Source of the DNA: Halanaerobiaceae bacterium
Lineage (GTDB): Bacteria; Bacillota; Halanaerobiia; Halanaerobiales; Halarsenatibacteraceae
Reading direction: 5' to 3'
Assembly: GCA_007134885.1 (NCBI GenBank)
Contig: SLJX01000124.1
Coordinates: 1 to 50,528 of the forward strand
Length of the DNA: 50,528 bases
A program made the translations under genes and the position numbers. Each line of letters starts with the position of its first letter. Positions within the stretch are counted from its first letter, which is position 1. The notes below the pieces were generated by a model, which was not told where the DNA came from, did no database searches, and was given only the letters and a program-made list of their open reading frames with translations. Shown piece after piece: positions 1 to 50,528 of the stretch.

Positions 1-681
1 AATTATAAGAAATATGCTGGAATTATCTACTTCCTGAACTCGATATCTATAGCCAACGGACTGCCCCAGTCTTTCCATATCTTCCTGAGAAAATGTGGTG
101 GCAATAAATCCATCCTGGCAGACTATAATCCCTTTTTTAGTTTTTGCAAAATCAATTTTTCCCAGCAGTCCTTTATCTGATTGCTCCTGAAACCAGGCTA
201 ATCTGTCCTCCCAAAAATCAGAACTATAACTACTAAAATAAGCTTTCCCCCCAGGAGAAAGCATTTTCATTCCCTGATTAACAAGGTTAAGAGGATCTCC
301 TTTTATTGCTGAAATGCCATTTTGCAGACAAATTACAACATCAAATTTCCTATCCATCCTAACAGCATGGGCATCCATAAATAATAACTCACAATTAGAA
401 ATGTTTTTTAGATATTTCTTTCCAAATTCAACAGTATCTTGCGAGTTATCTATTCCGACAATTAACCTTATATATGGAGCTAACTCTTTCATTATACGAC
501 CATAGCCAGCCCCTAACTCCAATACTTTTTCATTTCCCTGCAATTCATTTCTAATAAAAGAAATTTCTTCATTTAAATATTGTTTGACTCTATTGATTTG
601 AGTCTGATACACCTGATATAGCTTATCTGATTTTAAGTTACAGGAATAATAATTTTCATTATCTGGCTTTTTATCCGGCAT
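1..681 (-). CDS. class I SAM-dependent methyltransferase, C-terminus cut by window edge
   Basis: The frame runs from an ATG at 681 to the left edge without a stop, giving 227 residues. A ribosome site AGGAAGGTG lies 7 bases before the ATG. The SAM-binding glycine loop is VLELGAGYGR, about residues 51-60. It is followed by an acidic strand end (VGID) and by a later MLSPGGKAYF segment typical of the Rossmann methyltransferase fold. The substrate cannot be inferred. It is the last gene visible of the TRAP/AcnX operon, 96 bases after the AcnX small subunit, and may be co-transcribed with it. The family is clear; the role is not. Confidence 0.85.
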   Translation of the reverse strand, partial: MPDKKPDNENYYSCNLKSDKLYQVYQTQINRVKQYLNEEISFIRNELQGNEKVLELGAGYGRIMKELAPYIRLIVGIDNSQDTVEFGKKYLKNISNCELLFMDAHAVRMDRKFDVVICLQNGISAIKGDPLNLVNQGMKMLSPGGKAYFSSYSSDFWEDRLAWFQEQSDKGLLGKIDFAKTKKGIIVCQDGFIATTFSQEDMERLGQSVGYRYRVQEVDNSSIFLII

Positions 682-777
682 TACAAACACCTTCCTGACA
701 GTAAATATAACTACCTGAACAATAAAATAACTGTAAATGAAATAGTTTTACCCATTAACCGGTTAATCAGAATCCAG

Positions 778-1179
778 TTAATCTATTGAGATTATACTTT
801 CATCTGCATTTATTTCTATAACATCATCATCTTCAATGATACTATAAAAATCTTCGTCTACCTTATCAACCAAAGGGATATTCATAATAATTGAGGTAGC
901 TACAAGAACTGTATCCGGATATTTAATAATCATGCCAATTGGAGCATTATTTTCTTGTTGTAACTGATATAGCCCATCAGCCTGTACAACCGAGCTTCCT
1001 TTTCCACCCGGAAATACAATGATTTTATTGGCAATACTTTTACCTTCTAAATCGTGGTTTTTTTCTATTACTTGACCATCTTTCGGATCTACCAGGTAAA
1101 AACACAGGGGATCCTTTGAAATCACAATTTCACCCTTTGCCTTGCCTTTGGCTATTTTATGACATCTATATCTTCTCAT
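778..1179 (-). CDS. aconitase X small subunit (swivel domain, DUF126)
   Basis: This 133-residue protein matches the swivel domain of aconitase X, encoded separately as in the two-subunit bacterial and archaeal enzymes. The recognisable core is IVFPGGKGSSVVQADGLYQL, residues 54-73, followed by the segment with NNAPIGMI. Its ATG overlaps the stop of the large-subunit gene by four bases (ATGA), so the two are translationally coupled. Known AcnX proteins are cis-3-hydroxy-L-proline dehydratases in bacteria and mevalonate 5-phosphate dehydratases in archaea. The substrate here is open. The C-terminus is strongly acidic (EDDDVIEINADES), as expected in a halophile. Confidence 0.9.
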   Translation of the reverse strand: MRRYRCHKIAKGKAKGEIVISKDPLCFYLVDPKDGQVIEKNHDLEGKSIANKIIVFPGGKGSSVVQADGLYQLQQENNAPIGMIIKYPDTVLVATSIIMNIPLVDKVDEDFYSIIEDDDVIEINADESIISID

Positions 1180-2387
1180 CTCAATTCCCCCTTAATAGCA
1201 GCTTCCGTAGCTCGAGATAAATCTGCAATATAAAAACTCATATTTCTTCTTTTAGTATAATAAGCACATTTAGGAGAATCAGTAACTCCTTTTTTTCCCG
1301 ATAAAAATTTCCAGCAGGGCTGGTCAATGCATGTTTCTGTTACTAAATGTCCACCTGCACTTTTTATAGTATCAAGATATCCCATTTTTCTGGCCAAACT
1401 TTTGGTCAAATTTGAAACACAAACCCAAAAGGGTACAGAAAACTTCCGGCTTCCGAGAACATTAACGATCTGTTCTATCTGTTTAATTGTAAGATGAGGA
1501 CAGCCAAATAAGGCAAAATCTATTTCCCCCTTTTTATCTGATATACTGGAATATGTTTCCTGGATATCTTCATCTTTAATCACCATTTTATTCCGGGGCT
1601 GGTGATTTTGAAAGGCTGCTTTAATATTAGGAGCTTCAGGGGTATATCCAACTATATGATACAGGGAAACAGCCCCGGCAGTATTAAGTTGAGCACCCAG
1701 ATTCATAAGCGCCTCTGAACTGATCTTATCCGGCAAACCAACAAAAACCGGTATGGTATCATGATAATCATTCATCCTGGGAAACGTATAACCCAGTAAT
1801 TGATAATCAAAATCAGACTTAATTTTTGCCTCTACTTCAACAAGTACCTGGCCTCTTCTATTTTCTTCAAGCAGCAATCCATATTCAGGAACACGACCGG
1901 TCATAGCCGCACAAAGAGCACTCTGAGCAGATTCCCGATTGGTTCGGGCACCATAAATTGAATTAATATAGGGGGTTGCGCTGGATTCAGAGAAGGCAAC
2001 AACTTCTTTAAACCTTGGTATATTATTTTCCAGGTATGGTGTACAATTATATGTCAGAGTAGCTCCGATTTCCCGGTAAGCTTTTCTGGTTCGCTCAATT
2101 ATATCAACTTCTTCCTGAGTAAATTCAATATAATTTTTAAAATATTCCAGATTATAAGGAGGGTTAACTGTTGGAGAGATCCGACATTTATTACCTTTTT
2201 TTAATAATTTCTCTACAAACCATAAGTCTGCTTCCTGATTACTTAAAGCAACATGGACCCTGCTTATCTCCACCATTCTTTCAGCTTCAAAAGCTTCCCC
2301 GATTGCCTGCTGAATTTCCATTGCCAGGGCTATACCTTCCCCATATTTTCCTGCTAACATATCTTTTTCTTCAGAAGTTAACTTCAT
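1176..2387 (-). CDS. aconitase X large catalytic subunit (DUF521)
   Basis: This 403-residue protein is the catalytic part of aconitase X, an iron-sulfur dehydratase of the aconitase superfamily. The start MKLTSEEKDMLAGKYGEG is typical of the family. Candidate cluster cysteines lie in the SALCAAMTGRVPEYG, LFGCPHLT and TCIDQPCW segments. A ribosome site GGAGGCAGAA precedes the ATG at 2387. It lies between a LarA-like gene and the small subunit, downstream of a TRAP transporter. I infer that the pair dehydrates an imported hydroxy acid or hydroxyproline-type compound, or a derivative of one. The family assignment is firm; the substrate is inference. Confidence 0.92.
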   Translation of the reverse strand: MKLTSEEKDMLAGKYGEGIALAMEIQQAIGEAFEAERMVEISRVHVALSNQEADLWFVEKLLKKGNKCRISPTVNPPYNLEYFKNYIEFTQEEVDIIERTRKAYREIGATLTYNCTPYLENNIPRFKEVVAFSESSATPYINSIYGARTNRESAQSALCAAMTGRVPEYGLLLEENRRGQVLVEVEAKIKSDFDYQLLGYTFPRMNDYHDTIPVFVGLPDKISSEALMNLGAQLNTAGAVSLYHIVGYTPEAPNIKAAFQNHQPRNKMVIKDEDIQETYSSISDKKGEIDFALFGCPHLTIKQIEQIVNVLGSRKFSVPFWVCVSNLTKSLARKMGYLDTIKSAGGHLVTETCIDQPCWKFLSGKKGVTDSPKCAYYTKRRNMSFYIADLSRATEAAIKGELR

Positions 2388-2421
2388 TTCTGCCTCCTTT
2401 ATAGTGAATTATCTGTTTTTA

Positions 2422-3719
2422 TTATTTGCTTTTAACTACAGGAAGAGCATCCCCGCCTCTAGGTAATACACCTATTGTCCCCCGGGGTTTAATTTTTAAA
2501 GAACTATTTATGGCTTCCTGAATGTTATCAAAATATTTGTAACCTAAAGACTTTATTGCATTTTTATTCAAACCTTCGGTAACAATAAAGATTTCAGCTT
2601 TTTCCCTGATTTTTGCGTTGCTAATGGCTAAATCTGCAGCAATAAGATCACGATCTTTTTTTGATAATGAAGTTCTTTTTGCTATCTGACAGGCATTTGC
2701 ATGGCTTTCTTTCAACCAATTGATTAAATCAGGATGATTATTTTCCAAACCTTCATAACAGGGTGCAGCTAAAATAATAATCCCGCCCTGTTTAACAGCA
2801 AAGGAAGCTGAAATCAGCCCTTTATCTGCCTGCCACCAGTCAATATCAAAGGGATAAGAGCTAACAATCAAAATATCTGCAGCCTCTTCTATTTCAACAC
2901 CGTAGGCCTGACGGGCTTTTTCAACACCCTTTCGGTGGGCTTTGATAAAATCTCCTGAATAAACACCAACAATTTCATCATTATAATTTTTTACAATATT
3001 AATAATAAAATCCAAACCAATTTTCCTTGTAACTTTCTCTATACCCTGTCTGCAGAGGTTTTCAACATTACCCAGGGGAATTTCATCAAGTAAAGCTGCT
3101 AAAATATGTGTTGCTGCTGTAGTAGAATAACCACAAATTCCTGGTTCCACAATCTTTGCTCCCCCTGAATAGCCTGCATCAGAATGGGGAACAATACTGC
3201 CAATACCAATTATAAAGTCAGCCGCCAAAGCATTTCTATTAACCTCAATAGGAATTTCTCTCCCATTTATAGTAACCTTGCCTAAATTTGCTAAGATCCC
3301 CTCATCCTGATAATCATGCTGAATTATTTTATAATTATCTGCTATCTTTCTCCCTAATTTCTTAACAATCTCTTTTTCAGTCATAATTCTATGAGTACCA
3401 GGAGCTATCATAATAGTTATATTTTTCTTATTAACGCCTGCATCTCTCAAATAAGGAAGCAGGACAGAGAGAATTTCATCTACCGGTGTATTTCTGGTGT
3501 TGTCTTCAACTAAAATTAATATTTTTTTTTATGCTTAATCAAGGAATCAAGAGAGCGGCACCCAACCGGTTTAATAAAACTCCTTTGTAATCTTTCAATT
3601 AAATTTTCAAGTTTTGCAATTAATTGCATCTCCCCCACAAACAATAATTGCTCTTCCGGTATTTTAAAGTCTAAAAATTTATCCCCATAATGAATTTTTA
3701 AACTTATATTCTTATTCAT
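2422..3719 (-). pseudogene. LarA-type nickel racemase/epimerase gene, frameshifted
   Basis: The gene begins at ATG 3719 with the ribosome site GGAAGGGTGAGAG and runs for 66 family-like residues. After a run of nine A (plus positions 3522-3530) it reaches a premature stop. One extra A restores a continuous protein of about 432 residues, the usual LarA length, reading KKKILILVEDNTRNTP across the junction. On the repaired numbering, the residues matching the LarA catalytic His, His, Lys and His are H110 (APGTHR), H179 (VPHSDAGYSGG), K189 and H205. LarA binds a nickel-pincer nucleotide and racemises lactate; relatives act on other 2-hydroxy acids. The frameshift may be real decay, phase variation, transcriptional slippage or a sequencing error in the homopolymer. 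Confidence 0.85.
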
Positions 3720-3752
3720 TATCTCTCACCCTTCCAGCAATTTTAAGCCAAA

Positions 3753-5042
3753 TTAAAGCATACCCAATAATCTGGGAATAAACAGGGTTATGTCAGGGAA
3801 AAAACCAACTAAAATAACCACACCAATATGAATTGTGATAAAGGGTAAAATCTCGATAAATATTTCTTCCACTTCAGCCCCCGAAACAGAAGAGGCAGTA
3901 AATAAACACAGGCCTAAAGGCGGTGTTATCAAGCCAATTAACATAGATATAATAATGATAATCCCGGCCTGTAAAGGGTGAAATCCAATCTGGACCATTG
4001 CCGGAGGTAAAACCGCAGCCAGCATTATTATACTTGCCCCGGCTTCCAGCCAGGTTCCCAGAAACAATAGAAAAAATAAAATGATCAAAAAAAGCAGGTA
4101 TTGGTTTTCTGTTATTCCAAGCAAAAATCCTGCCAGCTGTCTGGGGATACCCTCCTTGGCAAGCAACCAGCCTAATATATCTGCAGCACCTATTATCAAA
4201 AATAAAATTGCAGAAGTTTTCACTGCTTTTTTTAATACTTTGGGCAGAGCAGATAATTTCAGCTCTTTGAATAAAAAGAAACCAACAAAAATTGCATAAG
4301 CACAGGCAACTGCCCCGGCTTCAGTAGCGGTGAAAACTCCACCCAAAATACCCCCCAGAATTATTAACGGCATAATTATTGCCGCAATTGCATCTTTGGT
4401 GACTGAAAAAAATTCCTTTTTGGTAATTTGCACGGTGCTTTTAGGGAAGTTCTTTTTCTTAGCAAAATATACAACTAATATGCTTTGACCAACACCAATT
4501 AAAATACCTGGTAATATAGCTGCAGCAAATAAACCTGCTATTGAAACACCAGTTACCGAACCATAGAGTACTATAGTGATACTGGGAGGTATTATCGGAC
4601 CAACTATAGATGATGAAGCAGTAATCATTGCTGAAAACTTTTTGGTATAACCACTTTTCTCCATGGCTGGAATCAACAGCGAGCCAATAGCCGATACATC
4701 TGCTATAGCAGAGCCGGATATTCCTGCAAATAAAAGGCTGGAGTAGATATTAACATGAGCCAATCCTCCTCTAACTCTGCCAATAATAATTTCTACAAAT
4801 TTTACCAGCCTTGAAGTTATTCCTGATTCATTCATAATTTCTCCTGCAAGCATAAAAAAAGGTATAGCTAGCAAAACAAAGCGATTGATTCCTCCATACA
4901 TTCTCATCGGAATTACCCGAAGAGAAATTTCTCCCAGATATAACCAGAAAAGGCTTGTCATTCCCAGAACAAAGGCGATTGGAAGTCCGAGAAATAAAAA
5001 TATAAGCATTATGAATAAAGTAATATAATGAAATATACTCAT
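3753..5042 (-). CDS. dctM: TRAP transporter large membrane subunit (DctM family)
   Basis: This 429-residue hydrophobic protein is the ion-coupled permease of a tripartite TRAP importer, which works with the DctQ and DctP proteins encoded upstream. It has about a dozen membrane segments and family blocks such as LLFAGISGSAIADVSAIGSL, IVGPIIPPSITIVLYG and TATEAGAVACAYA. Its ATG overlaps the dctQ stop by four bases. The gene lies 33 bases before the LarA-like gene, so transport and metabolism appear to share one transcript. TRAP systems usually carry carboxylates, driven by a sodium gradient, which suits a halophile. The specific substrate is not visible. Confidence 0.95.
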   Translation of the reverse strand: MSIFHYITLFIMLIFLFLGLPIAFVLGMTSLFWLYLGEISLRVIPMRMYGGINRFVLLAIPFFMLAGEIMNESGITSRLVKFVEIIIGRVRGGLAHVNIYSSLLFAGISGSAIADVSAIGSLLIPAMEKSGYTKKFSAMITASSSIVGPIIPPSITIVLYGSVTGVSIAGLFAAAILPGILIGVGQSILVVYFAKKKNFPKSTVQITKKEFFSVTKDAIAAIIMPLIILGGILGGVFTATEAGAVACAYAIFVGFFLFKELKLSALPKVLKKAVKTSAILFLIIGAADILGWLLAKEGIPRQLAGFLLGITENQYLLFLIILFFLLFLGTWLEAGASIIMLAAVLPPAMVQIGFHPLQAGIIIIISMLIGLITPPLGLCLFTASSVSGAEVEEIFIEILPFITIHIGVVILVGFFPDITLFIPRLLGML

Positions 5043-5560
5043 ACTCCCAGATCCTCATCTATGATTTTTATTTCTACCTCATATTCTCCTGTTATCAGAC
5101 TTGTAATTCCTTTATAGGAATTAAATAAGACTTGAAATAACATTAAACTACCTCCAACAGAGAGAGAAAGATAACCCCAGGTTCTCCGCAAACCTGTTGC
5201 AGGAGAAATAGAATTCCAGTGGTTTATAGCATATCTCAGTCCACCAGTAATTAAGGCAATCAAAAAAATTATGATTACCAGGTTATTTAACAGTTTAACA
5301 ATAATTTTGTTTCTGTCAGAAAATTTTTTTATAAAAAATAAAATGGCAGCATGTTTTTCTTCTTTAATAATTATACTTGAACCAACCAAGGCAATCCAAA
5401 CCATTAGATACATTGCTATTTCAGCTGTCCAGGGAGTGCTTTTTCCAATTATATAGCGCGAAACAACCTGAATTAATATAATAACCAGCATTGATCCCAT
5501 CAAAATCATAGTAAAATATTCTGCGATTTTGTTTAAAATAATAGACAATTTCTCAAACAT
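5039..5560 (-). CDS. dctQ: TRAP transporter small membrane subunit (DctQ family)
   Basis: This 173-residue protein has four predicted membrane helices and the DctQ core STPWTAEIAMYLMVWIALVG followed by KEEKHAAI. It forms the membrane complex with DctM. The stop overlaps the dctM start (ATGA). The gene starts 235 bases after dctP, and that spacer holds a long-stem hairpin that could lower expression of the permease genes relative to the binding protein. Confidence 0.93.
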   Translation of the reverse strand: MFEKLSIILNKIAEYFTMILMGSMLVIILIQVVSRYIIGKSTPWTAEIAMYLMVWIALVGSSIIIKEEKHAAILFFIKKFSDRNKIIVKLLNNLVIIIFLIALITGGLRYAINHWNSISPATGLRRTWGYLSLSVGGSLMLFQVLFNSYKGITSLITGEYEVEIKIIDEDLGV

Positions 5561-5690
5561 AATATCCCTCGCTTTTAATCTTTACCTCATGGCATTATCC
5601 GCTTTTTTAGTCTTTATCTCAGGACATTAACTTAATCTGAAATTAAAAAAGCCTTTTAATTAATAATCATAATTAAATGCGAGCAAAAAT

Positions 5691-5760
5691 AAAGGCCCCA
5701 TTTTCCTGTTAATTTGACCATCATGCTTTCAGGTTGAGATAAAGATAAAATGGAGCCTTT
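5691..5760 (-). terminator. hairpin between dctP and dctQ, possible partial terminator
   Basis: The outer arms are 14 bases with a single mismatch (AAAGGCTCCATTTT against AAAATGGGGCCTTT, read on the minus strand). They enclose about 42 bases and are followed by TATTTTTGC. It sits just after dctP and before dctQ. It could act as an attenuator or as a barrier that stabilises the dctP message. A second hairpin occupies the same place in the other TRAP operon. Confidence 0.6.
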
Positions 5761-5795
5761 CTTCAGACTATTTTTTAGTTACTGGAGTCAAACTG

Positions 5796-6908
5796 CTAAT
5801 TTGCCCCAACTTCATCATAACCCAATTCTCCTAAAGCTTTTTCAGCTTCTGCTATAATATCATCCACCCAGGTTTCATCTGCAACAGCATTTCTAACAAA
5901 TTCAGTTACCGGTTCTTGAGTGGCTTCTCTAAATAACTGCATTTCATCTTCTGTGGGATTATATATTTGTACCCCCTGTCCCCTCAAGTATTCTTCCCCG
6001 GCAACTCTCATGATACGAGTTTGTCTTCTTGCAACTTCAGACATTCTGCGTCCACCTTCCAAAATTATTGCCTGATACTCAACTGGCAATGCTTGAAACC
6101 AGTCATCATTTGCTAATATTTGAGTCATACTAAAAAAGTGTCGATCCAGTGTTAAATAATCCTGAACCTCGTATACTTTGGCCATCATTAGTGTTGGAAT
6201 TGCATTTTCCTGACCATCTGCAACTCCTGTAGCCAGTCCTGTATAAAGTTCAGTCCAGGGAATTGTTACAGCCTTAGCACCCAATCTTTCAACTAACTCT
6301 ATATGAGAAGGAATTTCCATAACTCTAATTGTTAGTCCTTCCATATCTTCAGGAGTTCTAATTTCTCTTACATTATTTGTGAAAGAACGAAAGCCACCAT
6401 TATCAAACCAGGCAATTGTTTTTAAACCTGTATCCAGTCTCATATCTTCAAATAGTGTCTGTCCCAGTTCTCCATCAAAAACATGTAAGGCATGGTCTAC
6501 ATCTCTAAAAAGATAGGGAAGGGAAACCACCTGAATGTTTGGGTAAATAGTTGATATTGCACCATCACTGGTTAATATTACCTCCACAATACCATCCATA
6601 GCTAATTCCTGTAATTCTCCCAGATCGCCTAATTCACCACCCGGAGAAAGATTCACTGTTATTTTACCATCAGAAACTTTTTCAACATATTCCTTAAAGG
6701 CCACCATTGAAGCATGGTCCTGCAGGTGGGGATCAGGAGGACTGGGATGGGCGGCAGTAAAAGTGATTGAATCTAAACCAGATAGATCTAAATCTAAAAC
6801 ATCCAGAGCACTTTGCTGGATAACTGCTTGACTTACAGGTGAATAGACAGTAACTGCAAGAGCAATTACCATGATAAAAATTAAAGATCTTATAATTTTA
6901 GAGTACAT
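5796..6908 (-). CDS. dctP: TRAP transporter solute-binding protein (DctP family)
   Basis: This 370-residue protein has an N-terminal signal segment (hydrophobic residues 8-24, ending near SQA) and no lipobox cysteine. The DctP signature is GLTIRVMEIPS, which contains the conserved substrate-carboxylate arginine, followed by ELYTGLATGVADGQENAI. It captures the solute outside the membrane and passes it to DctQM. A ribosome site GGAGGAACAATT precedes the ATG. A TATAAT at 6959-6964 may be the operon -10 element, but I could not find a convincing -35. The acidic surface is consistent with high salt. Confidence 0.95.
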   Translation of the reverse strand: MYSKIIRSLIFIMVIALAVTVYSPVSQAVIQQSALDVLDLDLSGLDSITFTAAHPSPPDPHLQDHASMVAFKEYVEKVSDGKITVNLSPGGELGDLGELQELAMDGIVEVILTSDGAISTIYPNIQVVSLPYLFRDVDHALHVFDGELGQTLFEDMRLDTGLKTIAWFDNGGFRSFTNNVREIRTPEDMEGLTIRVMEIPSHIELVERLGAKAVTIPWTELYTGLATGVADGQENAIPTLMMAKVYEVQDYLTLDRHFFSMTQILANDDWFQALPVEYQAIILEGGRRMSEVARRQTRIMRVAGEEYLRGQGVQIYNPTEDEMQLFREATQEPVTEFVRNAVADETWVDDIIAEAEKALGELGYDEVGAN

Positions 6909-7108
6909 AATTGTTCCTCCTAAATTAAATTTTTATTAAGATTTTTAAGCTAACCTGCATTATACAAATTGAATTTTATCTCCAGTATCAATTTTTACTG
7001 CTAAATCACATGATATCCCCTCCCTGGAATAATACCGTAATAAAAAACTTTAAGAGTAATTATTTTCCTAATGAAGTTTATTAAAAAAATAAGATAAATT
7101 TTCACGAG

Positions 7109-7864
7109 TTAATAATCAATTTGGTTTTGACGATTATTAAAACAATACTCTTTGATGATATTAAAAAGAGACCCCTGTTTTTCTATCATTAGATCAATTA
7201 GATTATCAGCTGCCTTATCAATATGAGTGCCAAGTTTATCAATTAACATTTCGTTATTATTATGGATTAAATCAATTATTTCTATATGTTGATAAATTGT
7301 ATCTTCAATATTATCGTGAACAATGGCTGCTAAAAATTGATACCTGCTCACCTGAGCATTTATTGCTTTAAACAAAAATTGAATATAATGATTTTTACTC
7401 TTGTTGACAATCATATTGTGAAGTTCCTGATCATTTTTGGAGATATTTCCCCAATCAATTTTTTTATTTGATTTAACTGTACTTAAACACTCTTTCCACT
7501 TAGATTTAAGATACTCAATTTCACTATCAGTAAAATTTGATTTTGATGATTTAATAGCTTCACATTCCAGGGCTTTTCGGGCATCATAAATTTGTTTTAA
7601 ATCATTTATACTAATATCACTAACATAAATGCCGCCTTTATTAACCTCGACTAAATTTTCCTGGGATAAAATATTAACAGCCTCTCTGACTGGGGTTCTG
7701 CTCATGTTTAAGGCCTCTGCCAGCATATTTTCACTGAGACAACTCCCTGGTTCAAATTTAAAATTTACAATTGCATTTTTTATGTTGTTATAGGCAATTT
7801 CAGAAAGCTTATTTCTTTTTTGATCATTCTTAATTTTCCTCACACTTTCTGCTATATCTTTCAT
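7109..7864 (-). CDS. GntR-family regulator with FCD ligand domain
   Basis: The winged-helix part holds the recognition helix MLAEALNMSRTPVREAVNIL, and an all-helical FCD domain follows. From ATG 7864 the protein has about 251 residues. This start has GGGGG six bases upstream. A longer frame from GTG 7888 is possible but has no better ribosome site. FCD regulators usually sense the organic acid handled by the neighbouring operon. It lies 200 bases upstream of dctP on the same strand and is the obvious regulator of the TRAP/LarA/AcnX genes. A perfect palindrome CTGTATACAG upstream suggests autoregulation. Confidence 0.93.
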   Translation of the reverse strand: MKDIAESVRKIKNDQKRNKLSEIAYNNIKNAIVNFKFEPGSCLSENMLAEALNMSRTPVREAVNILSQENLVEVNKGGIYVSDISINDLKQIYDARKALECEAIKSSKSNFTDSEIEYLKSKWKECLSTVKSNKKIDWGNISKNDQELHNMIVNKSKNHYIQFLFKAINAQVSRYQFLAAIVHDNIEDTIYQHIEIIDLIHNNNEMLIDKLGTHIDKAADNLIDLMIEKQGSLFNIIKEYCFNNRQNQIDY

Positions 7865-7905
7865 AAAAAACCCCCATTTAACCCCCACTTAATTTCTAAT
7901 ACCTG

Positions 7906-7915
7906 CTGTATACAG
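7906..7915. promoter_or_regulatory. candidate GntR operator
   Basis: CTGTATACAG is a perfect 10-bp palindrome containing TGTATACA, the type of site bound by FCD-class GntR repressors. It lies 42 bases upstream of the gntR ATG and about 14 bases downstream of a TATAAT (minus strand, 7929-7934). A bound protein there would block transcription of gntR. Confidence 0.6.
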
Positions 7916-8167
7916 GCACCATATCTACATTATACTACATATTTCTACATAAATTTTAATATTCCTGCAATTGTTTTTAAAATATTTCTAAAAAATTTTT
8001 AGTAGAACTCATTATATTTCTTTATGAAACATGAACTAACCCAGCAAATCAATCAGATATCAATTACCCGGCCAGGATTACAAATATTTTCATAAACATT
8101 ATTGATATTTTGGTTTTATTCAATTATAATGAAGTAAGAAAATTATTGTAAAAAAATTGCTGACAGG

Positions 8168-8196
8168 TTGACTTTTTAAGAAACTCTTTAGATAAT
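8168..8196 (+). promoter_or_regulatory. sigma-A promoter reading toward mgtE
   Basis: TTGACT at 8168-8173, a 17-base spacer and GATAAT at 8191-8196. Transcription would begin near 8203, leaving a leader of about 350 bases before mgtE. Confidence 0.65.
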
Positions 8197-8203
8197 GGTT
8201 ACA

Positions 8204-8549
8204 CTGCGAAAAGTCCTAATAATCATATTTCAACTTATAAGATACTTGTTTTGATAGTATTCTTATTCAATAAAAATATCAAAATTCGCCTTTTTGCAGC
8301 GCAATCATATAATATTATTTCAAAAAACCTCCCCAACAATTTTGTCATCAGGGAGACTTTTTATTAACTGCTTGCATAGCTGGGAAATCAGTCTTATAGC
8401 TTTTCTTAGGGTTTTTATGTTCTTTTGCAGCTCTCAAGGGGGTTGAAGTTTGCATGGCATGGAACTGACTGAAAATAATCCTGTAATTCACATCATTTAT
8501 CAATTATCTTAATAGATTTGTCAATAACTAAAATAACTGGGGGATTACC
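8204..8549 (+). other. long mgtE leader, no gene
   Basis: No coding frame with a ribosome site is visible here. A short GC hairpin (CTCCC 8329-8333 with GGGAG 8351-8355) is followed by ACTTTTTATT and could be a weak attenuator. A further pairing AGACT/AGTCT is possible just after. I do not see the conserved core of the M-box magnesium riboswitch that precedes many Firmicute mgtE genes. The rest of the spacer (7916-8167) is AT-rich and shows nothing else. Confidence 0.45.
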
Positions 8550-9917
8550 ATGTTATTAGATAACACACGGCTACAAGGAGACATTGCTAAATTGAAAGAA
8601 AATCTGGAGAAAGGCCAGATAGATAAAGCTGTTAAACTGGCAGAAAGGCTTTCCAACCGCCGGCTGGTTGATATAATTGTGTCCGCACCGGAAGAGGCTG
8701 TAATCCCCTTTCTCAAGGGGCTGAGTTGGCAGCGAGCAGCTCGAGTAGCGGCCTGGCTCCCGGAAGAGCTGACCCTGGATTTGATGGAAAATCTTATACC
8801 GGCCGAACAGCAGGAATTTATCAGCAGGCTTGACAGTGATGAACTTACTGACCTGCTGGATCATCTTCCAGAAGAAGAGCGACAGAAATACATTAGCCTT
8901 TTTCTGCCCGACCAACAGGAGGAGGTAGAGCAGCTCGCTGAATATGCCCGGGATTCTGTGGGTGGACACATGGAAAAAGAGTATCTCACCATTCACCAGG
9001 AGCAAACAGCCCGGGATGCTCTGGAAAAAATGCGTCAGGCTCGGCAGCAGCAAATTGACAACATCGGCTACATCTATGTTATTGATGAATCAGGCGGGCT
9101 TAAGGGAGTTGCCTCCAGCCAGATGCTTGCTTTTGCCGACAGAAATTCAGCCATGAAGGACTTCATGATAACCCGCTTACAGGTAGCCCGGGTGGATGAA
9201 GAAGCTGTGGAAGCCGCCCGGGTACTGCGCTACCGCCGTTATAAAATGCTGCCGGTACTGGATAAAGAGGACAGACTGGTGGGAGTTTTAACCCTGGACA
9301 CCGCCATCGATCTCCTGGCCGAAGAAATGACCGGCGATTTCGTTTCCTTTGCTGGAACCTCGGAGGAAGAAAGTTTCTTCACCAATCCCCGGAAGGCCAT
9401 TAAAATGCGTCTGCCCTGGATGGTCGCCAATGTTTTTCTCAATCTGGGAGCAGTGGCAGTCATCAGCAGCTTTGAAGCTACCATTGCTCAGATCGCTATT
9501 CTGGCAGCCTTTCTGCCCATGATCACCGACATGGGTGGCAATGTCGGCATTCAGGCGCTCTCGGTTTCCATCCGCAGCATGGCTTTGGGAGAAGTCCAGC
9601 CCGGCGAGGTTGCCAGAGAGCTGAAAAAGGAAGCCCTGATCGGCCTCTTCAATGGCGCGGTGCTGGGAGGCCTTTTTGCCCTGCTGGCTTTTCTGTTGGA
9701 AAGAAATCCCCTGATCGGGCTGGTAGCCGGGATGGCCCTGGGCATCAACGTCCTGGTTGCCGGCATTGTCGGTGGTACCCTGCCCTTTATCATTAAAAAA
9801 TTAGGCCGGGATCCGGCTATGATGACCGGACCCTTTTTAACCACCATCACCGATATAACCGGGGTCTCAATCTATCTTGGCCTCAGCACCCTGCTGCTGC
9901 TGCAAATTCTGGGTTAA
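8550..9917 (+). CDS. mgtE: MgtE-type magnesium channel/transporter
   Basis: This 455-residue protein has the full MgtE layout: an N-terminal helical domain (about residues 20-125), a CBS pair (about 135-255) that senses cytoplasmic Mg2+, and five membrane helices from about 285. The family motif MGGNVGIQALS and the late helix TTITDITGVS, with its pore aspartate, are present. The ribosome site GGGGGATTACC precedes the ATG. It is one of few plus-strand genes here and is transcribed alone, from a distant promoter. Confidence 0.96.
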   Translation: MLLDNTRLQGDIAKLKENLEKGQIDKAVKLAERLSNRRLVDIIVSAPEEAVIPFLKGLSWQRAARVAAWLPEELTLDLMENLIPAEQQEFISRLDSDELTDLLDHLPEEERQKYISLFLPDQQEEVEQLAEYARDSVGGHMEKEYLTIHQEQTARDALEKMRQARQQQIDNIGYIYVIDESGGLKGVASSQMLAFADRNSAMKDFMITRLQVARVDEEAVEAARVLRYRRYKMLPVLDKEDRLVGVLTLDTAIDLLAEEMTGDFVSFAGTSEEESFFTNPRKAIKMRLPWMVANVFLNLGAVAVISSFEATIAQIAILAAFLPMITDMGGNVGIQALSVSIRSMALGEVQPGEVARELKKEALIGLFNGAVLGGLFALLAFLLERNPLIGLVAGMALGINVLVAGIVGGTLPFIIKKLGRDPAMMTGPFLTTITDITGVSIYLGLSTLLLLQILG

Positions 9918-10151
9918 AACATTAATTTAAACTCTCTGTTTGCAGTATTATTAGCAGCCTATATTAAATTTCACTTGATAATATAAAGTTTTATTTTTAC
10001 GTCTTATTTGACTATTTATGGGCATGAATGGTTACCTGTTGTGTTAGGAAGGAGGCCTGAGGATTTAACATGAAAAATAGCAGGTAAATTTTTCATATCC
10101 TTTTGCGGCCCAGAGGGGCATGCGGGTTTATTAACTTAATTGAATTTATTC

Positions 10152-10173
10152 CAAATTTACATTTGTAAATTTG
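10152..10173. repeat. AT-rich palindrome downstream of proA
   Basis: Nine-base arms CAAATTTAC and GTAAATTTG flank a four-base loop, starting 23 bases after the proA stop. It may be a weak terminator or a protein site. The 9918-10195 spacer otherwise holds only an AAGGAGG followed, too far away, by a five-codon frame. Confidence 0.35.
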
Positions 10174-10195
10174 AAGTTAAAGTCCTTATCTAATT

Positions 10196-11449
10196 TTACT
10201 CTCTAATCTGTCCCTGACCCCTGATGATGTATTTTGTGGTGGTAAGCTCCTTTAAACCCATCGGCCCCCGGGCATGCAGTTTCTGGGTGCTGATGCCTGT
10301 TTCGGCTCCCAGACCAAACTGCCCTCCATCGGTAAAACGGGTGGAAGCATTTACATAAACCGCCGCTGCATCAACTTCATCCAAAAACTGATTGGCCCGG
10401 GCATAATCTCTGGTAACTATAGCTTCAGAATGCATGCTACCGTACTGAAAGATGTGGTTTATGGCTTCCTCCAGGGATTCAACGATTTTTACCGACATAA
10501 TATAATCCAGGTACTCTTTGCCCCAATCGGATTCCTGAGCTGGGTTTAATTCCGGGACAATTTTTCGGGATTTTTCACAGCCCCGCAGCTCAACCCTGTC
10601 AATAAACTTTTGAGATATCCGGGGGAGGAATTCCCCGGCTATGTCCTTATGAATCAGTAAACTTTCGGCAGCATTACATACTGCCGGACGGCTTGTTTTA
10701 GCATTATCAACTATTTTTAAGGCCATCTCCAGATCTGCTGAAGCATCAACAAAAACATGGCAGTTCCCCACCCCTGTTTGAATTGCTGGAACACTGGATT
10801 CTCTCACCACTTTATTGATTAAACCTTCTCCTCCACGAGGTATCAGAACATCCAGGTACTCATTTAAGCCAATGAGAATATCAACCGCCTCTCTCTCGGT
10901 GGTCTGAATAAGCTGAACTGAAGCTTCAGGCAGGCCAGCAGCTTTCAGGGCACGGGAAATAATCTCCGTTAATATCTGGTTAGAATTAAAAGCATTTGTG
11001 CCCCCTCGCAGAATAACTGCATTGCCGGCCTTCAGGCAAAGTCCGGCTACATCCACAGTCACATTTGGTCGGGCTTCATAGATAATACCAATAACACCCA
11101 GGGGAACCCTTGTTCTCCCCACTTTTAATCCATTAGGTCGTTTCCCCATTTCTAAAACCTCACCAATCGGGTCCTCCAGCTGAACAATTTCCCTCAGGCC
11201 TTCCGCCATGCTGGCTATTCTCTCTTCTGTAAGTTTTAAGCGATCCTGCAGAGCAGAAGAAAGCCCATTCTGCTTTCCCCTTTCCATATCCTCCTGATTA
11301 ATTTTCAAAATTTCTTCTGTAGAGTTTTCCAGTTGTCTGGCAATTATCAACAGGGCTTCATTCTTTTGCTGGCTTGAAATATTGGCCAGCTCCCGGGAGG
11401 CCAGTTTTGCCTTTTTGGCCGGCTGAACCACCATTTCTCTAACACTCAT
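10196..11449 (-). CDS. proA: gamma-glutamyl phosphate reductase
   Basis: This 417-residue enzyme reduces gamma-glutamyl phosphate to glutamate 5-semialdehyde with NADPH, the second step of proline synthesis. It has the aldehyde-dehydrogenase fold with the catalytic cysteine in RPAVCNAAES and the family blocks YEARPNVTVDVA and LIPRGGEGLI. Length is normal. The start overlaps the end of proB by 11 bases, so the two are co-translated. Proline is also a compatible solute, relevant in a salt-adapted cell. Confidence 0.97.
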   Translation of the reverse strand: MSVREMVVQPAKKAKLASRELANISSQQKNEALLIIARQLENSTEEILKINQEDMERGKQNGLSSALQDRLKLTEERIASMAEGLREIVQLEDPIGEVLEMGKRPNGLKVGRTRVPLGVIGIIYEARPNVTVDVAGLCLKAGNAVILRGGTNAFNSNQILTEIISRALKAAGLPEASVQLIQTTEREAVDILIGLNEYLDVLIPRGGEGLINKVVRESSVPAIQTGVGNCHVFVDASADLEMALKIVDNAKTSRPAVCNAAESLLIHKDIAGEFLPRISQKFIDRVELRGCEKSRKIVPELNPAQESDWGKEYLDYIMSVKIVESLEEAINHIFQYGSMHSEAIVTRDYARANQFLDEVDAAAVYVNASTRFTDGGQFGLGAETGISTQKLHARGPMGLKELTTTKYIIRGQGQIRE

Positions 11450-12611
11450 TCTTTGATCCCTCCGTTATTACAAGATTATCGCGCTGCAGAACTTCATGCT
11501 GATTAAAATATCCTAAAATATCCATTATTTCGCTGGTATGATGTCCCTTAATTTTCTTAACTGCCCTGGAAGAGTAACTTACCAGCCCCTTCCCGATTTC
11601 CTCACCGTTCGGATTAATAATGCTTACAAGGTCCCCCTTGTTAAAATTACCCTTTACTTCAGTAATTCCCCCGGGAAGCAGGCTTTTATGTCTTTCAACC
11701 AGCGCCCGCTCTGCACCTCTATCCACAATCAGTTCTCCCCGGGGAGTCAAATTAAAACAGAGCCACTGTTTCCTTTTAGAAAGGGTATCTTTCTCAGGCA
11801 AAAAGGTCGTTCCAATGTTATAATTATCTCCTTCTTCCAGCATCTCAATAATATCAAGTAAAATATTCTTCTCATAACCCGGGCCAATCACCATGGTAAT
11901 GCCTGATTCCACGGCAATTCGAGCCGCTTCAATTTTAGCCTTCATCCCTCCCACCCCAAATTTGCTGCCTTTAGTTTCCGCTATCCCGGCAAGTTCAGGA
12001 CCTAATTTCTCAACTTTAGAGATTAACTGTAAATCTTCCTCTGCCTCATCGGGATTTTTATTGTACAGTCCCTTAATGTCAGTTAAATTTATCAATAAAT
12101 CAGCTTCAACCAGGCCTGCTACCCGGGCAGAAAGATTGTCATTATCTCCAAATTCAATTTCTTCGGTCACTATAGTGTCATTTTCATTGATGATGGGGAT
12201 AACCCCGTAGTCAAGCAGGGTGGTCATTGTATTAAAAGCATTCAGGTAGCGGGTCCGATTCTCCAGGTCACTATCAGTCAAGAGAATCTGCGCTCCCCGC
12301 TCACCATATTCTCCTAAAAATTTATTATAAAGGCCAATTAAAAGACCCTGACCAATGGCAGCCAGGGCCTGCTGTTCTTTAACAATTTTGGGGCGCTCTG
12401 AAAAACCAATCTCTCCCATACCTGCTCCAATGGCTCCGGAAGAAACGAGCAATACCTCCCGTCCCTGATTTTTTATATCCACCAGCTGACGTGCCAGCTG
12501 GTCAATCCGGGTTAAATTAAGCTTACCATTGGCATGAGTCAAAATATTACTGCCAACTTTCACAACTATCCTGTTAAATCTTTTCTGCTGCTCGCTGCCA
12601 GTCTGTTTCAT
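11439..12611 (-). CDS. proB: glutamate 5-kinase with PUA domain
   Basis: The enzyme phosphorylates glutamate to open proline synthesis. The amino-acid kinase domain carries VVKVGSNILT and SSGAIGAGMGEIG, and a C-terminal PUA domain (about the last 100 residues) follows. I chose ATG 12611 because AGGGTGAT sits just before it. A GTG at 12620 in the same frame would add three residues. A TATAAT (minus strand, 12644-12649) lies about 33 bases upstream of the ATG, so the leader is very short, with no room for a riboswitch. proC is not nearby. Confidence 0.96.
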   Translation of the reverse strand: MKQTGSEQQKRFNRIVVKVGSNILTHANGKLNLTRIDQLARQLVDIKNQGREVLLVSSGAIGAGMGEIGFSERPKIVKEQQALAAIGQGLLIGLYNKFLGEYGERGAQILLTDSDLENRTRYLNAFNTMTTLLDYGVIPIINENDTIVTEEIEFGDNDNLSARVAGLVEADLLINLTDIKGLYNKNPDEAEEDLQLISKVEKLGPELAGIAETKGSKFGVGGMKAKIEAARIAVESGITMVIGPGYEKNILLDIIEMLEEGDNYNIGTTFLPEKDTLSKRKQWLCFNLTPRGELIVDRGAERALVERHKSLLPGGITEVKGNFNKGDLVSIINPNGEEIGKGLVSYSSRAVKKIKGHHTSEIMDILGYFNQHEVLQRDNLVITEGSKNEC

Positions 12612-12714
12612 CAGGATCACCCTATCAAATTTAGTATATTAGTATTATAATAGGATAAAATCCCGTTAATTACAAGGGGAATTTTATTTTATCACTGAAC
12701 AAGTTTCTTTTAAT

Positions 12715-13011
12715 CTATTCTTCTTCACCTCGAGGCATTGCTTCTACCTCTTCAGGATCAATGTCTTCAATAGCACCGTCTCCAACAAGCCAGCCACCTT
12801 TACATTCATGACATACAGGATTACCCTCAACTACATTCAGTCCACAGGGACATTGCCCATCAGGCATATTTATAAAACATTGGGTACAGGGATTTTCCAG
12901 ACAGCAGTTATAATCCCCTTCTTCAATTAGCTGATTCCGGGCCTCAAAAACTTCTTCCTGCAGACTCTGAATCTCCTAATTTTCTGCATTCTCCCCATGG
13001 TAATCAACCAT
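12715..13011 (-). pseudogene. Cys-rich small protein interrupted by an in-frame TAG
   Basis: From ATG 13011 the frame encodes 11 residues (MVDYHGENAEN), meets TAG at 12976-12978, and continues coherently for 86 more residues to TAG 12715. The second part contains a metal-site pattern: CCLENPCTQCF, then QCPCG, then PVCHECKGGW. It ends in an acidic tail. This resembles small zinc- or iron-binding proteins of anaerobes, but I cannot name the family. No good internal start with a ribosome site follows the TAG. It may be a recent pseudogene, a readthrough gene or a base error. It lies between proB and a flavoprotein on the same strand. Confidence 0.6.
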
Positions 13012-13079
13012 AGCATAACCATAATTCCTAATTTATTTCCGAAAAGCTTATACAGAACCCCGCTTTAATACTTAAATTT

Positions 13080-14426
13080 TTAGAGCATATAAGGTATATC
13101 CGAAGCTAGAGTTGGATAAGCATAAATCATCTGCTTAATTTCACTCACCACCATCTCCTTTTGGATGAACAGGGCAAAGAGATTGATAGTCTCCTCGGCG
13201 TTGGGCCCTATGATATGGGCGCCTAAAACCGTCTCGGTGTCTTCATCTATGATAATTTTAAAAGCATATTGGGGCACCTGCAGGCGCCGGGCATTGAACC
13301 ACTCCTCAGCTTCTCCGTAACTAACCCTGTAGTTGTGGCCCTCTGCTTCCGCAGCTGCTTCGGTTAAGCCCACTGCAGCCAGGGTGGGCAGAGTAAAGAC
13401 CACTGTGGGCATAGGGGGATACTTAATCTTCTTCTTTGGACCGTTTATGATGTTGTCAGCAGCGGTATAGCCTTCCAGAACGGCGACCGGGGACACCGGG
13501 AGGCCAGGAGAAGCAGCTGCATCTCCCGCAGCATAAATCCGGGGATTAGACGTGCTCTGAAGATATTCGTTAACCTCTATCCCCTGTTTGTTATATTTGA
13601 TGTTGGCTTTATCCAGATCCAGATCGAAAATCTTCGGCGGCCTTCCAGCTGAGTTAATAACCATTTCTGTCTTAAAAAAGGTAACTACCCCGTTAGAAAT
13701 TCCTTTTACCCGATAGCCATCGGCCACCTTTTCTATGCCGCAAACCTCAGTCTCGAGAACCAGCTTGATACCCAGGTCTTCACTCGCTTTAACCAGGTGG
13801 GTAACGATGTCCTGCTCAAATTTCTCAAGCGGCTGCTGGCTGAGGTTAACAATGGTTACTTCAGCTCCAGCTCTTGCCGCTAGCTGAGCAAACTCAAAGC
13901 CGATGTAACCTCCCCCTATAAAGAGCATGGAGTCCGGCATTTCGGGAAGGTTGAGAAAATAAGTGCTGGTTCGAGCATGCCTGGCTCCCGGGAAATCCAG
14001 TTCCCGGGGTTTAGCTCCAGTGGCAATAGCTATCCTGTCAGCTTTAATTTCTTCCTCTCCAACCTGGAGAATATCCTCGGAGAGGAAACAGGCTGCTTTG
14101 TGATACATGGCAATTCCTTTTTCTTCATAGCCAGTTTCGATCTTGGCCGGAATCTCATCTACAAATTTTTGTTTGAAGGCCATCACCTCGGGCCAGTTAA
14201 TCTCCGGGACTCGATCGATTCCGTAACCATTTAGATGTCTGGCATGATAACGGGCTTCAGCTGGTCCTAACAGTATCTTTTTTGGGTCACAGCCCCGCAG
14301 GGCACAGGTTCCTCCGTAAGGCCGCTCATCGGTGATCGCAACCTGGAGTCCGTTGTCTGCTGCTTTATGAGCAAGACTCTGCCCTGCCATTCCAGAACCT
14401 ATCACAAATAGGTCGTATTTTTTCAT
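13080..14426 (-). CDS. FAD-dependent pyridine nucleotide-disulfide oxidoreductase
   Basis: This 448-residue protein has the class I disulfide reductase layout. FAD binds at VIGSGMAGQSLA, and GGTCALRGCDPKK carries a redox pair at C41 and C46. NAD(P) binds at LFIGGGYIGFEFAQLAARAG. A second FAD motif IYAAGDAA and a dimerisation domain follow. The C-terminal catalytic His and Glu of glutathione reductase and lipoamide dehydrogenase (HPTxxE) are replaced by YAYPTLASD, so it is unlikely to be a standard enzyme of either kind. Soluble transhydrogenases also have tyrosine there but lack the cysteine pair. The substrate is unknown. Confidence 0.88.
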   Translation of the reverse strand: MKKYDLFVIGSGMAGQSLAHKAADNGLQVAITDERPYGGTCALRGCDPKKILLGPAEARYHARHLNGYGIDRVPEINWPEVMAFKQKFVDEIPAKIETGYEEKGIAMYHKAACFLSEDILQVGEEEIKADRIAIATGAKPRELDFPGARHARTSTYFLNLPEMPDSMLFIGGGYIGFEFAQLAARAGAEVTIVNLSQQPLEKFEQDIVTHLVKASEDLGIKLVLETEVCGIEKVADGYRVKGISNGVVTFFKTEMVINSAGRPPKIFDLDLDKANIKYNKQGIEVNEYLQSTSNPRIYAAGDAAASPGLPVSPVAVLEGYTAADNIINGPKKKIKYPPMPTVVFTLPTLAAVGLTEAAAEAEGHNYRVSYGEAEEWFNARRLQVPQYAFKIIIDEDTETVLGAHIIGPNAEETINLFALFIQKEMVVSEIKQMIYAYPTLASDIPYML

Positions 14427-14902
14427 AGTTAATCTCCTCCCTATAGTTCCCTTCCACTGAATCCGTATCCATTAAATCCCCACTCTGCTAGGGCAAAGAG
14501 GAATATTAATCAACTTATTATAAATTTACCACAGTTTTCTTAACTATTCAAAAAACAGCTGGCCAATAAGATGTCAGCTTAGATCTTGCTTATTTAATCC
14601 AGAAGCACCTCTTATTATGGTCAAATATTCAAATTATTTATACTTCTTCTCTTTAGCAAATAAAAGCAGGAGTTATGTATTATATGTTCAATTAGATATA
14701 ACAAAGGACATATAAATACAACCTTTATTGTACTTTAGTCCCTGCTCTAAGAACGCCTATATAATCCGGGGTGCGGCATTTCCCCAGACATGCCCCCTCA
14801 GATGTGCCTGGTAATTGACACTCTTGCCGTGCCCCGGGATTTCCCTAATTCTCTCCAGCTTCTCCATTTCTGATGTTTTTCTTCTGCAGAGAATCCTGGC
14901 AA
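14427..14902. other. 476-base spacer with a self-complementary GC-rich core
   Basis: The part from 14427 to 14755 is AT-rich with no convincing gene. The part from 14766 to 14870 is GC-rich, folds strongly (see next entry) and also contains a 36-codon minus-strand frame from ATG 14867 to TAG 14757. That frame ends in the protein-like stretch GHVWGNAAPRII, and beyond the TAG it continues AFLEQGLKYNKG. It has no ribosome site. It could be the remnant of a lost gene's C-terminus. Confidence 0.4.
14766..14837. repeat. imperfect palindrome, candidate structured RNA
   Basis: The arms CCGGGGTGCGGCA (14766-14778) and TGCCGTGCCCCGG (14825-14837) pair over 11 of 13 positions, with a symmetric two-base internal loop. 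Inside, CCAGACAT and ATGTGCCTGG form a second stem with a bulge. The block stands out from AT-rich surroundings. No T tract follows on either strand, so it does not look like a simple terminator. Confidence 0.45.
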
Positions 14903-15814
14903 TTATTTTTTCCGTCCATATTTTTCAATCAGACCCAGATCTTCCATGGTTTGTTTGAGATTTTGTAATTTTTCCTCGTCCAGTTCTTTTAAAGGCTTCC
15001 TGGGACTGCCTACAGAAAAACCGAGCAAGTTCAACCCAGCTTTTATAACCACGGGATTGGTTACCGAGTAGCACAGCTGCATCAGCTGAAAATATTTTTC
15101 AACCAATTTTCTGGACCGGACTGCATCGGAAAAATCCTCCCATTCCCGGGAAAGTTCAGCAAACTCTTCGGGAGCTAAATTACCTGTGATATTGGTTACA
15201 CCCTCTCCCCCAATTGCCAGGTTGGGAAGAATAATTGAATAAGCAGGGGAGTCACAGGTTAAAACATCCACTGAATCAGCCATTTCTTTTCTGACCTTAA
15301 TAAGCTGGGAAACATCTCCTACCGCTTCTTTAATTGCCACAACACCGGATATCCTGGAAATCTTAACCAGGGTATCTGCATTAATATTAACTCCCACCCT
15401 GGAAGGATTATTATACACTGCTATCGGAATATCAACAGCCCCCGCAACCTGCTGATAAAACTCAAGAATATCCCTCTGAGGAGGCTTGATGTAGGGAGGG
15501 AGCACCATAAGTGCGCCATCAGCATTGCACTCTCTGGCAAATTCAGTCATTTTAATTGTGGTGCTGGTATCAGGGCCTGTAGTTCCCACCAGCAGAGGAA
15601 TTTCATTTCTAGCATAATCAGTGGTAAATTCTATTACCTCCTGCTTTTCTCTGACTGTCAGCATGGAAGCTTCTCCTGCTGAGCCTAACACCAGCAGTCC
15701 GTCTGTTTTATGAGCAACATGAAAATCAATTATTTCTTCAAATACAGTATAATTGATAGAGTTATCATCATTAAAGGGAGTAGGAATTGCCACCCAGGAA
15801 CCTTTAATATCCAT
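14903..15814 (-). CDS. DapA-family lyase (4-hydroxy-tetrahydrodipicolinate synthase-like)
   Basis: This 303-residue TIM-barrel enzyme has the Schiff-base lysine K162 (AIKEAVGD), the catalytic tyrosine Y134 and R139 in YNNPSRVG, and Y108 (PPYIKP), as in dihydrodipicolinate synthases. The usual GTTGE loop is GSAGE (44-48), so the second threonine that contacts pyruvate is alanine. I chose ATG 15814 because AGGAGG lies seven bases upstream; the in-frame TTG at 15818-15820 is too close to it. It is on the same strand as a TRAP operon and a PPC protein and not beside lysine genes. It may therefore be a catabolic aldolase of the same superfamily rather than DapA. Confidence 0.88.
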   Translation of the reverse strand: MDIKGSWVAIPTPFNDDNSINYTVFEEIIDFHVAHKTDGLLVLGSAGEASMLTVREKQEVIEFTTDYARNEIPLLVGTTGPDTSTTIKMTEFARECNADGALMVLPPYIKPPQRDILEFYQQVAGAVDIPIAVYNNPSRVGVNINADTLVKISRISGVVAIKEAVGDVSQLIKVRKEMADSVDVLTCDSPAYSIILPNLAIGGEGVTNITGNLAPEEFAELSREWEDFSDAVRSRKLVEKYFQLMQLCYSVTNPVVIKAGLNLLGFSVGSPRKPLKELDEEKLQNLKQTMEDLGLIEKYGRKK

Positions 15815-16007
15815 TTTCAAACCTCCTAGTTAAAATTATCGATATATTTAACCATTGAAATTAAATATCAAGAAAATATATCTGTCACTTTTACATAAAA
15901 TCATAACGAGGTTAACAATTTCATAAACTGTTTTATATAAATTATCCGACCACAAAAGTTTGTTTCCCTTATCTCTTTTCTAGCTAAACCGGCTGCAGCT
16001 CAACCGG

Positions 16008-16376
16008 TCAGGATTCCACTGTATACATCAACTGCAAACCATGTCCGCCTCTAAACACCCTGCCTTTATATAAGCTACCTCCCTGAACTGCCCCATCATT
16101 TAATGCCCCCGATATATGAATATGAGTGTGGTATTCTCCGGCAGCAGTCATTTTAACATTTCCCGCAATTGACACTATTTCAAAGGGCCCTTCCAGTTCA
16201 AATTTTATTATCTCGGGATTTTCCGATAAACTGTCTGATACCTTCAGCCCAACTTCTTCAAGGGAACCAATAGCTGAAATCAGAATTATTTCCTGGTAAT
16301 TATTTTCTTTCATAAGCTGATTTAATCCTTCCAAAAAATTTTCTTTTTTAGCAAACAGATGTTTTCGTAGTTTCAT
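16008..16376 (-). CDS. PPC-domain protein (DUF296)
   Basis: This 122-residue protein carries the PPC fold signature, the histidine cluster GEYHTHIHISGALNDGAVQGGSL, which can bind a metal. Single-domain bacterial members are widespread and of unclear function; some are described as DNA-binding. ATG 16376 is chosen because GGGAGAG lies six bases upstream; a longer frame from 16415 has no ribosome site. It lies between the second TRAP permease and the DapA-like gene, all on the same strand, which suggests a role in that pathway. Confidence 0.85.
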   Translation of the reverse strand: MKLRKHLFAKKENFLEGLNQLMKENNYQEIILISAIGSLEEVGLKVSDSLSENPEIIKFELEGPFEIVSIAGNVKMTAAGEYHTHIHISGALNDGAVQGGSLYKGRVFRGGHGLQLMYTVES

Positions 16377-16608
16377 TGTAATCTCTCCCGGAAGTCTTTT
16401 AAATCTTTCAGTCAAATTCTTAATCCAATTATTATAAAAATAGACAGAGATTCAACCTTATCAAAATTATTTAATGATTAATAAAGATAAGAAATAAGGT
16501 AAGAAATCAAAAACACAATCAGATTTATGAGATCTAATTAATATCTGCCTTCAAACTTTTTCCCAGTACAAGAACCTATTGAAACATTACAAAGATCCCT
16601 GCATTGGT

Positions 16609-17886
16609 TTAATATACAAGCCCGGGGATAAATGTTGTCAGAGGTGGAAAAAGAATAAGCAGTACAATCACAAATATAAAGATAAATATTAATGGAATAA
16701 GCGCTTTTAATGTCCGAACTACAGATAGCTCCCCTATTTCACAGGCAATTAAAAAACACAAACCGTAGGGCGGTGTGATCAGGCCCAGTGAGAGACTGAC
16801 ACAAACAAGCACTCCCAATCTGACCGGGTCAAAGCCCATGGTGGTCTGGATTGTCTGAATAAAGGGAATAAAAACCAGAATTGCTGCTACCGGACTCATA
16901 AAGGTTCCTACCACAATTAAAATTATACTTAAAAAGAACAGGGTTCCGGTGGGCCCCAGTCCTAAAGCTTCTAAAGCGTTCATGAAATAGGTTCCGGCTC
17001 CTAAATAACTTATCAGCCAGCCAAAAAGCCCGGCGGAACCTATGGCAAACAGAGGCAGTGGGTAAAAAAGGGCTGTTTTCTTAAAAAGCTCAAAAAGCCC
17101 TTTTAATTTTACAGTTCTGAAGACAAATATCACCAAAAACAAACCATAAATTACTGCCACAGCTCCTGCTTCTGTAGCGGTAAATACACCACCGGTAATA
17201 CCAGCAACAATTAAAACCGGCATCAAAAGAGGTAAGATAGCTTTTTTGAAGCTCTCAAAAAAACTGCTTTCAGGGCCTGGTATATACCTGGCATAGTTAT
17301 GCTTTCTGGCCAGATAATAAGTATAAAACATCTGGGTAAGTCCAACCAGGACTCCGGGAATAATGCCGGCTAAAAATAGCGCCCCGATTGAAACTCCTGC
17401 TGCGGCCCCATAAACAACCATGTAGATGCTGGGAGGAATTATTGTGCCCATGGTGGAAGATGCAGCTGTAATAGCGACTGAAAAATCCAGATCATAACCA
17501 TCCTGTTTCATCGCTGGAATCATGATTCCACCAACTGCAGAGGTATCTGCTGCTGAAGAACCTGAAATACCTGCAAATAACATGCTGACCAGTATATTGA
17601 TATAGGCAAGGCCACCCCGAAAACGGCCTACAATATGCTGACTGAATTTTACCAGGTAAGGGGTGAGATTGCCCTCATTCATCATAAAACCTGCCATCAG
17701 GAAAAAGGGGATGGCCAGAAGAGGAAATAATCTAACTCCTTCATAAATTTGTGAAACAACTACCCTTAAAGATATTCCTTCTGATAAAAGAATTACTGCT
17801 GAGGAACCAGAAAGGGCAAAAGCTATGGGAACTTTTATCAGGCACAACAGCAAAAAAATCCCTATTAACAGCGCTAATTCATTCAT
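16609..17886 (-). CDS. dctM: TRAP transporter large membrane subunit (DctM family)
   Basis: This 425-residue polytopic protein has the DctM blocks MLFAGISGSSAADTSAVGG, MGTIIPPSIYMVVYG and FTATEAGAVAVIYG. It is a paralogue of the permease at 3753-5042. The start shares one base with the dctQ stop (TGATG), and a ribosome site GAGGTGCAGGG precedes it. It should form the importer with the proteins encoded at 17886-18374 and 18612-19613. The substrate is unknown; the neighbouring DapA-family lyase hints at a 2-keto or sugar acid. Confidence 0.95.
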   Translation of the reverse strand: MNELALLIGIFLLLCLIKVPIAFALSGSSAVILLSEGISLRVVVSQIYEGVRLFPLLAIPFFLMAGFMMNEGNLTPYLVKFSQHIVGRFRGGLAYINILVSMLFAGISGSSAADTSAVGGIMIPAMKQDGYDLDFSVAITAASSTMGTIIPPSIYMVVYGAAAGVSIGALFLAGIIPGVLVGLTQMFYTYYLARKHNYARYIPGPESSFFESFKKAILPLLMPVLIVAGITGGVFTATEAGAVAVIYGLFLVIFVFRTVKLKGLFELFKKTALFYPLPLFAIGSAGLFGWLISYLGAGTYFMNALEALGLGPTGTLFFLSIILIVVGTFMSPVAAILVFIPFIQTIQTTMGFDPVRLGVLVCVSLSLGLITPPYGLCFLIACEIGELSVVRTLKALIPLIFIFIFVIVLLILFPPLTTFIPGLVY

Positions 17887-18374
17887 CAGCCCTGCACCTC
17901 ATTATTCCTGTTAGATATATAATTTTTAATGTTATCTGCCATATCTTCTATAAAAAACAATATGATTAAAGCTCCCATAATCGGAATTGGAGCAATAAAA
18001 ATTGCTCTACTTAATCCTAATTCCCTGGAAAACCTTGTCAGGCTCGATACTGCCATATCATACCCCTGAATTAAAAAAATAAATCCCAGGACCAGGATAA
18101 TTACTTTAGATATAGTATCAGGAATAATGTTTATACTGCTTTCATCAGGCCAGATATTTATTTTAAAGTGAGATTTTCTGCGGACTGCAAGGGCAGAGCC
18201 TAAAAATATTCCCCAGGTAAAGGCCAGAATAGTAATTTCTTGAAACCCCCGCACCGGCAGCCTGATTAAATATCTGTCTACTACCCGGGCTATGGTAAAA
18301 AGGATTATAATAACTAAAAATAAAATACATAAATAGGTCAAAATTTTATCTAAATAATTAAAGAAGGTTTTCAT
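17886..18374 (-). CDS. dctQ: TRAP transporter small membrane subunit (DctQ family)
   Basis: This 162-residue protein has four membrane helices and the DctQ-type central segment RGFQEITILAFTWGIFLGSA. The ribosome site GGAGGGTAAGAC precedes its ATG. It is coupled to dctM and separated from dctP by 237 bases containing a strong hairpin. Confidence 0.92.
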   Translation of the reverse strand: MKTFFNYLDKILTYLCILFLVIIILFTIARVVDRYLIRLPVRGFQEITILAFTWGIFLGSALAVRRKSHFKINIWPDESSINIIPDTISKVIILVLGFIFLIQGYDMAVSSLTRFSRELGLSRAIFIAPIPIMGALIILFFIEDMADNIKNYISNRNNEVQG

Positions 18375-18480
18375 GTCTTACCCTCCAGGCAAAAGAGCAG
18401 ATATATAGATTTAAATATCCTGACTTAAATAATTATCTTCTTGAACCAGGGAATAATGAGTTAAAGAAACAAAATTTAAG

Positions 18481-18509
18481 ACATTTCCCCGGATTGCCCG
18501 GGGAAATGT
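18481..18509 (-). terminator. strong hairpin between second dctP and dctQ
   Basis: A perfect 12-base stem (ACATTTCCCCGG with CCGGGGAAATGT) closes a five-base loop. On the minus strand it is followed by CTTAAATTTTG, so the T tract is weak. It probably limits readthrough from dctP into dctQM or protects the dctP message. Confidence 0.65.
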
Positions 18510-18611
18510 CACTGTGATTAAGGTGTCTGCTGTCTCAGATAAATATTCAACTATTGCATTTAAAGATCTTTAAGTTATAGCTATTAACCAATTAACAGCT
18601 ATTAATCAATA

Positions 18612-19613
18612 TTAGTAATCTAAATTGATAATCAAGTCAAGCACTTCTGAGACACCAATATCTTCAGCAAATTCTTCATGCAGCGGCTGTAAGGCTTCAG
18701 CAAAAGCTGCAACATTTACATCTCTATTAATTTCCACACCTCTATCGCTGAGCTCCTCCAGCACCTCTTCCTCTTCTTCAAGGCCTGCTCCTATACTCTC
18801 CATTGCTGTTTCTCTGGCAACATTCATAACAATTTCCTGATATTCTTCGGGAAGTTCTTCAAAGGTATCTCTGTTAACAAACCAGACTCCCACCATATAT
18901 TCATGTTCTGTTCTGTTATGATACTCTGCTACTTCATAAAGAGAATTACCCAGATATCCAACTGTGGAAGATTCAAAGGCATCAGCTACACCAGTCTGAA
19001 TTGCAGTATATAGTTCGGTAAAGGGAATAGTGGTGGTTGAGGAACCCAGAGAAGCCCACATTTCATCTTCTATAGGAGATTCCATTACCCTCATGGTGAT
19101 ACCTTCAAAATCATCCGGTTCTGTCACCGGTCCAAAGGTGGTATTGACATTTCTGGTACCGCCACCCATGAAAGGCATGAGTTTCAAATGAGGCTGTCTC
19201 TCTTCTACTATTTCGCTGAAGGCCTGGAAAACTTCACCGTCCGGGTCAACTGCTGCCTCCAGGTGATTTTGATCTACAAAAAGATAATTAAAGCTTAATA
19301 GTTGAAATTCCGGGACAACTGTAGTTGCATTAGCGGCAGTGCCAACATTCATATCCACTGCTCCTACTTCCATATCATCAAAAACAGCTTCATCAGTTCC
19401 CAACTGTCCCCCGGTATAGAGGGTAACCAGCACATTACCATCGGTCTGACTTTCCACCTCTTCGGCAAAATTCTCCATTACGGTAATCCAGGTATGAGGT
19501 CGATGGGGCATAGTGGCAAAACGCAGAGTGTAGGTTTCAGCAGCAGCTCCAAAACCAGAAACCAGAACAAATGATACCAGCAAAATTAACATAATTAAAT
19601 ATTTTTTCACCAT
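18612..19613 (-). CDS. dctP: TRAP transporter solute-binding protein (DctP family)
   Basis: This 333-residue exported protein has an N-terminal signal helix (residues 5-25, cut near GAAAETY). The DctP signature is GITMRVMESPIEDEMW, with the conserved Arg, followed by PFTELYTAIQTGVADAFES. The usual VDGQEN is altered to ADAFES, a difference from the first operon's protein that may reflect another ligand. The sequence is rich in Glu and Asp. The ribosome site GGGGAGGTTTA precedes ATG. Its promoter is at 19878-19906, about 260 bases upstream. Confidence 0.94.
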   Translation of the reverse strand: MVKKYLIMLILLVSFVLVSGFGAAAETYTLRFATMPHRPHTWITVMENFAEEVESQTDGNVLVTLYTGGQLGTDEAVFDDMEVGAVDMNVGTAANATTVVPEFQLLSFNYLFVDQNHLEAAVDPDGEVFQAFSEIVEERQPHLKLMPFMGGGTRNVNTTFGPVTEPDDFEGITMRVMESPIEDEMWASLGSSTTTIPFTELYTAIQTGVADAFESSTVGYLGNSLYEVAEYHNRTEHEYMVGVWFVNRDTFEELPEEYQEIVMNVARETAMESIGAGLEEEEEVLEELSDRGVEINRDVNVAAFAEALQPLHEEFAEDIGVSEVLDLIINLDY

Positions 19614-19686
19614 TAAACCTCCCCTTCTTTAAATTTGCAGGTATTAAAAAATCGACAACGATCATCAGCTGGACCGGCAGGACCTT

Positions 19687-19714
19687 TCCCTAACCGTCAA
19701 TCCCTAACCGTCAA
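19687..19714. repeat. 14-bp perfect tandem duplication
   Basis: TCCCTAACCGTCAA occurs twice head to tail in the leader of the second TRAP operon. Its function is unknown; it looks like a recent slippage duplication. Confidence 0.8.
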
Positions 19715-19831
19715 TAATGATTGCTTTCCTGACAAATTATTTAGATGGTTAAAAGAGAAATAATCGTAAATGACCTAGAACAACAATCACAGAAACTAAG
19801 GCTGATAGTTTGCCAGGAATAGAAAACTATG

Positions 19832-19858
19832 AGTATAATAAAATAAAGTTATTATACT
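19832..19858. promoter_or_regulatory. inverted repeat at start of the second TRAP transcript
   Basis: Perfect ten-base arms AGTATAATAA and TTATTATACT flank a seven-base spacer. It begins about 13 bases downstream of the predicted start site, a normal place for a repressor operator. Confidence 0.5.
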
Positions 19859-19877
19859 TGAGTAACTTTGTATGTTT

Positions 19878-19906
19878 ACTATATTACAGATAAATTTTTT
19901 TGTCAA
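19878..19906 (-). promoter_or_regulatory. sigma-A promoter of the second TRAP operon
   Basis: On the minus strand TTGACA (19901-19906), a 17-base spacer and TATAGT (19878-19883) form a near-consensus promoter. The remainder of the 19614-19978 spacer carries the two repeats listed and no gene. Confidence 0.75.
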
Positions 19907-19978
19907 ATTATAGCTTAAGATAAACTTCTCGTGTATTTCTCTGGCTTCCTGAAGCCGGAGGTGAAGAAAGTAATACTG

Positions 19979-20785
19979 TCAGTTTTTGATTTTGAGTTGC
20001 TTGCGCCGGTTGAAAAAGGTTTTAACGCCGAGCTTGACCAGGATAAAAACAGTAAGAGTCACACTTCCCATTATACCAAGCATGATAGCTATCTGATATC
20101 TAATGGCAACCAGGGGAGATACTCCAGAAAGAATCTGACCGGTCATCATGCCGGGCAGAAAAATAATACCCATACCAATCATAGAGTTGATAGTAGGTAG
20201 AATAGCATTGTAGAAAGACTGATTGGAAATTTTCCGGGTAGCTGTTTCAGGAGAAGCGCCCAGCATCAAGGCCTGCTCCACCCTTTCAGGTTCTTCCTGT
20301 ATCCGGCTGACCAGATGCTCGGCTCCCAGAGAGATGCCGGTCATAGAATTACCTACCAGCATTCCAGCAATGGGAATAAAGTAACGAGGATAGTACCAGG
20401 GTTCAAGGCCAATAACGGCAACCAGAAAAAACACCAGAGAACTCACAGTACCGGCAAACATAGATATACCGATAACCTTTTTCATGGCTGAGCCGGGCGA
20501 GGCTGACATCCGGCCAATGATGTTATGGACTGCAAAGCCTTCCATGATTAAAAAAATCGCCACAGTAGCCAGAGGATGGGGATTATCAAAGATAAAATCC
20601 AGCACATAGCCAACCAGCACCAGCTGAATGGTCATGCGGGTGGTAGCTAGAATTATCTGCTTCTCCCGGGAAATATTCTGCTTTTTTACCAGAATTACCA
20701 GGATAACCACAAAAACATAAGCCAGTATCAGCTGGATTAGTGTAATGTCGATAACACCTAGATCATTGACTGTAGCACTGTCCAT
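19979..20785 (-). CDS. fetB: FetB/YbbM-type ABC exporter permease
   Basis: This 268-residue membrane protein of the UPF0014 family has about seven helices and the conserved stretch GNSMTGISLGAEHLVSRI followed by ALMLGASPETATRK. E. coli FetAB exports iron and protects against oxidative stress. The ATPase partner is encoded 132 bases upstream, and AAGGAGGAAATTTT precedes the ATG. Metal specificity here is inferred from the family only. Confidence 0.9.
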   Translation of the reverse strand: MDSATVNDLGVIDITLIQLILAYVFVVILVILVKKQNISREKQIILATTRMTIQLVLVGYVLDFIFDNPHPLATVAIFLIMEGFAVHNIIGRMSASPGSAMKKVIGISMFAGTVSSLVFFLVAVIGLEPWYYPRYFIPIAGMLVGNSMTGISLGAEHLVSRIQEEPERVEQALMLGASPETATRKISNQSFYNAILPTINSMIGMGIIFLPGMMTGQILSGVSPLVAIRYQIAIMLGIMGSVTLTVFILVKLGVKTFFNRRKQLKIKN

Positions 20786-20813
20786 AAAATTTCCTCCTTA
20801 TTTTATAAACTAT

Positions 20814-20843
20814 TAGCAGAGAGAAACATAGCAGAGAGAAACA
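20814..20843. repeat. 15-bp perfect tandem duplication
   Basis: TAGCAGAGAGAAACA is repeated twice, head to tail, between fetA and fetB. A 12-base TTCTCTTCAAAT is also repeated at 20868-20879 and 20887-20898. Confidence 0.8.
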
Positions 20844-20917
20844 AATTTCGAATCCCGAAACTTCAATTTCTCTTCAAATTAACTGATTCTCTTCAAATAA
20901 AACAATGGATTATTTTT

Positions 20918-21568
20918 TTAAGGACTGTTAAATTTTGAGCTTCTCAAATGCCCGTCTTCAATTATTACTTCCTGGTCAGCTACGCTGGCTGCTACCTCGG
21001 GAGCATGGGTGACCATAATCATTTTTTTGCCCCTGTATCTGGCAAATTCTGCCAGAAAATGCACGATGTCCCTCTCATTGCTGCTGTCCAGGGAGGCAGT
21101 TGGCTCATCCAGCAGCATGGTTTCCGGGGAAATTAAGAGCAGGCGGGCCAGAGCAATCCGCTGGCGTTCCCCTCCGGAAAGCTCTTCTGTTGAATCTTCC
21201 AGCTTCTTTTCCAGGTGCAGATGTTCCAGCATTTCTTCAGCTTCAGTCAGGGAAACCTCACTGCCGGAAAACTCTTGAGCTTTAAGAAAGCTTTCCCGGA
21301 TGCTGTCTCCGTAGAGAATGGGATTTTGAGGCAGCATCATAACCCGGCGCCTGAGTTCCAGAGGCTCGTATTCTTCAAGATTTCGTTCCTGATAGAATAT
21401 TTTTCCTCGATCAGGAGAAATAATGTTGTTCAACAGCCTCAGCAGGGTTGTCTTTCCTCCACCGCTGGGACCGCTGATTGAAGTTATTGCTTTTTCCCCC
21501 AGCTGTAACTCTTCTACAGTAAGTATATTTTTATACTTAACATTTTGCAGTAAAAACAAGTCTTTCAA
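20918..21568 (-). CDS. fetA: FetA/YbbL-type ABC ATP-binding protein
   Basis: This protein of about 216 residues powers the FetB permease. It has Walker A (GPSGGGKTT), a Q loop (LPQNP), the signature LSGGERQR, Walker B (MLLDEPTA) and the switch histidine (VTHAPE). The start is uncertain. The TTG at 21568 lies only two bases after AAGGAGG, whereas the TTG at 21559, eleven bases after it, would remove three residues and is better spaced. Confidence 0.9.
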   Translation of the reverse strand: MKDLFLLQNVKYKNILTVEELQLGEKAITSISGPSGGGKTTLLRLLNNIISPDRGKIFYQERNLEEYEPLELRRRVMMLPQNPILYGDSIRESFLKAQEFSGSEVSLTEAEEMLEHLHLEKKLEDSTEELSGGERQRIALARLLLISPETMLLDEPTASLDSSNERDIVHFLAEFARYRGKKMIMVTHAPEVAASVADQEVIIEDGHLRSSKFNSP

Positions 21569-21956
21569 CTCCTCCTTATATTTTTACCAGCAGCAATAAA
21601 AGTTTTTAGCAGATATATGTAGATATCTTTATCAGGATTTATCTCATCGATTTATTGATTTACTTAAGATAAAAGCTAAAAATTTCCCGGTTAAAAAACT
21701 GATAAATACGAAGTAAGGGGGCCATTCTCAGGCCCCCAAAGTCATTTAATAGTATTACCTGAAATTATTAATCAGGATATTTTGCCTTCTAGTCTCTTTT
21801 TCTTAAAAAGCACAATTTGCTTTGCATAGTATATATTGCTATCAGAGTTGCTGTTCCCTGTAATTGCCCTTAAAATAGCTCCTGGCTGTAATATTCTCCT
21901 GACATCCTGATATATTCCGGTATATATCCAATTAAACTCTTTCTTTATTTTTAATA
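21569..21956. other. spacer between fetA and ftsH
   Basis: The ftsH-proximal half (minus strand, about 21777-21960) has an open stretch without a start codon or ribosome site; I do not support it as a gene. The hairpin at 21717-21737 is the only clear element. Confidence 0.4.
21717..21737 (-). terminator. GC-rich hairpin downstream of ftsH
   Basis: GGGGGCC and GGCCCCC form a perfect seven-base stem with a seven-base loop. The following T tract on the minus strand is poor (TTACTTCGTATTT), so its efficiency is doubtful. Confidence 0.5.
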
Positions 21957-24191
21957 TTAGCTGCCTGAACTGCTGTTGTTGCCTTCCTCCAGCCGCCTGA
22001 TATTATATTGTCCGGCGGTCTTGCTGTCTTCTCCTTCATCAGATTCGGAGTTGAGATTGGGCTCATCCACAGGATAATCAACATCCAGATCACGATTTTT
22101 TCCGGAATCATTGGTTGATTTTTTCTCTGATTTTCCCTCGGAATCTTTAGAAGAACCTTTCTCTGACTTTCCCTCAGACTCCGGAGATGATTCTTCAGCA
22201 GTTTCTTTCTTCTGGCTGCTGGATTCTTCCGGATCAGAATCATCTGACCCGACCTTCTGCGCGCTTCCCGGTCCTCCCCCGGAGTCATCGGGGTTACCGG
22301 AGAAGGTTTGAGGAGCTGGTTCAGCCTCCTGACCTTGAAAGCCTTCGCTCTCCTGCTCCCGATCCGGTTGGCTTTCTTTCTCGATATCCAGTTCTTCACC
22401 TTCAATCAACTTTTTAATCTGATCGGCGTTAAGGGTTTCATGCTGCTTGAGAGCTGCAACTATTCGCTCTACAGCATCGGAGTTTTCCTTCAGAAGATTC
22501 TCAGCCTTGCGGTAGCACTGATCCACCATAGAGCTCACCTCAGCATCAATTTCAGCAGCCACGCTTTCACTATAATTACGCTGACGGGAAATATCCCGAC
22601 CTAAAAAGACCTGTTCATCATGTTTCTGGCCCAGCGTCAGGGGGCCCAGTTTTTCGCTCATGCCGTATTCAGTAATCATGGCTCTCACGATCCGGGTGGC
22701 CCGTTCCAGATCATTCTGGGCTCCGGTGCTGATATCATCCAGAAAAATAGCCTCAGCCACCCGGCCTCCCAGCAGGGCTGATACCCGGTCTAAAAGCTCG
22801 CGTTTGGTCATGAAATTGCGGTCATCCTCGGGCAGCGGAATGGTAAAACCACCGGCCCGTCCCCGGGGAATTATTGAGACCTTATGAGTTCTATCGGCAT
22901 GCTCTAAGAGTTCACCCAGCAGGGCATGACCGGTTTCATGATGAGCCACCAGATTTCTTTCTTTGTCGGAAATTACCCGGCTTTTTTTGGCCGGTCCGGC
23001 AATAACCCGGTCTATGGCATCATCAAACTCCAGCATAGAAATAATATCTTTACCCCGGCGGGCAGCCAGGATGGCTGCCTCGTTGGCCAGATTCTCCATA
23101 TCAGCTCCTGTAAAACCGGGAGTTCTTTTAGCAAGAGTCTCTATGTCAACATTGTCATCAGTAGGTTTGTTTTTCATGTGAATTTCCAGAATCAATTCCC
23201 GGCCCCGGCGGTCGGGTTTATCGACAATCACCTGACGATCAAAACGGCCGGGACGTAAAAGGGCGGGGTCCAGGACATCGGGACGGTTGGTAGCGGCCAT
23301 CAAAATTATGCCCTCATTGGGCTCAAAGCCATCCATTTCATTTAAAAGCTGGTTTAAGGTCTGCTCCCGCTCATCGTGACCTCCACCCAGCCCGGCTCCT
23401 CGCTGGCGTCCCACTGAATCGAGCTCATCAACAAAGATGATACAGGGGGAGTTTTTCTTGCCCTTTTCAAAAAGATCCCTGACCCGGGAAGCCCCGACAC
23501 CAACAAACATCTCCACAAAATCAGAACCGGAGATAAAGAAAAAGGGCACTCCAGCTTCACCGGCTACCGCTCTGGCCATCAAAGTTTTACCGGTTCCCGG
23601 GGGACCAACCAGCAGTATACCCTTGGGTACTTCCGCACCCAGACGGGCAAATTTGCGGGGATTTTTTAGAAACTCCACCACTTCCTGCAGTTCTTCCTTA
23701 ACCTCTTCATAATTAGCTACATCCTCGAAAGTCTTGTTCTTATCACTTTCAGTCATCTGGGTGGCTTTGCTCTTGCCGAAGGACATCATCTGACTTCCTC
23801 CACCCTGCATCCGGCGCATGATAAAAATCCAGACCACAATCAATATCAGGATTGGAAACATATAGCCAAAGATATTGAGCCACCATGGTGCAGAGGGCTC
23901 TGGTTCGGTATTTATTTCCACATTATTAGCTCTGAGCTGCTGCAGGAGATAGGGCATATCATCAGGGGGAATATTTACGGCAAATTCCCGGCCTTGATAG
24001 AGGCCTTCAGCTTTTTCGTTGCCGATCAGAGTTACCTGGTCGATATTTCCTGCTTCTACCTGATTTATAAAATTTGAATAGGTGAACTCTTCAATTTCTT
24101 GAGGAGTTTGCTGCATGAAAAACTGCGCAATCAAAATTGATAACGCAATCAGCAGTAAATAAAAGCCTATATTCTTGGCGAATTTCTTCAA
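21957..24191 (-). CDS. ftsH: FtsH membrane-bound AAA+ zinc metalloprotease
   Basis: This 744-residue protein degrades membrane and regulatory proteins. It has a membrane helix at 9-26, an outside domain, and a second helix at about 110-126. Walker A GPPGTGKT is at 196-203 and Walker B FVDELD at 253-258; HHETGH at 417-422 carries the zinc site and D494 is the likely third ligand. The C-terminal tail from about 601 to 744 is far longer than usual, low in complexity and rich in Glu, Asp, Ser and Lys, a probable halophile trait. It has its own promoter, and its place after tilS and hpt is the classical Firmicute order. Confidence 0.97.
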
Positions 24192-24244
24192 ATTGCTGAT
24201 CCTCCTCTCCTAAAAACATACGAGAAATTTAGTAAATATAAAAT

Positions 24245-24294
24245 AATTCCGGTAATACAATTATAATTCCGATAATCTCATCAATTCCGGTAAT
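24245..24294. repeat. three 12-bp repeats in the ftsH leader
   Basis: AATTCCGGTAAT appears at 24245-24256 and 24283-24294, with a one-mismatch copy AATTCCGATAAT at 24265-24276. The spacing is about two helical turns. They sit 53-103 bases before the ftsH ATG, downstream of its promoter, and could bind a protein or be an expanding repeat. The rest of the 24192-24535 spacer has no gene. Confidence 0.6.
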
Positions 24295-24438
24295 TTGGTG
24301 TCATCCTCAAGTTAATTTTGCTGCTGACAGGGATCTGGTTTACTGCTGAATCTTAAAGTTTAGCAGCAACCGGCAGCAGTTATTTTATGGTAAATAAGAC
24401 CAATTTATTTTGGCAAACCCTCTATTACACAGTTAACC

Positions 24439-24467
24439 ATTATAGCACAAGTCCCTTTCTTTGTAAA
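24439..24467 (-). promoter_or_regulatory. sigma-A promoter of ftsH
   Basis: Minus strand TTTACA (24462-24467), a 17-base spacer and TATAAT (24439-24444). The predicted leader is about 240 bases, so ftsH can be transcribed apart from hpt. Confidence 0.75.
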
Positions 24468-24535
24468 TATAATACTCAACATTTATATATCATTTTATAA
24501 TGTTTTCATAAATTTATTTTATAAATTTAAGTGAG

Positions 24536-25093
24536 CTAATTATACATTTCTTCCTTCAATACGCCTATATAGGGGAGGTTGCGGTACTTTTCAGCAAAGT
24601 CCAGACCGTAACCAACAACAAATTTGTCAGGAATTTCAAAACCATTGTAATCAATCTCTATATGCTTCATCTCCCGTCTTTCGGGCTTGTCAAGCAGAGT
24701 TGCTACCCGGACCGAAGCAGGATCTCTGGTTTCCAGAAGTTTGATAACATGTTTTAGGGTCAGCCCGGTATCGATGATATCCTCTACAATCAGGATATGG
24801 CGTCCGCCAATGTCATCCTCGAGGTCTTTTAGAATCCTGACAGTACCGCTGGATTCAGTTCCGCTGCCATAACTGGAAACATCCATGAAATCAAAGGTCA
24901 CCGGCAGGTTGATATTGCGGGCTAAATCTGCCATAAAGATTACCGCTCCCCGGAGAATGCAAACCAGCATAAGTTCAGTGCTGTCCTTATAATCTTCGGT
25001 AATCTGCTCCCCCAGTTCGGCAATCCGCTGCTGCAGTTCTTCCTCAGAAATTATTACTTCGGCAATGTCCTTTTTCAAGACTTCCAGTTTCAT
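24536..25093 (-). CDS. hpt: hypoxanthine phosphoribosyltransferase
   Basis: This 185-residue purine-salvage enzyme transfers ribose 5-phosphate from PRPP to hypoxanthine or guanine. The PRPP loop is ILIVEDIIDTGLTL, and the acidic region FDFMDVSSYGSG and the late RNLPYIGVL are typical of Hpt. Length is normal. AAAGGGGATTTGGG precedes the ATG. It follows tilS, as in Bacillus. Confidence 0.97.
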   Translation of the reverse strand: MKLEVLKKDIAEVIISEEELQQRIAELGEQITEDYKDSTELMLVCILRGAVIFMADLARNINLPVTFDFMDVSSYGSGTESSGTVRILKDLEDDIGGRHILIVEDIIDTGLTLKHVIKLLETRDPASVRVATLLDKPERREMKHIEIDYNGFEIPDKFVVGYGLDFAEKYRNLPYIGVLKEEMYN

Positions 25094-25270
25094 TTACCCA
25101 AATCCCCTTTCCTCTTTTATTAATGATATCATTTTTAACAGCAAATATCATTAAAAATATCATAAAGATATTGTTTCTGGCAGATTTTCATTAAATTTTC
25201 ACTAAATATCTCATCATCAATTAAAATATTGGTGGTAAAGAACTGCGTTCTCTCATCATTGGAGATATTA

Positions 25271-26707
25271 TTAAGAATTCGGCTGGTATTCCAGCCTGAG
25301 AACCCTGTCGGTATCCGGCGAAACCTTAAATCTTTCGTCCAGTCGCTCTCCTGCCAGCCAGATGATCCGCCCTCTGCCATCGGTTATTACCGGAAGTCGA
25401 TCTCTCTCATCCCGGGGGATTTTATTGTTTATCAGATAATCCTTGACTTTCTGGCTGCCTCCCAGGCCCAGGGGATAAAAGCAATCACCATCCCGGCGGC
25501 TGCGGATCCTGAGGGGCCAGGCAAAACTGCTGTAATCGATCAGGGCTGTGTTTTCCCGGGCAGCCAGAATGCGCCAGTTCCCCGGTAGCTCGGTGACTTC
25601 GGCCCTAATGCTGGAGCCCCCTGGCAATTCAATCCGGCCTTCTTCTTCCAGAGTAAGGTCAAAGCGGGAATTTCTGGCCTGCAGGGCCTGCCAGATCCTG
25701 TCCCGGAAAGAAACCATACCGTATTCCAGCCTTACCAGCAGGTCTCGGGGAAAATCATGATTGCGAGCCGGATCTTTACCCCCGCTTTCAGCTTCTTCCT
25801 CAATTATTTCCAGCATCAATTCATAGTGCTGCTGATAAAAACCTTCACGGGAATCCAGCAGCCTGGCTATAATATATCTCAGAAGTCTTTTCTGGAGAAC
25901 CGGGTCCAGGCTGACTATCTCCTGGCAGTTAAAATCCAGGCGGTGCTCCTCTTCCCTGATAACCAGATCCTGATATAGATTGGCGGTCACCCGGTCGAGA
26001 AAGCCGCTTTCCTCAGCAATTATCTCTGCTGTAGCGGCCAGATTTTTTTTCAGTTCGGGATTAAAATGCTCCTCTAAATAGGGTATCAATTCATTGCGAA
26101 TCCGGTTGCGGGAGTATTCCAGGCTGAGATTGCTGCGATCCATTCTGGGATTCAAATTGTGCTCCCGACAGTACATTTCAATGCTGGAACGATAGAATTT
26201 CAACAGGGGTCTTATTATTTTCAAATCCCTGTAACGGCCGGTGGGAGTAATGCCCTGCAGACCCTTAATGCCGCTGCCTCTGATGAGATTAAAAAGCATG
26301 GTTTCCACTCGGTCATTGAGCTGATGCCCTAAGGCCAGGATACCACAGTTAAGCTGACGGGCATACTTGTAATAAAAAGCCCGGCGAATCCTGCGGGCCA
26401 GCTCCTCAACTCCGGCCTGAGTGTTTTCCTGTATTTCGGGAAGATTAATCCTCTCTATCCGGCAGCTGAGCTGTCGCTCCTGACAGAAGCTGCGGACAAA
26501 TTCAGCCTCAGCCCGGGAAGCTTCCCGGATACCGTGGTCCAGGTGAAAAACAGCCAGTTCCAGCTGCTCTTCCTCTCTGAGGCGGTAGAAAAGATCCAGC
26601 ATAGCCAGGGAATCCGGTCCTCCGGAAACTCCCAGCAGAATTTTGCTGCCGGACTGAAAAAAATTTTGCTGCCGGCAGTAGGATTTAAATTCAGGTAGCA
26701 GATCCAC
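25271..26707 (-). CDS. tilS: tRNA(Ile) lysidine synthetase
   Basis: This 478-residue enzyme converts the wobble C of the CAU isoleucine tRNA to lysidine, using lysine and ATP. The PP-loop LLGVSGGPDSLAMLD (residues 23-37), FHLDHGIR and the substrate-binding and C-terminal TilS domains are all present, including DRDRLPVI-type sequence near the end. GTG 26707 is chosen because GGAGGAGAG lies just upstream. It is essential in most bacteria and heads the tilS-hpt-ftsH block. Confidence 0.95.
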   Translation of the reverse strand: MDLLPEFKSYCRQQNFFQSGSKILLGVSGGPDSLAMLDLFYRLREEEQLELAVFHLDHGIREASRAEAEFVRSFCQERQLSCRIERINLPEIQENTQAGVEELARRIRRAFYYKYARQLNCGILALGHQLNDRVETMLFNLIRGSGIKGLQGITPTGRYRDLKIIRPLLKFYRSSIEMYCREHNLNPRMDRSNLSLEYSRNRIRNELIPYLEEHFNPELKKNLAATAEIIAEESGFLDRVTANLYQDLVIREEEHRLDFNCQEIVSLDPVLQKRLLRYIIARLLDSREGFYQQHYELMLEIIEEEAESGGKDPARNHDFPRDLLVRLEYGMVSFRDRIWQALQARNSRFDLTLEEEGRIELPGGSSIRAEVTELPGNWRILAARENTALIDYSSFAWPLRIRSRRDGDCFYPLGLGGSQKVKDYLINNKIPRDERDRLPVITDGRGRIIWLAGERLDERFKVSPDTDRVLRLEYQPNS

Positions 26708-27011
26708 AGATTTCTCTCTCCTCCAGAGGATAAAAATTATGAGATTAAATAAGGAATAAAAAAATATTCTGGCTGTAGCTTTAAAAGTCTTTTCTGCCAG
26801 AAATTATAATATTACTGCTAACTCAGAATTGCTGGCTTTATTGCTGGTTTTAATGCTCTGGTTTTTAATGCTAATGCTAATGATAAGTTTCTAGATTTTC
26901 CGGAATTCTCCTGCTTCAAGAGTAATAATTTGACTGCTTGAGAAATTTGACTTATTTGAAGGCATTAATATATCCGGAAAATAAATTTGACAGTAATATC
27001 TATCTCTCGGA
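26708..27011. other. 304-base spacer between ppx/gppA and tilS
   Basis: AT-rich and without a gene. It contains short direct repeats (AATGCTAATGCTAATG) and a TATAAT-like box about 100 bases before tilS, without a good -35. Nothing else is recognisable. Confidence 0.4.
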
Positions 27012-28196
27012 TTAAAGCTTCAGTTCTTCCCGGACCAGTCCGTAAAGAATATCTTGCTCGCTGACCCTGATTCCGGGAAGTTGAAAAAATTTCAGCAGGA
27101 CTGACAGAATCACCGTACCGGCGGTGATAATATCAGCCCGGGCGGGGTGGAGGCCGATTATTGCCTGACGTTCTTCCAGGACCCGGGAGGCAAATAACTC
27201 GATTAAAGTTTCTACCTCTTCCCGGCTGAGGTAATACCCTTCGATGAGTTCCGGATGGTAAGTGGACATTTCCTGCTGAACAGCAGCCAGAGTGGTAATG
27301 GTGCCGCCGACCCCGACTGCCCCGGGAGAATCAGAGGATTTATCAGAGGTGGTATCGGACTTTTCAGGAACTTGATAGGACTTCTTCGAACCTGCTAAGG
27401 ATTTGCTGACTTCATCGGGTTTGCTGACTTCTTCAGGTTGGCTGGATTTTGGTGATGATTTTTCGGTTTTAGGCAGAACAGAACTTGCTGGTTTTTCCAG
27501 AGCAGAAAGCTGAGAGCTGGAATCAAGAAGGTCAAAAGTTGCCTCTCGTATACTGGTGATTTCTTTTTCAGTTATTGAACGGGCGGGGTCAGTAATGTAG
27601 CGTTCGGTAAAACGAACCGCTCCCATCCTCAAGCTAACGGGAAAAATGCTGCCAGATTTTTTGGTGATAATCTCGGTGCTGCCGCCCCCAATATCAATTA
27701 CCAGGCCACCGGAGAAGTTCTCGAATCCTGCTGAAGCTCCCCGGTAAACCAGTTCGGCCTCTCGCTGACCGGAAATTATCTTCAGCTCCAGACCGGTTTC
27801 AGCCTCAATCACCGCCGCCAGCCGGGAGGCATCACTGACCTCCCTTAGAGCGCTGGTACCAACCATCCGATAGCGGGATACCTGATATTTCTGTAATTTA
27901 TTTCTAAAGTTTTTCAAAGCTGCTATCGTTCTCTCCAGAGAATCTGAATTTAATCTGCCGTTTTCTTCAATTCCGGCTGCCAGCCTGGTGGTCTTAAGAT
28001 CATAATAGATTGGTATAAGCTCCACTTTCTTATTGCCGAAAGTTTCCAGGGCTGCAGCTTCCCGTTCTGCCTTCCGGGAAACAGGCTCCGCAACTTCAGC
28101 TATTAAAATCCGGCAGGAGTTGCTGCCAATATCCAGGGCTGCTGCCCGAAAGGGCGTGTCTAGGCTGGTTTTTATCTCTTCAGAGATAGCTGTCAT
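27012..28196 (-). CDS. Ppx/GppA-type phosphatase with a low-complexity insert
   Basis: This 394-residue protein belongs to the exopolyphosphatase / pppGpp phosphatase family. Motifs are ALDIGSNSCRILIAEV (residues 20-35), LVIDIGGGSTEI (165-176), MGAVRFTERY, and GVGGTITTLAAV (295-306). Two segments look inserted: about 20 residues after 35, and about 60 residues at 232-291 rich in Ser, Lys, Pro and Glu, directly before the GVGGT motif. The insert is in frame. The start lies two bases after the stop of the upstream gene, whose last codons form its ribosome site, so they are coupled. It may hydrolyse polyphosphate or (p)ppGpp. Confidence 0.92.
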   Translation of the reverse strand: MTAISEEIKTSLDTPFRAAALDIGSNSCRILIAEVAEPVSRKAEREAAALETFGNKKVELIPIYYDLKTTRLAAGIEENGRLNSDSLERTIAALKNFRNKLQKYQVSRYRMVGTSALREVSDASRLAAVIEAETGLELKIISGQREAELVYRGASAGFENFSGGLVIDIGGGSTEIITKKSGSIFPVSLRMGAVRFTERYITDPARSITEKEITSIREATFDLLDSSSQLSALEKPASSVLPKTEKSSPKSSQPEEVSKPDEVSKSLAGSKKSYQVPEKSDTTSDKSSDSPGAVGVGGTITTLAAVQQEMSTYHPELIEGYYLSREEVETLIELFASRVLEERQAIIGLHPARADIITAGTVILSVLLKFFQLPGIRVSEQDILYGLVREELKL

Positions 28197-28197
28197 A

Positions 28198-28851
28198 TTA
28201 TCCTTCCTTTGCTGATAATTTTCTGGAGAACTTTTTACAATAACGGCAGAGAAAAGGGCGTTTCAGCCTGGCGGCTACTTCAGCTCCTGCCGGGTTTGCA
28301 TATCCGGAATAATAATGAGCAAAGTGGGCATGAAGGCATTTCAAACCGCCTCTGTCCTTAATGCCGCCGACTCCGGAATTCAATAGAGTATCCAGCAAAT
28401 CTTGAGAAATTTCTGCTGCTTGTTCCCGAGCATCAGGACTCAATAAATTCCGGCGCAGACCGGCATAGGCCTGATGAGCATTAACAAGCCTGCAGGCAAA
28501 GTCCTGCTGGTTTTGATAGCGGACTGTCAGTTCCTCCAGCAGTCCTCTGTCCTCAAGTCGGCTAATTCTCTCCCGCAAAACCGGACAGCTCAACCAGAAA
28601 ATTGTGGGGGATATCAGTTCAGGAGAAAAGGGTTTAAGCAAAAGCAGCTCAGGAAAGCCGGCAGGACATCTTTTAATAATCCTGAGAACCCTGATTACTT
28701 TTGAATCAAGTTGGGCTGCTATAACTTTTATCTCTCCCGGACCGGGCTGGTTGATTTCCAGTTCTATTTCCTGAGTTTTTTCTGGAGAAAGTTTTCTGGA
28801 CTTATCAGCATTTGTGCTGTGAGAATTAAGGTTTCTGGCTTTGCTTTTCAT
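28198..28851 (-). CDS. DUF501 family protein
   Basis: This protein of about 217 residues has the DUF501 pattern: CPAGFP, then CPVLRERISRLED, and near the end GVGGIKDRGGLKCLHAHFAHY. The function is unknown. The N-terminal 40 residues are polar and not conserved in my recollection of the family. ATG 28851 is chosen because AGGTGA is six bases upstream; TTG 28857 would overlap that site. DUF501 proteins often sit beside ppx/gppA genes, as here, where translation is coupled. Confidence 0.88.
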   Translation of the reverse strand: MKSKARNLNSHSTNADKSRKLSPEKTQEIELEINQPGPGEIKVIAAQLDSKVIRVLRIIKRCPAGFPELLLLKPFSPELISPTIFWLSCPVLRERISRLEDRGLLEELTVRYQNQQDFACRLVNAHQAYAGLRRNLLSPDAREQAAEISQDLLDTLLNSGVGGIKDRGGLKCLHAHFAHYYSGYANPAGAEVAARLKRPFLCRYCKKFSRKLSAKEG

Positions 28852-28992
28852 CGGCAATCACCTGTTTTTTGAGCATTTTCATTTTAAAACTTTTTACCGA
28901 GACTGATTCAATTCTAGAAAGTAGAGGTTTTGAAGAACTTTTAAGATTCCCTGCCGGTAAAATAACAAAATATCTGGAAAAATAACAAAAAA

Positions 28993-29013
28993 ACACCCCC
29001 GAAAGGGGGGGGA
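28993..29013 (-). terminator. rho-independent terminator after the S1 gene
   Basis: On the minus strand a run of eight C, a TTTC loop and GGGGG form the stem, followed by TGTTTTTTTG. It separates the S1-domain gene from the DUF501/ppx genes. The 28852-29303 spacer otherwise holds only the repeat listed next. Confidence 0.85.
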
Positions 29014-29059
29014 TGCTTTAAGTCAGAACAATAATATAAATTCAGTTCAATAAAAATAA

Positions 29060-29100
29060 TATTTTCAGTATAATTAGAATAGTATTTTCAGTATAATTAG
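29060..29100. repeat. 18-bp direct repeat
   Basis: TATTTTCAGTATAATTAG occurs at 29060-29077 and 29083-29100 in a spacer without genes. Confidence 0.8.
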
Positions 29101-29303
29101 CAATATATATAGGTTACAGTTAGGGTACATTTAGTATGCAGTTATGGTGCATTCTACAGATGATATTAGTAGGCAACTGGTATAATTTGCAATTGGCTAT
29201 TATAATCTATAATTAACCTTCAATCAATCACAGGCATTCCAGGAAAATAAAGCAATGTTTATGGTCTCCTGCCAGTATCAACTGGCAGTTTCAGGCTGAG
29301 TTT

Positions 29304-29675
29304 TTAATTACCCCGGCCGTTACCACCGCGCTTTGCGTCTCTACTTTTAATATCCTGCTGACGCTCGCTGGACTGCTTGAGAAAATCATCCATTTTGTCC
29401 TCAAAGGAACGTTTGGGAGCATGGTCAATCCTGTCATCAGGATCCTCCAGCTGTTTGATTGAAAGACCAATCTTGCCATCATCGTCAATGTTAATGACCT
29501 TGACCTTGATCTTTTCATCTTCCTTAAGATAGTTAGTAATGTCTTTGACATAGGTATTAGCTACCTCAGAAATGTGAACCAGTCCTGTGTCACCTGTGGG
29601 AAGTTCAACAAAGGCTCCAAAATTAGTTATTCCAGTCACTTTTCCTTCTACAGTTTCTCCAACCTCAATCGACAT
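29304..29675 (-). CDS. S1 RNA-binding domain protein (YabR-like)
   Basis: This 123-residue protein is a single S1 domain (residues 1-75: VGETVEGKVTGITNFGAFVEL, then TGLVHISEVA and KIGLSIKQL) with a charged, Arg/Gly-rich tail. It matches the YabR/YugI group that associates with ribosomes. In Bacillus yabR lies between divIC and spoIIE, and here it lies between divIC and tilS. AAGGAGG precedes the ATG, and a consensus promoter lies 37 bases upstream. Confidence 0.92.
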   Translation of the reverse strand: MSIEVGETVEGKVTGITNFGAFVELPTGDTGLVHISEVANTYVKDITNYLKEDEKIKVKVINIDDDGKIGLSIKQLEDPDDRIDHAPKRSFEDKMDDFLKQSSERQQDIKSRDAKRGGNGRGN

Positions 29676-29711
29676 ACGTTAAATATCCTCCTTAATAATA
29701 ATATTAATACA

Positions 29712-29740
29712 ATTATAACCTAACATTTATGGTCTGTCAA
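29712..29740 (-). promoter_or_regulatory. consensus sigma-A promoter of the S1 gene
   Basis: Minus strand TTGACA (29735-29740), a 17-base spacer and TATAAT (29712-29717): a perfect match to consensus. Confidence 0.85.
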
Positions 29741-29811
29741 ATAATTATGGTCCTGTTACAGGCTGTTCTTTCAGGTTTTTAATAAGAATTAAATCAGAAT
29801 TGCCAGTCATT

Positions 29812-30015
29812 TTAAACTGTTTTTTCAATCAGATCAATAAGCCAGGAATCCTCATATCTTTCGTACTCAATATTATCATGAAAGATAATGGGGGGATCCT
29901 GGAAAGAACCGGCATTATATCTGTAGAAAAGAAATTTCTCGACTGCTTCATCGGTATTTTCTTGTTCTTTTTCTTTTTTTAAGAATATGCCCCGGTAGTT
30001 AATATACTCTTCCAC
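29812..30015 (-). CDS. small protein of unknown function
   Basis: A 67-residue acidic protein starts at GTG 30015, seven bases after an ideal AGGAGGTGA. No domain is recognised, and there is no membrane segment or cysteine motif. Aromatic and acidic residues dominate the second half (YRYNAGSF, IEYERYEDSW). The strong ribosome site and halophile-like composition make it a real gene rather than a chance frame. It lies between tex and the S1 gene on the same strand, after the tex terminator. Confidence 0.7.
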   Translation of the reverse strand: MEEYINYRGIFLKKEKEQENTDEAVEKFLFYRYNAGSFQDPPIIFHDNIEYERYEDSWLIDLIEKTV

Positions 30016-30070
30016 AGGATTTCACCTCCTGAAACTTCCTTAAATATAACTGCAGTAAAAAAATAAAGCA

Positions 30071-30103
30071 GGTATTAAGGCGGTATTAAAGCGATATTAA
30101 AGC
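30071..30103. repeat. three tandem 11-bp units
   Basis: GGTATTAAGGC, GGTATTAAAGC and GATATTAAAGC follow one another without gaps between the tex terminator and the small gene. Confidence 0.75.
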
Positions 30104-30116
30104 GGAAAAATAAAAA

Positions 30117-30136
30117 GGCACAGAAAAAACTGTGCC
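30117..30136 (-). terminator. rho-independent terminator downstream of tex
   Basis: On the minus strand GGCACAG, a six-T loop and CTGTGCC are followed by TTTTTATTTTT. Confidence 0.9.
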
Positions 30137-30271
30137 GCTAATTACTAAAACAAATCGAATGTTGGATTTATATTGTAGCATAACTCTGCATAAAAATCAA
30201 TTTTTTACCTAAAATAGTTTGAGTCGTTTCTTTGCAAGGTTTATTGCACGGTTTTTCCTGGGTTTGGGGGC

Positions 30272-30293
30272 CTCCCCCTTTTAAAAGGGGGAG
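30272..30293. repeat. 22-bp perfect palindrome after the tex stop
   Basis: CTCCCCCTTTT is followed directly by its reverse complement, with no loop, 20 bases beyond the tex stop. An alternative stem with GGGGGCCTCCCCC is possible. It may be a second, weaker termination or processing site. Confidence 0.6.
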
Positions 30294-30312
30294 AAAATCC
30301 TTTTAAAAAACA

Positions 30313-32520
30313 TTAGCCTTTGACTGCCCGGCGGCTTAAGGATATTCTCTCTCTTCTTTCGTCAACCTCCAGAATTTTAACCCTAACAATATCACCGGGT
30401 TTAAGCAGCTGGTTGGGGTCATCAACATAATGGTCGGCCATCTCCGATATGTGAATCAGGCCATCGACCTTCAGTCCGATATCGACGAAGGCACCAAAAT
30501 CGACAACATTGCGGACCGTACCCCGCATAATCTGACCTTCCTCCAAATCATCCAGGTCCAGAACTCCGGTGCGAAAGATCGGGCCGGGTACCTCTTCCCG
30601 GGGGTCGCGACCCGGGGCTTTTAGGGCAGCAATGATATCCTTCAGAGTCGGGATGCCGGTATCCAGCTCCCGGGACAATTTTTTCAGTTCTGAGAGCAGG
30701 GGATCAAGTTTTTCCGCAAGTCTATTTTTTATCTTCTGGCTTGATCTGGTGGCAGTCAGATCCTCAGAAGTAAAATCGATCCGGGATAAAAGTTTCTCGG
30801 CCGGCTCATAGGATTCGGGATGAATGGGAGTGCGGGCCAGGGGATCTTTCGGGCTGAAGAGCCTTAAAAAACCGGCAGCCTGCTCAAAGGTGGAGGGGCC
30901 GATTCCCTTTACTTCCAGCAGCTGGCTGCGGCTGATATAGGCTCCCTGCTTTTCTCGATGATTACAGATTTTCTCGCTCTGGCTGGAATTAATCCCGGCA
31001 ACATAGGAAAGCAGCGCGGGAGAGGCGGTGTTTAAGTTAACTCCTACCCGATTCACCACCGATTCAACCACCACTTCCAGCTCTTCCAGCAGGGCAGCGC
31101 TGTCGATATCATGCTGATAGAGCCCCACCCCCACCGAGCGGGGATCGATTTTAACCAGCTCAGCCAGAGGGTCCTGGAGGCGGCGGGCAATTGATACCGC
31201 TCCCCGGAGGCTGACATCAAGGTCGGGCAGCTCCCGGCCAGCAAGCCTGGAAGCTGAATAAACTGAGGCTCCAGCCTCATCGACAATGGTATAGGGTATT
31301 TCCTGCTGGCTTTCCTGATTGAGCTCGCTTAATAGTTCCTCTGTTTCCTGAGAAGCGGTGCCGTTACCGGAGGCAATTACATCCACTCTGTTCTCCTCCA
31401 GTAAAACTAAAATCTTATCTTTGGACTGCTCCCACTTTTTCCGGGGCTCATGGGGAAATATTTCCGTCGTCGTCATCACATTGCCCTCAGTATCAATTAC
31501 TGCAATTTTGCAGCCAGTCCGGTAGGCAGGGTCAATGCCCATAATTATCTTATCAGGCAGCGGGGGCTGCAGCAGCAGGGCTTCCAGGTTATCAGCAAAG
31601 ACCTCCCGGGCGTGTTCTTCGGCCCTTTCGGTCAGTTCAGAACGGGCCTCTCTCTCCAGGGCCGGTCCCTGGAGGCGATTGAAGGCATCTTTGATAATTT
31701 CCAGCATTTCCTGTTCAAGGGGAGAATTTTGTTTGATGATTTCCCGGGCCAGGCGACTGATAATGCTCTTCTCCGGAGGATCAATCTTAACCGAGAGAAT
31801 TTCTTCCTCTTCTCCCCGGTTGATGGCCAGTATGCGAAAGGCAGGAATCTTTTTAAGAGGCTGAGAAAAATCGTAATACTGCTCGTAGACACCCTTTTCA
31901 TCGCTACCGGCATCCTTAACGCTGCTGGCTATGCTGGCCTGCTGCCAGTAGCGCTGCCGGGAAAGAGCCTTGAGGTCGGGGTCAGCGGCAATCCGGTCAG
32001 CCAGAATATCTCGGGCTCCCTGCAGGGCATCCCCCGCAGAGTTAATCTCCTCTTCGGGGTCTACAAAATCTTCAGCTCTGGCGGCCAAGTCCTCCGGAGT
32101 AATTTCCTGGTCCCAGATAATTTCAGCCAGTGGTTTAAGACCCCGGGCATCTGCCTTATCAGCCCGGGTCTGACGGCGGGGCTTAAACGGATAATAGATA
32201 TCTTCAACTTCCTGAAGGGTCCCGGCGCTGTCTATCTTTTCTGCCAGTTCCCGGGTAAGCTTTTCCTGCTCCTCAATTTTGTTTTTAACTTCGGCCTTCT
32301 TTTGCTCCAGCTTATTGATATAATCCAGTTTCTCTTCCAGATCCCTGAGCTCATTTTCATCCAGGCCGCCGGTTTTTTCCTTACGATAACGGGCTAAAAA
32401 GGGTATGGTATTCCCGGAATTTAAAAGCTCAATTACGGTAGTTACCTGCTCTTCCTTTAACTTCATTTCTCTGGCAATCAGCTGCAGAGATTTCTGTGAA
32501 ACATCATAACTCACCGGCAA
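30313..32520 (-). CDS. tex: Tex-type transcription accessory protein
   Basis: This 735-residue nucleic-acid-binding protein has the complete Tex order: the helical N-terminus (QKSLQLIAREM, TIPFLARYRKEKTGGLDE), a YqgF-like RNase H fold (IMGIDPAYRTGCKIAVID), helix-hairpin-helix repeats (GVNLNTASPALLSYVAGI, LLEVKGIGPSTFEQAAGF) and a C-terminal S1 domain (GQIMRGTVRNVVDFGAFVDIGL, then DGLIHISEM). The start is TTG 32520 close after AGGAAGG, or possibly GTG 32514. It may act in transcription or RNA quality control. Confidence 0.96.
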   Translation of the reverse strand: MPVSYDVSQKSLQLIAREMKLKEEQVTTVIELLNSGNTIPFLARYRKEKTGGLDENELRDLEEKLDYINKLEQKKAEVKNKIEEQEKLTRELAEKIDSAGTLQEVEDIYYPFKPRRQTRADKADARGLKPLAEIIWDQEITPEDLAARAEDFVDPEEEINSAGDALQGARDILADRIAADPDLKALSRQRYWQQASIASSVKDAGSDEKGVYEQYYDFSQPLKKIPAFRILAINRGEEEEILSVKIDPPEKSIISRLAREIIKQNSPLEQEMLEIIKDAFNRLQGPALEREARSELTERAEEHAREVFADNLEALLLQPPLPDKIIMGIDPAYRTGCKIAVIDTEGNVMTTTEIFPHEPRKKWEQSKDKILVLLEENRVDVIASGNGTASQETEELLSELNQESQQEIPYTIVDEAGASVYSASRLAGRELPDLDVSLRGAVSIARRLQDPLAELVKIDPRSVGVGLYQHDIDSAALLEELEVVVESVVNRVGVNLNTASPALLSYVAGINSSQSEKICNHREKQGAYISRSQLLEVKGIGPSTFEQAAGFLRLFSPKDPLARTPIHPESYEPAEKLLSRIDFTSEDLTATRSSQKIKNRLAEKLDPLLSELKKLSRELDTGIPTLKDIIAALKAPGRDPREEVPGPIFRTGVLDLDDLEEGQIMRGTVRNVVDFGAFVDIGLKVDGLIHISEMADHYVDDPNQLLKPGDIVRVKILEVDERRERISLSRRAVKG

Positions 32521-32584
32521 ACATCCTTCCTGTGTGGGATATACTGAACGGGGTATAATAGAGCTGACTCAAACGGCAGGTCTG

Positions 32585-32890
32585 TCATTCTTCTTCCGGC
32601 TCAACCTCGTAGGGGATAATCAGCTCTTCTCCCGGTCTTACCAGACCCAGGCGCTGGCGGGCCAGTTTTTCCAGATATTCCGGGTCATCCAGCCGTTCCA
32701 GTTCCTGCTGTAATTCCTGCTGGCGCCTATCCGCTTCCTTGATCTCTTCCTGTTTTTCGGCAATTTCCGATTCTAAGCGGCGGATTTCGAGATAATTGTT
32801 GACCAGCTGAACACCCATAATAATTAGCACAGCAGCTAAAAAAAGTGGCAGAACCCGGTAAAGCAACAATTTTTTTAAAGAATCTTCCAT
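32585..32890 (-). CDS. divIC: DivIC/FtsB-type septum formation initiator
   Basis: This 101-residue protein has a short cytoplasmic end, one membrane helix (about residues 12-28), a coiled coil (residues 33-70) and the family C-terminus EYLEKLARQRLGLVRPGEEL. It is part of the division complex at the septum with FtsL and DivIB homologues. GAGGAGG lies 12 bases before the ATG. Its neighbourhood, followed on the same strand by the S1 gene and tilS, matches Bacillus. Confidence 0.93.
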   Translation of the reverse strand: MEDSLKKLLLYRVLPLFLAAVLIIMGVQLVNNYLEIRRLESEIAEKQEEIKEADRRQQELQQELERLDDPEYLEKLARQRLGLVRPGEELIIPYEVEPEEE

Positions 32891-32980
32891 AACTCAAGCC
32901 CACCTCCTCAGGAAACAAAATTTTTCGGCCCTGCATTATAATTTCGGGATATCAGAGCTTTTTCCTTCCTGAAAGAAAAA

Positions 32981-33015
32981 AAGAGGTCTCCCCGGGAGTG
33001 AGAGGGAAACCTCTT
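32981..33015 (-). terminator. strong terminator downstream of msmX
   Basis: Minus strand arms AAGAGGT and ACCTCTT, extended by CCC/GGG pairs, are followed by TTTTTTTCTTTC. It isolates the sugar-ATPase gene from divIC. Confidence 0.9.
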
Positions 33016-33074
33016 GAAATTTCTGTTAATTATCTTGATAAACCATCTAGAAATTTGCCTTCCTGCTTGAAAAG

Positions 33075-33108
33075 TTCTGGGTAACGGGTGTTTCTGGGTA
33101 ACGGGTGT
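33075..33108. repeat. 17-bp perfect tandem duplication
   Basis: TTCTGGGTAACGGGTGT occurs twice head to tail, downstream of msmX. Confidence 0.85.
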
Positions 33109-33131
33109 TGTCCTTAAATATAGGTGGCAGA

Positions 33132-33171
33132 AAGGTTAAAAATGCTATTCCAAGGTTAAAAATGCTATTCC
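33132..33171. repeat. 20-bp perfect tandem duplication covering the msmX stop
   Basis: Two identical 20-base units lie head to tail (33132-33151 and 33152-33171). The second contains the msmX stop codon at 33165-33167, so the duplication copied the end of the gene into the untranslated region. Confidence 0.85.
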
Positions 33172-34295
33172 TTTTTAGTTATCAGGGCTTCTTCGGTTTC
33201 AACATCAAAGAGGCGGATCTTGGACTGGTCAACTCCGAGCCTGATTGTATCGCCAACTTTAGCGGTACTTTCGGCTTCCACCCGGGCTATCATGTTATGC
33301 TCGCCGGTGGCAAGGTAGAGATAAATCTCGGATCCCATGGGCTCGACAACCTCAACCTCGGCATCAAAGGTGTTATCTTCGGTGACTTCATAGTCCTGTT
33401 TCAAACTGGTATCAGAGAAATCCTCCGGTCTGATCCCCAGTACAACATCTTCACCGGCATAATCCTTAATTGCGGGATATTCTTCAATCATCCCATCGGA
33501 GATCTTTAATTTAAAGGCACCTTCGCCTTCCAGAAAGATACCGTCGCCTTCCTGAATCATTTTGGCATCGAGAAAGTTCATGGCCGGACTGCCGATAAAG
33601 CCGGCAACAAACATGTTTACCGGATAGTTATAAAGGGAGAGGGGATCATCGACCTGCTGAATATAACCATCATTGAGTACGACAATGCGGTCACCCATGG
33701 TCATAGCTTCGGTCTGGTCGTGGGTGACATAAATAACGGTGGTCTGCAGTCTGTCATGCAACTTGGAAAGTTCAGCCCTCATCTGTACCCGGAGCTTGGC
33801 ATCCAGGTTGGAAAGGGGCTCATCCATCAGGAATACCTTGGGTTCTCGGACAATAGCTCTACCCAGGGCAACCCGCTGACGCTGACCACCGGAAAGCTGC
33901 TTGGGCTTTCTTTCCAGCAGATTTTCAATTCCCAGAATTTCTGCAGCCTCCTGGACCCGGCGCTCGATTTCATCTTTGGGAAACTTGCGGAGCTTGAGGC
34001 CAAAGGCCATATTGTCATAAACATTCATATGAGGATAGAGAGCATAGTTCTGGAAGACCATGGCGATATCCCTATCCTTGGGCGGAACATCGTTAACCAC
34101 CTGATCCCCAATTTCAATGGTACCTTCGGTGATTTCTTCCAGACCGGCAACCATTCTTAAAGTGGTGGATTTACCGCAGCCGGAAGGACCAACCAGCACC
34201 AGAAATTCCTTGTCAACAACTTCGAGATCTGCATCCTTAACAGCCACTACATCGTCAAATTTTTTGGTGATATTGTTGAGAGTTACCTTTGCCAT
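33165..34295 (-). CDS. msmX: MsmX/UgpC-type sugar ABC transporter ATPase
   Basis: This 376-residue ATPase has Walker A (GPSGCGKST), a Q loop, the signature [14 protein letters not shown], Walker B ([15 protein letters not shown]) and a C-terminal OB-type regulatory domain ([16 protein letters not shown]). In Bacillus and Streptococcus one such ATPase serves several sugar permeases. No permease or binding protein is beside it here, consistent with a shared ATPase. AGGAGG lies eight bases before the ATG. The adjacent LacI gene, on the same strand, may regulate it. Confidence 0.93.
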
Positions 34296-34695
34296 TAATT
34301 AAACCTCCTGTGGATTGGGAATATTATTTAATTTTGTTTCTGAAAATTCTTGAGCAAACCGAATAATTCTTGAGCAGGCCAGTAAAATATCAAAATCCGT
34401 AAAGTTAACAATAAGACATGATAAGATGCTATAAGATGTGATAAAAAATAGGCTGAACTGAACCTCTGAACCTGAAATTAGTAATTTGACACTTCTCCTG
34501 CAACCAGGCCTGGAGTTGAGAGAAATTAGATCCTTTGACCAGGACCTAAATCTTAAGAGATTATCAATAATTGCTTGGTTGAACTGCGGAAAGTGATTTT
34601 TTGCAGATTTTCTCGATGAGATCGCAGCTATAGCGGGAATCATAACTTAAAGATTTATCCAATTAGTCTTTAAGCAGGACAATGTTGCTTTGAAC
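34296..34695. other. 400-base spacer between lacI and msmX
   Basis: A minus-strand open frame fills much of it, but it has no ribosome site and a composition unlike the neighbours, so I do not call a gene. AATTCTTGAGCA is repeated at 34345-34356 and 34365-34376. No clear promoter was found by eye. Confidence 0.45.
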
Positions 34696-35691
34696 CTAAA
34701 GAGTTGTCGCTCCGGCAATGATTTTGGGCTGATAGACCCGGATTTCCGGCTCCGATTTGTCCTCCGAGAGGAGCTGCAGTAGACTGGTGGCGGCATTGCT
34801 GGCCATTTCTCTCAAAGGCTCATCAACCACAGTGAGCTGCGGACTGGCTATCCCGGCTATAAAGTTACTGCCGGTCCCGAGCAGCTGAAAATCCTCAGGA
34901 ACCAGATATCCACCGCTCTTGATGGCTTCCAGCAGTCCCAGAGCTGCCAGATTTTCGGTGATATAAAAAGAAAGCGGCGGTTCCAGCCTCTCTACAATCC
35001 GAAAAAAAACCTGATAGCCATCATCCCGGCTTTCCACCCCGGTAAAGACCTCGGTGGCGCTGCCGGTCAGGCGGCGGCTGGCTTCCAGAAATCCCTCTCT
35101 TCTTTCAGTTTCCCGGTATTCCCTGGCATCTCCCAGTATCAGGGCCGCCGGCCGGGAATCGGCTGAGTCCAGCAGATATTCAGCTGCCAGAACACCCTCC
35201 TGGCGGTAGTCAATTAGATGGGAGGGCAGCAGCAGTTCCTCCAGCAGCATGTTTAACAGCACCATGTTATTCTTATTTTCCAGAGCCAGCTGGAGAAATT
35301 TTCCTCCGGTAGGTGTGCCGCCCACAATAATAACTCCGTCAAATTGATTGCGCTGCAGCAGGTCAAGATAGGCAGCGGTCTTCTCCGGGCTGCCGGCAGT
35401 ATTGCAGAGAACCACCTGATAACCAGAATCGTTGGCCACCCCTTCCACAGCGGCAATTAACTCGGGATAGGAGGGATTTTTTAGATCGGGCAGCAGTAGG
35501 GCAATAATACTGGTTTTCTGTTTGGCCAGCCCCTGGGCCAGGCGGTTGGGCTGATAATTATATTCCACTGCCAATTTGAGAATCTCTTCCCGGGTCTCTT
35601 CACTGACCCCGGGCTTATCGTTTAAAGCTCTGGAAACCGTTGATTCTGCCACCCCGGCTATCCGGGCCAGATCTTTAAGAGTAACCGCCAC
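34696..35691 (-). CDS. LacI-family transcriptional regulator
   Basis: This 331-residue repressor has an N-terminal helix-turn-helix with hinge (VTLKDLARIAGVAESTVSRAL) and a periplasmic-binding-like sensor domain (IIALLLPDLKNPSYPELI). It starts with GTG 35691 after AAGGGGGTTTAGGA. A perfect LacI-type operator lies 16 bases upstream, pointing to autoregulation. The msmX ATPase downstream, and pgmB further upstream on the same strand, suggest control of sugar uptake or disaccharide use. The effector is unknown. Confidence 0.93.
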   Translation of the reverse strand: MAVTLKDLARIAGVAESTVSRALNDKPGVSEETREEILKLAVEYNYQPNRLAQGLAKQKTSIIALLLPDLKNPSYPELIAAVEGVANDSGYQVVLCNTAGSPEKTAAYLDLLQRNQFDGVIIVGGTPTGGKFLQLALENKNNMVLLNMLLEELLLPSHLIDYRQEGVLAAEYLLDSADSRPAALILGDAREYRETERREGFLEASRRLTGSATEVFTGVESRDDGYQVFFRIVERLEPPLSFYITENLAALGLLEAIKSGGYLVPEDFQLLGTGSNFIAGIASPQLTVVDEPLREMASNAATSLLQLLSEDKSEPEIRVYQPKIIAGATTL

Positions 35692-35706
35692 TCCTAAACC
35701 CCCTTG

Positions 35707-35720
35707 CGCAAGCGCTTGCG
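35707..35720. promoter_or_regulatory. LacI-type operator
   Basis: CGCAAGCGCTTGCG is a perfect 14-bp palindrome with the central CG that LacI-family proteins use. A weaker inverted repeat GCGAA/TTCGC overlaps it to 35728. It lies just upstream of the lacI ribosome site. Confidence 0.75.
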
Positions 35721-36071
35721 AATTTTCGCAAAAAAATAGTATTAATCTCTGCTGCTATTTATAATATTTCGAGACAAAGCAAAAAAATCCTGCTAAAAAG
35801 TTTATTTATTTATCTTTTTTTTGCTATCTCTCCCTGATGCTAATTTGTTTAAAGGATGATGAGGCAAGTTTTCCTGGCAAAACTTTAATTTTATCTTTAA
35901 CCAGGGTATTATCTTTACCCGGGTAATATATTTAAGCAGGGTGTTATCTTTAAGCGGCTTAATTCAGCAAACAGGTAAGATCGGCTGAGGTTTAACCAGA
36001 AAAATATCAAAAGCAAAGATGCTGTCATTTGAGAAAATTCCGGAAAAATTCAGCTCAATAAAAGCAGATAA
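35721..36071. other. spacer between pyrR and lacI
   Basis: AT-rich, with iterations of TTATCTTTA (around 35890, 35910 and 35948) and no gene. The lacI promoter should be in the first 80 bases, but no strong match stands out. Confidence 0.4.
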
Positions 36072-36626
<555 letters not shown>

Positions 36627-37271
36627 CTATTCCTCCTTAAGTATTCTGTCCAGTTCAACTTCGGCTGTGCTGGAAAAACGAAGATGACCGTGACCGACCC
36701 TCTCTTCGGGACCGATACCCACCGCGGTCATTCCAGCTGCCAGGGCGGCATCAATACCGGCCTCAGCATCCTCCAGCACTGCACATTCTTCGGGATCCAG
36801 GTTTAATTTTTCAGCGGTGTGCAGGAAAAGATCCGGTGCTGGCTTGGGATTTTCCACACTGTGGCCATCAGAAATGGTGTCAAAAAGATGGCCAATTTTC
36901 AGAGCTTCAATTACAGTTTTAGCATTCCGGCTGGCTGAAGCTATGGCTGTTTTTAAACCCCTCTCGCGGGTTTCATCCACCAGCTCCCGGGCTCCTGGAA
37001 GCATATCATCGGGGGCCATCTGCTTGAGTTTTTCCTGATAATAGCCGTTCTTTTTATCCATCAGCCGCTGCATTTCCTCTTCAGGCAGCTCCTCACCATC
37101 CAGAATTATCTCCAGCGACCTGCGGCGGGAGACTCCCCGGAGCTGCTCATTCTTTTTCCGGGAAAAGCCCAGACCCTCCTCGTCGGCCATCTGCTGCCAG
37201 CTCTGGTAATGAAACTCGGCGGTGTCGGTAATAACACCATCTAGATCAAAGATAATTGCTTTAATTGCCAT
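36627..37271 (-). CDS. pgmB: beta-phosphoglucomutase (HAD family)
   Basis: This 214-residue HAD phosphomutase has FDLDGVITDTAEFHYQSW (nucleophile and acid-base aspartates), the cap motif LRGVSRRRSLEIIL specific to beta-phosphoglucomutases, SASRNAKTVIEAL, KPAPDLFL and VLEDAEAGIDAA. It converts beta-glucose 1-phosphate to glucose 6-phosphate after disaccharide phosphorolysis. No phosphorylase gene is visible, but the LacI and MsmX genes nearby fit sugar use. It is co-transcribed with pyrR. Confidence 0.93.
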   Translation of the reverse strand: MAIKAIIFDLDGVITDTAEFHYQSWQQMADEEGLGFSRKKNEQLRGVSRRRSLEIILDGEELPEEEMQRLMDKKNGYYQEKLKQMAPDDMLPGARELVDETRERGLKTAIASASRNAKTVIEALKIGHLFDTISDGHSVENPKPAPDLFLHTAEKLNLDPEECAVLEDAEAGIDAALAAGMTAVGIGPEERVGHGHLRFSSTAEVELDRILKEE

Positions 37272-37363
37272 TTTCTGCTCACCCTCTCTCCTGCTGGTAT
37301 GCCCGTAATGATACTTATAATTGCTCTTATCATAATTATTGGAGGCCGGTCAGCTGGTATCTA

Positions 37364-37942
37364 TCAGGTTAAATCCCTGGAGTAAGCCACCTTTTTATCA
37401 GTTTCTAAAGTAGGTTTCCAGATTTCAATCCGGCCAGCCCGGCCCACCGTTCTCTGGGATTGTCCTTCAGCAAAATCACAGAGATTATTAAAGTCAAAAT
37501 CGGAAATAGGATTCTCGACAAATTTATTGTTTACCAGGGTAATGTGGTAATCCCAGCTGGAGTAGTCTACCAGAGTCGAGATGCCCTCTGCTTTCAGGCT
37601 GACATGAAGTGCCCGGGCAAATTCCTCCAGGCTCTGAGTTCTTTTGAGCTTTAAGACCAGAAAATTATCATTCATCTGCTGCAGACAGGTGATATCTTCC
37701 AGTTCCAGTTTAATCTTTCCGGTGAAATCATTGACCACTTCAGTAATTATCTCGCTGGCCTGCAGCAGTTTTTCTTTGCTGATCCGATCCAGGGTAATGT
37801 GGAGTTCCGGAAGTTCCTCATCCTGATAGAGGTCATAATAATCAGCCAGCCGCTGCTGCAGTATGCTAATTTCAGTTTTGAGCTTGCCCTCGGGAAGCAG
37901 CACTACAAAATACTCCCGATCCAGTCTGGCAGGCTTTACCAT
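37364..37942 (-). CDS. 2H phosphoesterase family protein (LigT/RNA ligase-like)
   Basis: From ATG 37942 the protein has 192 residues with the two HxT motifs of the 2H superfamily: LHITLDR (H48) and YHITLVN (H133), at the expected spacing. Members hydrolyse cyclic phosphodiesters in RNA or nucleotides. The precise substrate is unknown. This start is chosen because GAGGGTGA lies just upstream; the longer frame from 37966 begins with eight extra residues and no ribosome site. Confidence 0.8.
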   Translation of the reverse strand: MVKPARLDREYFVVLLPEGKLKTEISILQQRLADYYDLYQDEELPELHITLDRISKEKLLQASEIITEVVNDFTGKIKLELEDITCLQQMNDNFLVLKLKRTQSLEEFARALHVSLKAEGISTLVDYSSWDYHITLVNNKFVENPISDFDFNNLCDFAEGQSQRTVGRAGRIEIWKPTLETDKKVAYSRDLT

Positions 37943-38022
37943 ATTTTCACCCTCAAAGAGCAGCATATTATCAATATTTTAGCAAAAATTAAAGGTTTAG
38001 CAGTCCTGATAATTATATCAAA

Positions 38023-38072
38023 ACCGGGGATTATTCGCAAATGCTGCCTTTAATCTAACTGCAGTCCCCGGT
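38023..38072 (-). terminator. terminator-like hairpin at the end of the BtuCD-type operon
   Basis: Perfect eight-base arms ACCGGGGA and TCCCCGGT enclose the stop codon of the ATPase gene and are followed on the minus strand by TTTTGATATAA. The loop is long (34 bases). Confidence 0.55.
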
Positions 38073-39335
38073 CTGGTCTGCCATTTCGTCAATCTGTTCT
38101 AGCAGCTGCTGCTGCCCGGTAAAGACTCTGGTCATAGGGAAGTCAAGCAGCTGCTGCCAGAGTTTTGCTGCCTGACCTCCGGTATAATCCCGTTCTGCTA
38201 TGCTTTTTTCCTGCAGTAAAAATATCTGTTTGTCTGAAAAACCGGTCAGCTGTTCCAGGTTTTTCAGATTACCGTGACCGAAGGGCAGTTCCGCAACAAC
38301 CACCAGATCAGCCTCTTCTATCTTTTCCCGGTTTCTCTGCAGATCGGATTCCTCAATATAGGAAAAAGGGGCAATATCGACAATCTCACAGCCCAGACGG
38401 CGGGCCAGCTCCCAGTCGCTGTCGCCCTGATTTAAGACTCCGCAGCTGATATGATAATTTCTTTCATAAAATTGCTGGAGAAGTTCCTGGCCGGTACCGC
38501 CACCGCTGATTAGATGAATCTTGAAGTCTTGCTGAAGCCTGGCCGGAACACATTCGGCGCGGCCGGGCATCAGCACCACATAGGGTCGGCCGGTTAAATA
38601 GTTCTGGCGGACCTTAACCTCGGTCTGATAGACCTGGCCGATATTCTCTTCGGTAAGAACCTCCTGCGGGCTGCCACCGGCAAAAATTCTGCCCCTGTCA
38701 ATCAGGATCAGCCGACTGCAGTACTGGCTGGAAAGATTGAGGTCATGGGAGACAACCAGAATGGTGAGATTTTTCTCCTGATTGAGATAGGACAGCAGAT
38801 CAAAAATTTCCCGCTGATAGTTGATATCGAGACTGGAGGTGGGTTCATCCAGCAGCAGAATTTCCGGATCCTGAGCCAGGGCCCGGGCTATAATCACCCG
38901 CTGACGCTCGCCTCCGCTCAAACTATTGAGGTCCCGGTCCCGAAACTGACGGGTATCAGTCAGCGCCAGGGCTTCTTCTACCTTCTCCCGGTCCCGATCC
39001 TGAACCCGACCCCAGCGTCCCTGGTAAGGATGGCGGCCCATCATGACAATGTCATAGACCGTAAAATTAAAGCTGAGATTGGTGTCCTGGGGTACCACCG
39101 ACATCTTTTGGGCCAGTTCCCGGGGCTGAATCCGGTTCAGGTTTTTGCTGTTGAGATAAATTGCTCCACTGTCAGGAGTAAAGAGGTTGCTGATATTTTT
39201 GAGAAGGGTGGACTTCCCCGAACCATTGGGACCGATGATGGCGGTAAATTCCTGCTGGTTAATGGCTAAATTAATTTCATCAATAATGGTATTTTTATCA
39301 TCATAGCTGAATTTCAATTTTTCAATCTCTAACAT
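38055..39335 (-). CDS. FecE/BtuD-type ABC ATPase with an extra C-terminal domain
   Basis: The first 250 residues are a standard ATPase of the iron/cobalamin uptake class: Walker A (GPNGSGKST), SVVPQDTNLSF, the signature LSGGERQRVIIARAL, Walker B (ILLLDEPTSSLD) and VSHDLN. A domain of about 170 residues follows, beginning near IHLISGGGTGQELLQ and including ELPFGHGNLKNLEQL and EKSIAERDYTGG. I recall similar tails on archaeal and clostridial ATPases annotated as cobalamin (BtuD) transporters, so corrinoid is my first guess. ATG 39335 has GGTGA upstream; a GTG at 39344 overlaps the permease stop. No binding-protein gene is in view. Confidence 0.88.
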   Translation of the reverse strand: MLEIEKLKFSYDDKNTIIDEINLAINQQEFTAIIGPNGSGKSTLLKNISNLFTPDSGAIYLNSKNLNRIQPRELAQKMSVVPQDTNLSFNFTVYDIVMMGRHPYQGRWGRVQDRDREKVEEALALTDTRQFRDRDLNSLSGGERQRVIIARALAQDPEILLLDEPTSSLDINYQREIFDLLSYLNQEKNLTILVVSHDLNLSSQYCSRLILIDRGRIFAGGSPQEVLTEENIGQVYQTEVKVRQNYLTGRPYVVLMPGRAECVPARLQQDFKIHLISGGGTGQELLQQFYERNYHISCGVLNQGDSDWELARRLGCEIVDIAPFSYIEESDLQRNREKIEEADLVVVAELPFGHGNLKNLEQLTGFSDKQIFLLQEKSIAERDYTGGQAAKLWQQLLDFPMTRVFTGQQQLLEQIDEMADQTGDCS

Positions 39336-39340
39336 CTCAA

Positions 39341-40354
39341 TCACCAGCTTTCAGACTTACGCCGGCGGAGCAGATAAATAAAGTAGGGTCCGCCGACCAG
39401 AGCGGTAATAATGCCAACCGGTATTTCCAGGGGCGGCAGCAGGGAACGGGCCAGCATATCAGAGAGCATTAAAAAAACTCCGCCCAAAACTGCAGCCAGG
39501 GGCAGCAGTTTGCGGTGATCGGGGCCAATCAAGAGCCTGGCGATATGAGGAACTACCAGACCGATAAATCCGATGCTGCCGCTGACGGCCACCACCGCGG
39601 CTGTTACCAGAGTGGCCCCGGCAATGAGAAGCTTCTTAACTTTTTCAACATTAAGGCCCAGATGATGGGCGCTTTCCTCTCCCATCAGGATTAAATTTAA
39701 ATCGTTAGCAAAAAAGATAATGGGCAGAAGCCCCAGAAGATAATAGGGCAGGATCATGGTGATGTCCGACCAGCTGGTGCCGGAAAGGCTGCCCATCAGC
39801 CAGAAAACGACCCGCTGGAGATCCTGGGTGCCGAGCACCATCACAAAGGACCTGACGGCATCCAGCATGAAGGCGGTAGCCACCCCGGCCAGCAGAAAGG
39901 TCATAACCGGAATTTTGCTGCCGACCCGGGCCAGATTATAGACCAGCATTACCGTCAGCAGAGCCCCCACAAAGGCAAAGAGGGGAATGGTGCTGAAATA
40001 AAAAAGAGAAAAGCTTAAATTGTAAACGATGACAAAGGTCACCGCGGTTCCGGCACCGGCTGAGATTCCCACGATGTAGGGGTCGACCATGGGATTGCGA
40101 ATTACTCCCTGGAAGACCACCCCGGCTAGAGCCAGACCGGAGCCGACCAGAAAACTCAGGGCTATCCGGGGCAGGCGGATCCGGCGGATGATAATGGCAT
40201 AGCGGGCCAGATCACCCTCGGCAGAAAAAAGGGCTTGGATTACTGTTCTCAGCGGAATATCGGTGCTGCCGTGAACCAGAGCTATAATGAAAGAAATTAT
40301 GACTGCTGCCAGAGTGCCGAGAATTACTATAAAGTACTTATGTTTAATTTGCAA
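39341..40354 (-). CDS. FecCD/BtuC-type ABC permease
   Basis: This 337-residue protein with about ten membrane helices carries the family blocks LPRIALSFLVGSGLALAG, GVIRNPMVDPYIVGISAGAG and GSIGFIGLVVPHIARLLIG. It imports iron-siderophore, haem or cobalamin with the ATPase encoded next, to which it is translationally coupled. The ATPase tail favours a corrinoid. A clear promoter lies about 45 bases upstream. Confidence 0.93.
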   Translation of the reverse strand: MQIKHKYFIVILGTLAAVIISFIIALVHGSTDIPLRTVIQALFSAEGDLARYAIIIRRIRLPRIALSFLVGSGLALAGVVFQGVIRNPMVDPYIVGISAGAGTAVTFVIVYNLSFSLFYFSTIPLFAFVGALLTVMLVYNLARVGSKIPVMTFLLAGVATAFMLDAVRSFVMVLGTQDLQRVVFWLMGSLSGTSWSDITMILPYYLLGLLPIIFFANDLNLILMGEESAHHLGLNVEKVKKLLIAGATLVTAAVVAVSGSIGFIGLVVPHIARLLIGPDHRKLLPLAAVLGGVFLMLSDMLARSLLPPLEIPVGIITALVGGPYFIYLLRRRKSESW

Positions 40355-40395
40355 AGGATATCACCTTTTTCCTGCTGGCTGAATACTACACACTA

Positions 40396-40424
40396 ATTTT
40401 ATGCCATAAAGACAGATTAGTCAA
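40396..40424 (-). promoter_or_regulatory. sigma-A promoter of the FecCD/BtuCD-type operon
   Basis: Minus strand TTGACT (40419-40424), a 17-base spacer and TAAAAT (40396-40401). The promoter sits inside an inverted repeat with arms GGCTGAA (40377-40383) and TTCAGCC (40434-40440). The short leader leaves no room for a cobalamin riboswitch. Confidence 0.7.
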
Positions 40425-40497
40425 ATGTGTGAGTTCAGCCGGGTTTCAATGCCGGGCCTGCCTTTCAGGGGTGTTCAGATCGAAAGTTATATATTCC

Positions 40498-41148
40498 TTA
40501 TATTTTCTTTTCAAGCCTCTCAATCCTGCCGCTAAAACCGGTTTTTGTGGTGTCAGAGAGGCCATAACTGCTGGCTTTCCGGGCTATCTCCAGGGCTTTT
40601 TGATATTTCTCTTGTTTTTCATAAATTATGGCCAGTCGTCGAAATGCCGGTATTTTAGTACCTTCATCCTGAAACTCTTCTTTTTCCCTGAGAAGATTCT
40701 CATAGAGATCAATATCATAGTGGCAGATTTCGATGCACTTCTCTAAATAACCCTGGCGATCTCTGAGCTGATAATAGAGTTTGATCAGGGCATCATAGGT
40801 ATAATGAAGGTCAACAGGATTGCTGCTTTCTTCCAGGGCCTTATTAAGTATCTTTTCAGCTAAATTATATTCCTTGCTGAAAATTGCCCATTCTGCCATG
40901 CTGTAGAGAAATTTACTGGCTGAGCGGGAAATCTCTTTGATGTAATCGCCGGTAAAATCAGGATGATCGGGGGTAAATTTGGGATCATCAATATCAATAT
41001 TAGGACGGTCAAAGCCGGCTTTATGATATCCCCGAATTTTCTCCCTCTCCTCTTCCGTTAGATCTGACCAGAAATCAACCAGATTCAGGTGGGCAATCAG
41101 CCCCCCATAACTTCTGCCCATACCAAAGATTTTTTTTAGAAAATCCAT
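40498..41148 (-). CDS. TPR-like protein of unknown function
   Basis: From ATG 41148 (ribosome site GGGAGGG) the protein has 216 residues. The second half contains helix pairs of the tetratricopeptide type, for example FLYSMAEWAIFSKEYNLAEKIL, then LHYTYDALIKLYYQLRD and AFRRLAIIYEKQEKYQKALE. There is no signal or membrane segment. It may be a protein-interaction scaffold. No partner is suggested by the neighbours. Confidence 0.75.
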   Translation of the reverse strand: MDFLKKIFGMGRSYGGLIAHLNLVDFWSDLTEEEREKIRGYHKAGFDRPNIDIDDPKFTPDHPDFTGDYIKEISRSASKFLYSMAEWAIFSKEYNLAEKILNKALEESSNPVDLHYTYDALIKLYYQLRDRQGYLEKCIEICHYDIDLYENLLREKEEFQDEGTKIPAFRRLAIIYEKQEKYQKALEIARKASSYGLSDTTKTGFSGRIERLEKKI

Positions 41149-41617
41149 CTTGATTCCCTCCCTGAATAATATTTTCAGGATTATTTTTCTTAAGTCCAAT
41201 CTTTCTGCGAATTTTTACAGTGTGTTTGCTGAGCTGCTGACTGTTAATATTTCTGGCTGGTTTTTTATCTGAAAACATTTTTTGCTGTCCGGCTTAACTG
41301 CCTGTTTATCTTTAAAACCACTGTAATATTTCATCTATTGTTGTGCGCCGAAGGTGCAGGGGTTTACTATGTATTTATAGTTAAATTTTATAATACCTGC
41401 TTAAATAAGAAATAATTTTCTTGAGGCCCTACCTGGCTATTGCCCAGGCTGATCTTTCATGATATAGTTAGAGAATTTGACTTGTGTGAATTTTATTAAT
41501 ATTTTTTGAAGGTGGCTGGAAATCATGGCCAGAGCAGTAGAGTCACTTTTTTCCCCGGAAAGCCTGGGGACAGTTCGGAGGGAGATAATTGAAATAAATC
41601 AGATTTAAATAAAAAAT
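41149..41617. other. spacer between the tRNA cluster terminator and the TPR gene
   Basis: No gene is supported. A short GC stem (CCCC/GGGG, about 41555-41571) lies near 41560, and the rest is AT-rich. Confidence 0.4.
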
Positions 41618-41634
41618 CCCCGAAAATATCGGGG
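41618..41634 (-). terminator. terminator of the 5S-tRNA operon
   Basis: Minus strand CCCCGA and TCGGGG form a six-base stem with a five-base loop, followed by ATTTTTTATTT, 20 bases after the last tRNA. Confidence 0.9.
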
Positions 41635-41653
41635 TAAGTTCAGAAAAATAATA

Positions 41654-41728
41654 TGGAGCGGGAAACGGGATTTGAACCCGCGACATTCACGTTGGCAACG
41701 TGATGCTCTACCGCTGAGCTATTCCCGC
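41654..41728 (-). tRNA. tRNA-Gly(GCC)
   Basis: A 75-base cloverleaf including encoded CCA, with acceptor GCGGGAA, anticodon loop TTGCCAA and discriminator U as usual for glycine. It is last in the cluster. Confidence 0.97.
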
Positions 41729-41793
41729 CCATCTTTTCAGGAACCCATTTTATAGGAACCCATTTTTTCGGAAAAGTAATCTTAAATAAAAAA

Positions 41794-41880
41794 TGGTGGA
41801 GGGGAAAGGATTTGAACCTTTGTAGGCATCGCCGGCAGATTTACAGTCTGCTCCCTTTAGCCAGACTCGGGCACCCCTCC
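41794..41880 (-). tRNA. tRNA-Tyr(GTA)
   Basis: 87 bases with a long variable arm, acceptor GGAGGGG/CCCCTCC, anticodon GTA and encoded CCA. Confidence 0.97.
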
Positions 41881-41930
41881 CCGAAAAATTGAAGTTTATT
41901 TAAGATAAAATTAAAGTTTAAGGGTTAAAA

Positions 41931-42006
41931 TGGTGGAGATAAGGGGATTCGAACCCCTGGCCTCTACACTGCCAGTGTAGCGCTCTCCCAGCTGAGCTAT
42001 ATCCCC
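41931..42006 (-). tRNA. tRNA-Ala(GGC)
   Basis: 76 bases, anticodon loop CTGGCAG, acceptor GGGGATA/TATCTCC with the alanine-type G-U pair, encoded CCA. Confidence 0.97.
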
Positions 42007-42015
42007 ACTTGAATT

Positions 42016-42092
42016 TGGAGCCGATGACCGGACTCGAACCGGTGACCTCTTCCTTACCATGGAAGCGCTGCTACCACCTGAGCTACATCGGC
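42016..42092 (-). tRNA. tRNA-Thr(GGT)
   Basis: 77 bases, acceptor GCCGATG/CATCGGC, anticodon loop ATGGTAA, encoded CCA. Confidence 0.97.
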
Positions 42093-42123
42093 CCGCAAAT
42101 GTTAGAACATAGATTGATTAATG

Positions 42124-42177
42124 GTTTGGTTGCTGGTTTGACTGATTACTTGATAGTTTGATTGCTGGTTTGACTGA
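42124..42177. repeat. 22-bp direct repeat in the tRNA-Asp/tRNA-Thr gap
   Basis: Two 22-base copies beginning GTTTGGTTGCTGG or GTTTGATTGCTGG and ending TTTGACTGA start 32 bases apart with one mismatch, inside the longest gap (182 bases) of the tRNA operon. Confidence 0.75.
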
Positions 42178-42274
42178 ATTTTAGTTTATATTCGAAATGC
42201 TGCTGGATTTTCTGCTTGATTGGGAGTCTGGTTGTTCTCCAGTTTTAGTCTTATCTTTTTGGAAAAAAGGAAAG

Positions 42275-42351
42275 TGGCGGGGGCGACGGGATTTGAACCC
42301 GCGATCTCCGGCGTGACAGGCCGGCGCGTTAAGCCACTTCGCTACACCCCC
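42275..42351 (-). tRNA. tRNA-Asp(GTC)
   Basis: 77 bases, anticodon loop CTGTCAC, discriminator G, encoded CCA. Confidence 0.97.
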
Positions 42352-42356
42352 GAAAA

Positions 42357-42432
42357 TGGTGGGCGAAACAGGGCTCGAACCTGTGACCCCCTGCTTGTAA
42401 GGCAGGTGCTCTCCCAGCTGAGCTATTCGCCC
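42357..42432 (-). tRNA. tRNA-Val(TAC)
   Basis: 76 bases, acceptor GGGCGAA/TTCGCCC, anticodon loop CTTACAA, encoded CCA. Confidence 0.97.
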
Positions 42433-42436
42433 GTAT

Positions 42437-42512
42437 TGGTACCCTCAAGGGGATTCGAACCCCTGTCGCCAGGATGAAAACCTGGTATCCTAGACCCCTA
42501 GACGATGAGGGC
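42437..42512 (-). tRNA. tRNA-Glu(TTC)
   Basis: 76 bases, acceptor GCCCTCA/TGAGGGT with a terminal G-U pair, anticodon loop TTTTCAT, encoded CCA. Confidence 0.96.
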
Positions 42513-42538
42513 ACAGCTTAAAAAAGGTGTTCTCTGTA

Positions 42539-42632
42539 TGGCGGAGAGGGAGGGATTCGAACCCTCGCCAGAGCTAGATGCCCTGCTACAGGTTTAGCAA
42601 ACCCGCCCCTTCAGCCACTTGGGTACCTCTCC
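42539..42632 (-). tRNA. tRNA-Ser(GCT)
   Basis: 94 bases with a long variable arm, acceptor GGAGAGG/CCTCTCC, anticodon GCT, discriminator G, encoded CCA. Confidence 0.97.
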
Positions 42633-42637
42633 AGGTT

Positions 42638-42714
42638 TGGTGGGTCTAAGAGGACTCGAACCTCTGACACCGTGGGTATGAACCACGTGCTCTAGCCAGC
42701 TGAGCTATAGACCC
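42638..42714 (-). tRNA. tRNA-Met(CAT), probably elongator
   Basis: 77 bases, acceptor GGGTCTA/TAGACCC fully paired (so not the initiator), anticodon loop TTCATAC. The CAT anticodon also fits the lysidine-modified isoleucine tRNA; the loop flanks favour elongator Met. Confidence 0.9.
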
Positions 42715-42721
42715 AGGAAAA

Positions 42722-42798
42722 TGGAGCGGGAAACGGGATTCGAACCCGCGGCCCTCAGCTTGGAAGGCTGATGCTCTAGCCAGCTGAGCTACTCCCGC
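42722..42798 (-). tRNA. tRNA-Gly(TCC)
   Basis: 77 bases, anticodon loop CTTCCAA, acceptor GCGGGAG/TTCCCGC, discriminator U, encoded CCA. Confidence 0.97.
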
Positions 42799-42831
42799 CC
42801 GATAATCATTACTTGAAAATAAAGAGAAAAA

Positions 42832-42908
42832 TGGTTGCGGGGGCCGGATTCGAACCGACGACCTTCAGGTTATGAGCCTGATGAGCTACCAGACTGCTCC
42901 ACCCCGCG
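42832..42908 (-). tRNA. initiator tRNA-fMet(CAT)
   Basis: 77 bases. The unpaired C1-A72 at the acceptor end and the run of G-C pairs below the anticodon loop CTCATAA mark the initiator. CCA is encoded. Confidence 0.97.
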
Positions 42909-42916
42909 ACAAAAAG

Positions 42917-42992
42917 TGGTGAGCCATGGAGGAATCGAACCTCCGACAACCTGATTAAAAGTCAGGTGCTCTACCAACTGAGCTAATGGCTC
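42917..42992 (-). tRNA. tRNA-Lys(TTT)
   Basis: 76 bases, acceptor GAGCCAT/ATGGCTC, anticodon loop CTTTTAA, encoded CCA. Confidence 0.97.
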
Positions 42993-42998
42993 CTCTAT

Positions 42999-43073
42999 TG
43001 GCTGGGGCGGCAGGATTCGAACCTGCGCGTCCTGGGACCAAAACCCAGTGCCTTACCGCTTGGCTACACCCCA
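42999..43073 (-). tRNA. tRNA-Gln(TTG)
   Basis: 75 bases, acceptor TGGGGTG/CGCCCCA with the glutamine U1-A72 pair, anticodon loop TTTTGGT, discriminator G, encoded CCA. First tRNA after 5S. Confidence 0.97.
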
Positions 43074-43084
43074 GCTTAAATTAG

Positions 43085-43203
43085 GTTCCGGCGGTGACCT
43101 ACTCTCCCACAAGGTCTCCCTTGCAGTACCATAGGCGCTGGAGGACTTAACTGCTGTGTTCGAAATGGGAACAGGTGTTACCCCTCCGCTATTACCACCG
43201 GAA
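43085..43203 (-). rRNA. rrf: 5S ribosomal RNA
   Basis: About 118 bases. The ends pair (TTCCGGTGG with CCGCCGGAA), and the conserved loops CCTGTTCCCATTTCGAACAC and AAGTCCTCCAGCGCC are present. It is the first gene of the tRNA operon. No 16S or 23S sequence is found before or after it in the window. Confidence 0.95.
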
Positions 43204-43233
43204 ATTTAATGGCTTTTTTAAGCGACAATTAGT

Positions 43234-43262
43234 ATTATAGCAGATAAACAAATCTTTGTAAA
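43234..43262 (-). promoter_or_regulatory. promoter P1 of the 5S-tRNA operon
   Basis: Minus strand TTTACA (43257-43262), a 17-base spacer and TATAAT (43234-43239), starting transcription about 24 bases before 5S. Confidence 0.85.
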
Positions 43263-43369
43263 GCATTAATTTCGAGATTTTGTTGGGTGATCTTTTTATA
43301 TATGAAGTCTGTCCAGCTGGATTGCTGTTTGAGAAATTTTGTTTCCTTAACTCAGCTCCAGCATGATGT

Positions 43370-43398
43370 ATTATAGCAGAAATTTAGGCCTTTGTAAA
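43370..43398 (-). promoter_or_regulatory. promoter P2 of the 5S-tRNA operon
   Basis: Minus strand TTTACA (43393-43398), a 17-base spacer and TATAAT (43370-43375). It shares TTTACAAAG and TCTGCTATAATAC with P1, so the promoter region was probably duplicated. The rest of the 43204-43812 spacer shows no gene. Confidence 0.8.
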
Positions 43399-43812
43399 GG
43401 GTTTCGAGCAATTAATTCAGGGCTTCTCTCCAGGGCTTATTGCCGGTGAGACAGGAAATGAACTCTGCGGGGGATCCTGTAAAAATTGAGGTTTTGAATT
43501 GGGGACTGGCCGGCTGTGGTGGTTGCGTATTAGATTTTTTAGGCTCATTTAAATTTCCTTGTTGCTAAGGTAATGCCGGATAATTATCTGTGCTGGCTTG
43601 ATCTTATATTCAGGACTGGAAGAGGCAAAAAACTTTTAATAATAACGTCATGTTCGCCTATAGCTGCCTGAACAACATGCTATTTGATAAGAGCTATTTT
43701 TATTAGAAGTATGATTTTGAGAGACTCTCAGGGTGTTCAGGAAACCTTAGTGAACCAGGGATCCTCAGTTGGTTCAAGAATTCATATGAGCATAAGCTTT
43801 GGCTAAGGTAGA

Positions 43813-45513
43813 TCAGCTTTCCTCAGGGGCAAAGAGGGCTGAAAGCAGCAGAGAAACTGCCAGCAGTGATACTGCCAGTCCCAGTCTGTTGTACCTCACC
43901 GGCTGCAGATTGGTGACCAGCATTTCCCCGAGAAGCCACCAGAGTAGCAGCAGCAGGACAGCTCCAGAGCTGTTTAAAAGTCGGGGGATTGTGTTATGAA
44001 CGGCAAAGGGATCAAAATAGCGCCTTCCCCGGGTAACACTCCGAATCAGCAAAGCAATTTTGAGAAGAGCTATCAGGGCCAGCAGACCGGTCAGAATATT
44101 TATGCCAAGGATAACCCGGGAGAAAACTGTGGTGATAGCAGGAACGGGAAGCTGCCTGGTCTCACTCCAGGCTCCCAGGACTTCAGCCAGAAAAGGCCAG
44201 CTGCGCTTGCTGTTGGTCAGTAATATTAGGCCTTCCTGCCTTTCGGGATAAAGATATACATAGCTCAGCGAACCGGTCCCCTCTCCCCCATGAAAAACAG
44301 CTGCTTCGCCAGCATCGCCTGGTTCTTTGTGGTATTCAATTTTATTAACAATGGCATTATCCTTTTTATGTTCAGCAGATTGCTCATCTCTGGTGTAATA
44401 TTCGATAAAATGACCGAGTCCTGAAGCATCAGATCCCAGGCCATAAAATCCGGTGGTCTCGACTGCCGGCTGATACATCTCTCCCCTGGACTCGGCTGTC
44501 AGTACTTCCTCACTGCGGTCGCTTAAGGCTGAGGCAAAAAACCGGGCCAGACCTTCGGTGGTTATCAGCAGGCCGCCGGCAGATTTAAAAGGGTCAGTGT
44601 AAAGGGGCACCTCTTCGCCATCCAGCTGATAGCTGACAGCCAGTCTTTCCTGGATTTCTCTATCAATAGTAAAATATCCCTGTATGTTTAAGGGGGCGAG
44701 TATCTCCTGCTGAAAATACTCTTCGTAATCCTGTCCGGTTATTTCCTCTACTATCATTTCCAGAATAATAAAGCCCTGATTGGAATACTCAAAGCCTGTT
44801 CCCGGTTCCCGAACCAACCTGACTTGATGGAGGCCGTGTTCCCCGTCCAGTACTTCTTCCAGAGGAGGTCTTGTTTTTTCAGGGACCTCGAATTCACTTC
44901 CTCCAGTCAGACCTGAGCTGTGACTCAAAAGCTGCCGGATAGTCATTTTTTCTGCTGAATATTCAGTTTCCGGCAGCTGCCAGCTGGAGAGATATTCCAG
45001 GGCCGGAGTATCAAGATCCAGCTTTTCTTTTTCTGCTAGGTTCATAACTGCCCAGGCTGTCAAAGACTTGGTGATTGATTCAGCTCGAAAAAGCGTGTCT
45101 GCTGTCACCGCTCTACCTTCAGACAGATCAGCATAACCGAAATAGCCTGTCCAGACCACCCCTCCAGCACTGATCAGAGCTGCTCCTGCTCCCGGAATAT
45201 CGTAAAAATCCAGAAGCTCCTGGATTTTGGTCTCCAGATGAGAACCTGATTCTGAATATTCTGCTGGCTCTGTGGGTCTGGCTGTCCTTGGAGCTTCTGT
45301 GGTATCCGCTGCAATTAATCTACTAACTGAGATATCTGCAGTTTCTGGCAGTCCTGCCGGATTAAGTGCAGAAGATGTCAGCAGATGAAAGAAGGTCGAG
45401 TAGAAACCAGATTGAAGAAAAATAAGGCCTGTGATCAGCAGAATAAAGGCCATCATTTGGAATTTTTTGTTAGTATGTCTCTTAAGATAGTGGTTTTCAG
45501 TTAGCTTTTTCAC
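43813..45513 (-). CDS. serine beta-lactamase-like (class C/PBP4*-type) membrane protein
   Basis: This 566-residue protein has an N-terminal membrane helix (residues 20-38), an extracytoplasmic serine hydrolase domain with SITK at 146-149 (nucleophile S146), Y243-S-N245 and a late HGGEGTGS block, and a C-terminal part with several membrane helices. The family includes D-amino-acid peptidases, esterases and beta-lactamases; cell-wall or peptide hydrolysis is possible. GTG 45513 is set by GGAGGGTAAAGCA. The gene is 22 bases from the GNAT gene and probably co-transcribed. Confidence 0.88.
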   Translation of the reverse strand: MKKLTENHYLKRHTNKKFQMMAFILLITGLIFLQSGFYSTFFHLLTSSALNPAGLPETADISVSRLIAADTTEAPRTARPTEPAEYSESGSHLETKIQELLDFYDIPGAGAALISAGGVVWTGYFGYADLSEGRAVTADTLFRAESITKSLTAWAVMNLAEKEKLDLDTPALEYLSSWQLPETEYSAEKMTIRQLLSHSSGLTGGSEFEVPEKTRPPLEEVLDGEHGLHQVRLVREPGTGFEYSNQGFIILEMIVEEITGQDYEEYFQQEILAPLNIQGYFTIDREIQERLAVSYQLDGEEVPLYTDPFKSAGGLLITTEGLARFFASALSDRSEEVLTAESRGEMYQPAVETTGFYGLGSDASGLGHFIEYYTRDEQSAEHKKDNAIVNKIEYHKEPGDAGEAAVFHGGEGTGSLSYVYLYPERQEGLILLTNSKRSWPFLAEVLGAWSETRQLPVPAITTVFSRVILGINILTGLLALIALLKIALLIRSVTRGRRYFDPFAVHNTIPRLLNSSGAVLLLLLWWLLGEMLVTNLQPVRYNRLGLAVSLLAVSLLLSALFAPEES

Positions 45514-45535
45514 TGCTTTACCCTCCAGATTTTAT

Positions 45536-46087
45536 TTATTCAAACAGGCGGGCCATCACCATCTCATCCCGGTATTCTCCATCCGGCAGGCGTTTTTTTC
45601 TTCGCAGTATCCCTTCCTTTGTAAAGCCAAACTTCTGATAAAGCCCTATTGCCTTTGTGTTATCAGTATCTACTCTGAGAGAAATTCGGGTTATATCCCG
45701 GACTGCAGCCCATTCCAGCAGAGCCTCCAGCAGCAGACTGCCTATACCCTGGCCCCAGTATTCTTTGAGAACCGACATGCCGAATTCTCCCTGATGGCAG
45801 TAGCGTTTCAGAGTGCTGCCGGTAAATCCTAAATTGCCTATTATTTTATCATCCTTCCGGGCTACAATAAAAAGATTGCAATCGCTCTCATTCATGTTTT
45901 CAATAAATTCTTCTTCCTGTTCTCGGGTCATATCTTCTAGTTCTTCTGGTTCCCGCAAAAGAAAATCGGTCTCCTGATGAGTTTGTTTGAGGTAAAGTAA
46001 AAGTTCTTGGGCATCAGCAGAAGATGGATTCTCTATTATTATCTCTCCGCCTTTCTTCTGGCGATGTCGAGGTTTGATTTTAGCCAA
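45536..46087 (-). CDS. GNAT N-acetyltransferase (RimJ/RimL-like)
   Basis: This 183-residue protein has the acetyl-CoA-binding segment LKEYWGQGIGSLLLEALLEWA, the LRVDTDNTKAIGLYQKFGF motif and the end YRDEMVMARLFE of the RimL type. The acceptor is unknown. TTG 46087 is chosen because AAGGAG lies eight bases upstream. The N-terminus is basic (KIKPRHRQKKGG), unusual beside the acidic rest. Confidence 0.88.
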   Translation of the reverse strand: MAKIKPRHRQKKGGEIIIENPSSADAQELLLYLKQTHQETDFLLREPEELEDMTREQEEEFIENMNESDCNLFIVARKDDKIIGNLGFTGSTLKRYCHQGEFGMSVLKEYWGQGIGSLLLEALLEWAAVRDITRISLRVDTDNTKAIGLYQKFGFTKEGILRRKKRLPDGEYRDEMVMARLFE

Positions 46088-46165
46088 TGCTAAAACTCCT
46101 TTCTTAGAGATTCTTCTCTGGCATTTATTAATTCTTTAAGTCCGGGAGCGCGAAATTTGTCAGGT

Positions 46166-46181
46166 AACCCGGTACCACCAT
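46166..46181. repeat. left copy of a 16-bp direct repeat flanking the DUF815 gene
   Basis: AACCCGGTACCACCAT, identical and in the same orientation as at 47717-47732. It directly abuts the DUF815 stop codon. Confidence 0.8.
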
Positions 46182-47462
46182 TTAATTCTGCTGCAAACTC
46201 TCGATGAACTGGCGGGCGGTGCGGCCGGACTGGCCGCTGTTGCGCATCTGATACTTCAGGGCTTTTTCTTCCAGGATAGCAGTCGGGAGATCGATTCCTT
46301 CCCGTTCTGCCAGACCCCGGACTATTTCAAGATATTCCTGCTGGTCCGGGGTATTGAAAAGAATTGTCAGGCCGAAGCGCTCAGCCAGGGAGAGCCTTTC
46401 GTTCATCATTTCCCGCTCGTGGACCTCGCTCTCCCGGGACTGCCATTTCTCCTGAACCAGATGGCGGCGGTTGCTGGTAGCATAGAAAAGTACGTTTTCA
46501 GGCCGGGCTTCTATTCCACCTTCCATGATATTTTTGAGATGCTTGTATTCTGTTTCAAACTCTTCGAAGGAAAGATCGTCCATAAAAATAAGAAATTTTA
46601 AGCCTCTCTGACTGAGATATTCCAGGATATCGGGAAGTTCTTTGATCTGACCGCTGTTGATTTCCAGCAGCCTTAAGCCCTGAGGAGAGAATTTGTTTAA
46701 AACTGCTTTAACCGAAGAGGATTTGCCGGTGCCACTTTCACCATAGAGCAGGACATTATGGGCAGCGCCATTTTCGATGAAATTATGCGTGTTGGCAATC
46801 AGCTGCTGCTGCTGTTTTTCATAGCCCAGCAAATCGGTAAAATTCACCGGATCGAGATTTTTTACCGGCCTCAAAGCATGAGAGCCATTCCAGAGGAAAG
46901 CCTGATATTTATTGAGCTGACCTGCTCCCTGCTGATTGTAATATTTATTAAGCTGTTCCAGACTCTGCCGGAGCTCAGCCTGGAGATCGGGCACTTCCTG
47001 CTGGAAATGATCGGACTTACGGGATGAAGGGGCTGCTGGTGCTGGTTGATAATCATTCTTTAGGAACCGGAACTGGCTGAAGCTTTTATTCTCCTGTCCG
47101 GATGAAAGAATCTCTCTGGCGGTCAGATCAAGCAGCTTCTGCAGGATTTTAAGATCCTGGAGGGCTGCCTGGTAAAGGCTGCTTTGGGGAGATAATATCA
47201 TCTTCTCACAGGCCAGGGCAAAGGGATTTTCTGCTGTTATAATTAAATCCAGCAGATAGTTCTGCCACAGATCCCCCCGGTGCCAGTTTTTTTCTGCCTT
47301 TTTTATCAGATGATGCAGAATTTCTCCCGGGTCAACTGCGGCTGTTTCTGTAAAAACTGACTTTTTAATTTTAGCTATTAATTCGTCCTGATTTATGTAA
47401 TAATAAACTGTCAGTCTGGATAGTCCAGCTAATCTTTTGCGAATTTTAGGTTTTCTTGGCAC
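46182..47462 (-). CDS. DUF815 family AAA+ ATPase
   Basis: From GTG 47462 (GAGGAG eight bases upstream) the protein has 426 residues. The C-terminal half is an ATPase: FTDLLGYEKQQQQLIANTHNF, Walker A (LLYGESGTGKSSSVKAVLN), Walker B (FLIFMDDLSFE), a sensor (VLFYATSNRRHLVQEKW) and the DUF815 stretch LSLAERFGLTILF. The N-terminal half is helical and variable. The family is widespread in Firmicutes and Proteobacteria without a settled role. Exact 16-bp repeats flank the gene. Confidence 0.9.
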   Translation of the reverse strand: MPRKPKIRKRLAGLSRLTVYYYINQDELIAKIKKSVFTETAAVDPGEILHHLIKKAEKNWHRGDLWQNYLLDLIITAENPFALACEKMILSPQSSLYQAALQDLKILQKLLDLTAREILSSGQENKSFSQFRFLKNDYQPAPAAPSSRKSDHFQQEVPDLQAELRQSLEQLNKYYNQQGAGQLNKYQAFLWNGSHALRPVKNLDPVNFTDLLGYEKQQQQLIANTHNFIENGAAHNVLLYGESGTGKSSSVKAVLNKFSPQGLRLLEINSGQIKELPDILEYLSQRGLKFLIFMDDLSFEEFETEYKHLKNIMEGGIEARPENVLFYATSNRRHLVQEKWQSRESEVHEREMMNERLSLAERFGLTILFNTPDQQEYLEIVRGLAEREGIDLPTAILEEKALKYQMRNSGQSGRTARQFIESLQQN

Positions 47463-47716
47463 AGGTCTCACTCCTCTAGCATAACAGATATAATAAAACA
47501 ACAAATATAATAAAACCCGGTGTTAATATAATCCTGCTGCCGGATTTACTTCCTTAATGATACAGATATAAATATTATAATATAAAATTTAATAAATAGA
47601 AAGCAATTCTTCCTGGCTGTTCTTTGCAAGATTCATAGCCCGACATTCCTATGTTTTTTAGTTTAGTTGTTGAAACCTTGATTAATTTTGTATTTTTATG
47701 TCATAATTTCGGGGGG
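47463..47716. other. AT-rich spacer upstream of the DUF815 gene
   Basis: No gene. The DUF815 promoter should lie here on the minus strand, but I do not see a strong match. Together with the elements below it makes up the divergent region between DUF815 and mccA. Confidence 0.4.
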
Positions 47717-47732
47717 AACCCGGTACCACCAT
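47717..47732. repeat. right copy of the 16-bp direct repeat
   Basis: AACCCGGTACCACCAT, 255 bases upstream of the DUF815 start and just upstream of the mccA promoter. Confidence 0.8.
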
Positions 47733-47747
47733 ACCATTCACTCAGCT

Positions 47748-47776
47748 TTGCAATTCAGCCTGAGATGAATTATACT
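47748..47776 (+). promoter_or_regulatory. sigma-A promoter of mccA-mccB
   Basis: TTGCAA (47748-47753), a 17-base spacer and TATACT (47771-47776). The spacer holds an inverted repeat, AATTCA (47752-47757) and TGAATT (47766-47771). Confidence 0.75.
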
Positions 47777-47795
47777 TATATTAATAAATATAAGT
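47774..47795. promoter_or_regulatory. palindrome over the mccA transcription start
   Basis: Perfect nine-base arms ACTTATATT and AATATAAGT with a four-base centre overlap the -10 end and the predicted start. It is a good candidate operator for a sulfur regulator such as an Rrf2/CymR-type repressor (hypothesis). Confidence 0.55.
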
Positions 47796-47842
47796 AATCT
47801 CCTAGGTTTTTTAAAATAACTGTTTCAGGGGAGGTTTAGCCA

Positions 47843-48832
47843 ATGACAATTCATGAAAAACCTGCTGGATCAGTTCTGGAAACGGTGGGAAAGACCCCGC
47901 TGGTTGAGCTGGCAGCCGGACCATTGGATGTGCAGATTTATGCCAAGCTGGAGACTTTCAATCCAGGCGGCAGTGTCAAGGATAGGATCGGTAAATATAT
48001 GCTGGAGAAGCTGCTGGAAAGGGGAGAGATCAGCCCCGGGGGTACGGTAATCGAGCCCACCGCCGGCAACACCGGTATTGGCCTGGCTATTGCCGCTAAT
48101 GTGCTGGGGCTTAATGCCATTTTCATGGTTCCAGAGCAGTTCAGCCGGGAAAAACATCAGCTTATGAGAGCTCTGGGGGCAGAGATTATCAGTATTCCCT
48201 CTGATGAGGGTATGAAGAGAGCCATCGAGCGCGCCCATGAACTGGCTTCAGAGATGGAAAATGCCATCGTTCCCCAGCAGTTTTCTAACCCTCTCAATGC
48301 TGAGGCTCACTATAATACTACAGGGCCGGAGATCTATCATGCCCTGGAAGGCAGTGTAGGAGCTCTAGTGCTGGGCTGCGGCACCGTTGGTACTCTGACC
48401 GGGACAGCACGCTTTATGCGGGAGAAGATATCCGATATATATGTGGCTGCAGTGGAGCCGGAAGGCTCTGTCTTCGGCAGGCTGCTGGGCCAGGACTCCG
48501 AAGAAGCGGAATACAATATTGAAGGTATAGGTACCCACGACACCTCGAACAAAGAACTTTTTGAGACAGAACTTGTTGACGAAGTTATTCAGGTCAGCGA
48601 TAGAAATGCTCATTCTGAAGTCAAAAGATTGGCCGAAGAGGAAGGCCATCTCACAGCTTCCAGCTCGGGGGCAGCCTCCTGGGCTGCGATACAGACAGCT
48701 CATAAAATAGCTCGAGGCGAGCTGGAAGTTCCTTATAATAATGTGGTAACTCTCTTCCCCGACTCCGGAGAAAGATATCTCTCCAACAATATATATGCAT
48801 CCTATGAGGAGTGGGTCAGTGATGAAGAATAA
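47843..48832 (+). CDS. mccA: cystathionine beta-synthase/cysteine synthase (MccA-like)
   Basis: This 329-residue PLP enzyme has the lysine in NPGGSVKDRIG (K46), the PLP phosphate loop EPTAGNTGIGLAIAA, and MVPEQFSREKHQLMRALGAEI, which resembles Bacillus MccA more than CysK. MccA joins O-acetylserine with homocysteine to make cystathionine. The GGGGAGG ribosome site lies eight bases before ATG. It overlaps mccB by 11 bases, so the pair forms a methionine-to-cysteine route. Plain cysteine synthase activity is not excluded. Confidence 0.9.
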   Translation: MTIHEKPAGSVLETVGKTPLVELAAGPLDVQIYAKLETFNPGGSVKDRIGKYMLEKLLERGEISPGGTVIEPTAGNTGIGLAIAANVLGLNAIFMVPEQFSREKHQLMRALGAEIISIPSDEGMKRAIERAHELASEMENAIVPQQFSNPLNAEAHYNTTGPEIYHALEGSVGALVLGCGTVGTLTGTARFMREKISDIYVAAVEPEGSVFGRLLGQDSEEAEYNIEGIGTHDTSNKELFETELVDEVIQVSDRNAHSEVKRLAEEEGHLTASSSGAASWAAIQTAHKIARGELEVPYNNVVTLFPDSGERYLSNNIYASYEEWVSDEE

Positions 48833-49985
48833 TAAGCTCGGTTTTTCCACCAGAGCTATCCATGCAGGTACAAATCCTGATAAAGAGACAGGCGCAGTTA
48901 TTACACCCATTTATGCCACCTCAACCTATATTCAGGACACCCCCGGCCAGCACAGAGGGTACGAATACTCCCGCACCGGCAATCCCACCCGCAGCCGGCT
49001 GGAAGATAAACTGGCCGATCTGGAAGGAGGCAGATTCGGAACAGCTTATGCCAGCGGTATGGCCTCCATCAACACAATTTTAAACCTCCTGTCAGCCGGC
49101 GACCATGTTATTACCGGCACCGATGTCTATGGAGGTACCCACAGAATTTTCACTCAGGTTTTTGAGCAGTACAATCTGGAATTTACCTTTGTAGATACCA
49201 CCGACCACAGCAGAGTAAATAAATCCTTCAGACCTGAAACAAAGCTGCTCTGGATCGAATCTCCCACAAATCCTCTGCTGCAGATAAATGATATAGCCGG
49301 TCTGGCAGAGATTGCCTATGAAAATGATGCGCTGCTGGCCGTTGACAACACCTTTGCCACACCCTATCTGCAGAGGCCGCTGGAGATGGGGGCCGATATC
49401 GTTTCCCATTCTCTCACGAAGTATCTGGGCGGACATTCTGATGCGGTGGGAGGCGCCCTGGTTACCGACGATGAGGAGCTGGGCGAAAGGCTGGCCTTCT
49501 ATCAGAACAGTGTGGGGGCCACTCCGGGGCCTCATGAGTCCTTTCTTTTTTTGAGGGGAATTAAGACACTGCCTGTCAGAATGGATAAACACTGCAGAAA
49601 TGCTGGTGAGATAACTGACTGGCTGGATGAGCATCCCCTGGTGAAGCGCGTGTATTATCCGGGGCTGAAATCACATCCCGGGCATGAGCTGGCTTCAAAG
49701 CAGATGGCAGGCTTTGGCGGCATGGTGAGTTTTGAGCTGGATGCCTCTCTGGAGGCCACTGCTAAAATGTGCTCCTCAACCAGAATCTTTCTGCTGGCTG
49801 AGAGCCTGGGTGGGATTGAGAGCCTGATTGAGCAGCCCGCCACCATGACCCATGCCTCCATTCCCAGAGAGGAGAGATTGGCAGCGGGGCTTAATGATGG
49901 ACTGGTGCGTTTGAGTGTGGGTATAGAAGATCATGAGGATTTAATTCAGGATCTGGATCAGGCCATTTCGGCTGCAGTGGAGTAG
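48822..49985 (+). CDS. mccB: cystathionine gamma-lyase/synthase family enzyme (MccB-like)
   Basis: This 387-residue PLP enzyme of the Cys/Met metabolism family has EYSRTGNPTRSRLE, YASGMASIN, VDNTFATPYLQRP, the PLP lysine in SHSLTKYLGGHSD and the late SLGGIESLIEQPATMTHAS. With MccA it would release cysteine from cystathionine. Gamma-synthase activity is possible from sequence alone. ATG 48822 is chosen because GAGGAG lies ten bases upstream, within the end of mccA. Confidence 0.92.
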   Translation: MKNNKLGFSTRAIHAGTNPDKETGAVITPIYATSTYIQDTPGQHRGYEYSRTGNPTRSRLEDKLADLEGGRFGTAYASGMASINTILNLLSAGDHVITGTDVYGGTHRIFTQVFEQYNLEFTFVDTTDHSRVNKSFRPETKLLWIESPTNPLLQINDIAGLAEIAYENDALLAVDNTFATPYLQRPLEMGADIVSHSLTKYLGGHSDAVGGALVTDDEELGERLAFYQNSVGATPGPHESFLFLRGIKTLPVRMDKHCRNAGEITDWLDEHPLVKRVYYPGLKSHPGHELASKQMAGFGGMVSFELDASLEATAKMCSSTRIFLLAESLGGIESLIEQPATMTHASIPREERLAAGLNDGLVRLSVGIEDHEDLIQDLDQAISAAVE

Positions 49986-50004
49986 CCTGCACCGACCATT
50001 TTAT

Positions 50005-50336
50005 TTAAGCTATCACAACTTCCGCAACAACGCCATTATGATCACTGGCACAATACCCTGACTTCTCATCTATTTCTTTACCAAATAGCGAAAAGAATTT
50101 TAGCTCTGGAAAAGGTTTGGGAAAGGCATCTCTCAGGTAAATTCTATCAAGCCTTCCACTTGTAACATCAACATATTTTCCTTTCCATCTGGGATTAGTT
50201 CTTAAATTCAAAGTGTATTCTGGTTTTGTGCTGGTCAACTCTACATATACTTCAGCCAGATCATCCCAAAAAGAAGTTACTTCTGTATTAAACAGTGATG
50301 TCTGTCCAATTATATGTTAAATGTGGCTATTTCCAT
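50005..50336 (-). pseudogene. remnant of an endonuclease/exonuclease/phosphatase family gene
   Basis: From ATG 50336, with the ribosome site AGAGAGGT, the frame encodes MEIATFNI, the typical start of this family, then stops. In a different frame the C-terminus resumes (TSFWDDLAEVYVELTS, then SGRLDRIYL and SDHNGVVAEVVIA with the conserved SDH). About 200 residues of the middle are missing, so this is an internally deleted, dead gene. Confidence 0.75.
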
Positions 50337-50381
50337 TTTATAAACCTCTCTCTACGTATCATTAATTATTAATAAAGCGGA

Positions 50382-50528
50382 TTAGCCAATAACTCCCATC
50401 ATGGTAACAAAAGCCATTAAAGTGTTAACCATTCCATGTACCAGCCAGCTCGAAATAATTGAGCCTGATGATAACTTTTCATTCATATAACCCATCAACC
50501 AGCCGATAATTGTGGATATGGTAATAAT
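50382..50528 (-). CDS. CPBP intramembrane metalloprotease, C-terminal fragment at window edge
   Basis: The last 48 codons of a frame that enters from the right edge. GWLMGYMNEKLSSGSI followed by SSWLVHGMVNTLMAF carries the H-x3-N pattern of the CPBP (CAAX protease / bacteriocin-processing) family. The rest of the gene lies outside the window. Confidence 0.7.
   Translation of the reverse strand: MITISTIIGWLMGYMNEKLSSGSIISSWLVHGMVNTLMAFVTMMGVIG

Follow-up and report, generated by a model that had tools for sequence, protein, structure and literature searches.

What could a bacterium degrade with a TRAP importer, a LarA-type gene and a two-subunit aconitase X (AcnX) encoded in a single run? Our analysis of the window (the whole 50.5-kb stretch of DNA that was analysed) indicates that this cluster probably marks an undescribed degradation route for a 2-hydroxy acid, since the same set of genes recurs in distant bacteria, sometimes with genes for urocanate/histidine degradation (Hut). 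The features of the cluster are as follows.

7109..7888, minus strand: gntR, GntR/FCD-type regulator (PF00392 and PF07729)
5796..6908, minus strand: dctP, TRAP solute-binding protein (PF03480, 231.7 bits)
5039..5560, minus strand: dctQ, TRAP small permease (PF04290)
3753..5042, minus strand: dctM, TRAP large permease (PF06808 / TIGR00786, 384 / 382 bits)
2422..3719, minus strand: larA-type gene with a frameshift in the assembly; nickel-pincer family of 2-hydroxy-acid racemases/epimerases (PF09861 in two frames and PF21113)
3522..3530, minus strand: A9 homopolymer (T9 on the plus strand), the larA frame break point (frame test)
1176..2387, minus strand: acnX large subunit (type II), 403 aa (PF04412, 416.9 bits)
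778..1179, minus strand: acnX small (swivel) subunit, 133 aa (PF01989, 87.8 bits)
1..690, minus strand: class I methyltransferase, reaching the contig end (PF13649)

ORF calling combined with Pfam and NCBIfam searches bore out the gene set and the shared direction described in a sequence-only reading of this DNA, with all of the genes on the minus strand. The close packing that it had described from dctQ to acnX was also found: dctQ and dctM, and likewise the two acnX genes, overlap by 4 nt, while larA is separated from dctM and from acnX by approximately 34 nt each. Spacings are longer between gntR and dctP (200 nt), dctP and dctQ (235 nt), and the small AcnX subunit and the methyltransferase (88 nt). 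The TRAP transporter is complete within one operon (DctP, DctQ and DctM). No ligand was inferred for DctP from PDB similarity, since many TRAP proteins matched about equally well. The methyltransferase had been counted as part of the run and does share its strand, but it lies beyond positions 778 to 7915, and elsewhere it adjoins AcnX only at L037, a 99% identical contig of the same organism. It was therefore rejected as a pathway member and probably lies outside the pathway.

The larA-type gene had been read as a single member of the run. Both the Lar_N and LarA_C domains were found, but in two frames rather than one ORF. The first 67 codons (3517 to 3719) stop at TAT-TAA directly past the A9 run, and the rest of the gene (Lar_N positions 53 to 194 and the C domain) sits in a different frame; in a frame test, one extra A at the run gave a 432-aa larA frame. 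Because of the frameshift in the MAG, whether this particular strain has the activity is uncertain. One possibility, which we consider unlikely, is a larA pseudogene within a decaying cluster, a non-functional remnant in this organism. The frameshift itself would fit such decay, and so would the negative search for larC (PF01969) in the MAG, which has 207 contigs and is 96% complete. However, the defect amounts to a single base at the only A/T run of at least 9 bases in the window, all other genes are intact, the MAG is fragmented and incomplete to the extent just given, and the catalytic residues of LarA are kept on either side of the break. The larA genes of relatives have unbroken reading frames. 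Contig L037, which belongs to another MAG, starts just past the homopolymer and does not cover the run itself. Searches for larC were likewise negative in three other genomes (G063, G067 and G163), and larC is present in the congener G001 and in G004.

Both AcnX subunits score above their family cut-offs, and the large subunit belongs to a clade that occurs in 23 Bacillota genomes. The clade, with 24 sequences from 22 loci, is monophyletic (100/99), with the archaeal type IIb enzymes and the At type I enzyme falling outside it. Comparison of the active site with the hydroxyproline enzymes, as the sequence-only reading had proposed, gave a clear pattern. The Fe-S cysteines C115, C296 and C353 and the active-site residues E134, K373 and Y377 are invariant in 24/24 sequences, and the small subunit keeps the catalytic-Ser loop GKGSSVV. 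Two reactions are known for AcnX, and bacterial subclasses without the landmark residues or a function have been listed (PMC8184944, from which the substrate landmarks for our comparison were taken). In the two-subunit type IIa, the reaction is that of cis-3-hydroxyproline dehydratase (PMC8184944). With those enzymes the window AcnX shares the fold, the Fe-S dehydratase character, the catalytic Ser/Glu/Lys/Tyr and a setting within uptake-and-degradation clusters (PMC5144071, PMC8184944), and NF051439 is the best curated NCBIfam match of its large subunit. Nevertheless, that match scored 207 bits where the cut-off requires 700, and the equivalents of Asp203, Trp35, Thr72 and Ile206 are all lost across the clade, where Ala, Tyr, Val and a changed or deleted position are found instead. 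The neighbours also differ, with LarA (of three subfamilies) and TRAP or Hut genes recurring here in place of proline racemase-like or hydroxyproline genes. That this AcnX dehydrates cis-3-hydroxyproline is thus very improbable. The clade is not explained by that reaction and LarA is a recurrent neighbour, the two points on which the joint pathway had been made to depend.

The best PDB match of the window AcnX is the archaeal type IIb mevalonate-5-phosphate dehydratase (7CNR/7CNS), which is also two-subunit and has the three Fe-S cysteines (C110/C283/C342 equivalents). In contrast to that enzyme, the phosphate-binding loop (Gly48-Val49-Ser50 and Asn53) is shortened and changed in the window clade, with Leu, Ser, Asn and a gap at these positions, and the gene context is bacterial and catabolic rather than that of isoprenoid synthesis. 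Judged by its residues, the clade appears to be one of the AcnX subtypes without a characterised function, such as those listed in PMC8184944.

The LarA partner also departs from its characterised relatives. Equivalents of the catalytic H108, H174 and K298 and of the NPN-binding K184 and H200 are all present, and those of D72/R75 lie within EDNTR just past the frameshift. By PDB and NCBIfam matches, the closest characterised LarA is the malate racemase LarAH6/Mar2 (6D6Z), with which the NPN-binding and catalytic residues are conserved, but the window protein scores at half the curated malate racemase cut-off and is paired with AcnX. Under the published code of specificity residues (PMC11770544), it has S175-D176 and D358-L359 where the malate type (MAR) has H/Q358 and K359. 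Window-type LarA has neither the malate-binding Lys359 nor the gluconate-epimerase signature. D176 is common to the window, L043, L080 and L109, and D358 to the window and L109. The specificity signature is an uncharacterised one rather than the malate type, and these residues disfavour a malate/tartrate racemase.

The cluster arrangement is more than chance, since it recurs in other genomes. A search for conserved LarA-like, AcnX and DctM neighbourhoods found LarA adjoining the AcnX clade in 7/23 AcnX-positive genomes, mostly with a TRAP importer, and representing three LarA subfamilies (MAR-like, LarAH10-like and NPN group 22). By a rough estimate, such adjacency would arise by chance with a probability of 3e-8 counted per genome or 6e-5 counted by lineages. 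TRAP importers occur at 6 AcnX loci, and the window-type GntR family adjoins AcnX at 12/22. Window LarA is 54-55% identical to the AcnX-adjoining LarA of Acidaminobacter and its relative and 53% identical to that of G400. Its clade (99/99) has 5 members, all from AcnX-positive genomes; four of these genes belong to the AcnX locus, and the fifth adjoins a TRAP operon. In the AcnX tree, the copies of Acidaminobacter and G163 that adjoin LarA group with the window AcnX (88/85). The LarA genes of L109/L096 are overlapped by an opposite-strand ORF.

Hut genes are found at about 10 AcnX loci, a link that is invisible within the window, where hut genes, HutU, HutI and FtcD included, are absent. The two associations, LarA and a transporter with AcnX and Hut genes with AcnX, are combined at L109 (GntR-AcnX-LarA-TRAP-ABC-HutU-FtcD-HutI-FtcD, in one direction) and L039 (GntR-LarA-AcnX-symporter-HutH-FtcD-HutI, the transporter being other than TRAP). 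AcnX, HutI and HutU are contiguous at L095, and HutU/HutI/FtcD accompany the same clade at L030, L038 and others. Within the stretches examined, hutH was not seen in several of these clusters. Of the AcnX-positive genomes, 20/23 carry hutU, including that of the window, where it lies on another contig (C68) with no other hut genes around it. This co-occurrence alone is weak evidence because hutU is common anyway (181/297, or 61%, in one order), and adjacency is the stronger point.

These neighbourhoods support uptake, LarA and AcnX as one route, as the sequence-only reading had proposed; its further suggestion, of one carbon skeleton handled first by LarA and then by AcnX, is a plausible hypothesis. 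We infer, tentatively and at less than even confidence, a regulated catabolic cluster in which the TRAP importer would take up a 2-hydroxy acid, the LarA-family nickel-pincer enzyme would invert the C2 hydroxyl so that both stereoisomers become usable, and the two-subunit Fe-S AcnX of uncharacterised subtype would remove water. From the gene context in other genomes, an acid with an imidazole ring is the most likely substrate; candidates would be imidazolelactate and its 3-hydroxylated relatives, for example imidazole-glycerate, and the product would pass to HutU, HutI and FtcD. The solved AcnX mechanism removes the C2-H (alpha-H) and the C3-OH (beta-OH) (PMC8184944). Imidazolelactate, by contrast, would have to lose its alpha-OH, and a beta-hydroxylated substrate suits this chemistry better. 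A more specific version, in which the clade would add a third kind of enzyme to AcnX by dehydrating an imidazole 2-hydroxy acid to urocanate or imidazolepyruvate and its LarA partner would be a new nickel-pincer imidazolelactate-type racemase, is possible but doubtful; if true, entry into histidine degradation would not be obliged to start with an ammonia-lyase. The described Hut pathway includes neither AcnX nor LarA. The pathway looks undescribed because no joint mention of aconitase X with LarA, or with urocanate, was found in the open literature searched, in agreement with the earlier remark that no described pathway was known to join these activities. The function of the clade is now testable through its context (the racemase partner, the importer and the urocanate-degrading genes elsewhere), and if the AcnX activity is borne out, it would represent a third AcnX function, a new LarA substrate class and a new 2-hydroxy-acid route in anaerobic bacteria.

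AcnX loci without Hut carry HisD-like/SDR/ADH genes and a sugar-type ABC transporter, MttB/RidA, or IlvD. At L046 an IlvD/EDD-type dehydratase gene overlaps acnX by 4 nt, at L082 one lies 6.5 kb away, and at L085 AcnX has a KDG-kinase-like gene nearby, as well as genes that by eye resemble those for KDPG aldolase. Such neighbours would fit a route without imidazole, in which a sugar acid or tartrate-like diol is imported, epimerised at C2 by LarA and converted by AcnX to a 2-oxo acid. This would agree with the loss of C2-H and C3-OH, and tartrate is epimerised as a side reaction by characterised malate racemases (PMC11770544). The absence of both the MAR and gluconate-epimerase signatures from window-type LarA argues against this route, which also leaves the Hut genes unexplained, and we regard it as rather unlikely.

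AcnX is repeatedly accompanied by HisD-like (5 loci), SDR (3 loci) and Zn-ADH genes (5 loci), which recall DHPS catabolism (HpsN/O/P), where such a set yields a stereo-adjusted 2-hydroxy acid; several AcnX loci may do likewise. The HisD-like proteins score on sulfopropanediol dehydrogenase nearly as well as on histidinol dehydrogenase and have AGRY and VAFGD..SGPNH segments in common with the former, and two hosts of the clade are sulfate reducers. A sulfolactate/dihydroxypropanesulfonate route could thus be drawn, with TRAP/ABC uptake, HisD-like (HpsN), SDR and ADH (HpsO/P) or LarA giving one sulfolactate enantiomer, and AcnX expelling sulfite. Against it, no sulfo-lyase, sulfonate or sulfite-handling genes were recognised beside AcnX, histidinol dehydrogenase remains the top score for the HisD-like proteins, the three dehydrogenase types are absent from the window, and the Hut linkage is again left over; we judge this route improbable. 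A mesaconase role, suggested by glutamate-mutase genes at L047 (and, by eye, L048), was rejected, since these genes are confined to that group and citramalate is unusable by LarA.

On sequence criteria, the AcnX large subunit of the window and its relatives constitute a third AcnX subtype. The clade was collected by a genome scan plus sampled genome searches (members at least 54% identical, 23 genomes), and its hosts are Halanaerobiales, Desulfotruncus, Desulfofundulus, Acidaminobacter and relatives, Dethiobacter, Ca. Formimonas, Thermacetogenium and others. The closest PDB match of the window protein is the archaeal TkAcnX (7CNR), followed by AtAcnX; in the tree, whose deep branches are long, the clade is monophyletic (100/99) and includes neither archaeal type IIb nor the At enzyme. 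Using the residue roles given in PMC8184944, three Fe-S cysteines and the active-site Glu, Lys and Tyr are invariant across the clade, and every residue for cis-3-hydroxyproline (Asp203, Trp35, Thr72, Ile206) and for mevalonate phosphate (Gly48-Val49-Ser50, Asn53) is altered. By these residues, the clade fits the description of subclasses IIc-IIf as a group, which lack the landmark residues and have no known function (PMC8184944).

The host genome (2.31 Mb, 207 contigs, 95.8% complete), probably a metagenome-assembled genome related to Halanaerobiales, carries the cluster on contig C165, the 50,528-base window, in this transcription order:

7109-7888, minus strand, gntR
5796-6908, minus strand, dctP
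5039-5560, minus strand, dctQ
3753-5042, minus strand, dctM
2422-3719, minus strand, larA, split frame
1176-2387, minus strand, acnX large subunit
778-1179, minus strand, acnX small subunit
extending to the contig end, minus strand, methyltransferase

Both dctQ/dctM and the two acnX genes overlap by 4 nt, and gaps of about 34 nt lie on either side of larA.

The sequence-only reading had proposed a route joining the TRAP importer, LarA and AcnX, and LarA is indeed a real partner of AcnX. LarA-family genes adjoin AcnX in 7 of the 23 genomes (G000, the window's own, G063, G067, G163, G126, G180 and G400); with LarA genes numbering about 2.2 per genome, the probability of this adjacency arising by chance is roughly 3e-8 by genome and 6e-5 by lineage. 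Three LarA subfamilies are involved: the window type (window and loci L043, L080 and L109), a LarAH10-like type (L039) and NPN group 22 (L082, L083). All five members of the window-type clade (99/99) come from genomes with AcnX; the fifth, in G070, is transcribed divergently to a TRAP operon, and G070 also has a larA of the LarAH10-like type next to TRAP genes and a related GntR gene. The AcnX copies adjoining LarA in Acidaminobacter and G163 cluster with the window AcnX (88/85), and there LarA follows AcnX, whereas in the window it precedes it. Six AcnX loci have TRAP genes. In the Acidaminobacter-type loci L043 (4373-14107) and L080 (6324-16187), two AcnX pairs from different sub-clades flank one TRAP operon, the second pair coming with LarA and a HisC-like transaminase.

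The window larA frame is broken at an A9 run occupying plus-strand positions 3522-3530; the window has no other A/T run of 9 or more. The first 67 codons (3517-3719) correspond to Lar_N positions 1-56, and what remains, in a different frame, matches Lar_N positions 53-194 plus the LarA C domain. In a frame test, one added A restored a continuous frame of 432 codons that contains the EDNTR motif; other genomes have intact orthologues. The break is compatible with an assembly or sequencing error, with a slippage site and with a recently formed pseudogene. A single overlapping contig turned up, L037 (1-3791), and it begins just downstream of the break. This 3.8-kb stretch is 99% identical to the window from the 3' part of larA through acnX to the methyltransferase, and sits in a 'Bacteroidetes' sediment MAG, where it is very likely misbinned.

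LarA specificity was read by the residue code of PMC11770544, in which malate racemases have H/Q358-K359. At 175, 176, 358 and 359 the window LarA has S, D, D and L, that of L109 C, D, D and I, and those of L043 and L080 S, D, V and L. The window type lacks the lysine expected to hold a second carboxylate, and its acidic residues point to a substrate side chain that is cationic or forms hydrogen bonds. The L039 type shows the Tyr358 pattern, that of racemases whose substrates have hydrophobic or bulky side chains. A second, intact LarA of the host (contig C125, L036, 3167-4441) has the lactate-racemase pattern F-F-W-E and is likely its lactate racemase; it adjoins GlcD-like FAD dehydrogenase and Etf-like genes. 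A search for larC (PF01969) detected none in G000, G063, G067 or G163, although these have LarA genes, so that NPN cofactor supply is in question for several AcnX-LarA genomes; either the genomes are incomplete or the cofactor is supplied otherwise. G001, G004, G126, G180 and G400 have larC.

Genes of histidine and urocanate degradation (hut) lie alongside AcnX in about ten loci, with key members checked against curated models. The genome with the nearest AcnX relative (G004, 69%) has the order AcnX-L-AcnX-S-FtcD-FtcD-HutI-HutU-HutH, and L095 has contiguous AcnX-HutI-HutU. L109 reads GntR-AcnX-LarA-DctPQM-ABC-HutU-FtcD-HutI-FtcD in one direction throughout, and L039 reads GntR-LarA-AcnX-symporter-HutH-FtcD-HutI, the C-part of its FtcD scoring highest, below cut-off, with the related methenyl-THF cyclohydrolase. 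hutU neighbours AcnX in 8 of 22 loci, far more often than a rough estimate of chance would allow (5e-12), and is present in 20 of 23 AcnX genomes, the host included (contig C68), against a baseline of 61% in one order. No hutH was recognised in the examined stretches of L109, L095, L047 or L048.

Most likely, an acid would enter via the TRAP importer, LarA would invert C2, AcnX would dehydrate the LarA product and hut enzymes would process what results. If the acid were imidazolelactate, the product would be urocanate, which requires loss of the alpha-hydroxyl. With 2,3-dihydroxy-3-imidazolylpropanoate, standard AcnX chemistry would give imidazolepyruvate, which HisC-like transaminases, present at several loci, could convert to histidine. 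A non-imidazole diol acid is also a possible substrate.

Other AcnX neighbourhoods contain a HisD-like dehydrogenase (five loci), Zn-ADH (five), SDR (at least three) or a sugar-type ABC importer (four). Just as HpsNOP converts a 1,2-diol to a 2-hydroxy acid of set configuration, the three dehydrogenase types could do the same, and from this analogy they appear to offer a substitute for LarA in supplying one stereoisomer. One sub-group neighbours RidA, MttB and xanthine-dehydrogenase-like genes, and IlvD occurs at locus L046 together with an indolepyruvate ferredoxin oxidoreductase-like gene. At L047 and L048, AcnX adjoins a quaternary-amine-type ABC transporter, MttB-like methyltransferases and glutamate mutase genes (MutS, GlmL, MutE).

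A second TRAP operon, together with the PCC-domain protein and dihydrodipicolinate-synthase-family aldolase that come after it, occupies 14903-19613 of the window (minus strand) and is probably a further acid uptake and cleavage unit:

18612-19613, minus strand, DctP
17886-18374, minus strand, DctQ
16609-17886, minus strand, DctM

Thirteen tRNA genes are clustered at 41654-43073 (minus strand).
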